From positions 1 through 48,689 of the forward strand of contig JALSJH010000105.1 in NCBI GenBank assembly GCA_026989455.1: a stretch of DNA of 48,689 nt, in the 5' to 3' direction. The DNA comes from Chromatiales bacterium (GTDB lineage Bacteria > Pseudomonadota > Gammaproteobacteria > RBG-16-57-12). The notes beneath the pieces were generated by a model, which was given only the letters and a program-made list of their open reading frames with translations, did not search any database and was not told the DNA's origin. Below are positions 1-48,689 of the stretch, piece after piece (positions within the stretch are counted from its first letter, which is position 1; every line of letters starts with the position of its first letter). Both the position numbers and the translations under genes were made by a program.

Positions 1-183
1 CACGTCAATTACTTTTTGGGGTTTATTTTACATCGAGAAGAATTAAGGCCAAATAAAGACCACTGGGGCAAGCCCTATCGCGTAGACTCGCCTTTCGCTT
101 CACGAAAGCGGGGTGTTCAAACAGAATTCTACTTATTAGCTTTTCGCCCTAAGGAGCAGGGAGCAGAGCTCGATGGAATTTAA
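1..183 (+). CDS. C-terminal fragment of an unrecognised protein (truncated by window edge)
   Basis: Frame 1 is open from the first base to a TAA at 181-183 and encodes the last 60 residues of a protein whose start lies outside the window. The fragment is mildly basic, with aromatic stretches (VNYFLGFIL near the start, EFYLLAFRP near the end) and a charged middle. I do not recognise a family. It runs convergent to the tRNA-Lys transcripts, and the terminator at 219-244 lies between them. It could be the tail of a soluble enzyme, but no motif supports a function. The codon pattern and the clean stop make a real coding end more likely than chance. Confidence 0.5.
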   Translation, partial: HVNYFLGFILHREELRPNKDHWGKPYRVDSPFASRKRGVQTEFYLLAFRPKEQGAELDGI

Positions 184-218
184 ACAAAACAGCACCAACC
201 CCCATACTGGCGCCCAAT

Positions 219-244
219 AAAAAAGCCAGCTAAAAAGCTGGCTT
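219..244 (-). terminator. Rho-independent terminator after the tRNA-Lys pair
   Basis: Read on the minus strand, an 8-bp perfect stem (AAGCCAGC/GCTGGCTT) with a short loop is followed by six T residues. It lies just downstream of the second tRNA-Lys, so it should end the tRNA transcript and any read-through from the alpha operon. The stem is symmetrical and may also stop the + strand gene ending at 183, although the T-tract on that side is poorer. Confidence 0.85.
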
Positions 245-252
245 GTATTATA

Positions 253-328
253 TGGTGGGCCGTCTGCGACTCGAACGCAGGACCAATGGATTAAAAGTCC
301 ACTGCTCTACCAACTGAGCTAACGGCCC
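253..328 (-). tRNA. tRNA-Lys (anticodon UUU), promoter-distal copy
   Basis: A 76-nt cloverleaf: acceptor GGGCCGT paired near the 3' end, D-arm with GCTCAG and GGTAGAGC, anticodon loop CTTTTAA giving UUU, T-arm with GTTCGAGTC, and an encoded CCA end. It is identical to the copy at 370-445 and is probably processed from the same precursor. Confidence 0.97.
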
Positions 329-369
329 GAAACCTTTGGGTATTAATATCGAACAAAACAATGTAAATA

Positions 370-445
370 TGGTGGGCCGTCTGCGACTCGAACGCAGGAC
401 CAATGGATTAAAAGTCCACTGCTCTACCAACTGAGCTAACGGCCC
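370..445 (-). tRNA. tRNA-Lys (anticodon UUU), promoter-proximal copy
   Basis: Same 76-nt sequence as the neighbouring copy, with anticodon UUU and encoded CCA. It is transcribed first, from the promoter at 461-488. The copies are separated by 41 nt of unrelated sequence, so this is a tandem gene duplication rather than one aberrant gene. Confidence 0.97.
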
Positions 446-460
446 ATAATATGGGTGGGG

Positions 461-488
461 ATAGTACGCTGTTCTAATAAAATTTCAA
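461..488 (-). promoter_or_regulatory. Sigma70-type promoter of the tRNA-Lys pair
   Basis: On the minus strand TTGAAA (483-488) and TACTAT (461-466) are separated by 16 nt. A C-rich discriminator (CCCCACCC) follows the -10, as expected for stable-RNA promoters under stringent control. The first tRNA begins 15 nt beyond the -10. The promoter implies that these tRNAs do not depend only on read-through from rplQ. Confidence 0.7.
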
Positions 489-543
489 CAGGTTTTATCC
501 AAGTACGCACTTAACATGCGCACCTAAGGTAGAGTAGCTTCTA

Positions 544-945
544 TCAACTCTCGTCCGCGTCAAAATCATCCTCACTGAATTCGATGACAGGGCGATCTAC
601 GAGCTCTAAGTAGGCCATCGGCGCCGTATCACCCGTTCGATAGCCACACTTCATAATGCGAAGATAGCCTCCGGGGCGTTCTACATAACGGGGGCCGAGG
701 ACATCAAACAATTTGCGAACCAGCTCCTTATCACGGAGCACCGAAAATGCACGGCGACGATTGGCAACATTATCAACTTTAGCCATTGTCAGCAGCGGCT
801 CTATCACGCGGCGAACTTCTTTTGCTTTTGGCACTGTTGTTTTAATCAACTCGTGCTCAAGTAGTGAAGCGGACATATTGCGCAGCATTGCTTTGCGATG
901 ACTGCTATTCCGGCTTAACTGCCTACCAATATTACGGTGACGCAT
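544..945 (-). CDS. rplQ: 50S ribosomal protein L17
   Basis: The 133-residue protein opens with the family signature [12 protein letters not shown] and carries the conserved [20 protein letters not shown] block at about residues 91-110. L17 binds 23S rRNA near the peptide exit tunnel. The acidic tail ([12 protein letters not shown]) is slightly longer than in E. coli. It is the last gene of the alpha operon, 36 nt after rpoA, the usual gammaproteobacterial position. No clear intrinsic terminator was found between it and the tRNA-Lys promoter. Confidence 0.97.
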
Positions 946-981
946 AGTAAAAATCCTTAAAATACAGCTTATATATTAAAC

Positions 982-1974
982 TTAGGCGGATGCTTTATCT
1001 TCAACACCTGCTGGCGGCCAACTCTCAAGGGTAAGCCCAAGGGACAAGCCTCTCTGAGCCAGGACGGTTTTTATCTCTGTCAGGGACTTTTTGCCTAAAT
1101 TAGGCGTCTTGAGCAGCTCCACTTCGGTACGCTGAACAAGGTCACCTATATAGTAAATCTGCTCAGCCTTCAGGCAATTTGCAGACCTTACCGTCAATTC
1201 AAGATCATCAACCGGACGCAGCAGGACCGGATCAATCTCTGGCTCTTTTTCTTCCGGCTTTGCAGCTTCAATCGCCTTCAAATCAACAAATGAGGTTAGC
1301 TGATCTTGAAGAATAGTAGCCGCCTTGCGGATTGCATCCTCAGGATCAATCGTACCGTTCGTCTCGAGTTCCAATATTAATTTATCGAGATTGGTACGCT
1401 GCTCAACGCGGGCAGATTCAACGCTATATGAAACACGACTAACTGGACTGAACGAGGCATCCAATAGAAGACGACCAATCGCCTTGTCACCTTCATCATT
1501 TGCTTGACGCTGTGTAGATGGCTGATATCCGCGACCAGACTCAACTTTCAAACGCATCTCAAGAGCGCCTTTTTTAGAAAGTGTTGCGATAACATGCTCA
1601 GGGTTGATCAGCTCGATATTATGGGGAAGCACAAGGTCAGCAGCAGTGACCGGGCCTTCGACTTTCTTAGAAAGAACTATCTCAGCAGAGTCACCTTCAT
1701 GCATCACTATGGCAAGCCCCTTAAGATTGAGGAGAATCTCAATAACATCCTCTTGCACACCCTCAAGCGCGCTATACTCGTGAAGAACCCCATCAATTTC
1801 AGCCTCTACCACGGCCGCACCAGGCATTGACGAGAGCAGTATACGCCGCAGCGCATTACCTAGCGTATGACCAAATCCACGCTCAAGCGGCTCCAATGTA
1901 ACTCGCGCCAAATTATGGCTAACCTGCTGAACATTTACCAGACGCGGCTTCAACAAATCTGTTATTACCTGCAT
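982..1974 (-). CDS. rpoA: DNA-directed RNA polymerase subunit alpha
   Basis: At 330 residues it is the normal gammaproteobacterial length. The N-terminal dimerisation domain (about 1-235) contains the [20 protein letters not shown] block. A charged linker rich in Glu and Pro leads to the C-terminal domain (about 250-315), which binds UP elements and activators. Arg263 in [10 protein letters not shown] corresponds to the DNA-contacting Arg265 of E. coli. Alpha nucleates assembly of RNA polymerase with the beta subunits encoded at 18598-26965. It lies between rpsD and rplQ in the alpha operon. Confidence 0.98.
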
Positions 1975-2018
1975 AATTTTCCTCGCAACATTGTTGCCAC
2001 TAAAGTGATACGGACTTG

Positions 2019-2645
2019 TTATTTAGAGTAGAGTTCGACCACAAGGTTTTCATTGATATCAGAAGGCAATTCAGACCGCTCAGGCGCAGACTTAAACACA
2101 CCTTCCATCTTCGTTGCGTCTACTTCAATCCACTCGGCAAAACCACGCTGCTGCGCAGACTCGAGAGCCCCTTTAACACGCAACTGAGCCTTCGCCCCTT
2201 CTCGTACAGCAACAACATCGTTTGCCAGTACGGAATAGGATGGGATATTTACACGGCGACCATTAACGCTCACACCATTATGTCGAACTAACTGGCGTGC
2301 TTCAGTGCGCGATGCTGCGAAGCCCATGCGATAAACCACATTATCTAGACGACTCTCCAGCAGGCGCAATAGATTTTCGCCTGTTGCCCCTTTAATCCGA
2401 TCCGCTTCTTTGTAGTAAAGGCGGAACTGACCTTCGAGAATGCCGTAAATACGACGTAACTTTTGCTTAGCTCGCAACTGCACACCATAATTTGAAAGGC
2501 GTGCATTTTTTTGTCCATGCTGTCCTGGTGCATAAGCACGAGTCTCAATAGGACATTTTGCTGTATAGCATTTCTCACCCTTCAAAAAGAGCTTTTCACC
2601 TTCACGGCGACACTGACGACACTTGGGACCAATATACCTAGCCAA
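2019..2645 (-). CDS. rpsD: 30S ribosomal protein S4 (TTG start)
   Basis: S4 is a primary 16S rRNA-binding assembly protein and, in E. coli, the translational repressor of the alpha operon. The 208-residue product begins (M)[15 protein letters not shown] and has a Cys-rich N-terminus and an S4 RNA-binding domain (about 95-160, with [12 protein letters not shown] and [13 protein letters not shown]). I chose the TTG at 2643-2645: it matches the E. coli N-terminus and lies 7 nt after AGGAG. The longer reading frame would run into the end of rpsK and has no family support. rpsK ends 13 nt upstream. Confidence 0.95.
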
Positions 2646-2658
2646 AATCTCTCTCCTA

Positions 2659-3048
2659 TTAAACTCGACGCTTCTTAGGTGGACGACATCCATTATGCGG
2701 AATAGGCGTCACATCTGAGATTGTACCAATCTTAAAACCAAGTGAGTTCAACGAACGCACAGCTGATTCGCGGCCTGGGCCTGGCCCCTTTACATTCACA
2801 TCAAGGTTCTTAACACCCATATCAAGCGCCACCTGACCGGCACGCTCTGCAGCTATCTGCGCTGCGAAAGGGGTGCTTTTTCGTGAACCTCGAAAACCAC
2901 TGCCGCCAGATGTAGCCCAACAAAGCGCATTACCTTGACGATCACTTATGGTGATTATTGTATTGTTAAAAGTGGCATGCACATGGGCAATACCATCAAC
3001 AACATTACGTTTTACACGCTTTTTTGCGCGCACTGGAGTCTTAGCCAT
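2659..3048 (-). CDS. rpsK: 30S ribosomal protein S11
   Basis: The 129-residue product has the family length. It contains [16 protein letters not shown] near residues 19-34, the glycine-rich [20 protein letters not shown], and the basic C-terminal [12 protein letters not shown]11 lies on the 30S platform next to the mRNA exit and the S7/S18 neighbourhood. The gene is second in the alpha operon between rpsM and rpsD, with short spacers, consistent with a polycistronic mRNA. Confidence 0.97.
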
Positions 3049-3066
3049 TCTTATACAATCCCAAAA

Positions 3067-3423
3067 TTATCTTTTAATTGGACGACGAGGCCCTTTCCGT
3101 GTCCGCGCATTGGTGCGCGTACGCTGGCCACGAAGCGGAAGTCCGCGACGATGACGAATACCGCGATAGCAGCCCATATCCATCAGTCGTTTAATATTCA
3201 TGGAAACTTCACGACGGAGGTCACCTTCGAGTGTTAGCTTTGCCGTCTCTGTTCGCAGTGACTGAAGCTCTGACTCGGCCAAATCACGAATCTTCGCATC
3301 AGTTGCAACACCGGCATTTGCACAAATTTGATGTGCACGGGTACGACCCACACCATAAATTGCAGTTAATGCAATAACAGTATGTTTATTATCTGGAATG
3401 TTTACGCCAGCAATACGCGCCAT
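3067..3423 (-). CDS. rpsM: 30S ribosomal protein S13
   Basis: 118 residues, starting [14 protein letters not shown] and ending in the basic [21 protein letters not shown] tail that reaches tRNA in the P site in family structures. S13 forms intersubunit bridges from the 30S head. AGGAG lies 8 nt upstream of the ATG. It is the first gene of the alpha operon and is preceded by its own promoter (3467-3495). The untranslated leader is only about 35-40 nt. Confidence 0.97.
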
Positions 3424-3466
3424 TCTAAAGTTCTCCTAATTAACACTGCGACCCGGAAAGCGCGCA

Positions 3467-3495
3467 ATAATACTCAATACTTAAATAACTTGCAA
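3467..3495 (-). promoter_or_regulatory. Predicted alpha-operon promoter upstream of rpsM
   Basis: On the minus strand TTGCAA (3490-3495) and TATTAT (3467-3472) are separated by exactly 17 nt and followed by the GC-rich discriminator TGCGCGC. The site lies in the 78-nt gap between rpmJ and rpsM, where E. coli also separates the spc and alpha operons. A GC-rich discriminator is typical of promoters inhibited by ppGpp. Confidence 0.7.
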
Positions 3496-3501
3496 GCGCT
3501 A

Positions 3502-3615
3502 TTAACCTTGGCGCTGCTTGTGACGTGGCTCTTTACAGATAACACGCACCACACCCTTGCGACGTACAATTTTACAGTTACGGCACAGCTTTTTAACAGA
3601 AGCACGTACTTTCAT
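3502..3615 (-). CDS. rpmJ: 50S ribosomal protein L36 (zinc-binding form)
   Basis: A 37-codon gene encoding [20 protein letters not shown] followed by [17 protein letters not shown]. The length and sequence match L36. The pattern Cys11-X2-Cys14, Cys27 and His32 is the zinc ribbon of the C+ form rather than the zinc-independent paralogue. It lies 31 nt downstream of secY, the usual end of the spc operon, and just before the alpha promoter. Confidence 0.95.
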
Positions 3616-3646
3616 ATCAATACACTCCAATAAACTTTGTAATTAC

Positions 3647-4999
3647 TTAACGTGGCTTGCCCGCACGACCATAACCTTTAAGGTTGGCCTTTTTCATCAT
3701 GCCTTCATATTGCGTAGACATCAGATGCGCTTGCACTTGAGACATAAAGTCCATGATCACTATAACTATGATCAACAATGACGTTCCACCGAAGTAGAAG
3801 GGCACATTCCAATACAGAATGAGGAACTCAGGCAGTAGACATACCAAAGTGATGTACCCTGCGCCGACAAATGTCAGACGGGACATGATTTTATCAATAT
3901 ATCTGGCCGTATTCTCTCCAGGCCTTACGCCTGGAATGAATGCACCGGAGCGTTTTAAGTTATCTGCAGTTTCACGGGGGTTAAATACCAGAGCCGTATA
4001 AAAAAAGCAGAAAAATATAATCGCAACCGCATAAAAAGTCACATATAGCGGCTGACCAGGCGAGAGCAAAGTGGCAATATCCTGCAACCAGCCCATCCCC
4101 TCACCCTGGGCGAACCAGCCCGCGACGGTAGCGGGGAACAAGATAATGCTAGAGGCAAATATTGGCGGGATAACACCAGCCATATTAAGCTTAAGCGGCA
4201 GATGTGTTGCCTGCCCAGCCATCATTTTCCTACCTTGTTGCCGTCGGGCATAATTAACGGTGATTCTGCGTTGACCTCGCTCAACAAATACAACGAAGGC
4301 AGTTACTGCCAGTGCGAGCACTACCAACGCAATAACCATCAGAGATGACATTTCGCCTACTCTTGCCAACTCGAGGGTACCGCCAATTGCAGAAGGCAAG
4401 CCAGAAACAATCGATGCGAATATTATAATGGATATACCATTACCGATACCTCGCTCAGTTACCTGCTCACCCAGCCACATAAGGAACATGGTTCCAGCCA
4501 CCAACGTCAGTATGGTGGTTACCATAAACCCGGTACCGGGATCGACCACCACCGAGAGCGAGCCAATTTTCTGAGACTGCAATGCAATCGATATACCCGT
4601 TGCCTGGAATGTTGCTAAAACCAACGTACCATAACGTGTATATTGAGTTATCTTTCGCCTACCCGCTTCACCCTCTTTTTTCAGTTGTTCAAATTTCGGT
4701 ACGACAGATGTCATCAACTGCATGATGATCGACGCTGAAATATAGGGCATTACACCCAAAGCAAAGAGGGTCAGTCGCTCAAGAGCACCACCCGAGAACA
4801 TGTTAAACATGTCAACGATAGTGCCTCGCTGCTGATCAAATAGCGCCGCAAGCGCATCGGGGTTAATCCCTGGAACAGGGATATGTGCACCAATACGAAA
4901 AACGATAATGGCACCAAGCAGAAAAAGCAGCCTACGCTTCAACTCGCCATGATTCCCACCCGCTTTCGATGAGCCTGCATTCATTCCTGGAGCAGCCAT
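3647..4999 (-). CDS. secY: Preprotein translocase subunit SecY
   Basis: SecY forms the protein-conducting channel of the inner membrane with SecE (30144-30491). The 450-residue protein has the expected ten hydrophobic segments. It carries the N-terminal [28 protein letters not shown], the plug-region [40 protein letters not shown] block split over TM2, and a basic C-terminus ([15 protein letters not shown]). The ATG shares its A with the rplO stop (TAATG), which implies translational coupling. A start at Met6 is also possible. Confidence 0.97.
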
Positions 5000-5433
5000 T
5001 ACGCCTCGATTTTCCCACCAGCTGCTTCAATTGCAGCCCGGGCACCTTTAGTCACACCTAAGCCACGAACAGTGACCGCTTTAGTCACTTCACCCGAAAG
5101 AATGATCTTTACTGACTTTATGTTGTCACGGATGACATTCGCCGCTTTTAACGACAACAGGTCAATAACATCAGCACTGACAGCGTCAATTTCATTGAGA
5201 CGGACTTCGGCTGTAAAAGCGGCTTTACGCGAACGAAAACCAACCTTTGGAAGACGGCGATAGAGCGGCATTTGGCCACCCTCGAAACCGATCTTAGGCA
5301 TGCCGCCTGAGCGGGACTTCTGCCCCTTGTGGCCGCGACCACATGTCTTGCCATGACCAGAGCCGATACCGCGCCCTACCCGTTTAGCCGCTTTTTTTGC
5401 GCCCTCTGCAGGCTTTAAAGTATTTAATCGCAT
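4999..5433 (-). CDS. rplO: 50S ribosomal protein L15
   Basis: 144 residues, the same length as in E. coli, when started at the ATG at 5431-5433 ([20 protein letters not shown]). An upstream in-frame TTG exists inside the rpmD end but is not conserved. The glycine/lysine-rich region ([20 protein letters not shown]) and the family core are present. L15 is a late assembly protein of the 50S subunit. The start lies 1 nt after the rpmD stop and the stop overlaps the secY start, so rpmD, rplO and secY appear translationally coupled. Confidence 0.95.
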
Positions 5434-5434
5434 C

Positions 5435-5620
5435 TTAGTTGTCCTCAACCTTAAGCATGTAAGACACTTTATTTATCATGCCTCGGTTCTCAGGAGTGTC
5501 TTGCACTTCAACAGTTTGGCGAATACGACGAATACCCAGACCAGAAACACACGCTTTGTGCGCAGCCAGACGACCACTAACACTACGCACCAAAGTTACT
5601 TTAATCGTATTATTAGCCAT
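5435..5620 (-). CDS. rpmD: 50S ribosomal protein L30
   Basis: 61 residues with [38 protein letters not shown], the compact ferredoxin-like L30 fold, and the final [12 protein letters not shown] strand. It lies 3 nt after rpsE and 1 nt before rplO, in the standard spc order. L30 is on the solvent side of the 50S subunit. Nothing is unusual in length or sequence. Confidence 0.96.
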
Positions 5621-5623
5621 CGT

Positions 5624-6133
5624 TTAGTCCATAATCTCACTAACTGTTTTACCACGCTTAGCAGCGACTTCTTCTGGAGAAGTCATCTCTGCCAAGCCCT
5701 TGACCGTTGCACGGACAACATTAATAGGATTGGTAGATCCGATGCACTTGGCAAGCACATTATGCACACCAACCGCTTCAAATACCGCTCGCATTGGGCC
5801 ACCAGCAATAATCCCTGTACCCTCAGATGCGGGCTGCATAAAGACTTTTGCCGCGCCATGAGTTGAGGTAATGGGATGTTGAAGAGTGCCATTTGTAAGG
5901 CTAACACTTTTCAGGTTTTTGCGTGCTTCTTGCATCGCCTTCTGAATAGCAGCAGGTACTTCACGCGCCTTGCCACGACCGAAACCAACTTTGCCGTTAC
6001 CATCGCCAACAACTGTCAACGCAGTGAAGCCGAAAATACGACCACCTTTAACAACCTTGGCAACACGATTTACAGCTACCAGTTTTTCCAACAAATCATC
6101 TGAGTTGGAATTATTTTGATCAAATCTAGCCAC
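5624..6133 (-). CDS. rpsE: 30S ribosomal protein S5 (GTG start)
   Basis: 169 residues from the GTG at 6131-6133, giving (M)[41 protein letters not shown] lies 6 nt upstream. The open frame extends much further back, but only inside rplR. The S5 double-stranded RNA-binding domain (about 15-80, [29 protein letters not shown]) and C-terminal domain ([23 protein letters not shown]) are both present. S5 contributes to decoding accuracy and mRNA unwinding at the entry site. rplR ends 10 nt upstream. Confidence 0.95.
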
Positions 6134-6143
6134 AATTAACCCC

Positions 6144-6497
6144 TTAGAATTCCAAGCCATTCTCGCGAGCAGCATCAGCCAAAGCCTTAACACGGCCATG
6201 GTACTTGAAGCCTGAACGATCGAAAGCAACCTTGGTGATACCTGCACTCTTAGCACGCTCAGCGACAATTTTGCCAACTGCAACAGCTGAATCTGCATTA
6301 CCGGTGTATTTAATCTGATCAGCAACACTACTCTCTACGGTAGAGGCCGAACATACAACCTCTGCGCTATTTGGAGCGATAACCTGCGCATATATATGGC
6401 GAGGAGTACGGAATACGCACAGTCGCGGTACTGCCAGTTCTTTAATTTTCGCACGACCGCGACGAGCACGGCGTAAGCGTGATTGTTTCTTATCCAT
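6144..6497 (-). CDS. rplR: 50S ribosomal protein L18
   Basis: 117 residues, the E. coli length. It has a basic N-terminus ([20 protein letters not shown]) and the conserved [16 protein letters not shown] and [24 protein letters not shown] blocks. L18 binds 5S rRNA with L5 in the central protuberance. It lies between rplF and rpsE with short spacers in the spc operon. Confidence 0.97.
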
Positions 6498-6512
6498 CTC
6501 TGAGCCCCTAGG

Positions 6513-7049
6513 TTATTTCTTCTTGGCTTCTTTCATTACGATACGCTCATCAGCATAACGAACACCCTTACCCTTATAAGGCTCAGGTGGACGGTAAGCA
6601 CGAATATCGGCGGCAGCCTGCCCTACGGCCTGCTTATCGGCACCTTTGATCACGATCTCAGTCTGAGAAGGGGTTTCAATGGTTATACCTTCGGGTGACT
6701 CATAGCTCACCGGATGAGAAAACCCCAAGGTGAGATTAAGAACTTTTCCTTGTAATTGCGCCCGGTAACCAACACCAACCAGCTTCAATTTCTTCTCAAA
6801 ACCAGTTGTAACGCCAACCACCATGTTTGAGAGCAGTGAGCGCATTGTTCCAGCCATTGCAACCGCACCTTTCTGTGCACTGTTACGGGCAGAAAACCTC
6901 AACTCATTGTCTTTATGCGAGACCTCGACAAAGTCATGAACGGTACGTTCCAAGGAGCCTTTTGGCCCTTTAACGGATACCTGACTACCCTTGAGCGAGA
7001 CCTCTACAGCCGCAGGGATCACTACAGGATTATTTGCTATACGTGACAT
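6513..7049 (-). CDS. rplF: 50S ribosomal protein L6
   Basis: 178 residues with the two tandem L6 alpha-beta domains, starting [19 protein letters not shown]. The C-terminal signature [24 protein letters not shown] is intact. L6 sits near the factor-binding site and is required for EF-G function. It lies 15 nt before rplR and 9 nt after rpsH. Nothing is atypical. Confidence 0.97.
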
Positions 7050-7058
7050 ACTTACCCC

Positions 7059-7454
7059 TTACGCTACAAAGCAAAGAACTTCACCACCACAACCTGCTTT
7101 GCGTGCCGCCCGATCGGACATGACACCTGCAGATGTTGAGATGATACTTACACCAAGACCAGCCATGACCTTAGGGAGTTCGTCTTTACCTCTGTAAATA
7201 CGCAAACCTGGGCGGCTTACGCGCTTAATCTGATCAATAACTGGCTTGCCCGAGTAGTATTTAAGCTCAATAACCAACTCGGCTTTAGCACCCTCACCCT
7301 CAAGAGAGGCATTTGAAATATAACCCTCATCCTTAAGAACGACTGCTATCGCCATTTTTTTGCCTGAATAGGGCATTGACACTGTTGCTTTATTTGCACC
7401 CAGCGCATTGCGGATGCGAGTCAGCATATCCGCAATTGGATCTTGCATACTCAT
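7059..7454 (-). CDS. rpsH: 30S ribosomal protein S8
   Basis: 131 residues starting [22 protein letters not shown] and ending with the family motif [23 protein letters not shown]8 binds helix 21 of 16S rRNA early in assembly. In E. coli it is the repressor of the spc operon, acting near the start of rplE. An equivalent mRNA site was not convincingly identified here. CTCC/GGAG-type ribosome-binding sequence precedes the ATG. Confidence 0.97.
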
Positions 7455-7487
7455 AATAATCTCTCCTAACGTTAATCAGTATCCAGC

Positions 7488-7793
7488 CTACCAGCTGGAC
7501 TTAACTAAACCAGGTATGTCGCCACGCATTGCTGCTTCACGCAGCTTGTTACGAGCGAGACCAAATTTACGATACACGCCGTGTGGACGACCTGTAATTT
7601 GACAGCGACTACGCTGGCGAACCGGACTTGCGTCTCGCGGAAGCGCATGCAATGCCTGCATGGCTTCGCGACGCTCCTCAGGAGATAACTCCAAATCTAC
7701 GGAGCGCTTCTTCAGTTCAGCACGCTTAGTGGCATATTTCGCAACAAGCTTAGTGCGCTTGTTTTCGCGATTAATCATTGAAACCTTAGCCAT
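7488..7793 (-). CDS. rpsN: 30S ribosomal protein S14 (long, zinc-free form)
   Basis: 101 residues, matching the longer C- form of S14 found in E. coli. It lacks the CXXC zinc motif of the short form. Features are [24 protein letters not shown] at the N-terminus, the [40 protein letters not shown] block, and the C-terminal PGLVKSSW. S14 is in the 30S head. It lies 11 nt after rplE. Confidence 0.97.
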
Positions 7794-7804
7794 TCAATAA
7801 ACCC

Positions 7805-8344
7805 CTAGCTTTTAAATGGGAAGCTAAACGCCGCGAGTAGCGCACGCCCTTCTTCATCAGTTTTAGCTGTCGTTGTAACCGTGATATCCATTCCGCGTAA
7901 AGCATCAATTTTATCGTAGTCAATTTCAGGGAAAATGATCTGCTCATTAATGCCCATGCTATAGTTTCCACGACCATCAAATGACTTTACATTCATACCA
8001 CGGAAATCACGAACTCGCGGCAATGAGACATTAATCAAACGATCCATGAACTCATACATCCGATAGCTACGCAGTGTTACTTTGCAGCCAATCGGCCAGC
8101 CCTCACGCACTTTAAAGCCAGCAACTGACTTTCGAGCATTACGGACAATAGGCTTCTGACCCGCAATTTTAGTCATATCACCAAGCGCACTTTCAAGTAC
8201 TTTTTTATTCACCAGCGCCTCACCAAGACCCATATTAAGGGTTACCTTAGTAATACGCGGCACTTCCATCACACTCTTGTAGCCAAACTGGTCCATAAGT
8301 TTCTGAACAACAGTGTCGCGATAAAATTCCTGCAACCTAGCCAT
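7805..8344 (-). CDS. rplE: 50S ribosomal protein L5
   Basis: 179 residues, the E. coli length, starting [22 protein letters not shown]. It includes the [15 protein letters not shown] motif and the C-terminal [28 protein letters not shown]5 carries 5S rRNA and contacts P-site tRNA. The 14-nt rplX-rplE junction is the region where S8 represses in E. coli, but no clear S8 helix was recognised here. Confidence 0.97.
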
Positions 8345-8358
8345 AATTCACTACCTAA

Positions 8359-8676
8359 TCAAGCATCAATTAATTCGTTGTTAGACTTAAAGAAGCGGAC
8401 CTTCTTACCATCTTCCAGCACACGGAATCCAACTCGGTCCGCCTTGCCAGTTGCCGAGTTGAAAATCGCTACGTTAGAGCCGTCAATAGAGGCCTCTTTC
8501 TCGACGATTCCACCAGCAACACCCTTCATTGGGTTTGGCTTCACATGCTTCTTAACAACACTCACGCCCTCAACAACCAAACGGCCATTGGCATGCACAG
8601 TACTGACCGCACCACGCTTACCTTTGTCCTTACCTGTGAGAACAACTACTTCATCACCTTTTCTGATCTTACGCAT
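8359..8676 (-). CDS. rplX: 50S ribosomal protein L24
   Basis: 105 residues with the N-terminal KOW motif ([19 protein letters not shown], about residues 6-24) and the [25 protein letters not shown] loop. L24 initiates 50S assembly and lies beside the exit tunnel. It is the second gene of the spc operon, 18 nt after rplN. Confidence 0.97.
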
Positions 8677-8694
8677 AATTATTATCTCTTTAAA

Positions 8695-9063
8695 TCAGAG
8701 CACTTCTGGCGCAAGTGACACAATCTTCATGAAACGACCACCACGCAACTCCCTGGTGACCGGACCAAAAATACGCGTACCAATTGGCTCAAGCTTGCTA
8801 TTCAACAGAACGGCTGCATTTCCATCAAAGCGAATCAGGGAGCCATCAGAGCGTCGTACACCTTTACGGGTACGCACCACAACAGCACTATAAACATCGC
8901 CCTTCTTAACCTTGCCTCGGGGGATAGCCTCTTTGATGCTGACCTTAATGACATCACCAACACCTGCATAACGCCGATGCGACCCACCTAAGACCTTGAT
9001 ACACATCAACTTTCTTGCGCCACTATTATCGGCCACATCAAGGAGCGACTGCATCTGAATCAT
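8695..9063 (-). CDS. rplN: 50S ribosomal protein L14
   Basis: 122 residues starting [27 protein letters not shown] and containing [30 protein letters not shown] and [12 protein letters not shown]14 contacts 16S rRNA and is the binding target of RsfS. It is the first gene of the spc operon. It is preceded by a leader of roughly 48 nt, a GGAG ribosome-binding site and the promoter at 9118-9146, and is separated from S10-operon rpsQ by a terminator. Confidence 0.97.
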
Positions 9064-9117
9064 TGGCTTTTCTCCAGTTTCGCTATCACGCCGCTTCTCC
9101 CTACACTCAGGGCGCGC

Positions 9118-9146
9118 ATAATAGCACTAATACAAAAAAAACCCAA
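9118..9146 (-). promoter_or_regulatory. Predicted spc-operon promoter, overlapping the S10 terminator
   Basis: On the minus strand TTGGGT (9141-9146) and TATTAT (9118-9123) are exactly 17 nt apart. A GC-rich discriminator (GCGCGCC) follows. The -35 hexamer is made of the 3' arm of the terminator stem plus the first T of its tail, so the two signals share bases. Placement directly before rplN matches the spc promoter position in E. coli. Confidence 0.65.
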
Positions 9147-9169
9147 GTTGAAAAGAAAGCCAACTCGGG
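9134..9169 (-). terminator. Rho-independent terminator between S10 and spc operons
   Basis: On the minus strand a 9-bp stem (CCCGAGTTG/CAACTTGGG, one G-T pair) with a 10-nt loop is followed by eight T residues. It lies 42 nt downstream of the rpsQ stop. It would end or attenuate S10-operon transcription before the spc promoter takes over. Confidence 0.85.
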
Positions 9170-9211
9170 CTTTTAGTCATTTATGCAACAACCACCGCAG
9201 TGGACGGCATA

Positions 9212-9472
9212 TTATTTTGCTTTTGAGACAACCTCAACCAGCGTCCAAGACTTAGTCTTAGACAAAGGGCGGCACTCACTAATGGTAATCGTGTCGCCAT
9301 CATTGCAAACATTTTGTTCGTCGTGCACGTGTAGCTTGGTGGAGCGCTTAACGTACTTACCGTAAACTGGATGACGAACCTTACGCTCAATCATGACCGT
9401 GACACTCTTATCCATCTTGCTACTGATAACACGCCCAGTCTGGGTGCGTGTAGATTTTGCCTGCTCAGTCAT
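9212..9472 (-). CDS. rpsQ: 30S ribosomal protein S17
   Basis: 86 residues with the family motifs [32 protein letters not shown] and [25 protein letters not shown]17 is a primary 16S rRNA-binding protein with an OB fold. It is the last gene of the S10 operon, 1 nt after rpmC, and is followed by the terminator at 9134-9169. Confidence 0.97.
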
Positions 9473-9473
9473 T

Positions 9474-9668
9474 TTAGGACTCCTGCGTCTTTTGATTCAG
9501 AACCGTCTTAACGCGTGCAATATTCTTACGGACCTCAGCAACCAAACTTGGCTTTGCAAGCTCCCCAGTTCCTTTTTGCATTCGCAAATTGAACTGCTCG
9601 CGCAAAAGATTCTGAAGCTCGGCGTTTAGCTCATCAACAGATTTTTCTCTAAGCTCACTTGCATTCAT
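9474..9668 (-). CDS. rpmC: 50S ribosomal protein L29
   Basis: 64 residues from the ATG at 9666-9668, giving [31 protein letters not shown], the two-helix L29 hairpin near the exit tunnel where SRP and trigger factor dock. A GTG one codon upstream is possible. The ATG shares bases with the rplP stop (TGATG), indicating coupled translation, and rpsQ follows after 1 nt. Confidence 0.95.
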
Positions 9669-10081
9669 CACATCACCGTCCGAGTTACAAATGTTGTATT
9701 CACAGGTAGTTTTGCTGCCGCTAGCGCGAATGCTTCACGAGCTAACTCCTCACTAACACCTTCCATCTCATACAACATTCTACCTGGCTGAACTTCAGCA
9801 ACCCAATATTCTACGTTGCCTTTACCCTTACCCATTCTGACTTCAAGGGGCTTCTTGGATATTGGCTTATCTGGAAAAACACGAATCCAGATCTTTCCAC
9901 CACGCTTAATGTGGCGAGTCATGGCACGCCTGGCAGCTTCGATTTGGCGTGCGGTTAACCGACCACGCGTCGTCGACTTCAGGCCAAACTCACCGAAGCT
10001 TACCTTGTTTCCGCTTTGAGCAAGGCCACGATTACGGCCTTTTTGCATTTTACGGAATTTGGTTCGTTTTGGCTGGAGCAT
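9668..10081 (-). CDS. rplP: 50S ribosomal protein L16
   Basis: 137 residues starting [30 protein letters not shown], with [45 protein letters not shown]16 helps position A-site tRNA. In E. coli an Arg in the PLEVRMGKG motif is hydroxylated by RoxA/YcfD; that Arg is present here. The stop overlaps the rpmC start and rpsC ends 12 nt upstream. Confidence 0.97.
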
Positions 10082-10093
10082 ACCGCTTCTCCT

Positions 10094-10771
10094 TTAATTA
10101 TTTGCTGCGGATTTCTTGGATGTAGTGGCTACCTGGTCATGAAAACCGATAACCTCACCCTTAAATATCCAGACTTTAACCCCGATAATACCGTAGGTTG
10201 TCAAAGCTTCAGCAAAGCCATAATCTATATCAGCACGAAAAGTATGCAGGGGAACACGCCCCTCACGATACCACTCTGTGCGCGCTATCTCTGCACCATT
10301 CAAACGTCCAGCAGCTGCGATTCTGATACCTTTAGCACCAAGACGCATTGTATTAGTAACGGTACGCTTCATGGCACGGCGAAACATAATACGTCGCTCT
10401 AGCTGTTGCGCTACATTTTCAGCAACTAATTGCGCATCCAACTCAGGCTTGCGAATCTCTTCAATATTGACATTAACTGGAATGCCCATCATTTTGGAGA
10501 GTTCAACTCTAAGGCGTTCAATATCTTCGCCTTTCTTGCCGATAACCACACCAGGCCTAGCCGTGTGAATGGTGATTTTCGCATTACGCGCAGGGCGCTC
10601 AATCTGGATGCGACTAACTGATGCCTTGGATAAGCGCTTTTTCAGGAATTCACGTACCTTTAAGTCTGCCAGCAAGTAGCCGGAAAAATCCCGACTATTT
10701 GCATACCACTTAGCGGTCCAATCCTTAGTAATACCAAGACGGATGCCCGTTGGATGTACTTTCTGACCCAT
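10094..10771 (-). CDS. rpsC: 30S ribosomal protein S3
   Basis: 225 residues starting [24 protein letters not shown]. It has the KH domain (about residues 39-107, with the GXXG-type [14 protein letters not shown]) and the C-terminal S3 domain ([35 protein letters not shown]). S3 lines the mRNA entry tunnel with S4 and S5. It lies 13 nt after rplV in the S10 operon. The C-terminal tail is slightly shorter than in E. coli. Confidence 0.97.
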
Positions 10772-10784
10772 ACCTGCCTCTCAG

Positions 10785-11117
10785 TTATTTTTCAGCAACC
10801 GCCACAGTAATGTGGCAATTACGTTTCAGAATGCGATTTGCACGCCCTTTTGCACGCGGACGAATGCGCTTGAATGTCGCCGCTTCATCAACGAAAATCC
10901 GAGTAATCTTCAACTCGTCGATATCTGCACCGTCATTATGCTCTGCATTTGCAATTGCTGATTCAACAACTTTCTTAACGATAGTTGCTGCTTTTTTGTT
11001 ACTGAACATCAGAATTTGCAAGGCACGATCTACTGACAGACCACGAATCTGGTCTGCGACCAGACGGGTTTTTTGCGCAGAGATGCGTGCATTACGATGT
11101 TTAGCAATGACTTCCAT
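10785..11117 (-). CDS. rplV: 50S ribosomal protein L22
   Basis: 110 residues, the E. coli length, when started at the ATG at 11115-11117 ([26 protein letters not shown]). A GTG two codons upstream is in frame, but AAGGGG is spaced correctly for the ATG. The beta-hairpin loop ([25 protein letters not shown]) that lines the exit tunnel, the site where macrolide-resistance changes arise, looks unmodified. Confidence 0.94.
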
Positions 11118-11128
11118 CTTCACACCCC

Positions 11129-11401
11129 TTATCTGGACTTTTTATCAGCAACATGACCACGATATGTGCGAGTAGGAACAAACTCACCCAATTTGTAGCC
11201 GACCATGTTTTCAGTAATGAAAACCGGCACGTGTTGACGACCATTATGTATAGCAATAGTGAGCCCGAGCATATCCGGGAGTACCATTGAACGACGTGAC
11301 CAAGTCTTAATTGGTCGTTTTGTACCAGCCTCGACCGCCTCACTCACCTTCTTGGCTAAGTGTTGATCGACGAATGGACCTTTCTTGACTGAACGTGGCA
11401 T
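11129..11401 (-). CDS. rpsS: 30S ribosomal protein S19
   Basis: 90 residues starting [19 protein letters not shown] with [53 protein letters not shown], the universally conserved core. S19 forms a head complex with S13 and contacts 23S rRNA bridge elements. It lies between rplB and rplV in the S10 operon. Confidence 0.97.
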
Positions 11402-11429
11402 TGCTCGCCCTCTTTCCAGTTAAACGAAA

Positions 11430-12254
11430 TTACTTGCTACGACGACGTACGATAAATTTATCGGTACGCTTGTTTTTACGGGTTTTATAACCCTTCGTCG
11501 GAACACCCCAAGGAGATACAGGATGACGGCCACCAGAAGTACGACCCTCACCACCACCGTGCGGATGATCCACTGGATTCATCGCAACACCGCGAACGGT
11601 AGGTCGGCGACCTGCCCAACGAGCAGCACCGGCCTTACCTAAGGAGCGAAGAGCGTGCTCGGAGTTACCTACTTCACCAATTGTTGCCTTGCAGTCAACC
11701 CGCACCTTACGCATCTCGCTTGAGCGAAGGCGTAAGGTTGCATATTCACTATCACGCGCAACAAGCTGAGCTGACGTTCCTGCAGAGCGCGCAATTTGCG
11801 CACCTTTGCCGGCACGAAGTTCAACACAATGAACGGTTGTACCCACAGGAATATCACGCAGCGCCATCGCGCTACCCGGCTTTATTGGTGACTGCTGACC
11901 AGACATGATATCCGAACCAGCAGAGACACCCTTGGGCGCTATAATATAGCGACGCTCGCCATCGGCATACTTAATCAACGCAATATTAGCGCTGCGGTTT
12001 GGATCATACTCTAAGCGCTCAACAACACCAGGGATACCATCCTTGTTACGCTTAAAATCGATGATACGGTAGTGTTGCTTATGACCACCACCACGATGGC
12101 GAGTGGTAATACGCCCATTATTATTACGACCACCGGACTTGCTCTTTTTCTCCAGAAGGGGAGCATATGGCTCGCCCTTATGGAGGTCTGGAGTAACCAC
12201 TCGAACTACGAAGCGGCGCCCAGGTGATGTCGGTTTAAGTTTTACGATCGCCAT
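11430..12254 (-). CDS. rplB: 50S ribosomal protein L2
   Basis: 274 residues starting [27 protein letters not shown]. The C-terminal active-site neighbourhood [31 protein letters not shown] is intact, including the His in DHPHGGG linked to peptidyl-transferase function. L2 is needed for subunit association. It lies 19 nt after rplW and 28 nt before rpsS. The length is within one residue of E. coli. Confidence 0.98.
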
Positions 12255-12273
12255 GATACGAATCCTCTACGAA

Positions 12274-12573
12274 TTACTCGGCGGCGCTGGTGAAATCAAT
12301 CTCACTACCGGCCTTAAGTTGGACATATGCCTTTTTGTAGCCAGAGCGCCGACCCTGGATTGCCCCAAAGCGCTTACGCTTGCCTTTAACATTGGCAACC
12401 TGAACGGAATCGACTTCAACTTCAAACAGAAGCTCTACAGCCTTCTTGATTTCAGTCTTATTTGCGTCAGTAGCCACTTTGAATACAATTTGCTGATTAG
12501 TCTCAGCAGCAACCGATGCTTTCTCAGTAATATGAGGGCCGAGTAGAACCTTCATCAAACGCTCTTGGTTCAT
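12274..12573 (-). CDS. rplW: 50S ribosomal protein L23
   Basis: 99 residues starting [24 protein letters not shown], with the long loop [29 protein letters not shown]23 is the exit-tunnel docking site for trigger factor and SRP. The FxxE-type docking residues are at least partly conserved. The ATG overlaps the rplD stop as ATGA, so translation is probably coupled. Confidence 0.96.
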
Positions 12574-13190
12574 GCTAAAGCCTCCTCTATTTGCTTGATC
12601 GCTCCAACCGTCATCAGCACCTTGTCGTAACCTACCAGTGAAACCGGGTCGATTGATGACGCACTCACAAGACCAACCTTATGCAGATTGCGTGATGCAA
12701 GATACAAATTATCATCAATGGCCTCTGGAACAATCAGAACATTTTCCAAATCCATCGCTGCAAGCTTAGCAACCAGCTCTTTTGTTTTTGGCAGTTCAAG
12801 AGAAAACTTATCAATAATAATCAAGCGATCTTGACGCAACAACTCAGAGACGATCGAGCGCATTGCGCCACGATACATCTTCTTGTTTACTTTTTGTGAA
12901 TGATCTTGTGGTGTGGCCGCAAAAGTAACGCCACCTGTTCGCCATAAGGGACTACGAATAGTACCCGCACGAGCACGACCGGTTCCTTTCTGACGCCACG
13001 GCTTAGCACCACCACCACTCACATCCGAGCGATTCTTATGGGCACGACTCCCTTGACGAGCGCCTGCCAAATAGGCCGTTACAACCTGATGAATCAACGG
13101 CTCATTAAATTCTTGCGCAAAGCTATCATCAGAGAGCTCTACGCTCTTTTTAGACTCTTTGCCTGTCGCTGTAACTAGATTCAACTCCAT
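12570..13190 (-). CDS. rplD: 50S ribosomal protein L4
   Basis: 206 residues with the tunnel-loop motif [44 protein letters not shown] (about residues 48-90). L4 is both an exit-tunnel protein and, in E. coli, the autogenous repressor of the S10 operon through a leader upstream of rpsJ. No such leader fits between tufA and rpsJ here. The start shares a base with the rplC stop (TAATG) and the stop overlaps rplW. Confidence 0.96.
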
Positions 13191-13846
13191 TACAAACTCC
13201 CCCGCGAAAGTACTTTAACCGCCGGGGATACAACAACATCACTTCCTTTGGCACCAGGAACTGCCCCTTTAACCAAAAGAATATTGCGCTCAATATCCAC
13301 ACGAACCACTTCAAGGTTTTGAACCGTACGCTGCACATTACCCATCTGGCCAGACATCTTCTTACCCTTGAATACACGACCAGGGGTTTGACACTGCCCG
13401 ATAGAGCCAGGCGTACGATGGGAAAGCGAGTTACCGTGCGTCGCATCTTTACCTGCAAAGTGATGGCGCTTGATGGTACCGGCAAATCCCTTACCGATCG
13501 TAACACCCGCCACGTCTACCTTCTGACCAGCCTCAAAAATATCAGCTTTAATCTCTGAGCCTGTCGCAAAATCATTAGTCGCTCCGTCGGCTAGACGAAA
13601 CTCCCAAAGACCTCGACCAGCCTCGACACCTGCTTTCGCAAAGTGACCAGCCATTGCCTTGGTCACTCGCGTTGCACGGCGCGTACCAACCGTCACCTGA
13701 ACTGCGTTGTAGCCATCTTTCTCGAGCCCTTTAAGCTGACTCACGCGATTAGGCTCAACTTCAATTACGGTAACAGGCAACGAGTGGCCCTCTTCCGTAA
13801 AAATCCGAGTCATACCGCGTTTGCGGCCTATTACACCAATAGTCAT
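13190..13846 (-). CDS. rplC: 50S ribosomal protein L3
   Basis: 218 residues from the ATG at 13844-13846 ([20 protein letters not shown]), with GAGGAT about 8 nt upstream. The in-frame GTG five codons earlier is not conserved. The [51 protein letters not shown] segment includes the Gln normally methylated by PrmB. L3 nucleates 50S assembly. An unusually long 117-nt gap with hairpins separates it from rpsJ. Confidence 0.95.
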
Positions 13847-13911
13847 TGTCGTTATCCTCACGCATCGATTTCGATTGACCGACGCTTAATTCAACAAAAC
13901 TTCAATATAAC

Positions 13912-13945
13912 AACGCCGCACTCCCACTGCGGACAGCACGGCGTT
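13912..13945 (-). other. Structured rpsJ-rplC intergenic RNA with two competing hairpins
   Basis: In the mRNA, AACGCCG and CGGCGTT can pair as an outer 7-bp stem (13939-13945 with 13912-13918). CCGCA and TGCGG (13928-13932 with 13916-13920) can form a shorter stem with a 7-nt loop. The two stems share bases, so they exclude each other. No T-tract follows, so this is not a standard terminator. It may be a regulatory leader for rplC-rplD-rplW. Confidence 0.45.
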
Positions 13946-13963
13946 ATTAATGAGGGGCGGATT

Positions 13964-14275
13964 CTAACTTAATTTAATCTGCACGTCTACCCCAGCAGCA
14001 AGATCAAGCTTCATTAATGCATCTACCGTCTTTTCAGTCGGATCAACGATATCCAGCATGCGCTTGTGAGTACGAATCTCATACTGATCACGCGCATCTT
14101 TATTAACATGCGGCGAGGTCAAAATAGTGAAACGCTCTTTTTTGGTCGGCATGGGAATCGGACCCTGCACATGCGCACCGGTGCGTTTTGCAGTATCGGC
14201 AATTTCACGCGCGGACTGATCAATCAAGCGATGATCAAATGATTTTAGGCGAATACGAATTCTTTGGTTAGTCAT
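13964..14275 (-). CDS. rpsJ: 30S ribosomal protein S10 (NusE)
   Basis: 103 residues, the E. coli length, starting [53 protein letters not shown]10 also acts as NusE, bridging NusB/NusG and transcription antitermination. Here it follows tufA after only 5 nt, so it is probably co-transcribed with the str genes rather than from a separate leader promoter as in E. coli. Confidence 0.97.
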
Positions 14276-14280
14276 ATTTA

Positions 14281-15471
14281 TTACTCAATAATCTTAGCAA
14301 CAACGCCCGCACCAACTGTGCGACCACCTTCACGGATTGCAAAACGCAGGCCGTCTTCCATTGCGATGGGAGCGATCAGCGATACCGTCATCTGCACGTT
14401 ATCACCTGGCATCACCATCTCTACACCCTCTGGCAGATCACACGCACCGGTTACATCCGTGGTACGGAAGTAAAACTGCGGACGATAGCCATTAAAGAAT
14501 GGCGTATGTCGGCCACCCTCATCTTTGCTCAACACATAGACTTCTGCTTCAAACTTGGTGTGAGGATTGATTGAACCAGGCTGACAAAGCACTTGTCCGC
14601 GCTCAACATCTTCACGCTTGGTGCCGCGCAACAACAGACCAACATTGTCGCCTGCACGCCCTTCATCAAGCAGCTTGCGGAACATTTCAACACCAGTACA
14701 GATCGTTTTTACGGTCTCTTTGATGCCGACAATTTCAACTTCTTCACCTACCTTGATGATACCGCGCTCGATACGACCCGTTACCACGGTGCCGCGACCA
14801 GAGATCGAGAAAACATCCTCAACCGGCATCAGGAATGCACCATCAATAGCACGCTCAGGCTCTGGAATGTAGCTATCCATTGCTTCAACCAGCTTAATAA
14901 TGGCCGGAACACCAATCTCAGATTGATCGCCTTCCAATGCCTTTAATGCAGAGCCGATAACAACCGGCGTATCGTCACCTGGGAAGTCGTACTTGTCGAG
15001 AAGCTCGCGAACTTCCATTTCAACCAGCTCAAGCAGCTCGTCATCATCTACCATGTCCGCTTTATTGAGGAACACAACAATATAAGGAACACCGACCTGA
15101 CGTGAAAGCAGTATATGCTCACGGGTTTGCGGCATTGGACCATCGGCCGCCGAACATACCAGAATCGCACCATCCATCTGCGCGGCACCGGTGATCATGT
15201 TTTTCACATAGTCAGCATGGCCTGGGCAATCAACGTGCGCGTAGTGGCGCGAGTCTGATTCATATTCAACGTGCGCTGTGGCAATTGTAATACCACGGGC
15301 ACGCTCTTCAGGTGCGCCATCTATCTGGTCATAAGCTTTAAACTCACCACCATGCGCCTCAGCCATACATTTGGTGATTGCCGCAGTCAGGGTGGTTTTA
15401 CCGTGATCTACGTGACCGATAGTGCCCACATTGACATGTGGTTTTGTGCGTTCAAATTTTTCTTTAGACAC
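14281..15471 (-). CDS. tufA: Elongation factor Tu, copy A (GTG start)
   Basis: EF-Tu delivers aminoacyl-tRNA to the ribosome using GTP. The 396-residue protein has the P-loop GHVDHGKT (residues 19-26), DCPGHADY with the catalytic His, and the NKAD guanine-specificity motif, followed by beta-barrel domains 2 and 3. The start is GTG at 15469-15471. It differs from TufB only at residue 9 (Thr here, Asn there). The nucleotide sequence from the stop codon back to 15426 is identical to tufB. It is the last str gene, 29 nt after fusA. Confidence 0.98.
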
Positions 15472-15500
15472 GTGCGTTCCTCTCGATAAATCAATTATTC

Positions 15501-17597
15501 TTAATAAACTTTATTAACTATCTCATTAGAGATATTTGATGGTGCCTCTGCGTATTTACCAAACTCCATGGAGTAACTTGCTCTACCTTGAGTCGCCGAT
15601 CTTAGCTCAGTCGCATAACCAAACATGGAACCAAGCGGCACTTCAGCGCGAACAACCTTCCCCACCGGAACATCATCTACACCCTGCACCAAGCCGCGAC
15701 GACGGTTGATATCACCCATCACATCGCCCATATTCTCTTCGGGCGTGACCACCTCAACCCTCATAATCGGTTCAAGGAGGTGGGGTGAGGCTTTTAATGC
15801 ACCATCACGAAGTGCAATTGAGCCAGCGATTTGAAACGCCATCTCGTTGGAATCCACTTCATGATATGAGCCACCAATCAGTGTCACCTTAATATCAACT
15901 AGTGGGTAACCCGCCAAGACACCCGACGCCATCTGCTCTTTCACCCCCGCATCTACTGCAGGAATGTATTCACTGGGTATTGTACCCGCAGCGATTTCAC
16001 TCAAAAACTCATAGCCAGAGCCTGGCTCTTTAGGCTCTAGGCGCAGAGAGACATGACCGTATTGGTTACGCGCACCCATATCTCTAATAAACTTACCTTC
16101 AACCTCAACGCTAGAACGAATCGCCTCACGGTAAGAGACTCTTGGCGCGCCGACATTTGCACCGACACCAAACTCACGCCTCATCCTATCTACAATTATT
16201 TCCAGATGCAGCTCACCCATCCCTGAAATAATTGTTTGTCCCGAGTCCGAATCCAGATGCACTCGAAATGAGGGATCTTCCTGCGCAAGGCGGCTCAACG
16301 CAGCTCCCATCTTATCTTGATCAGCGAGCGTCTTCGGCTCAATCGCGACCGAAACCACGGGTTCTGGGAACTCCATTTTCTCAAGAACCACTCGGTTATT
16401 CTGGTCACACAAGGTGTCGCCGGTTACTGTGTGTTTGAGACCGACCGCCGCCGCAATATCACCTGCGTGTACCACCCCAATCTCTTCACGACTATTGGCA
16501 TGCATCTGTAAAATCCGGCCAACGCGCTCACGCTTACCTTTGGCAGGATTAAAAACAACACCACCCGCTTTCAAACTACCACTGTAAACTCGGAAGTAAG
16601 CCAGTGTGCCAACAAATGAGTCGGTCGCTATTTTAAACACCAACGCCGAAAATGGCTCATCATCGTTAGGATGACGCTCCACTTTCGACTCACCATCCTC
16701 ACTCAGACCAACAATTGCAGGCACGTCAAGCGGCGAGGGCAAATAATCAACTACCGCATCAAGAAGCGCCTGCACTCCTTTGTTTTTAAAGGCTGAGCCA
16801 CAGACAACCGGCACTAAATCACCCGATAAGGTTGCCGCTCGAACCCCTTTTTTGATATCAAGCTCAGACAGGAAACCATCTTCCAAGTATCGATCCATCA
16901 ACTCTTCGGTTGATTCTGCTGCAGTCTCAACAAGTTGCTCTCGCAAGTCATCACAACGCTCAAGCATCTCTGCAGGTATTTCACGCAACTCATAAGTAAG
17001 CCCCATATCGGAGTCAGACCAATAAATTGCTTTCATACGAACAAGGTCTACAACCCCTTCAAAATCATCCTCTGCACCGATCGGGAGCTGTAGTGCGACC
17101 GGACTCGCTCCGAGCCGCTCTTTAATTTGACCCATAACGCGAAAAAAATCCGCGCCAGCGCGATCCATTTTATTGACGAAGGCAATGCGCGGTACTTTAT
17201 ACTTATCCGCCTGACGCCAAACAGTCTCAGACTGCGGCTCGACTCCACCAACTGCGCAAAAAACAGCGCAGGCACCATCAAGAATACGCAATGAACGCTC
17301 GACTTCTATTGTGAAATCAACATGACCTGGCGTATCGATGATATTTATTCGATGCTCATCGTATTGCTTCTGCATACCACGCCAGAAGCATGTTGTCGCA
17401 GCTGATGTAATTGTAATTCCGCGCTCTTGCTCCTGCTCCATCCAGTCCATGGTCGCCGTTCCATCATGAACTTCGCCAATTTTATGGGACTCTCCGGTGT
17501 AGAACAGAATGCGCTCCGTTGTGGTTGTCTTGCCGGCATCAATATGAGCCATAATACCAATATTTCGATACCGACCAACGGGGGTTTTACGCACCAC
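15501..17597 (-). CDS. fusA: Elongation factor G (GTG start)
   Basis: EF-G catalyses translocation and, with RRF, ribosome recycling. The 698-residue protein has the G-domain motifs [15 protein letters not shown] (about 17-31), DTPGHVDF and [10 protein letters not shown], then domains II-V ending with [32 protein letters not shown]. The start is GTG GTG at 17592-17597. The first GTG fits the upstream GGAG better. It lies 26 nt after rpsG in the str operon. Nothing suggests a fusidic-acid-resistant or mitochondrial-like paralogue. Confidence 0.97.
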
Positions 17598-17623
17598 TTT
17601 AATACAACTCCAGCAACAGGGTT

Positions 17624-18094
17624 TTACCAGCGATAGTGGGCAAACGCTTTGTTAGCATCCGCCATGCGGTGCGTATCTTCACGTTTTTTGACTGCAGAGC
17701 CGCGACCCTCAAGGGCATCGATAATTTCGCCCGCAAGGCGCAGGCCCATACCTTTCTCGCTACGCTTACGTGCGGCATCTACCAACCAGCGCATGGCAAG
17801 CGCAGTACGGCGGTCAACGCGAACCTCAACGGGCACCTGATAAGTTGCACCACCTACGCGACGAGACTTGACTTCTACCGACGGGCGAACCGCCTCCAGC
17901 GCCTTATCCAGCGACTCCAGTGCCTCACCACCTGACTTCTCAGTCACACGATCTAATGCACTATAAACAATTTTCTCCGCAACCGACTTTTTCCCGTCTA
18001 CCATCAAGACGTTAACAAGGCGCGTTAACGTTTCGCTTGCAAACTTAGGATCGGGTAGTACTTCGCGTTTAGCTGCCGCTTTTCTTCTAGCCAT
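17624..18094 (-). CDS. rpsG: 30S ribosomal protein S7
   Basis: 156 residues, starting [31 protein letters not shown], with [37 protein letters not shown] and the C-terminal AFAHYRW. S7 organises the 30S head and is the str-operon repressor in E. coli, binding the rpsL-rpsG intercistronic region. That gap is only 18 nt here, much shorter than in E. coli, so the classical S7 operator is unlikely to be present in the same form. Confidence 0.97.
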
Positions 18095-18112
18095 TATCTA
18101 TTCCTGAAACAA

Positions 18113-18484
18113 TTACTTAGGACGCTTCGCGCCATACTTGGAGCGCCCTTGACGACGAGTGGTTACACCCGCGCAATCTAGGGTGCCACGAACCGTGTGA
18201 TAACGCACACCAGGCAGATCTTTAACACGACCGCCGCGAATCAAAATAACACTGTGCTCTTGGAGGTTATGCCCCTCACCACCAATATATGAAGTCACTT
18301 CCATACCGTTAGTGAGGCGAACACGCGCCACTTTACGCAATGCCGAGTTCGGCTTCTTAGGTGTTGTTGTATACACGCGAGTGCATACTCCTCGTTTCTG
18401 CGGACATGCATCCAGCGCAGGAACGTTACTCTTTTCAATTTGGCGCTTGCGAGGCTTACGCACCAACTGATTAATAGTTGTCAT
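18113..18484 (-). CDS. rpsL: 30S ribosomal protein S12
   Basis: 123 residues starting [20 protein letters not shown]. The decoding-centre motifs are the streptomycin-sensitive types: [17 protein letters not shown] and [17 protein letters not shown], with the Lys residues corresponding to K43 and K88 present. The Asp after K88, which RimO methylthiolates in E. coli, is also present. It is the first gene of the str operon, behind its own promoter and a leader hairpin. Confidence 0.97.
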
Positions 18485-18513
18485 ATATTTTGCTCCAACC
18501 CTACAAATAAGTA

Positions 18514-18537
18514 GACAGCTGGATATAGCCAGCTGTC
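18514..18537 (-). other. Perfect 9-bp hairpin in the rpsL 5' leader
   Basis: GACAGCTGG and CCAGCTGTC form a perfect stem with the 6-nt loop CTATAT in the mRNA, just downstream of the predicted str-operon start site. It has no T-tract, so it is not an intrinsic terminator. It may stabilise the 5' end, mark an RNase processing site between rpoC and rpsL messages, or take part in leader regulation. Confidence 0.6.
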
Positions 18538-18548
18538 GGAATCGCGGA

Positions 18549-18577
18549 ATTCTAGTGATAAAACACTAGTGTGTCAA
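18549..18577 (-). promoter_or_regulatory. Predicted str-operon promoter upstream of rpsL
   Basis: On the minus strand a perfect TTGACA (18572-18577) and TAGAAT (18549-18554) are separated by 17 nt. The spacer carries an inverted repeat (CTAGTG/CACTAG) around ATAAAA on the + strand. The site lies in the 113-nt gap between rpoC and rpsL, so the str genes can be expressed independently of the rif operon. Confidence 0.8.
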
Positions 18578-18597
18578 GTACTGAGAAACAACAGTCG

Positions 18598-21500
18598 TTA
18601 CTCAACACCCTCTTCTACTGCTGCTGGCGCTGATTCTTCAGCCGCCGCAGATGCCAATTCAGCGCCAAACTGCTCACGACGACGGCGCTGACGTTCAGCA
18701 TGATAGGCAAGCCCTGTACCCGCCGGGATTAAACGACCCACAATGACATTCTCTTTAAGGCCACGAAGGTCATCGACCTTGCCATTCACAGCCGCATCAG
18801 TCAGAACTCGCGTGGTCTCTTGGAATGATGCTGCAGAGATAAATGAGTCGGTCGCAAGCGAAGCTTTAGTAATACCCAGCAGCACAGAGTCATAAGTACA
18901 AACCAGCTTTCCTGCCGCTATCATACGATCATTTTCATCAAGCATACGTGAGCGCTCTACCTGCTCACCCTTGAGGAATTTAGTATCGCCAGCATTGGTA
19001 ATTTCAACTCTGCGCAGCATCTGACGAACAATAACTTCGATGTGCTTGTCATTGATTTTCACCCCTTGCAGACGGTAAACATCCTGAACCTCATTCACAA
19101 TGTAATTTGCCAGCGCGGCAATGCCACGCAGACGAAGAATATCGTGTGGGGCCGGAGGGCCTTCAGAGATAACTTCACCCTTCTCGACATGCTCACCCTC
19201 AAATACGGTGACATGACGCCACTTTGGAATGAGTTCTTCGTAAACATCCCCGTCATTCGGGGTAATCACCAAACGCTGCTTACCTTTGGTCTCTTTACCA
19301 AACGAAACCGTACCACTCACCTCGGCAAGTATTGCAGGCTCTTTTGGTTTGCGTGCCTCAAACAGATCGGCAACACGTGGTAGGCCACCGGTAATATCTC
19401 GCGTTTTAGATGACTCTTGGGGAATACGAGCCACAACATCACCAACGCCCACCTCGGAGCCATCCTCTAAGCCAATGATAGCGCCGGCGGGTAGGAAATA
19501 GTGGGCAGGAATATTGGTTCCTGCAATACAGAGATCATCTCCATTTTCATCAAGCAGCTTGACCATTGGCCGCAGGTCTTTAGCCGTACCACTACGCTGC
19601 TTTGGATCGATAATCACCAAGCTACTAAGGCCCGTCACATCATCAACTTCGCGGGAAACCGTGACGGACTCAATGAAGTCACTGAAACGAACGATACCGG
19701 CAACCTCAGTTACAATCGGATGCGTGTGTGGATCCCAGTTAGCGATGATCTGACCCGCCGCAACTTTAGCACCGTTTTCAACATTAAAGACAGCACCATA
19801 AGGTACTTTGTAGCGCTCCCGCTCACGACCATTAGCATCGAGAACAGCAACCTCACCGGAGCGAGATACCGCAACCATGTGACCCTTAATATGATTAACC
19901 GTCTTGATATTATGCAATCGAACGGTGCCGGCAGACTTGATTTCGACACTACTAATTGCAGCAGATCGTGAAGCGGCACCACCAATGTGGAATGTACGCA
20001 TGGTAAGCTGGGTTCCCGGCTCACCGATGGATTGTGCAGCAATAACACCGACAGCCTCTCCACCATTCACCTTATGACCGCGCGCCAGGTCGCGACCATA
20101 ACATGAAGCACAGATACCGAAGCGAGCTTCACAGGTAATTGCTGAGCGCACTTTGACCTGATCAATCGAGTTCTCTTCGAGAATTGCAACCCACGCCTCA
20201 TCCAAAAGCGTGCCCGCAGGCGCAATCAGCTTTTTACCTCTGTTATTCATGACGTCTTCAGCGAGGACCCGCCCTAACACGCGCTCATGCAACGGCTCCA
20301 CAACGTCACCACCTTCAATCAATGGTGTCATTATTAGGCCTCGCACAGTTCCACAATCATCTTCATTGACAACCATATCTTGAGCAATATCAACCAAGCG
20401 ACGAGTCAAATAACCCGAGTTGGCCGTCTTAAGAGCGGTATCTGCCAACCCTTTCCGAGCACCATGAGTAGAGATAAAGTATTGTAGAACATCAAGCCCT
20501 TCGCGAAAGTTTGCGGTGATAGGTGTCTCAATGATTGAGCCATCTGGCTTTGCCATCAGTCCACGCATACCTGCCAACTGACGCAACTGCGCCGCGCTAC
20601 CACGAGCCCCTGAATCCGCCATCATAAAGATAGGGTTAAATGAATCCTGGCGAACCGTATTTCCTTCACGATCAACCACCTCTTCACTAGAGAGTTTTTC
20701 CATCATGGCGCGTGAGACTTGGTCATTTGCATGGGACCAGATATCGATTACTTTATTGTAACGCTCACCATTAGTAACCAAGCCAGATGTGTACTGTGAT
20801 TGAATCTCCTTTACCTGCGCCTCAGCAGTGGCCAGGATAGTCACCTTTTCATCCGGGATAATCATATCATCCGCACCAAATGAAGCACCTGCTCGCGTTG
20901 CATAGGTGAAGCCTGTGGACATGAGCTTATCCGCAAAAATAACCGTATCCTTCAAGCCAACATTTCGATAGCACTCATTGATCAAGTGTGAAATGGCCTT
21001 CTTCACTAACACCAAATTCACTAGCTCAAACCGAAGCCCCTTTGGAAGAATACCGGAAAGTAGCGCACGACCAACGGTCGTATCGTAGAGTTTGAAGGTA
21101 CTGCTGCGGTTACCTTCCTCATCAATTTCGACCTCCCGAATACGCGCTTTTACCCGCGCATGCAGATCGACAACTTTAGATTCGTAAGCACGATGAACCT
21201 CATTAATGTCGGCAAACACCATCCCTTCGCCCTTCGCATTAATACGGTCACGAGACATATAGTAGAGTCCCAATACAATATCTTGTGAGGGCACAATAAT
21301 CGGCTCACCGTTGGCGGGTGATAGTACGTTATTTGTCGACATCATCAGGGTGCGCGCTTCGAGCTGCGCCTCCAGAGAGAGTGGCACGTGGACAGCCATC
21401 TGATCGCCATCAAAGTCTGCGTTGTATGCCGCACAGACTAGAGGGTGTAAATTGATCGCTTTCCCTTCGACCAGTACCGGCTCAAATGCCTGGATACCAA

Positions 21501-22794
21501 GTCGGTGGAGTGTCGGTGCGCGATTAAGCATAACCGGGTGCTCGCGAATAACCTCCTCAAGGATATCCCAAACTTCAGGACCTTCCCGCTCAACCATTTT
21601 CTTAGCCGCTTTGATTGTAGTCGCAAGTCCACGACGCTCTAGCTTGCTAAAAATAAAAGGCTTGAAGAGTTCGAGTGCCATTTTCTTAGGCAATCCGCAC
21701 TGATGAAGCTTAAGAAACGGCCCCACCACAATCACAGAGCGACCAGAGTAATCAACACGTTTCCCAAGCAAATTTTGACGGAAACGTCCTTGCTTCCCTT
21801 TGATCATGTCCGCAAGCGATTTGAGTGGGCGGCGATTGGTGCCGGTGATGGCACGACCGCGACGACCGTTATCCATTAAGGCATCGACCGACTCTTGAAG
21901 CATGCGCTTTTCATTGCGCACAATGATATCGGGTGCATTAAGATCAAGAAGACGCTTCAAACGGTTGTTACGGTTAATAACTCGTCGATAAAGGTCGTTA
22001 AGGTCAGATGTGGCAAAGCGGCCACCATCAAGAGGCACTAAGGGGCGCAACTCCGGAGGCAACACGGGCAGCACGGTCATTACCATCCACTCGGGACGGT
22101 TGCCGGATTCAAGAAATGCCTCGATAAGCTTTAAGCGTTTACCTAACTTTTTCAGTTTGGTTTCTGATGCGGTCGCTTCCATATCCTCGCGCAGCTTTGC
22201 TGACTCGGGCTTAAGGTCAATCGCCTTCAGAAGCTCAAAAACAGCCTCTGCACCCATACGAGCATCAAACTCATCGCCAAACTCTTCTATTGCGTCGAGA
22301 AAGCCTTCATCAGAAAGGAGCTGGCCACGCTCAAGCGTCGTCATCCCAGGCTCTACAACAACAAAAGCCTCAAAATAGAGTACGCGCTCTATATCGCGAA
22401 GGGTCATATCCAGAAGGAGACCCATTCGCGAAGGGAGTGATTTCAAAAACCAGATGTGGGCAACAGGGCTTGCCAACTGAATATGCCCCATACGGTCACG
22501 GCGCACCTTGGAGATGGTCACCTCCACTCCACATTTCTCACAAATAACACCACGGTGCTTCAGGCGTTTATATTTTCCGCACAGGCACTCAAAATCTTTT
22601 ACCGGCCCAAAAATCTTGGCGCAGAACAGGCCATCACGCTCAGGCTTAAAGGTACGGTAGTTAATCGTTTCAGGCTTTTTCACTTCACCATAAGACCACG
22701 AGCGAATCTTTTCAGGTGATGCCAAACCAATACGGATTGCATCAAAGTCTTCCGACTGGTTCTGTTGTTTCAGAATTCTTAATAGATCTTTCAA
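18598..22794 (-). CDS. rpoC: DNA-directed RNA polymerase subunit beta' (TTG start)
   Basis: 1398 residues, close to the E. coli length. The N-terminal zinc site is [25 protein letters not shown] (about 69-93). The catalytic NADFDGDQM aspartates bind the active-site Mg2+. The second zinc site has [16 protein letters not shown]. The start is TTG at 22792-22794, 8 nt after GGAG, matching the E. coli N-terminus (MKDLLRILK). rpoB ends 85 nt upstream. The rpsL promoter follows it. No key residue is missing. Confidence 0.98.
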
Positions 22795-22879
22795 GGATGT
22801 ATCTCCTGCAGAACAGCACTTAAATTCTTTAGTTCAGTCGGTGAAGCATACTCACCGACTGGCGGGCGGCAAAGGAGAG

Positions 22880-25800
22880 TTACTCCTGCTCTAACTCAAT
22901 ATCAATACCCAAGGCCCGAATCTCTTTAAGCAAAACATTGAACGACTCTGGCATGCCTGGCTCCATACGATGATCGCCATCAACAATGTTTTTATACATT
23001 TTGGTACGACCATTAACATCATCTGATTTGACGGTAAGCATCTCTTGCAGAGTATAGGCCGCTCCATAAGCTTGCAGTGCCCACACCTCCATCTCACCAA
23101 ATCGCTGACCACCGAATTGAGCCTTACCGCCCAATGGCTGCTGCGTTACGAGACTATATGGCCCTGTTGAGCGAGCATGCATTTTGTCATCAACCAAATG
23201 GTTAAGTTTTAGCATATACATGTAGCCGATGGTCACAGGACGATCAAAGGCATCACCGGTACACCCATCGATCAGCATTGTTTGACCATCTTCTGGCAAG
23301 CCTGCGAGGGATAACATCTCCTTTATCTCAGACTCGTTAGCCCCTTCAAACACGGGCGTTGCCATCGGCACCCCGCCTTTTAGGTTCTTAGCAAGCTCAA
23401 TGACCTCGTCGTCAGACATGGCCGTAAATTCGCGTGACTGCTCATCATTAGTGTAAACCTTAGAGAGAAACTCACGAATCTCTTTAAGCATGGTCTCGCG
23501 CTGCGCCTGGAGCATTTCGGTCAGCTTTTTACCTAAGCCGCGCGCCGCCCAACCGAGGTGAGTTTCAAGAACCTGCCCCACATTCATACGTGACGGTACA
23601 CCCAGTGGGTTTAGAACGATATCAACAGTTTCACCCTCAGCGGTATGCGGCATATCTTCAACTGGGATAATATTTGATATGACACCCTTGTTACCATGAC
23701 GACCTGCCATCTTATCACCCGGCTGGATGCGACGTTTAACCGCCATATAAACCTTGACCATTTTAAGGACACCCGGTGCCAAGTCATCACCGGTCATGAT
23801 CTTGCCACGTTTCTCTTCGTAGGCAGCATCCAACTCCAAGCGAAGCTCTTTTAATTGAGCCGACACTTTTTCGAGCTGCTCTGTCGCGGCATCATCTGAG
23901 AGGCGAATCTCAAACCATTTTTCACGGGGTATTTCAGCCAAATGATCCGCACTGATAACACCGCCGGACCTCAGACCCAGCAGGCCGCCTTTTACTTTCT
24001 GGCCCACTAGCATTTTTTCCACACGGGAGTACGCATCACCTTCAACAATGCGGTACTTGTCATTCAAATCTTTCTTCACCGAAGCGAGTTGCGTCTCTTG
24101 AATCTGAATCGCTCGACCATCAAGCTCAACACCATCACGAGTAAAGACTTGAACGTCAATAACGGTACCAATCGTGCCCGATGAAACTCGCAAAGAGGTA
24201 TCCTTAACATCGGATGCCTTCTCACCAAAGATGGCTCGCAGTAGCTTCTCTTCTGGTGTCAGCTGAGTTTCGCCCTTCGGCGTTACCTTGCCGACCAGAA
24301 TATCACCAGGCTTAACCTCTGCACCGATATAAACAATACCGGATTCATCAAGCTTTGAGAGTGCGCCTTCTCCAACATTTGGAATATCAGCGGAGATCTC
24401 TTCTGGCCCAAGCTTTGTGTCACGTGCAACACAGGTCAGCTCTTCGATATGAATTGTGGTGTAGCGATCCTCTTCAACTACGCGCTCTGAGATAAGAATT
24501 GAATCCTCAAAGTTATAGCCATTCCATGGCATGAACGCCACCAGCATATTTTGGCCAAGCGCCAATTCACCCAAATCAGTAGAGGGGCCGTCGGCTAACA
24601 CATCACCTACCGCAATCTGATCACCCGACTTAACAAGCGGTCGCTGATTAACGCAGGTGTTTTGATTGGAGCGCACGTATTTGGTCAAGTTGTAGATATC
24701 AACCCCTGACTCACCAGCAACTGTCTCATCATCACTTACTCGCACCACGATACGCGCGGCATCCACGGAGTCAACAATACCGCCACGTTTAGCAACTGCG
24801 GTAACACCCGAGTCAGTGGCAACAACGCGCTCCATGCCCGTACCTACCAGCGGCTTATCAGCCCGAAGCGTAGGCACAGCCTGGCGTTGCATATTCGACC
24901 CCATCAATGCGCGGTTAGCATCATCATGCTCTAGGAAGGGGATAATTGACGCAGCAACAGAGACAATCTGCTTCGGTGAGACATCCATATACTGAACCCG
25001 GTCAGGGGTTAGCAATGCAAATTCATTCTCATGACGCGCTGAAACCAACTCATCAATCAGCAGATTGTTATCATCAACTTCGGCACTTGCCTGGGCAATG
25101 ACAAAGTTAGACTCTTCAATTGCAGAGAGATAATCAATATCGTCCGTCACCTTACCATTAATAACTTTGCGGTAGGGTGTTTCGAGAAAGCCGTAATTAT
25201 TGGTGCGCGCATAGACCGCAAGGGAGTTAATCAAACCAATGTTTGGACCCTCCGGTGTTTCGATAGGGCAGACTCGACCATAATGAGTTGGGTGCACATC
25301 ACGCACCTCAAAGCCTGCACGCTCACGGGTCAGGCCACCCGGGCCGAGCGCCGATACTCGGCGCTTGTGTGTCACTTCAGAGAGGGGGTTGTTTTGATCC
25401 ATAAACTGTGAAAGCTGACTCGAACCAAAGAACTCCTTAACCGCCGCAGAGACAGGCTTGGCATTGATCAGCTCTTGGGGCATCATGCTCTCAGTCTCTG
25501 AAAGGCTCAGGCGCTCCTTAACTGCACGCTCGACACGAACCAGACCTGCGCGAAATTGATTTTCAATCATCTCGCCAACACTACGAATACGACGGTTACC
25601 CAGGTGATCAATATCATCGACAACACCGCGACCATCACGAATACTGATCAAGGTCTTTAGGACATGGACAATATCATCCTTTGACAGCGTACCCGGCCCA
25701 ACAATCTCTTCATAACCGACCCGGCGATTGAACTTCATACGACCAACAACTGAAAGGTCATAGCGGTCTTCATTGAAAAAGAGGTTTGTAAACAGGTTTT

Positions 25801-26965
25801 CAGCAGCGTCTTTGGTAGGCGGCTCACCCGGGCGCATCATTCGATAAATCTCAACCAACGCCTCTAGCGGCGTTGTCGTGGCATCGAGGCGCATTGTTTC
25901 TGAAATGTACGGACCGTGATCCAAGTCATTTATATAGAGTGAATTGATCTCAGCAACACCAGCATCCATCAACTTGGTGAGCAGCTCTTCTGTGATTTCA
26001 TCATTAGCATTCGCCAACAGCTCGCCTGTCGACTCATCAATAATATTATTGGCAATCACTTTTCCGATCAAATACTCACGAGGAACATCTAACGCGGTCA
26101 CTTTGTCATCAGCAAGCTGCTTAATAACACGAGTCGTAATCCGACGACCTTTTTCGACATATACCTTGTCGCCCGCCTTTATATCAAAAATCGCGGTCTC
26201 ACCACGGAGGCGCTCAGGCACTAGATCGAGTGTAAACGTACCGTCTTTAACGACTCTGAAATAGTTATTATCAAAGAACATATCCAGAATCTGTTCATTA
26301 TCAAACCCCAGCGCCCGCAGCATGATGGTTGCAGGCAGTTTACGCCGGCGATCTATACGAACAAAAACGTTGTCCTTTGGATCAAACTCAAACTCAAGCC
26401 AAGAGCCACGATATGGAATCACCACTGTGTTATACAGTAGCTTTCCTGACGAGTGGGTCTTCCCTTTGTCATGATCGAAAAACACACCGGGAGATCGGTG
26501 CAACTGAGAAACGATGACTCGCTCAGTACCATTGATTACAAACGTACCGGTATCTGTCATGAGTGGAATCTCACCCATGTAGATCTCCTGCTCCTTTACA
26601 TCCTTGATAACCGTTGAACCGGCAGGAGCATCCTTATCATGGATAACCAAACGAACTTTTACTCGCAGAGGTGCTGAGTAGGTAGTACCTCGCAGCCGAC
26701 ACTCTTTCACATCAAAGGAAGGTTTCCCCAAGCGATAATCAGCGTACTCAAGGGCAGCATTACCCGAGTAACTCTTGATTGGAAAAATAGATTTAAATGC
26801 TGCATGCAAGCCGCGCTCATGTCGATCCGCCGCAGATATCCCAGCCTGCAAGAAATCACGATAAGAGTTTTTCTGGATTGCCAACAGATATGGCACACCT
26901 AGAATACTAGGGCGCTTACCAAAGTCCTTACGTATACGTTTCTTCTCAGTGAATGAGTAAGCCAT
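22880..26965 (-). CDS. rpoB: DNA-directed RNA polymerase subunit beta
   Basis: 1361 residues from the ATG at 26963-26965 ([20 protein letters not shown]), with GAGGA 7 nt upstream. A TTG immediately before is also in frame but unnecessary. The rifampicin-binding region ([35 protein letters not shown]) is of the sensitive wild-type form, with the Asp, His and Ser equivalents of D516, H526 and S531. The active-site motifs ([27 protein letters not shown]) are intact. A 259-nt spacer separates it from rplL. Confidence 0.98.
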
Positions 26966-27224
26966 CAAAGATCCTCAGCTAGTCACCTGACCTACATTAA
27001 ATGCAGCCAGGCCGTAAACCCACTCCAGCCTAATTAAGACTGGAAAAACGGAAAGCACAAAAGGCCGGCAAGCCAATATCACTAGCCAACCAGCACATTC
27101 CATTCATTAAATATGTCCCATTTACAGAAACGAAAACTGTTTCAGAGGGAAAGTTGCGCACATAGTAACGCACCCTGCCTCAAATGGATATAGCCCACCG
27201 AAACAGAGTGCGAAAAAAGCTAAG
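26966..27224 (-). other. Long rplL-rpoB intergenic spacer
   Basis: The 259-nt untranslated spacer holds no convincing small gene. In the mRNA it can form a 6-bp stem CCAGTC/GGCTGG (one G-T pair) around TTAATTA at about 27025-27044, and GAAAC/GTTTC further upstream. In E. coli the same interval carries an attenuator and an RNase III site. The position is equivalent, but the structures here are weaker than a standard terminator. Confidence 0.4.
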
Positions 27225-27599
27225 TTACTTCAGCTCTACAGAAGCACCGGCCTCTTCCAGAACCTTCTTAACTTCTTCAGCTTCATCCTTAGAAACAGCT
27301 TCTTTAACTGCTTTAGGTGCACTTTCAGCAAGCGCTTTCGCTTCCTTCAAGCCAAGACCTGTGAGGCCACGAAGTGCTTTAATCACAGCAACCTTGTTAG
27401 CACCAAAGCTTGTCATAACAACATCAAACTCAGTCTGCTCAGCAGCAGCGCCCGCGCCTTCAGCAGGGGCGGCAACAGCAACGGCAGCAGCAGCGGCAGA
27501 AACACCAAACTTCTCTTCCATCGCTTCAACCAGCTCAACAACTTCCATTACTGACATACTAGCAATAGTTTCTAGGATATCGTCTTTAGATACGGCCAT
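27225..27599 (-). CDS. rplL: 50S ribosomal protein L7/L12
   Basis: 124 residues. It has an N-terminal dimerisation domain ([33 protein letters not shown]), an Ala-rich flexible hinge (about 35-55), and a C-terminal factor-binding domain ([68 protein letters not shown]). It forms the multi-copy stalk that recruits EF-G and EF-Tu. It lies 57 nt after rplJ. Confidence 0.98.
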
Positions 27600-27656
27600 A
27601 ATGTAAACTCCAAAAAAATTTCAAATCTGTTTATGCAATTAAAGACAAGGTCGTCT

Positions 27657-28184
27657 TTAAGCTGACTGCTTCTGATCGCGAACGGCGGCAACGCAACGAG
27701 TAACCTTGGTAGGAATCTCGTTCAGTGTACGCGCCAACTTCTCGACTGGCTGCAGCATGCATGACATCAGCATACTGATCGCCTGATCCTTGGTTGGCAT
27801 CTTCGCGAGGCGACCAATTTCACCCGCATCCAGCATTTTACCACCAACGGAAACTAGGCGAACCACCAGCTTTTCGTTCTCTTTGGTAAAATCCGAGATG
27901 ACTCGCGCCGCTGCGCCTGGATCCTCTTGCGAGAATGCCAGAACCAATGGACCCGTTAGACCTTCCTGCATGCACTCAAAATCAGTACCCTCTATGGCGC
28001 GACGCGCTAGAGAGTTTTTGATCACACGAAGGTAAACGCCCGCCTCACGTGATTTAACACGCAATTCAGTCATTTGGCCTACAGTCAGCCCTCGATACTC
28101 TGCTGCAACAGCAGAAAGTGCTGTTGCCGCAACCTCGCTTACTTCAGCTACAATAGCTTTTTTAGCTTCGATATTGAGAGCCAT
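27657..28184 (-). CDS. rplJ: 50S ribosomal protein L10
   Basis: 175 residues from the ATG at 28182-28184 (MALNIEAKKAIVAEVSEVAATALSAVAAEYRG), with AGGAG 7 nt upstream. An in-frame upstream start adds nine unconserved residues. L10 anchors L7/L12 dimers to the ribosome, and the L10-L12 complex represses its own mRNA by binding the leader. A matching leader lies at 28301-28360. Confidence 0.95.
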   Translation of the reverse strand: MALNIEAKKAIVAEVSEVAATALSAVAAEYRGLTVGQMTELRVKSREAGVYLRVIKNSLARRAIEGTDFECMQEGLTGPLVLAFSQEDPGAAARVISDFTKENEKLVVRLVSVGGKMLDAGEIGRLAKMPTKDQAISMLMSCMLQPVEKLARTLNEIPTKVTRCVAAVRDQKQSA

Positions 28185-28300
28185 TAATTTACTCCTAGCA
28201 AGATCAGCCAACTCATCCTACGCAGCTAATCATTTGCTCTAATAGGCATCAAAAAGATACCCAACCTATACGGCGAGCAGACAGATATTCTGACTGGGCA

Positions 28301-28360
28301 CACCATCTACGCAAGCTGGCTCTCGCCAATTAAACCCGAAGGTACCTACGGTCTTTGACG
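28301..28360 (-). promoter_or_regulatory. L10-type autoregulatory mRNA leader upstream of rplJ
   Basis: The 231-nt rplA-rplJ gap contains, on the minus strand, CAAAGACCGTAGGTACC, then TTTAATT, then GCGTAGATGGTG in that order. These are the conserved blocks I associate with the E. coli rplJ leader bound by L10(L12)4 (Rfam family L10_leader). The RNA ends about 115 nt before the rplJ ATG, so repression would act by long-range refolding, as in E. coli. Confidence 0.75.
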
Positions 28361-28415
28361 ATCGTTACTCCATTAACGACCCAAAGTATTTTAAAAATCG
28401 GAACAACAGGGTAGC

Positions 28416-29111
28416 TTAAAGGTCGAGTGAAGCTTTTTCAACCAACACACCGGCACCCATAGTGGTAGAGAGCGTGATCTTTTTAAGATAAATCCCCTTG
28501 GCACTACTCGGCTTCATCTTCTGAAGGTCTGTTAGCAATGCGATCAGGTTTTCACGCAGAGCGGCGCCCTCAAATGAGACCTTGCCAATCGTGCAGTGGA
28601 TGATGCCATTCTTATCAGTACGATAACGAACCTGGCCAGCCTTAGCGTTTTTAACCGCACCCGCAACATCCGGCGTAACCGTGCCAACTTTGGGGTTTGG
28701 CATTAGCCCACGCGGGCCAAGGATTTGTCCCAATTGACCGACAACACGCATCGCGTCTGGACTAGCGATGACAACATCGAAATCCATATTACCCTTCTTG
28801 ATCTCATCTGCCAGATCATCGAAGCCAACAATATCAGCACCCGCTTCTTTTGCCGCATCAGCATTTGCGCCTTGGGCAAAGACCGCAACACGGACCACTT
28901 TACCCGTGCCATTCGGCAATACGGTTGAGCTGCGAACAACTTGGTCAGACTTACGAGAGTCCACGCCAAGGTTAACAGCAACATCAACTGACTCTACAAA
29001 CTTCGCCGCTGGAACACTCTTGAGCAACTCAATTGCTTCGTCAATCCCGTAAAATGAACCCGCCTTAATTTTTTCATTGATCGCTTGCTTGCGTTTAGAA
29101 AGCTTGGCCAT
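28416..29111 (-). CDS. rplA: 50S ribosomal protein L1
   Basis: 231 residues starting [32 protein letters not shown]. The conserved [21 protein letters not shown] segment is about residues 127-147. L1 forms the mobile stalk that moves E-site tRNA, and in E. coli it represses the rplK-rplA mRNA. It lies 3 nt after rplK, indicating coupled translation. Confidence 0.97.
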
Positions 29112-29114
29112 AAT

Positions 29115-29546
29115 TTAAACTCCTTCCACTTCAATACCCATGGAGCGGGCAGTACCTGCAATTGTACGCACAGCCGCATCCATGTCAGCCGCCGTCAAAT
29201 CAGGCTCTTTAGCTTTTGCGATCTCTTCTAACTGATCGCGTGTCACCGTACCAATTTTATCGCGATTAGGTACGCCTGAGCCACTTTTCACACCGAGCGC
29301 CTTTTTCAGCAAAAATGATGCTGGCGGCGTTTTGGTTTCAAAAGTAAAGCTGCGATCATTATATACAGTGATCACAACTGGGATAGGCATACCCGCTTCA
29401 AAGCTCTGAGTTTTTGCGTTAAACGCCTTACAAAACTCCATGATGTTAACACCATGCTGACCTAGTGCCGGCCCAACAGGTGGACTGGGATTTGCTTTTC
29501 CTGCAGCAACCTGCAGCTTGATATAACCGGTGACTTTCTTAGCCAT
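29115..29546 (-). CDS. rplK: 50S ribosomal protein L11
   Basis: 143 residues starting [47 protein letters not shown]11 binds the GTPase-associated centre of 23S rRNA and is needed for RelA activation. The N-terminal domain contains the [11 protein letters not shown] helix-loop, and the C-terminal domain RNA-binding residues are intact. A candidate L1 operator lies in the 59-nt leader. Confidence 0.97.
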
Positions 29547-29560
29547 GGATAACTCCTAAA

Positions 29561-29595
29561 CGATGGGTACAAACGCTTCACAGCTCCCCGTAACA
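29561..29595 (-). promoter_or_regulatory. Candidate L1-binding operator in the rplK leader
   Basis: The mRNA between nusG and rplK contains GTTACGGGGAGC, a short internal loop, then GTTTGTACCCATCG, so GGG and CCC can close an irregular stem. L1 represses the rplK-rplA mRNA in E. coli from a site in this position. Assignment rests on position and a loose structural match, and the motif was not aligned. Confidence 0.35.
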
Positions 29596-29605
29596 AAAAC
29601 TTTTA

Positions 29606-30139
29606 TCAGGCTTTTTCAACCTGACCAAAACCAAGCTCAACAGGTGTAGAGCGACCAAAAATTGTCACTTCAACACGCATACGAGACTTGTCGTAGTCAA
29701 TCTCTTCAACAACACCATTAAAGTCATTGAATGGGCCGTCGGTGATACGCACAAGCTCACCCACCTCAAACAACACTTTGGGTCGCGGCTTCTCTGCACC
29801 CTCTTCCACCCGATGAAGAATCATCAGGGCCTCTTTTTCAGATATGGGAGTCGGGCGGTCACCCGTTCCACCGATAAAGCCCAATACGCGAGGCACCTCT
29901 TTCACCAAGTGCCAGCTGGCATCGTCCATATCCATCTGAATAAGCACATAGCCCGGGAAAAACTTGCGGTCACTTTTGCGCTTCTGCCCATCACGCATCT
30001 CAACCACTTCTTCAGTCGGCACAAGAACCTGGCCAAACTGATCTTCCAAACCTTTGCGTGCAATACGCTCTTCTATAGAGCGCTTAACCTGATTTTCGAA
30101 ACCAGAAAAGGCATGCACAACATACCAACGCATAGCCAT
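29606..30139 (-). CDS. nusG: Transcription termination/antitermination factor NusG
   Basis: 177 residues. The NGN domain (about 1-118: [36 protein letters not shown]) binds RNA polymerase. The C-terminal KOW domain (about 125-177: [23 protein letters not shown]) contacts Rho or S10. NusG suppresses pausing and couples transcription to translation. It starts 4 nt after secE ends. The pair is conserved upstream of rplK. Confidence 0.97.
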
Positions 30140-30143
30140 ATTA

Positions 30144-30491
30144 CTAGCCCCCTTGACCTGTTAGCAATTGAACTGCCCACAACAGGAACATATCCAAAAG
30201 CCACAGCATAATGCCAACAATAATAACCATCACCAACACAATACCGGTGGTTTGCACCGTCTCTTTCCGAGTAGGCCAAACGACCTTACGCACCTCGATG
30301 CGTGCCTCTTTCGCAAACATCAATGCAGCGCGCCCCTGAACAGATTGCGAAGCAACACCCAACGAGGCGACTGCAAACCCAACCATTCCAAGCACACGCA
30401 TCCACAGCGCGGAGTCTTCAAACATATAAAAAACCGCAACCCCAGCAATAAACACCATTACTGCGAGCGCTAGCTTCAACTTATCTGCCAT
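30144..30491 (-). CDS. secE: Preprotein translocase subunit SecE
   Basis: 115 residues, with three hydrophobic segments (about 5-22, 30-48 and 84-110) as in E. coli SecE. The essential amphipathic region and conserved loop [22 protein letters not shown] precede the last segment. SecE clamps the two halves of SecY. The tRNA-Trp gene lies 30 nt upstream, so this message is probably made by processing of a tRNA-mRNA precursor or from an unidentified promoter. Confidence 0.96.
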
Positions 30492-30521
30492 GATTTATAA
30501 CCCAGTGTTATAAAAAGAAAA

Positions 30522-30597
<76 letters not shown>

Positions 30598-30606
30598 AAA
30601 ATTTTA

Positions 30607-30629
30607 GAAGCCAAGCAACGCTTGGCTTC
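30607..30629 (-). terminator. Hairpin terminator or processing signal after tufB
   Basis: GAAGCCAAGC and GCTTGGCTTC form a perfect 10-bp stem with the 3-nt loop GTT in the RNA, followed by TAAAATTTT. It lies 16 nt after the tufB stop and 9 nt before tRNA-Trp. The tail is A/T-rich but not a pure T-run, so termination may be partial, allowing tRNA-Trp and secE to be read through. Confidence 0.65.
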
Positions 30630-30645
30630 CGGTCGTGAACCGTTG

Positions 30646-31836
30646 TTACTCAATAATCTTAGCAACAACGCCCGCACCAACTGTGCGACCACCTTCACGG
30701 ATTGCAAAACGCAGGCCGTCTTCCATTGCGATGGGAGCGATCAGCGATACCGTCATCTGCACGTTATCACCTGGCATCACCATCTCTACACCCTCTGGCA
30801 GATCACACGCACCGGTTACATCCGTGGTACGGAAGTAAAACTGCGGACGATAGCCATTAAAGAATGGCGTATGTCGGCCACCCTCATCTTTGCTCAACAC
30901 ATAGACTTCTGCTTCAAACTTGGTGTGAGGATTGATTGAACCAGGCTGACAAAGCACTTGTCCGCGCTCAACATCTTCACGCTTGGTGCCGCGCAACAAC
31001 AGACCAACATTGTCGCCTGCACGCCCTTCATCAAGCAGCTTGCGGAACATTTCAACACCAGTACAGATCGTTTTTACGGTCTCTTTGATGCCGACAATTT
31101 CAACTTCTTCACCTACCTTGATGATACCGCGCTCGATACGACCCGTTACCACGGTGCCGCGACCAGAGATCGAGAAAACATCCTCAACCGGCATCAGGAA
31201 TGCACCATCAATAGCACGCTCAGGCTCTGGAATGTAGCTATCCATTGCTTCAACCAGCTTAATAATGGCCGGAACACCAATCTCAGATTGATCGCCTTCC
31301 AATGCCTTTAATGCAGAGCCGATAACAACCGGCGTATCGTCACCTGGGAAGTCGTACTTGTCGAGAAGCTCGCGAACTTCCATTTCAACCAGCTCAAGCA
31401 GCTCGTCATCATCTACCATGTCCGCTTTATTGAGGAACACAACAATATAAGGAACACCGACCTGACGTGAAAGCAGTATATGCTCACGGGTTTGCGGCAT
31501 TGGACCATCGGCCGCCGAACATACCAGAATCGCACCATCCATCTGCGCGGCACCGGTGATCATGTTTTTCACATAGTCAGCATGGCCTGGGCAATCAACG
31601 TGCGCGTAGTGGCGCGAGTCTGATTCATATTCAACGTGCGCTGTGGCAATTGTAATACCACGGGCACGCTCTTCAGGTGCGCCATCTATCTGGTCATAAG
31701 CTTTAAACTCACCACCATGCGCCTCAGCCATACATTTGGTGATTGCCGCAGTCAGGGTGGTTTTACCGTGATCTACGTGACCGATAGTGCCAACATTAAC
31801 ATGCGGCTTGTTGCGTTCAAATTTTTCCTTGGACAT
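30646..31836 (-). CDS. tufB: Elongation factor Tu, copy B (ATG start)
   Basis: 396 residues with the same GTPase motifs as TufA ([20 protein letters not shown]). It starts with ATG and has Asn at residue 9. Its nucleotide sequence matches tufA exactly over 1146 nt. The nine differences all fall in the first 45 nt of the gene. It follows tRNA-Tyr, Gly and Thr, the same tRNA-tufB context as in E. coli, which points to an ancient locus kept similar by recombination with tufA. Confidence 0.98.
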
Positions 31837-31889
31837 CTGCGGACCCCCTAAGCTGAGTGAGTGAATGATAAATATTAAAAACTAAAACG

Positions 31890-31965
31890 TGGAGCCCATA
31901 ACCGGAATTGAACCGGTGACCTCATCCTTACCAAGGATGTGCTCTACCGACTGAGCTATATGGGC
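31890..31965 (-). tRNA. tRNA-Thr (anticodon GGU)
   Basis: A 76-nt cloverleaf starting GCCCATATAGCTCAGTCGG, anticodon loop CTTGGTA giving GGU, T-arm CCGGTTCAATTCCGG, encoded CCA. It is the third tRNA of the Tyr-Gly-Thr-tufB operon and lies 53 nt before tufB. Confidence 0.97.
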
Positions 31966-31993
31966 CTAAATCTTTTTGAGCACAATCAAAAAA

Positions 31994-32067
<74 letters not shown>

Positions 32068-32093
32068 AATTACCTGTACGCCCACCTAAAATA

Positions 32094-32178
<85 letters not shown>

Positions 32179-32189
32179 AAGTGCTGCGC

Positions 32190-32218
32190 ATTCTGATCGA
32201 GATGATTCCACATGTCAA
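32190..32218 (-). promoter_or_regulatory. Promoter of the tRNA-tufB(-secE-nusG) transcript
   Basis: On the minus strand a perfect TTGACA (32213-32218) and CAGAAT (32190-32195) are separated by 17 nt, followed by the GC-rich discriminator GCGCAGC. tRNA-Tyr begins 11 nt after the -10. A stable-RNA-type promoter driving tufB links EF-Tu supply to tRNA synthesis. Confidence 0.75.
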
Positions 32219-32352
32219 CACCCAATATGTTAATTTGGCCTTTACCCCAGCGCGCTGCCGTCTAGCATGCTATAAAGTAACCACATATCAGCGCCCAAAA
32301 CACCGAAACTGAGAGCAACTTTTCCATAAGAGATCCAGGGGAGACATTATCT

Positions 32353-33876
32353 GTGGCACATATTAAGAACCATGATCTGATCCAAAGCATTGCCGATGCC
32401 TTTCAGTATATCTCGTACTATCACCCCCAAGATTTCATCGATGCAATGCACAACGCCTACATCAGTGAGCAGTCACCCGCTGCGAAAGAGGCCATGGCAC
32501 AAATCCTCATCAACTCGAAGATGTGCGCTGAGGGCAAGCGACCCATCTGCCAAGACACCGGGACCGCGGTTGTCTTTATAAAGGTCGGCATGAATGTCTC
32601 ATGGGAAGGCGACCAATCGATTACTGATTTAATCAATGAAGGAGTTCGCCGTGCCTATACTAATACTAGCAACCCACTGCGTGCCTCTATCGTCTCACCG
32701 CCCACCGGCTCCCGCACAAACACCCATGACAACACGCCCGCTATTATTCACTACGAAGTGGTTACGGGCGACAGAGTTGAGGTTATCTGCGCGGCTAAGG
32801 GCGGTGGATCCGAGAATAAAGCCCGTTTCACCATATTAAACCCAACCGATAACCTGACCCGCTGGATTTTAGAGACGATACCCACGCTTGGCGCTGGCTG
32901 GTGCCCCCCTGGGGTTCTTGGTGTCGGCATTGGTGGCACCCCCGAAAAGGCGATGCTGATGGCAAAAGAGTCATTGATGGCCCCTATCGACATCCATGAG
33001 ATACAAGCCAGGGGAGCACAAAATAAGATCGAGAAACTCAGGCTCGAACTGCATGAGAAAATAAATGATCTCGGCATTGGCGCACAGGGGCTTGGCGGCA
33101 TAACCACGGTGCTCGATGTCAAAATTATGGAGTTCCCCTGCCATGCGGCATCACTCCCTGTCGCCATCATTCCAAACTGCGCCGCCACTCGCCACATCCA
33201 CTTCACACTCAACGGCAGCGGCCCCGCAAAGCTGACACCACCCCGCCTGAGTGACTGGCCCACCATTAGCCATGCCAATGAAACGCATTCGCAGCACATC
33301 GACCTCAACACCCTCACCCACGAGCAGACAAAAAGCTGGCAACCTGGCGATTCATTACTGCTTTCAGGAACAATTTTAACTGCTCGTGATGCTGCCCACA
33401 AACGACTGGCAGAGCTGATAGCCGACGGATCTGGCACACCGGAAAGTGTCGACCTAGCCAATCGCTTTATCTATTATGTCGGCCCTGTTGATCCCATCAA
33501 AGGCGAGGCCGTCGGCCCAGCCGGACCGACCACATCGACACGCATGGATAAGTTTACCGATGTGATGCTCGATAACACCGGAATTCTTGGCATGATTGGA
33601 AAGGCGGAGCGCGGCCCCGATACCATCGCCTCAATCAAACGACATCAATCGGTCTATTTAATTGCAACAGGCGGCGCCGCTTATTTGATATCAAAGGCCA
33701 TTCGTTCAGCCAAAGTTGTTGCCTTTGCTGAATTAGGCATGGAGGCGATTTATGAGTTTGAGGTGGTGGATATGCCAGTGACCGTGGCCGTTGATTCAAC
33801 GGGTGCATCAATACACCAAAGCGGGCCAAGAGAGTGGAAGGTTAAGATAGAAGATATGAAAAGGCACCCAAAGTAG
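32353..33876 (+). CDS. fumA: Class I (iron-sulfur) fumarate hydratase (GTG start)
   Basis: Converts fumarate and malate in the TCA cycle using an oxygen-sensitive [4Fe-4S] cluster. The 507-residue protein fuses the alpha-type region (about 10-290) and beta-type C-terminal region (about 325-500), as in FumA/FumB. Candidate cluster ligands are Cys66 (RPICQDTGT), Cys184 (GWCPPG) and Cys276 (PNCAATRH). Other signatures are SPPTGSRTNTHDN and GPAGPTTSTRMDKF. The start is GTG with GGGGAG about 10 nt upstream. The shared upstream region holds the divergent tRNA-Tyr promoter. FumA versus FumB cannot be told apart by sequence inspection. Confidence 0.95.
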   Translation: MAHIKNHDLIQSIADAFQYISYYHPQDFIDAMHNAYISEQSPAAKEAMAQILINSKMCAEGKRPICQDTGTAVVFIKVGMNVSWEGDQSITDLINEGVRRAYTNTSNPLRASIVSPPTGSRTNTHDNTPAIIHYEVVTGDRVEVICAAKGGGSENKARFTILNPTDNLTRWILETIPTLGAGWCPPGVLGVGIGGTPEKAMLMAKESLMAPIDIHEIQARGAQNKIEKLRLELHEKINDLGIGAQGLGGITTVLDVKIMEFPCHAASLPVAIIPNCAATRHIHFTLNGSGPAKLTPPRLSDWPTISHANETHSQHIDLNTLTHEQTKSWQPGDSLLLSGTILTARDAAHKRLAELIADGSGTPESVDLANRFIYYVGPVDPIKGEAVGPAGPTTSTRMDKFTDVMLDNTGILGMIGKAERGPDTIASIKRHQSVYLIATGGAAYLISKAIRSAKVVAFAELGMEAIYEFEVVDMPVTVAVDSTGASIHQSGPREWKVKIEDMKRHPK

Positions 33877-33878
33877 GC

Positions 33879-34196
33879 TCAGCGCACATCAACCGTCTCC
33901 TGCTGTGACTTCAGCGCTGCATCTCGCGCCAAAATCGCATCTTCTCTTGCGGAGTCATACCAGCGACGCTGCAACTTCAGCTCGGCTGATTTCAGATGGT
34001 CTTCTGCCAACTCCAACAGCTTGCTTTGCTGAGCATCAATACCCGATGTTTTTGCTGCTTGCACTGCTTGCCGAGCATCACTCATCTCTTGAATGGGTGC
34101 TGCCGCACACGCAAACAACATGAAAGAGCAGCAGAAAACCAATCCGCGAGTTGCGATATTTTTAGCTAAAAAAAGGTTTTTTTGCTTAAATATCAC
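33879..34196 (-). CDS. Small lipoprotein, DUF4398-like (GTG start)
   Basis: 105 residues from the GTG at 34194-34196, which has GGGAG 8 nt upstream. The longer open frame has no better start. A basic N-terminus and hydrophobic stretch (RGLVFCCSFMLFAC) end in the lipobox L27-F28-A29-C30, so it should be lipidated at Cys30. The mature part is helical and charged, with SDARQAVQAAKTSG and LEKAEDHLKSAELKLQ-like repeats (here LELAEDHLKSAELKLQRRWYDSAR), typical of DUF4398 envelope proteins of unknown function. It converges on fumA with only 2 nt between stops. Confidence 0.7.
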   Translation of the reverse strand: MIFKQKNLFLAKNIATRGLVFCCSFMLFACAAAPIQEMSDARQAVQAAKTSGIDAQQSKLLELAEDHLKSAELKLQRRWYDSAREDAILARDAALKSQQETVDVR

Positions 34197-34288
34197 TACT
34201 AACACTCCCTTTACCCATAACAGTGTGTGGAAATTAGCACCCACCCACAAGGCTGTCAAGAGAGCATCCACCAGCCCATCGCTTGCAA

Positions 34289-34306
34289 GGGAAGCTCTGA
34301 TCAAGT
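34289..34306 (+). repeat. Solo 18-bp copy of the MITE terminal repeat
   Basis: GGGAAGCTCTGATCAAGT matches the terminal sequence of the element at 48046-48203 at 16 of 17 shared positions. No second inverted end or internal sequence was seen nearby. It may be a remnant left by a deleted insertion sequence, or chance similarity. Confidence 0.4.
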
Positions 34307-34436
34307 TTTATGCGAACCTATGATAGATACTTGGCAATCAAAACAAGCCACCCCCGAAATAACCGTTATCATTCCGGGCGTATAGATTTTACTTCAAATC
34401 GAGGCAAAATATGAAGCGCCGAGTAGTTACAAATAA

Positions 34437-35045
<609 letters not shown>

Positions 35046-35046
35046 T

Positions 35047-35760
35047 TTACGCTTGACGCTCTTTTTCTAAAAATGATCGAACGAAAGGGATCGTCAATTT
35101 ACGCTTTGCGGCCAGCGAAGCTTGGTCCAGACGGTCAAATAACTCAAAGAGCGTACTCATATTGCGTGGGGAGCGCTTAAGCAGATAGCTTAAAACCTCT
35201 TCTGGCAGTGCAAAACCCCGAAAAGTCGCCCGCTGCTGTAACGCATAGCCTTTCTGCTCATCGTCCAAGCATTGCAGATGATAGATCAACCCATGGGCCA
35301 AACGTGATGCCAAATCTGCCAAACAGAGACCCAGCGACAACGGTGGTGCATGGGCGGTAACCACTAGTCGACCGCCCTGCATCTGGATTCTGTTATAGAG
35401 ATGAAAAATAGCCTCTTCCCACTCGGCACTGCCGACAATCGAGCCCACATCATCTAGGCAAACCAAGCTCATCGCTTCCAATCCTGAAAGGATTTCACAG
35501 GATAAATCAGCCGCTTTTTTTAATGGAAGATAAACTGTCGCGCCACCCGCCGAGCCTGCCTCATGACATAGCGCTTGCAGTAGATGGCTTTTACCTGAAC
35601 CCTCCCCACCCCACAGAAAGATAAAGCCGGGCGCTGATTGTCGCGCCAACTTCATCAGCCCTTGCAGCGCCTCTTGGTTACCAGCGGGGTAGAAGTTCGC
35701 AAAACTCGCATTATCTTTTAATTGAACACCCAGGGTTAGCTGATCAGCCATTGAACTCAT
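35047..35760 (-). CDS. hda: DnaA regulatory inactivator Hda
   Basis: 237 residues resembling DnaA domain III without the DNA-binding domain. Hda promotes hydrolysis of DnaA-ATP while bound to the beta clamp, limiting re-initiation of replication. The clamp-binding motif is near the N-terminus (QLTLGV, about 7-12). Walker A is GGEGSGKSHLL, and the Walker B-like motif is SLVCLDDVGS. The start at Met4 is an alternative. It lies 6 nt after the perM stop, so the two are probably co-transcribed with the DUF2066 gene. Confidence 0.93.
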   Translation of the reverse strand: MSSMADQLTLGVQLKDNASFANFYPAGNQEALQGLMKLARQSAPGFIFLWGGEGSGKSHLLQALCHEAGSAGGATVYLPLKKAADLSCEILSGLEAMSLVCLDDVGSIVGSAEWEEAIFHLYNRIQMQGGRLVVTAHAPPLSLGLCLADLASRLAHGLIYHLQCLDDEQKGYALQQRATFRGFALPEEVLSYLLKRSPRNMSTLFELFDRLDQASLAAKRKLTIPFVRSFLEKERQA

Positions 35761-35766
35761 TAATCT

Positions 35767-36846
35767 CTACTGCCCATAAATACGGCTCTGCAGATAGCGC
35801 TCGTGCATATGCCGTAACACCACCATCAGCACTGCGGCTACCGGAAGTGCCAGCAAGATACCAAAGAAACCAAACAGCTGACCACCCGCCATCACCGCAA
35901 AAATAACCGCCACCGGATGCAAACCAATTCGATCACCTACCAGCTTCGGTGTTAAAACAAAGCTTTCCAGCAACTGCCCCACACCAAAAACAGCCACCAC
36001 CGCCAGCAACACGCCAAACTCCTGGAACTGTAGATAAGCGGCTACCGTTGCCAAGCCCGCGCCAACAATAAAACCGAGGTAGGGGACAAAGCTAACCAGC
36101 CCAGCGATCACCCCGATCAATAGCGAAAACTCCAACCCCACCAACCACAAGCCCATGGAATAGACCGTCGCCAACGCTAACATCACCAGCAGCTGACCAC
36201 GCAGAAAGGCGCTCAACACCACATCTGACTCAACGATCAGCTTTACCGTGTCACCCTCCCACGCACGGGGAATCAACTCACGCAAGCGACCAATAAAAAA
36301 GTCCCAATCTCGCAGCAGATAAAAAGTCACCACCGGGATCAAAATAAGGTTGGCCAACCACGCCAACATCATCAAGCCTGAGCTAAAAACAGAACCCACG
36401 AAAGCCTTGGCAAAACCACCCGCCTGTTGCCAGCGTTCAGCAATTAGGCTTTTAACGGCCGCCAAATTAAAGAGTTCAGGGTCAAGGCCCAGCTTTGCAA
36501 CCACCGCCGGTACCCAGTGCTGCTGAAGATACTCCAGATAGTGCGGCAACTTAGCAAACAAGGTAACGATCTGCTGCTGTAATAGAGGCAAAAACACCAA
36601 TATAACCAGAAGACAGGCCGACAAGATGCCAACAAAAACAGCCGAAACACCGGCCGCCCGAGGCACCCCACGCGCCTCCAAACGATCTACCAGTGGGTCA
36701 CCCATATAGGCGAGAAATGCCGAAACAACAAACGGTGTCAATATGGGAGAGAAGAGGTAGAGCAAGCCACCCGCTGACAACAACGCCAAAAGTAATACCA
36801 CCCGATCAATGCTACTCAATGGTGGGTGTTTATCTGGGGATGACAT
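35767..36846 (-). CDS. perM: AI-2E family / PerM-type inner-membrane protein
   Basis: 359 residues with about seven to eight hydrophobic segments, including an N-terminal pair (about 15-50), a long segment around 70-90, and a C-terminal block of tandem segments (210-345). The family motif PYLGFIVGAG and the terminal GGQLFGFFGILLALPVAAVL are present. This family ranges from autoinducer-2 exporters to Na+/H+ antiporters. The position next to hda and purM is the classic gammaproteobacterial perM locus. The substrate is not known. Confidence 0.85.
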   Translation of the reverse strand: MSSPDKHPPLSSIDRVVLLLALLSAGGLLYLFSPILTPFVVSAFLAYMGDPLVDRLEARGVPRAAGVSAVFVGILSACLLVILVFLPLLQQQIVTLFAKLPHYLEYLQQHWVPAVVAKLGLDPELFNLAAVKSLIAERWQQAGGFAKAFVGSVFSSGLMMLAWLANLILIPVVTFYLLRDWDFFIGRLRELIPRAWEGDTVKLIVESDVVLSAFLRGQLLVMLALATVYSMGLWLVGLEFSLLIGVIAGLVSFVPYLGFIVGAGLATVAAYLQFQEFGVLLAVVAVFGVGQLLESFVLTPKLVGDRIGLHPVAVIFAVMAGGQLFGFFGILLALPVAAVLMVVLRHMHERYLQSRIYGQ

Positions 36847-36891
36847 AATATGTAATACCTGATGTTAGTTGACTACTTCGGCCGTACCCGA

Positions 36892-38058
36892 CTATGGGTT
36901 CAACTGATAATGCTGCTCAATTTCGCGCTCAAAGGGATCGCCACCACCCACTAAGGGGCGTAACTGCCGCCCCAAGGCCAACAACCGCTCAACCACCCCG
37001 CGCTCACCCAGCGCCTCCAGCTCAATCAGCAACGTCCCTTCTGAAGCCTCTTTAATAAAAACACTCTTAACAACATCGAGGCCAGAGAGATACTCAGTCA
37101 CCCGCGCATACGCTGCCAAATCAGTCACACCGTGAATGCGCAGCAGAATCTTGTTTTTTTGATTAACATCCAAGTGCTGAGCAAAGCGCCCCCCCAACCG
37201 ATCCAACAATAGATTGAGGCCCTCCTCAAGCCCTGCCTCTAATCCGGGCGACTCTTGGTAAACCACAGGGGATTGGTCATCACCTAGTAACTGCCACTGA
37301 ACCCGCCAGATCGTCTCATTCAATTGCTGCAAACGACCCACCGCTACCTTATTCGGCTGGTAGCGCTTAGAGGCTTTAAAAATAGGCTCCTCAAATCCAC
37401 CCAGAATATCACCTACCGCAATGCTTTGTTGATCCTGAAAATCGAGTAGCGGCAACCACAGTGGAATCCCGCGCTGCTGAGATATTTTCACCACTTGAGC
37501 CTGAAGATCCGGCAGCACCTCTCCCCCCAGAATGGTACGCTCACCCGATTGCTCTATCACCAACCACAATAGCAGTGCTGGGCGCTCCTTACCCCAAATG
37601 GGCAATGCCGCATCCATGAGCGCCTGATTCACCATCGATTCACCAAAGCGAACCCATAGCAGATAAGGTTCGGGTGGGGCTTCTGCTATATCAGCCTCGC
37701 CCTCCTCCCGCGCAACCTCATCTGAGCGATTGGATGATGCCCAACCAAGAGCCGCCGGGGCAGCTAACGAATCCTGATACTCGCGCCACGCTGGATTAAC
37801 CTTAAATCGAAACTGCTGTGTAAAGCGAGAGACGTTGCGTGATAATGATTTAACCACATCGGGATCGAGCTGGCGCTGACCAACCACTTTAATTAAAACT
37901 TGTTGAAATGCCAACGGCAGCACACGGTCACGCTCACTGTCTGTTTGCCTTGCGACCGGCACCTCTGCCTCATAAAGCCCCTCTACGGTGGCCGCTTGCA
38001 CTCCGCTGTAGAATAATCCACACCATAACAACGAAAAAAGGTAAAATAGTCGATTCAT
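36892..38058 (-). CDS. DUF2066 domain-containing exported protein
   Basis: 388 residues from the ATG at 38056-38058. The preceding in-frame Cys-rich extension looks non-coding. A signal peptide (MNRLFYLFSLLWCGLFYSGVQA, cut as two parts around residue 22) leads into ATVEGLYEAEVPVARQTDSERDRVLPLAFQQVLIKVVGQRQLDP, the DUF2066 hallmark. The C-terminal portion (about 290-370) alternates strands and helices. No molecular function is established for the family. It is divergent from purM and upstream of perM and hda, a conserved order. No strong ribosome-binding site is visible. Confidence 0.8.
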   Translation of the reverse strand: MNRLFYLFSLLWCGLFYSGVQAATVEGLYEAEVPVARQTDSERDRVLPLAFQQVLIKVVGQRQLDPDVVKSLSRNVSRFTQQFRFKVNPAWREYQDSLAAPAALGWASSNRSDEVAREEGEADIAEAPPEPYLLWVRFGESMVNQALMDAALPIWGKERPALLLWLVIEQSGERTILGGEVLPDLQAQVVKISQQRGIPLWLPLLDFQDQQSIAVGDILGGFEEPIFKASKRYQPNKVAVGRLQQLNETIWRVQWQLLGDDQSPVVYQESPGLEAGLEEGLNLLLDRLGGRFAQHLDVNQKNKILLRIHGVTDLAAYARVTEYLSGLDVVKSVFIKEASEGTLLIELEALGERGVVERLLALGRQLRPLVGGGDPFEREIEQHYQLNP

Positions 38059-38129
38059 GAGGTGCACGCTAAGCAAGCTTGGCACGCAAGTCAAGCGATA
38101 GCACCCCATACAGGGTAATTCGCAGCCGT

Positions 38130-38146
38130 GGGAGCACCCCGCTCCC
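38130..38146 (+). other. Hairpin in the purM leader
   Basis: GGGAGC and GCTCCC form a perfect 6-bp stem with the 5-nt loop ACCCC, ending 31 nt before the purM start, in the 119-nt divergent gap. No T-tract follows. It may be a leader structure or a remnant of a regulatory site. A PurR operator was not identified. Confidence 0.4.
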
Positions 38147-38177
38147 CTTGTAATCAAGCATTTTCAGGAGTCCTTGA

Positions 38178-39230
38178 GTGAACGACAAATCCACAGCCAA
38201 TCCTTCTCTAAACTACCGCGATGCGGGTGTTGATATTGATGCGGGCAGCCGCCTAGTCGAGCGCATTAAACCGATTGTTGCAAAAACCCAACGCCCCGAG
38301 GTGATCGGTGGATTAGGTGGCTTCGGCGCGCTGTTTGAGATCCCACTGGATCGCTATAAAAAACCAGTTTTGGTCTCGGGTACCGATGGCGTTGGCACCA
38401 AGCTAAAGTTGGCGATGGAGATGAAAAAACACGACACCATCGGCATCGACCTTGTCGCCATGTGCGTTAACGACCTCATCGTTCAAGGTGCCGAGCCGCT
38501 CTTCTTCCTTGATTACTACGCCACCGGCAAACTTGATGTAGAGAATGGTGTCGACATCGTTAAAGGCATTGCAGAAGGGTGCCTACAGTCAGGTGCCGCG
38601 TTGATTGGTGGTGAGACCGCAGAGATGCCAGGCATGTACCAAGGCGAAGATTATGACCTGGCCGGTTTCTGCGTCGGTATTGTCGAAAAAGAGGCCGCCA
38701 TTGATGGCAGCAAAGTTAAAGCGGGTGACACCTTAATAGGCATCGCCTCCAGCGGGCCTCACTCCAACGGTTACTCGCTGATACGCAAAATAATCGCCGT
38801 CAGCGGTGCCTCACTGAGCGATACCTTTGGCGACAGCACCCTTGGGGATGCACTCCTCACCCCGACACGCATCTATATCAAACCACTGTTAGCCCTGTTA
38901 AAAGAGGTCGAACTACACGCACTCTCTCACATCACCGGCGGTGGCTTGCTAGAGAACATTCCACGGGTTCTGCCGAAAAACTGTGCCGCAAAACTGAATG
39001 CTGATGCGCTAACACTACCCGCCATCTTTCAGTGGCTGCAAGAGCAGGGCAACATCGAACTGAGTGAGATGTATCGCACCTTCAACTGCGGAATCGGCAT
39101 GGTCATTTGCCTCCCCGAAGAGCACGCCGATCAAGCAGTAGAGTTCCTCAATCAGCACGGCGAAAAAGCGTGGAAGCTGGGTGAAATCATCACCATAGAG
39201 GCAGGCACTGAGCAGGTCATTATCGAGTAA
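38178..39230 (+). CDS. purM: Phosphoribosylformylglycinamidine cyclo-ligase (GTG start)
   Basis: Forms aminoimidazole ribotide from FGAM with ATP in purine synthesis. The 350-residue protein has the PurM signature [29 protein letters not shown] (about 50-78), [12 protein letters not shown] and the C-terminal [15 protein letters not shown]-type block (here [17 protein letters not shown]). The start is GTG at 38178, with AGGAG 7 nt upstream. purN follows after 5 nt, so the two form the usual purMN operon. Confidence 0.97.
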
Positions 39231-39235
39231 TCAAT

Positions 39236-39922
39236 ATGAGCAGTGCAAAGCAAAAAATCGCAGTGGTTGTGCTCATTTCAGGGAGCGGCAGCAACCTGCA
39301 AGCGATTATTGATGCCACGCAGCGCGGTGATCTCGATATTGAGATTAAAGCCGTCATTAGCAATCGCCCCGACGCACAAGGCTTGCAGCGTGCGGCCAAG
39401 GCGGGCATACCCATAGAGACCCTTGACCATAAAACATTCGCCAGCCGCGCCGAGTTTGACCACGCACTGCAACAGCGTATCGACCGCTACCAGCCTGAGC
39501 TGCTGGTTCTGGCCGGTTTCATGCGTATTCTCACCACCGAGTTTGTGCGCCACTATCAAGGGCGACTCTTAAACATTCACCCCTCACTCCTCCCCAAATA
39601 CCCCGGCCTCAACACTCACCAACGCGCCATCGAGACACAAGATAGCGAACACGGTGCCAGTGTCCACTTCGTCACCGAAGAGCTCGATGGCGGCCCCGTC
39701 ATCATACAAGGCCGTGTGGCGATACATGCAGGCGATACACCCACACAACTGGCCAAGCGGGTATTGCACACCGAACACCACATCTACCCACAAGCGATTC
39801 AGTGGTTTAGCCAAGGGCGACTCCAGCTGGCGGACAACCGTGTTTTATTTGATCAAAAACCACGCCATCAGCCTTTTGTTTTCAAGGCTAACGACAAAGC
39901 GCAATTAGAAAAAGAAGAGTAA
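39236..39922 (+). CDS. purN: Phosphoribosylglycinamide formyltransferase (folate-dependent)
   Basis: Transfers a formyl group from 10-formyl-THF to GAR in purine synthesis. Motifs are ISGSGSNLQAIID (about 14-26), the catalytic Asn-His-Pro in LNIHPSLLPKYPGLNTHQRAI, and HFVTEELDGGPVI carrying the catalytic Asp. At 228 residues it is slightly longer than E. coli PurN (212), because of a C-terminal extension. It is coupled to purM. The next gene starts immediately after its stop. Confidence 0.96.
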   Translation: MSSAKQKIAVVVLISGSGSNLQAIIDATQRGDLDIEIKAVISNRPDAQGLQRAAKAGIPIETLDHKTFASRAEFDHALQQRIDRYQPELLVLAGFMRILTTEFVRHYQGRLLNIHPSLLPKYPGLNTHQRAIETQDSEHGASVHFVTEELDGGPVIIQGRVAIHAGDTPTQLAKRVLHTEHHIYPQAIQWFSQGRLQLADNRVLFDQKPRHQPFVFKANDKAQLEKEE

Positions 39923-40573
39923 TTGAGCATTCAACGGTTATGGGGATGGTTTGCTCGATTCTATCGCTGGTTGGCAGAAGCAAAACTGGTCATCATGTGC
40001 CTTCTTATCATCACTGCAGCGGTGATGCTGGGCTTTAAAGCATGGCCGTCCGAAAGCTCGATTCGATCATCCGGCTATGCACTCCAACTCATCGGTATGG
40101 TTTTTGCCATAGGAGGCTTACTTGGCATTCGAAAGCACTTTAAACAACCTTCATTGAAAATCCTTGTCGTTAGCTGGCTCAGGCGATTTCCAAAGTGGAA
40201 AATAAAGAAGATTCTTGGTGAGGGCGGCGTAACGCTGAAAAGTTGTACAGCAGATGGAGAGGGGGAGCTGTGGAAGCAAGATGACCCATCAAAATCCGTT
40301 CAAAAGCGAATTGATAACATCATTGAAAACCTGGAAACCATTAGAAATAAACAGCGCGACCACTCTAAATCAATAGATGATTTAAAGAGTAGTCACGAAG
40401 AGCTCAAGCAAGACATAACTGCACAAACAAAAAATATAGAAGATGGAATCAGGGCTGATATAGAGTTACTCCATACGAGCGATATTACAACATCTCTCGC
40501 TGGCCTAATTTTATTATTGGTGGGAATATCAATGAGTACACTGGCACCTGAACTATATACATGGCTCTATTAA
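39923..40573 (+). CDS. Unrecognised inner-membrane protein with a central coiled coil (TTG start)
   Basis: 216 residues if it starts at the TTG directly after the purN TAA. I do not recognise a family. Two N-terminal hydrophobic segments (about 20-43 and 50-70) lead into a basic stretch. A long charged helix then runs from about 118 to 178, with heptad-like spacing and Asp/Lys/Glu/Gln-rich residues, predicted to be a coiled coil. A final hydrophobic segment (about 188-210) ends the protein. This resembles the architecture of membrane-anchored scaffold or stress proteins but gives no function. purN usually precedes other genes in related genomes. It is convergent with mtnD after a 140-nt gap. 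Confidence 0.65.
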   Translation: MSIQRLWGWFARFYRWLAEAKLVIMCLLIITAAVMLGFKAWPSESSIRSSGYALQLIGMVFAIGGLLGIRKHFKQPSLKILVVSWLRRFPKWKIKKILGEGGVTLKSCTADGEGELWKQDDPSKSVQKRIDNIIENLETIRNKQRDHSKSIDDLKSSHEELKQDITAQTKNIEDGIRADIELLHTSDITTSLAGLILLLVGISMSTLAPELYTWLY

Positions 40574-40713
40574 ACTGAGCACCTTTCATGAGAAATAGTT
40601 TTCGTTCCAGGCAGAGGCAAAAATAATCGAAAAACCGTGATTTACTTGAGTAAGTGAGGGCTTTTAGACCCCTTTAACACCGCTGGCGAATATACGGTGC
40701 AAGATGGCTTTAA

Positions 40714-41274
40714 TCACTGATATTGCGCTTTAAATCGTTCAAAGCTCGGAAAACTCACCACGATAGAGGTGTCGGTATATTCGGCAACCCACCCCTCTTG
40801 GTTGGTAAAGAGTCGAATGCATTTGAACTCTGGTGACTCGCCCATATCGAACCAGTGCGGCATCCCTTTGGGGATGTTGATCAGGTCACCCGCTTCGCAC
40901 ATCAAACCAAATACCTGCCCTTTGGTATGAAGATAGAACAGCCCGCCCCCCTCAACAAAAAAACGCACTTCATGCTCGCTATGGGTATGTTCACCCAAAA
41001 ACTGATTACGCAAAGTCACTTTTTCCGGATGATCGGCTCCTAAGCTGATGACATCCACCGACTGTAAGTGGTATCGCTTCATCAGGCGGTTCACCTCGCT
41101 GCGATAAGCGGTGATGACTTGCTCTTGGCTGGCACTCTGCGCTAATGGATGCTCTGTTCGCCACTGTTCAAACAGCACGCCGTACTGCCCCAGTTCAGCG
41201 CTAATTTGCAATGGGTCGTCAATGACCTGCGGTGATAAAGCACCTTGTTCCGGGGATATCGTCAATACGCTCAT
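40714..41274 (-). CDS. mtnD: Acireductone dioxygenase
   Basis: 186 residues from the ATG at 41272-41274, with GGAG 6 nt upstream. An in-frame TTG four codons earlier is less likely. The cupin metal site is complete: His96, His98, Glu102 and His140, in the HTHSEHEVRFFVEGGG and PKGMPHWF motifs, with the same numbering as the Klebsiella enzyme. Depending on the metal, it makes the 2-keto acid precursor of methionine (Fe) or an off-pathway product (Ni). It acts in methionine salvage from methylthioadenosine. No other mtn genes lie in this window. Confidence 0.93.
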   Translation of the reverse strand: MSVLTISPEQGALSPQVIDDPLQISAELGQYGVLFEQWRTEHPLAQSASQEQVITAYRSEVNRLMKRYHLQSVDVISLGADHPEKVTLRNQFLGEHTHSEHEVRFFVEGGGLFYLHTKGQVFGLMCEAGDLINIPKGMPHWFDMGESPEFKCIRLFTNQEGWVAEYTDTSIVVSFPSFERFKAQYQ

Positions 41275-41352
41275 CACGCTCTCCAAAAATCAGTATTGCC
41301 ATTATAACGTCTGAGAAAGCGCGACAGCAAAACAAAAAACCGCATAAAAAAT

Positions 41353-41380
41353 TTGACATCAAACAACAATATCCTAAGAT
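41353..41380 (+). promoter_or_regulatory. Promoter of the TetR-ABC exporter operon
   Basis: A perfect TTGACA (41353-41358) and TAAGAT (41375-41380) are separated by 16 nt. The -10 overlaps the left end of the 24-bp palindrome at 41376-41399, so a regulator bound there would block RNA polymerase. The TetR ATG lies about 33 nt downstream. Confidence 0.75.
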
Positions 41381-41399
41381 AGTAATCGATTACTATCTT
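41376..41399. promoter_or_regulatory. 24-bp perfect palindrome, probable TetR operator
   Basis: The half-site AAGATAGTAATC is followed immediately by its exact reverse complement, with no spacer. It ends 14 nt before the start of the TetR-family gene and covers the -10 element. TetR-family proteins usually bind such inverted repeats as dimers, so autoregulation is the simplest reading. Confidence 0.85.
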
Positions 41400-41413
41400 T
41401 TGGTGGGAGCCTT

Positions 41414-42022
41414 ATGCAGAGCACAAAAAAACATCTGAGCGCCGATCAACGCCGCAGCGTTACCGTTAAGGCGGTGATCGATTTAGCCGCAGAGCACAAC
41501 CCAAGTAAAATCACCACGGCGGCAATTGCCAAGCATATGAATGTCACCCAAGGCGCTCTGTTTCGTCACTTCCCCTGCAAGGAGGCGATTTGGCAGGCGG
41601 TGATGGCGTGGGTGACTGATCATCTGCTAGCTCGGGTGGATAAGGCCGCCGCGAACGCCCCAACACCACTCGCGGCTTTAGAGGCGATGTTCGTCGCGCA
41701 TATCGAGTTTGTCTCCCGCCACCCCGGCGTGCCACGCATGTTGTTTGGTGAGCTACAACATGCCACTGAAAGTGCCCCCAAACAGATGGTTCGCACCCTG
41801 TTGAAAAAGTATGCCCTGCGCTTGGCGGAGTGGATCGAAAAAGGAAAAGCCGCTGGTGAAATTGATCCTACGGTAAATTCTGCCGCCGCTTGCCAACTCT
41901 TCATTGGCGCAATTCAGGGCTTGGTTATGCAGTCACTTATCGCCGGGGAGAGTGGCACCATGCGCGACAAAGCCACCACTATTTTTGCCATATATCGCCG
42001 AGGCATCGAGGCCAAACCATGA
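41414..42022 (+). CDS. TetR/AcrR family transcriptional regulator
   Basis: 202 residues. The N-terminal helix-turn-helix domain is at about 12-62 (SVTVKAVIDLAAEHNPSKITTAAIAKHMNVTQGALFRHFPCKEAIWQAVMAW). A variable C-terminal ligand-binding/dimerisation domain follows. Its stop overlaps the start of the membrane-fusion gene (ATGA), so it is the first gene of the exporter operon and most likely its repressor. The inducer is unknown. The 24-bp palindrome upstream is the expected operator. Confidence 0.92.
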   Translation: MQSTKKHLSADQRRSVTVKAVIDLAAEHNPSKITTAAIAKHMNVTQGALFRHFPCKEAIWQAVMAWVTDHLLARVDKAAANAPTPLAALEAMFVAHIEFVSRHPGVPRMLFGELQHATESAPKQMVRTLLKKYALRLAEWIEKGKAAGEIDPTVNSAAACQLFIGAIQGLVMQSLIAGESGTMRDKATTIFAIYRRGIEAKP

Positions 42023-43212
42023 AAAAACCACTGATAAATATCCGCACCGCCGCCTTAATATTGGTTTTGCTGCCACTACTTTTGGCTTTTGGTTATGTGG
42101 TCACCAACTCTGGGCCATTGGCACCCATACCGGTTACGGTACAAACGGTTGAGGAGCAATCGATCACTCCGGCTCTATTTGGAATCGGCACGGTGGAGGC
42201 ACGCTACCGCTACCGGGTTGGCCCGATCATGACTGGCCGCCTGCTGTCACTCAATCGCGATGTAGGCGATAGCGTAGTGGCGGGAGAGGTGCTGGGCGAG
42301 ATGGACCCGATCGATATGGATGATAAAATCGCCACCAACAACGCCGCAGTAAGACGTGCATCCGCGTCGATAACCGCTGCCGAAGCACGCGTTAACGACC
42401 TGTCTGCACGCACCGAATACTCCGAAGCGCAAGCAAAACGCTACAAACAGCTGGCCATTGAGCGCAATGTCAGCGCCGAAGTTGCGGAGGCAAAAGAGCA
42501 AGAGTATCAGGTGGCTCGAGCCGGACTAGCGGTTTCTCTGGCCACTTTGAATGCCGTTCAACAAGAGCTGGAGATGTTGCACTCAGAGCACCAAGGCTTA
42601 CTACAACAGCGACGCAATCTACTGCTGATTTCTCCCGTGGACGGCATCATTACGGGTCGCCATATTGAGCCAGGCAGTACCGCTATGGCCGGTCAGACGG
42701 TAGTGGAAATCATTGACCCCGAAAGCATCTGGGTTAATGTACGTTTTAATCAACTTCACTCCAATGGTCTGGCAAAAGAGCTGCCTGCCATCATCGTATT
42801 ACGCTCACGCGCCAACCAACCAGCCAGCGGGAAAGTGGCTCGCATCGAACTGTTAGCTGACGCGGTTACGGAAGAGACCTTAGCGAAAGTGGTTTTTGAG
42901 CAGCTACCCAACCCGCTCCCTCCCATCGGTGAATTAGCGGAAGTGACCGTTTCACTGCCTCAACTGGATGCCACTCCCGTGGTACCCAACGCCAGCATCA
43001 AACGACTAAAGGGTCAGACTGGGGTGTGGCGCGTAGCAGGGGATGGCTTGCAATTCACGCCGGTTGAAACCGGCACCTCCGACCTGGAGGGGCAAGTACA
43101 GATTACACAAGGGCTTGCCGCGGGCGACCAGATAGTGGTTTACAGCAAACAGGAGCTCACCACCCGCAGCCGTATCACCGTAGTAGATCAGCTGGTCGGT
43201 AACGGCTCATGA
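42019..43212 (+). CDS. Periplasmic membrane-fusion protein of an ABC exporter (HlyD/RND-like)
   Basis: 397 residues from the ATG overlapping the tetR stop. The open frame extends upstream only within tetR. One N-terminal transmembrane anchor (about 10-32) leads into a lipoyl/barrel-sandwich half (VEARYRYRVGPIMTGRLLSLNRDVGDSVVAGEVLGEMDP, about 60-100), a coiled-coil hairpin (about 105-205), the second lipoyl half (LLISPVDGIITGRHIEPGSTAMAGQTVVEIID) and a C-terminal beta-barrel. It would couple the inner-membrane ABC pump to an outer-membrane channel, which is not encoded here. The stop overlaps the permease start by 4 nt. Confidence 0.88.
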   Translation: MKKPLINIRTAALILVLLPLLLAFGYVVTNSGPLAPIPVTVQTVEEQSITPALFGIGTVEARYRYRVGPIMTGRLLSLNRDVGDSVVAGEVLGEMDPIDMDDKIATNNAAVRRASASITAAEARVNDLSARTEYSEAQAKRYKQLAIERNVSAEVAEAKEQEYQVARAGLAVSLATLNAVQQELEMLHSEHQGLLQQRRNLLLISPVDGIITGRHIEPGSTAMAGQTVVEIIDPESIWVNVRFNQLHSNGLAKELPAIIVLRSRANQPASGKVARIELLADAVTEETLAKVVFEQLPNPLPPIGELAEVTVSLPQLDATPVVPNASIKRLKGQTGVWRVAGDGLQFTPVETGTSDLEGQVQITQGLAAGDQIVVYSKQELTTRSRITVVDQLVGNGS

Positions 43213-44393
43213 TCAGTCTGGCCGCCCGCGATGTGTTGCACACTTGGGGGAAGTTTGTCTTCACCGGGGTGGGGTTAGGCCTGTTGATAGGCGTTACACT
43301 CACCATGGCGGGTGTCTACCGCGGCATGGTAGATGATGCCAAGGTGCTGCTAAACAACAGCGGTGCCGATATGTGGGTAGTACAAAAAAACACCCTCGGC
43401 CCCTACGCCGAACCCTCCAGCGTGCATGATGACATCTATCGCAGCATTTTAGCGGTGCCGGGTGTCGACCGTGCCGCCAATGTCACCTATCTCACCATGC
43501 AGGTACGCCAAGGTGAGCATGATGTAAGAGCGATGGTAGTGGGCATCATACCCAATAGCCCCGGTGAACCCAGCCACCTGCTGGCCGGGCGGCAAATTAC
43601 CCGCAGCCATTACGAAGCGGTCGTGGATATTGCCACCGGCTTTAAACTGGGGCAGACCATTCGCATCCGCCGCCATAACTATACCGTTGTTGGCCTGACC
43701 CGGCGCATGGTCTCCTCTGGAGGTGACCCCATGGTATTCATCCCCCTCAGGGATGCACAGGAAGCACAATTTCTGAAAGATAACGACGCAATCATTAATG
43801 AGCGCAACCGCACCGCAGCCAACCCGGCTTTCAGCCACCCCGAGGTGCTGGATGCCGTCATCAACTCACAAAGCAGCAACCCTTTTGTTAACGCAGTACT
43901 GGTGCAGATAAAGCCCGGATTCAGCGCAGAAAAAGTGGCCGAGCCCATTCAGCGCTGGCAACGGCTGCAAGTCTATACCCGCGATCAAATGGAAGAGATT
44001 CTGGTTGCCAAGCTCATTGCCACTTCGTCCAAGCAGATCGCCATGTTCCTGGTTATCCTTGCCATTGTCAGCGCCGCCATTGTTGCCTTCATCATCTATA
44101 CCCTGACTATGGGTAAGATACGAGAGATTGCCGTACTCAAACTAATCGGCACTCGCAACCGCACCATCGCGGGCATGATCATGCAGCAAGCAATTGGCTT
44201 AGGCGTAATCGGCTTTGTAGTTGGCAAAGTTTCTGCCACCCTGTGGGCACCGATGTTCCCCAAGTATGTACTCCTAGAGCCAGGAGATGCCCTGCGAGGA
44301 TTTATTGCGATTGTCATTATCTGCATTCTGGCCAGCCTACTGGCCATCCGCGCCGCCCTCAAGGTTGACCCGGCTGAAGCGATTGGAGGCTAA
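43209..44393 (+). CDS. ABC transporter permease, FtsX/DevC-like
   Basis: 394 residues with the MacB/FtsX topology. It has one N-terminal transmembrane segment (about 15-37), then a large periplasmic domain (about 40-270). Three C-terminal transmembrane segments follow (about 276-300, 322-346, 364-384). The TLTMGKIREIAVLKLIGTRNRTIAGMIMQQ block is the family coupling region and the protein ends AALKVDPAEAIGG. It probably works as a homodimer with the ATPase below. The ATPase start is 1 nt after its stop. The closest architectural match I recall is DevC of glycolipid/lipid-type exporters. Confidence 0.88.
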   Translation: MISLAARDVLHTWGKFVFTGVGLGLLIGVTLTMAGVYRGMVDDAKVLLNNSGADMWVVQKNTLGPYAEPSSVHDDIYRSILAVPGVDRAANVTYLTMQVRQGEHDVRAMVVGIIPNSPGEPSHLLAGRQITRSHYEAVVDIATGFKLGQTIRIRRHNYTVVGLTRRMVSSGGDPMVFIPLRDAQEAQFLKDNDAIINERNRTAANPAFSHPEVLDAVINSQSSNPFVNAVLVQIKPGFSAEKVAEPIQRWQRLQVYTRDQMEEILVAKLIATSSKQIAMFLVILAIVSAAIVAFIIYTLTMGKIREIAVLKLIGTRNRTIAGMIMQQAIGLGVIGFVVGKVSATLWAPMFPKYVLLEPGDALRGFIAIVIICILASLLAIRAALKVDPAEAIGG

Positions 44394-44394
44394 T

Positions 44395-45108
44395 ATGGAA
44401 GAGAGTAAAGGTATTCTTATTGAAGGAATGCGCAAACGCTATGGTGAGGGAGATACCGCCGTTGATGCCCTCAAAGCGGTCAATATGCACGTCACACCAG
44501 GTGAAGTGGTTGGGCTGATTGGCCCATCAGGCTCCGGCAAGAGCACGCTACTCAAATGCTTGGGAGCTGTCATCGAACCGACCGCAGGCCGAATGACCTT
44601 GGGAAATAAGGTGATATATGACAACGGCTGGCAGATCAAAGACCTACGCGCCCTACGCCGTGACAATATCGGCTTTGTATTCCAAGCACCCTACCTGATC
44701 CCATTCCTCGATGTCACCGACAATGTCGCCCTACTCCCGATGCTGGCAGGCCACTCCAACGCCGAATCACGCAAACGGGCAGTAGCGTTACTGGAGGCAC
44801 TGGATGTCGCACACCGTGCCAAAGCGATGCCCTCACAGCTCTCAGGCGGAGAGCAACAGCGTGTCGCCATAGCCCGTGCGTTGGTCAACCAGCCGCCGGT
44901 TATTCTCGCCGACGAACCCACCGCCCCACTAGACAGCGAACGAGCCCTCTCGGTGATTCGCATCCTCAACCAGATGGCCCAGCAATATCAAACCGCCGTT
45001 ATTGTCGTCACCCACGATGAGAAAATCATCCCAACCTTCAAACGGATCTATCACATCCGTGATGGTGGCACCCATGAGGAGGCGGGTGAGGGACAGGCGT
45101 TAGGGTGA
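44395..45108 (+). CDS. ABC transporter ATP-binding protein, LolD/DevA-like
   Basis: 237 residues from the ATG at 44395. It has Walker A GPSGSGKST (43-51), Q-loop Gln97, signature LSGGEQQR (149-156), Walker B VILADE (169-174) and switch His207. The D-loop reads APLDSE where SALDSE is usual, a Ser-Ala to Ala-Pro change next to the conserved Leu-Asp. The pair with the MacB-type permease suggests lipid, lipopeptide or toxic-compound export rather than import. It is the last gene of the operon. A terminator lies about 315 nt downstream. Confidence 0.93.
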   Translation: MEESKGILIEGMRKRYGEGDTAVDALKAVNMHVTPGEVVGLIGPSGSGKSTLLKCLGAVIEPTAGRMTLGNKVIYDNGWQIKDLRALRRDNIGFVFQAPYLIPFLDVTDNVALLPMLAGHSNAESRKRAVALLEALDVAHRAKAMPSQLSGGEQQRVAIARALVNQPPVILADEPTAPLDSERALSVIRILNQMAQQYQTAVIVVTHDEKIIPTFKRIYHIRDGGTHEEAGEGQALG

Positions 45109-45251
45109 AATATCATACCGCCAAAGCTGAATAAGCTCACAACAGCTAGAAACATTGAAAACGCGCGCTGCAGAAGAGCTGTAAAGCGGTGGCTGAAAAA
45201 GCACCCGGCTGCTTGAGAGTGCGTGATTACGCTAAAGCCCACTGTCGAATC

Positions 45252-45386
45252 TCAAGCTATCTCTAGGCGATGGTCAATATAGGCTTCAATCCGCTCACGA
45301 CTATTCCAATGGCATTGACTGAAAATGCTGATGGGGTTGAGTAGGCAAACAACGGTTGCTAACCTTACCCTTGTTGAACCATGCAT
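45252..45386 (-). other. Possible 44-codon minus-strand ORF (uncertain)
   Basis: An ATG at 45384-45386 opens 44 codons ending at TGA (45252-45254). The C-terminal part (ECHWNSRERIEAYIDH-like, here QCHWNSRERIEAYIDHRLEIA in two parts) has protein-like composition. Its N-terminus lies inside the palindrome at 45381-45396, and no clear ribosome-binding site precedes it. It may be a fragment of a degraded gene or a chance ORF. No family was recognised. Confidence 0.2.
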
Positions 45387-45459
45387 AATTATGCATTGTG
45401 TCCCCCCAAAATTTCACAATTGGCTCCACCAGAGACGGTGGGGCTTTTTTGTTGAACCA
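45371..45459. repeat. 11-bp direct repeats flanking a palindrome and a hairpin
   Basis: TTGTTGAACCA occurs at 45371-45381 and 45449-45459. Between the copies lie the 16-bp perfect palindrome ATGCATAATTATGCAT (45381-45396), a run of six C, and the terminator at 45423-45450. The arrangement could be a small mobile unit with target-site-like duplications, or a short transcription unit. Nothing proves either. Confidence 0.45.
45423..45450 (+). terminator. Rho-independent terminator in the ABC-phytase intergenic region
   Basis: GCTCCACC and GGTGGGGC form an 8-bp stem (one G-T pair) with the loop AGAGAC, followed by six T residues on the + strand. It lies about 315 nt past the ABC ATPase stop. It could end that operon or terminate a short independent RNA starting in the palindrome region. 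Confidence 0.85.
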
Positions 45460-45595
45460 ACTGAGCAAGTCAGAATGTATAAGTGATGCTGCACTCGTTC
45501 CACAGTGTCATCAGATAGATATATGTTCGACATTTCACGGTCATAATCGTCGTTAACAATAGGTATGATTCAACATTCACAGTGAGATGTAAGAG

Positions 45596-47896
45596 ATGCC
45601 TATTGATAGTAGATTCAAAAAGAGTGCGATTGCGTTAGCAATGGTTGCCGTAACTGCGTCAATGAGCGCATGCAACAGTTCTGACTCGCCAGTTACTTCA
45701 GAAGAGCAGCACTTTAATCGTGTTAGCAGCTTTCCGGTTTATCTAAACGGTGATGTCGCTGATAAGACGGTGGTTGAGATTGTTGCCGCTGCAGATGGGG
45801 GTAACACTCTGATCTATAGCGATGGCAAGATGGACAAGGTCGGCTTTGTTGATATCACCAATATTGCATCGCCTGTGGCCGCAGGTAGCGTAGATGTGGG
45901 GGGCGAACCGACCTCGGTCGCTGTTATCAACAACTATGCTCTTGTGGCAGTTAATACCTCTTTAGATTTCATCAATACCAGCGGCAACTTGGTGGTGATT
46001 GATGTCACCACAAAAACTGTTATTGAGACGATTGCCTTAGCAGGCCAGCCGGACGCTGTCGCTATATCACCCGATGGCCAGTACGCTGCGGTGGTGATCG
46101 AAAACGAGCGTGATGAAAATCTCGGCCTAGGCACTCCTCCACAAGCCCCGGTGGGCTTACTGCAAATTGTTAATCTCACCGGCACTCCCGCTGACTGGAG
46201 AGTTAGTCAGGTCAATTTGACAGGGCTTGCTGATCTCTATACGACTGACCCTGAGCCAGAGTATGTGGATATCAACGAAGATAATATTGCCGTTGTTACC
46301 CTGCAAGAGAATAACCATATCGTTCTAGTTGATCTGAGTGATGGCAGTATCGTTAAACATTTCAGTGCGGGTCAGGTAGATCTGAATAACATTGATATAA
46401 ACAAGGATAGCTTGATCACCCCAACTGAAAACTTGTCGGCTGTTTTGCGCGAACCCGACGGGGTGAGCTGGATGGGCAACAATCACTTTTCCACCGCAAA
46501 TGAAGGTGATTTAAGTGGCGGCAGCCGTGGTTTTACCATCTTCAATCGCGACGGAAATGTGGTCTATGAATCAGCTGAATCGCTTGAACATATCATTACT
46601 CGCCATGGCCATTTTCCCGATAAACGTGCTGGAAAAAAGGGCAATGAGCCAGAGAATGTTGAGTATGCTGTTTACGGTGGAAAGGAGTATCTGTTTGTTG
46701 GCTCCGAGCGTTCCAGTGTGGTGCTGGTTTATCGTATCAGCAATGATGCTGACCCTGAATTTATCCAGCTGTTGCCTTCGTCCGTAAAGCCAGAGGGTCT
46801 GTTAGCGATTCCCGAGCGTAACTTGTTCGTTGCTGCGGGTGAAAAGGATAGTCGCATCGACAAGATTCGTTCAGCACTGACGATCTATCAACTGCAACAG
46901 AGCGGTGCCAACTACCCCACCATTGTTTCTAACAATGACGACAATAATTTACCTGTTGGTTGGGGGGCGCTTTCTGGCCTGAGTATGGATTTACAAAACG
47001 ACAACATTGCCTACACGGTTGCCGATAGCTTCTATGATTCGAGTCGAATTTTTGCGATTGATATTGCAAAAATGCCAGCACAAATCACCCGTGAGATCAT
47101 CTTGAAAGATAGCAGTGGTGCGCTTGCATCTGTGGATGCCAGCCTGGTAAATGGTGACACCGAAATGACCGTTAACCTTGACCTAGAAGGCATCACCACC
47201 TCAGCTAATGGTGGGTTTTGGTTAGCTTCTGAGGGCAAGGGCACCTTCGGTGATACCGCTAAACCCTTCGAGTTCGAGAATATGCTACTGCGTATCTCTT
47301 CAACCGGTATTATCGAGCAGGTCGTTACCCTGCCAACAGAGACGGCAAATCGCCAATTACGCTTTGGTTTTGAAGGGGTGACAGCGGTCATGAATGGCGC
47401 AACTGAAATGCTCTATGTCGCCTTTCAGCGCACCTGGCGTGGCGATACTGCTGACCATGTTCGCATCGGCCAGTACAACACCGCCACGGGTGATTGGAAA
47501 TTCTTCTACTACGCGCTGGATGCGGTTGAGTCTGTCTATGGTGGTTGGAGCGGCCTTTCTGATATCACATCACTTGGCAACGATGAATTTATGGTGATTG
47601 AACGTGACAACCAGGGTGGGCCTGATGCCGCCATCAAGCGACTCTATAAATTCTCCATCGCGGGTGTGACTCCGTTAACCGATAACGGTAGTGATACCGT
47701 TGCTTATCCAGTGCTCACTAAAACACAGGTCGATGACCTTATGGATGATTTGACTGCAACGGGAGGCCTAATTCTGGAAAAAGTTGAAGGGCTTGCGGTT
47801 ACCGCTGATGGCACTGTGTTAGTGATCAACGATAACGATGGTGTTGATGACTCCAATGGTGAAACTCAACTGCTGCGTTTAAAGGGGTTGCTGTAA
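45596..47896 (+). CDS. Phytase-like / esterase-like beta-propeller lipoprotein
   Basis: 766 residues. A signal peptide (RFKKSAIALAMVAVTASMSA) ends in a lipobox-like MSAC, with Cys26 the likely lipidated residue. It has Met at -3 where Leu is usual. Residues about 60-420 hold WD-like propeller repeats with alternating VAISPDGQYAAVV and VDINEDNIAVVTL-type strands. Residues about 430-766 match the esterase-like activity of phytase family (FGFEGVTAVM, WSGLSDITSLGNDEFMVIERDNQGGPDAAIKRLYKFSI, KVEGLAVTADGTVLVINDND). It could hydrolyse organic phosphates or esters at the cell surface. The Asp-rich DNDGVDDSNGE loop could bind Ca2+. It appears monocistronic, with no terminator found after it. Confidence 0.8.
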   Translation: MPIDSRFKKSAIALAMVAVTASMSACNSSDSPVTSEEQHFNRVSSFPVYLNGDVADKTVVEIVAAADGGNTLIYSDGKMDKVGFVDITNIASPVAAGSVDVGGEPTSVAVINNYALVAVNTSLDFINTSGNLVVIDVTTKTVIETIALAGQPDAVAISPDGQYAAVVIENERDENLGLGTPPQAPVGLLQIVNLTGTPADWRVSQVNLTGLADLYTTDPEPEYVDINEDNIAVVTLQENNHIVLVDLSDGSIVKHFSAGQVDLNNIDINKDSLITPTENLSAVLREPDGVSWMGNNHFSTANEGDLSGGSRGFTIFNRDGNVVYESAESLEHIITRHGHFPDKRAGKKGNEPENVEYAVYGGKEYLFVGSERSSVVLVYRISNDADPEFIQLLPSSVKPEGLLAIPERNLFVAAGEKDSRIDKIRSALTIYQLQQSGANYPTIVSNNDDNNLPVGWGALSGLSMDLQNDNIAYTVADSFYDSSRIFAIDIAKMPAQITREIILKDSSGALASVDASLVNGDTEMTVNLDLEGITTSANGGFWLASEGKGTFGDTAKPFEFENMLLRISSTGIIEQVVTLPTETANRQLRFGFEGVTAVMNGATEMLYVAFQRTWRGDTADHVRIGQYNTATGDWKFFYYALDAVESVYGGWSGLSDITSLGNDEFMVIERDNQGGPDAAIKRLYKFSIAGVTPLTDNGSDTVAYPVLTKTQVDDLMDDLTATGGLILEKVEGLAVTADGTVLVINDNDGVDDSNGETQLLRLKGLL

Positions 47897-48045
47897 AAAG
47901 CGCATAGCGTATTACTTGGATCCGGACTCTCATTAGCCTTACAGTCAACCTAACCACCTACTGAAGTAAGTAGCCAGGCTCTACGCACTGTAAGTGCTGC
48001 TCAGGCTAATGCCAGTGACAGATCAGCAGCTCAATTTCTGCTTAA
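47897..48045. other. Intergenic stretch without recognised genes
   Basis: The 149 nt after the phytase-like stop hold two short stem-loops (CTACT/AGTAG and GCACT/AGTGC with a GTA loop, 47985-47997). No terminator, promoter or ORF was seen. With the MITE and tnpA remnant it makes up a gene-poor end to the window. Confidence 0.5.
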
Positions 48046-48203
48046 GGAAGCTCTGATTAAGTCTGGATGAATTTAGGCTGAGAGAAAGTTATTCTCATTT
48101 GCTCCGAAATGCGCAGCAATAGTTGTTCTATGGGTGCAGTTTTCGGAGCAAATGAGGGTGATTTCAGCCAGCATAAAACATTCATGACTTAATCAGAGGT
48201 TCC
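48046..48203. mobile_element. MITE-like element with about 63-bp terminal inverted repeats
   Basis: The left end begins GGAAGCTCTGATTAAGTC and the right end, read in reverse complement, begins GGAACCTCTGATTAAGTC. The similarity continues imperfectly inward and becomes exact again at TCATTTGCTCCGAAA in both arms, leaving a unique core of about 30 bp. The 158 bp encode nothing. The ends resemble those of DDE-type insertion sequences, perhaps IS5-like, but no family was confirmed. No clear target-site duplication is visible. Confidence 0.75.
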
Positions 48204-48411
48204 CTGAGGGGGAATCGATACAAGAACATGATCTTTAGCGACCACTCCAGATAATATATTTCACTCCAAGATCTGAGCAGATTTGACGACTCAGATCGCG
48301 CAACCGACTGCCTACACCCCCTACCAATACTTTTTTACGATACTTCGTACACCACACCATGTGGATATGGAGCTGAAATACCGAGTGACTTCCTCTTCTA
48401 TACTCTTTCAT
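48204..48411 (-). pseudogene. Truncated, frameshifted IS200/IS605-type transposase tnpA
   Basis: From the ATG at 48409-48411 the frame reads MKEYRRGSHSVFQLHIHMVW then CTKYRKKVLVGGV, ending at TAA (48235-48237). The HIH is the HUH nuclease motif of TnpA, and the surrounding sequence fits the family. A one-base shift near 48245 restores the expected continuation GVVAKDHVLVSIPPQ. The catalytic Tyr region is missing: homology stops exactly at the MITE border, so the MITE probably interrupted or truncated it. Confidence 0.8.
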
Positions 48412-48444
48412 ACTTATGATGGTAACGACTCATGCTAAAAGCTG

Positions 48445-48470
48445 CCAGCTGAAGCTGGGGGTTTTAACCC
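48445..48470. other. Subterminal hairpins of the IS200/IS605 remnant
   Basis: CCAGC-TGAA-GCTGG (48445-48458) is a perfect stem-loop, followed by GGGTT-TT-AACCC (48459-48470). They lie about 35-60 nt upstream of the tnpA start, where IS200/IS605 elements carry the left-end hairpin recognised by the transposase. This supports a true element end at this position. Confidence 0.6.
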
Positions 48471-48689
48471 TCCCAAGAGGAGACAATAAAAAACACTTCA
48501 AAGCTTCACTGAATAACCAATTTAGAGAAAAAGTGATTTTTTCGAATTGAATTTTATATGTGCTTGCCCTGTCAAAACGAGCTTTGGGTCAATGCTTAAA
48601 AAATACTGAAGTAAGTTAATCAGTCGTTTGCTGTTGGGGTACAATACGCCAAGCTAACATTGCGTGCCCATCGGAACCATTAGCTACGT
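48471..48689. other. Right edge of the window, no recognised gene
   Basis: The 219 nt contain no open frame of useful length and no tRNA or hairpin of note. ACTGAAGTAAGT at about 48604-48615 also occurs at 47960-47971 in the region left of the MITE. This could be a short repeat shared by the flanks of the mobile elements. A gene may begin just outside the window. Confidence 0.4.

What the first reader, a model, noticed from the sequence alone, without database searches (positions are those of the whole stretch)
13847..13963. Possible relocated L4-type leader between rpsJ and rplC
In E. coli the S10 operon leader bound by L4 lies before rpsJ. Here tufA and rpsJ are only 5 nt apart, so no leader fits. 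Instead a 117-nt gap sits before rplC-rplD and holds two mutually exclusive hairpins (AACGCCG/CGGCGTT and CCGCA/TGCGG). A switch here would control L3, L4 and the genes beyond while sparing S10.
Basis: partly seen in the sequence, partly recalled or inferred. Interest (0 to 1): 0.55.

Follow-up and report, generated by a model that had tools for sequence, protein, structure and literature searches.

The report
L4-type leader placed before rplC
The gap before the L3 gene carries a conserved RNA hairpin like the one in front of the E. coli S10 operon, where ribosomal protein L4 controls the operon, but placed one gene later so that S10 would escape the control; the same arrangement recurs in many related bacteria.

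Summary
The gap is real: 117 nt between rpsJ and rplC, minus strand, with tufA 5 nt before rpsJ. That hairpin is the conserved element. A covariance model finds it at high score in 33 of 369 gammaproteobacterial genomes, all 33 directly upstream of rplC, and in a Burkholderiales-like order (28 of 30 inspected hits in the rpsJ-rplC gap). Eight of nine pairs show compensatory changes. The same octaloop hairpin lies before rpsJ in E. coli and four E. coli-like genomes, apparently the attenuator hairpin of the L4-regulated S10 leader. So "relocated L4-type leader" is supported in essence; the two-hairpin switch is not. Pseudomonas and others carry in the same slot a different leader resembling 23S rRNA; the two never co-occur in 282 loci. 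Binding by L4 is inferred, not shown. No Rfam 15 family covers the hairpin, and no paper found describes it before rplC.

The parts
13961..13989 (-). promoter-like site TAGACG-17-TAGAAT overlapping the end of rpsJ, followed by a GC-rich stretch CCGCCCC
   Evidence: 9 of 12 consensus matches; 26 of 64 leaders have a site of 9 or more matches against 5.5 expected from shuffles
   Evidence: terminator-like hairpins precede the octaloop hairpin in 27 of 64 leaders against 2.7 expected; stem kept in same-genus G001 with a changed tip
13951..13955 (-). CCUCA, predicted to pair with UGAGG at 13856-13860 (Shine-Dalgarno region of rplC)
   Evidence: minimum-energy folds of G000 and G001; not in G003, so genus-level at most
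13861..13886 (-). octaloop hairpin AGCGUCGGU[CAAUCGAA]AUCGAUGCG, the conserved element (loop 13877-13870)
   Evidence: models R1, R2, R3; covariation
13856..13859 (-). Shine-Dalgarno GAGG of rplC, directly 3' of the octaloop hairpin
   Evidence: sequence; hairpin end to start codon has median 19 nt in 64 leaders
13190..13846 (-). rplC (L3), first gene behind the leader
   Evidence: ORF; 69% identical to the annotated E. coli rplC
12570..13190 (-). rplD (L4), second gene behind the leader, inferred source of the repressor
   Evidence: ORF; gene name by position and recall, not by a database call
13964..14275 (-). rpsJ (S10), upstream of the leader and so outside the transcript that starts at the inferred promoter
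   Evidence: ORF; 81% identical to the annotated E. coli rpsJ

Best explanation
The gap is the 5' UTR of a separate rplC-rplD-... transcript that starts at a promoter over the rpsJ stop codon. It carries a translational operator: a hairpin with an eight-base loop of consensus CAAYYGNA that ends just before the rplC Shine-Dalgarno site. When ribosomal protein L4 exceeds free 23S rRNA it binds this hairpin, blocks 30S loading on rplC and, by translational coupling, lowers L3, L4 and the genes beyond. S10, made from the str transcript (tufA-rpsJ), escapes. The upstream GC hairpin is a terminator-like or 5'-stabilising element of unproven role. Shown: position, conservation, covariation, strand specificity, shared hairpin with the E. 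coli S10 leader, enrichment of promoter-like and terminator-like sites. Inferred: the start site, L4 as ligand, repression and coupling.
For: R2 search of 369 gammaproteobacterial genomes: 33 with 32.5 bits or more, all 33 directly upstream of rplC, next hit 27.3 bits. Order of G575 (Burkholderiales-like): 34 of 120 genomes with a hit at E 0.01 or better; of the 30 hits with loci, 28 lie in the rpsJ-rplC gap and 2 elsewhere. Covariation: 8 of 9 pairs with changes on both sides, 50 such cells against 13.3 shuffled, 0 of 500 shuffles. In 226 gaps not brought in by an RNA model, 12 of 14 sense octaloop words sit on stems of 5 bp or more, 0 of 3 antisense. E. coli and four E. coli-like genomes have [CAAUCGNA] on 5 bp before rpsJ; chance 12 of 40000 shuffles. 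[quoted passage not shown] A 23S-like leader occupies the same slot elsewhere, and 0 of 282 loci have both.
Against: No binding or expression data. In E. coli the part named as needed for L4 control is stem D, which has no clear counterpart here; the shared part is the tip of the attenuator hairpin. No U-run follows the octaloop hairpin here, unlike E. coli. The E. coli hairpin scores only 16 bits with R1 and was noticed after the motif was known. No octaloop like it is found in the 23S pieces at hand, so it is not an evident rRNA copy. Vibrio-type leaders (L059; L321, L322) lack the octaloop hairpin although V. cholerae is reported to share the L4 site (PMC10931766). Most of the 369 genomes have no strong hit.
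Confidence: 0.66

Rival explanations
1. Same kind of autogenous leader, but the ligand is L3 (product of the first gene) or another protein of the operon rather than L4.
For: The hairpin lies directly before rplC in all 33 strong gammaproteobacterial cases. No octaloop of this kind is found in the 23S pieces tested, so the ligand cannot be read off the rRNA.
Against: The same hairpin stands before rpsJ in E. coli and E. coli-like genomes, where L4 is the published regulator of the operon (PMC10931766 section 24); a competing leader in the same slot resembles a 23S region that is the L4 site by recall.
Confidence: 0.17
2. The hairpin is a processing, stability or ribosome-standby element at an internal promoter, with no ribosomal-protein ligand.
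For: Stable structures lie in the first part of the leader (mean z -3.4 over 60 leaders), and terminator-like stems are frequent (27 of 64).
Against: Processing or stability would not need an invariant loop: five loop positions (C, A, A, G, A) are unchanged in 38 of 38 hairpins while the stem varies freely.
Confidence: 0.11
3. One reading: two mutually exclusive hairpins (AACGCCG/CGGCGTT versus CCGCA/TGCGG) control transcription into rplC.
For: Both repeats are present; hairpin A with a U-rich tail is terminator-like.
Against: The alternative hairpin is broken in same-genus G002 and is far shorter than the full stem of hairpin A. The octaloop hairpin is transcribed after hairpin A, so it cannot steer it in the usual way.
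Confidence: 0.04

Closest known systems
E. coli S10-operon leader, L4-controlled (stems D and E)
   Same: Hairpin with loop CAAUCGUA on a 5-bp stem, shortly before the first regulated ribosomal-protein gene of the S10 operon; preceded by another hairpin.
   Different: In E. coli it stands before rpsJ, is followed by a U-run and acts in transcription attenuation as well as translation (PMC10931766, PMC10578931). Here it stands before rplC, has a longer stem, no U-run behind it, and no evident stem D.
23S-like rplC leader of Pseudomonas and others (seen here, no published name found)
   Same: Same slot between rpsJ and rplC, next to the rplC Shine-Dalgarno site.
   Different: Different RNA: three loci match the bacterial LSU rRNA model at positions 330-384, the L4-binding part of domain I by recall. 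Never found together with the octaloop hairpin in 282 loci.
Archaeoglobi L4 leader candidate (Eckert and Weinberg 2020)
   Same: A predicted L4 leader before rplC-rplD-rplW-rplB (Table 1 passage of PMC7247131).
   Different: Archaeal, rated '?', and its structure was not compared here.

Membership tests
E. coli-type L4-regulated S10 leader | lies before rpsJ, the first gene of the operon | tested here: not met
   leader lies between rpsJ and rplC; tufA-rpsJ spacer is 5 nt
E. coli-type L4-regulated S10 leader | hairpin with loop CAAUCGNA (read here as the attenuator hairpin, stem E) | tested here: met
   window loop CAAUCGAA; E. coli and four E. coli-like genomes CAAUCGUA or CAAUCGAA; identity with stem E is my reading from its place before the U-run
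E. coli-type L4-regulated S10 leader | stem D upstream, needed for L4 control | tested here: inconclusive
   hairpin A stands in that place but shares no evident sequence with the E. coli hairpin GCUCCC..GGGAGC
E. coli-type L4-regulated S10 leader | U-run behind stem E (Rho-independent attenuator) | tested here: not met
   UGAGGAUAACGACA follows the hairpin
E. coli-type L4-regulated S10 leader | L4 binds and represses | not testable with these tools
   needs binding and reporter experiments
23S-like leader of the Pseudomonas type | similarity to LSU rRNA near model positions 330-384 | tested here: not met
   no LSU match to the window at gathering or to L001 at E 1
any Rfam 15 family | match over threshold in the gap | tested here: not met
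   the E. coli-like locus L308, which holds an rpsJ leader, also has no Rfam match at E 0.1

The most novel reading that the evidence does not exclude
The octaloop hairpin is an old L4 operator of the beta-gamma proteobacteria whose original place was before rplC, so that L4 controlled L3 onward while S10 stayed with the str transcript. The textbook E. coli layout, with S10 under L4 control, arose when the S10 and str operons were separated and the operator moved ahead of rpsJ. Pseudomonads and relatives instead filled the same slot with a copy of the 23S L4 site.
Probability: 0.45. Interest if true: 0.72.

Novelty: new variant of a known kind. Interest (0 to 1): 0.6.

Why it matters
L4 control of the S10 operon is a classic of gene regulation, and a 2024 review states that its site is conserved in enterobacteria, Haemophilus and Vibrio but not in Pseudomonas and is a late invention of the gammaproteobacteria (PMC10931766, section 24). 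These data suggest instead that a related operator is spread over many beta- and gammaproteobacterial families, one gene downstream, and that Pseudomonas has its own 23S-like leader in that slot. This predicts which gene escapes control (S10, which also works with NusB in antitermination) and gives a compact 26-nt hairpin that can be tested at once.

Tried and rejected
(2) 23S mimicry by the window leader: no octaloop with a stem of 4 or more pairs in the 23S pieces of G001 and G052, longest shared words 8-9 nt; G000 itself yielded no 23S. (3) SD sequestration by CCUCA as the general mechanism: present in G000 and G001, absent in G003. (4) R1/R2 hits away from rplC (for example G195:C202, G161:C218 and L276-L279, which hold neither rpsJ nor rplC): treated as chance. 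(5) Vibrio- and Alteromonas-like leaders before rpsJ: no octaloop hairpin, so the motif does not cover all rpsJ leaders. (6) Literature: Allen 1999, Stelzl 2003, Zengel 2002 and 1996, Worbs 2000 and one NAR paper looked up by DOI are not held, so the published map of stems D and E was not seen. Eckert and Weinberg 2020 (abstract, outline, passages), Naville and Gautheret 2010 (passages), the NAR 2024 50-genome survey (passages) and the other papers opened describe no rplC leader in Gammaproteobacteria in the parts I saw (searches; reads). Their supplements were not readable.

Bias to note: rows of A5 were chosen by the loop pattern plus 4 or more pairs beside it, so the inner pairs are partly selected; pairs in columns 2-5 were not, and are paired in 28, 28, 29 and 28 of 29 rows. 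Many loci came in through R1, R2 or R3, which also favour stems; the count on 226 gaps not brought in by a model is. The rplC places used for searches are the best-listed part of the 328 genomes with a match, not all. Many loci are Pseudomonas, so the 65 versus 54 exclusivity count is not independent per locus. Only 3 of 9 loci with a 23S-like leader by eye that were scanned reached E 0.1 or better against the LSU model (L061 yes, L048 no; L036, L026 yes, L302, L304, L316, L069, L079 no). Five of the 35 hits were not inspected.

Full report
What is there. The genes run on the minus strand: tufA (14281-15471), 5 nt, rpsJ (13964-14275), 117 nt, rplC (ATG at 13846), then rplD. The 117-nt gap folds unusually well on the transcribed strand (-41.6 kcal/mol, z -3.5) and not on the other (z -0.5). 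A promoter-like site, TAGACG-17-TAGAAT, overlaps the rpsJ stop and is followed by CCGCCCC. Next come a GC-rich hairpin A (13946-13911), a second hairpin AGCGUCGGU[CAAUCGAA]AUCGAUGCG (13886-13861), the Shine-Dalgarno GAGG and the start codon of rplC. Rfam 15 has no match in the gap.

Conservation. Two same-genus genomes keep the second hairpin unchanged, the same-family genome has a changed stem with an unchanged loop, and a distant genome (G052) has CUCUGCAGU[CAAUCGUA]AUUGCAGAG at the same place. A model of this hairpin (R1) and a richer one (R2) were run on 369 gammaproteobacterial genomes. With R2, 33 genomes score 32.5 bits or more, and the next hit is 27.3. All 33 lie directly upstream of rplC, checked against the rplC places and gap sequences; for G169 the upstream rpsJ was not in the fetched stretch. 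In a phylum sample of 398 genomes, further hits fell in the rpsJ-rplC gap of genomes that look like Burkholderiales. A third model (R3) found hits in 34 of 120 genomes of that order at E 0.01 or better; of the 30 hits held as loci, 28 are in the rpsJ-rplC gap and 2 are elsewhere, and 5 more hits were not inspected. In the window itself R3 gives 37.7 bits at this place and at most 12.5 elsewhere.

Covariation. Over 29 distinct hairpins, 8 of 9 pairs show changes on both sides; 50 cells change on both sides against 13.3 in shuffles, and no shuffle of 500 reaches this. With Burkholderiales-like and E. coli-like hairpins added (38 in all) the result holds: 66 against 18.3. Loop positions C, A, A, G and A are invariant in 38 of 38, giving CAAYYGNA. 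In 226 gaps not brought in by any RNA model, 14 octaloop words occur on the sense strand, 12 of them on stems of 5 or more pairs, and 3 on the antisense strand, none with a stem. The hairpin ends a median of 19 nt before the start codon (64 leaders), where a bound protein would block ribosome loading.

Link to L4. The E. coli S10 leader, fetched from a RefSeq genome, has CCCAU[CAAUCGUA]AUGGG just before a U-run upstream of rpsJ (fold). Four unnamed E. coli-like genomes have the same loop, once as CAAUCGAA, three of them with a varied stem (L308, L309, L311; L354). Such a hairpin appears in 12 of 40000 shuffles of the E. coli leader. I noticed it after knowing the motif, and its R1 score is only 16 bits, so the link rests on the exact loop, position and covariation rather than on the model score. 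The eLife paper PMC10578931 (passages) names an attenuator hairpin stem E and a stem D required for L4 regulation; that the octaloop hairpin is stem E is my reading from its place before the U-run. [quoted passage not shown]

The same slot elsewhere. In Pseudomonas, Azotobacter, Vreelandella and other genomes the rpsJ-rplC gap holds a different, very conserved leader. In L061, L036 and L026 it matches the bacterial LSU rRNA model at positions 330-384 with E 2e-6 to 1e-5; six other loci that look alike by eye gave no LSU match at the limits used (L048; L302, L304, L316, L069, L079). That this rRNA region is the L4 site is recalled. Over 282 distinct loci, 65 have the octaloop hairpin before rplC, 54 have the 23S-like word pattern and none has both. 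In 53 of 57 octaloop loci with enough sequence tufA lies within 124 nt upstream of rpsJ; in the 5 E. coli-like loci with the hairpin before rpsJ none has tufA within 600 nt (leaving out L264, whose rpsJ start is off the locus). This fits a simple rule: where str and S10 are fused the operator sits behind rpsJ, and where they are apart it sits before it. The rule is not complete: 58 of 70 loci without either element also have tufA within 600 nt. A published reconstruction places a bfd-bfr insertion between str and S10 in the Gammaproteobacteria (PMC8046335, passage).

Other parts. A promoter-like site of 9 or more matches lies between the rpsJ end and the hairpin in 26 of 64 leaders against 5.5 expected; the region before the hairpin folds with mean z -3.4 (60 leaders). 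A terminator-like hairpin precedes the octaloop hairpin in 27 of 64 against 2.7 expected, the window's hairpin A among them with a weak tail. Because it is made before the octaloop hairpin, its role in L4 control is unclear.

Verdict. The leader is a new variant of a known kind: it fails two features of the E. coli leader (place before rpsJ, U-run behind the hairpin), meets one (the octaloop hairpin), and L4 binding is untested.

Noticed in passing
L061 2436-2484, L036 2434-2488, L026 2436-2484; also L302, L304, L312, L313, L316 gaps by eye: Pseudomonas, Azotobacter, Pseudomaricurvus and others carry between rpsJ and rplC a leader that resembles 23S rRNA (LSU model positions 330-384), apparently a copy of the L4-binding part; no published description found.
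   Followed up: partly
L054 (Woeseiaceae MAG), rpsJ-rplC gap of 490 nt: Two octaloop hairpins in tandem before rplC, [CAAUCGUA] and [CAAUCGAA], on different stems.
   Followed up: no
window 3391-3484, minus strand: Rfam Alpha_RBS (S4-controlled alpha operon leader), 47.4 bits: another E. coli-type ribosomal-protein control site in the same cluster.
   Followed up: no
gaps of L179, L197, L202, L213, L217, L225, L228, L235, L243: Leaders without the octaloop hairpin share, by eye, a promoter-like site and a GGCCCGG..CCGGGCC-type hairpin soon after it, before rplC.
   Followed up: no
G169 (L255), 597-1107 of contig 20: Octaloop hairpin 11 nt before rplC but no rpsJ found in the 450 nt upstream: the operon may start at rplC there.
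   Followed up: no
L290 (G614), upstream of rpsJ: A tRNA-like sequence stands just before rpsJ in place of tufA (by eye, no tRNA search run).
   Followed up: no
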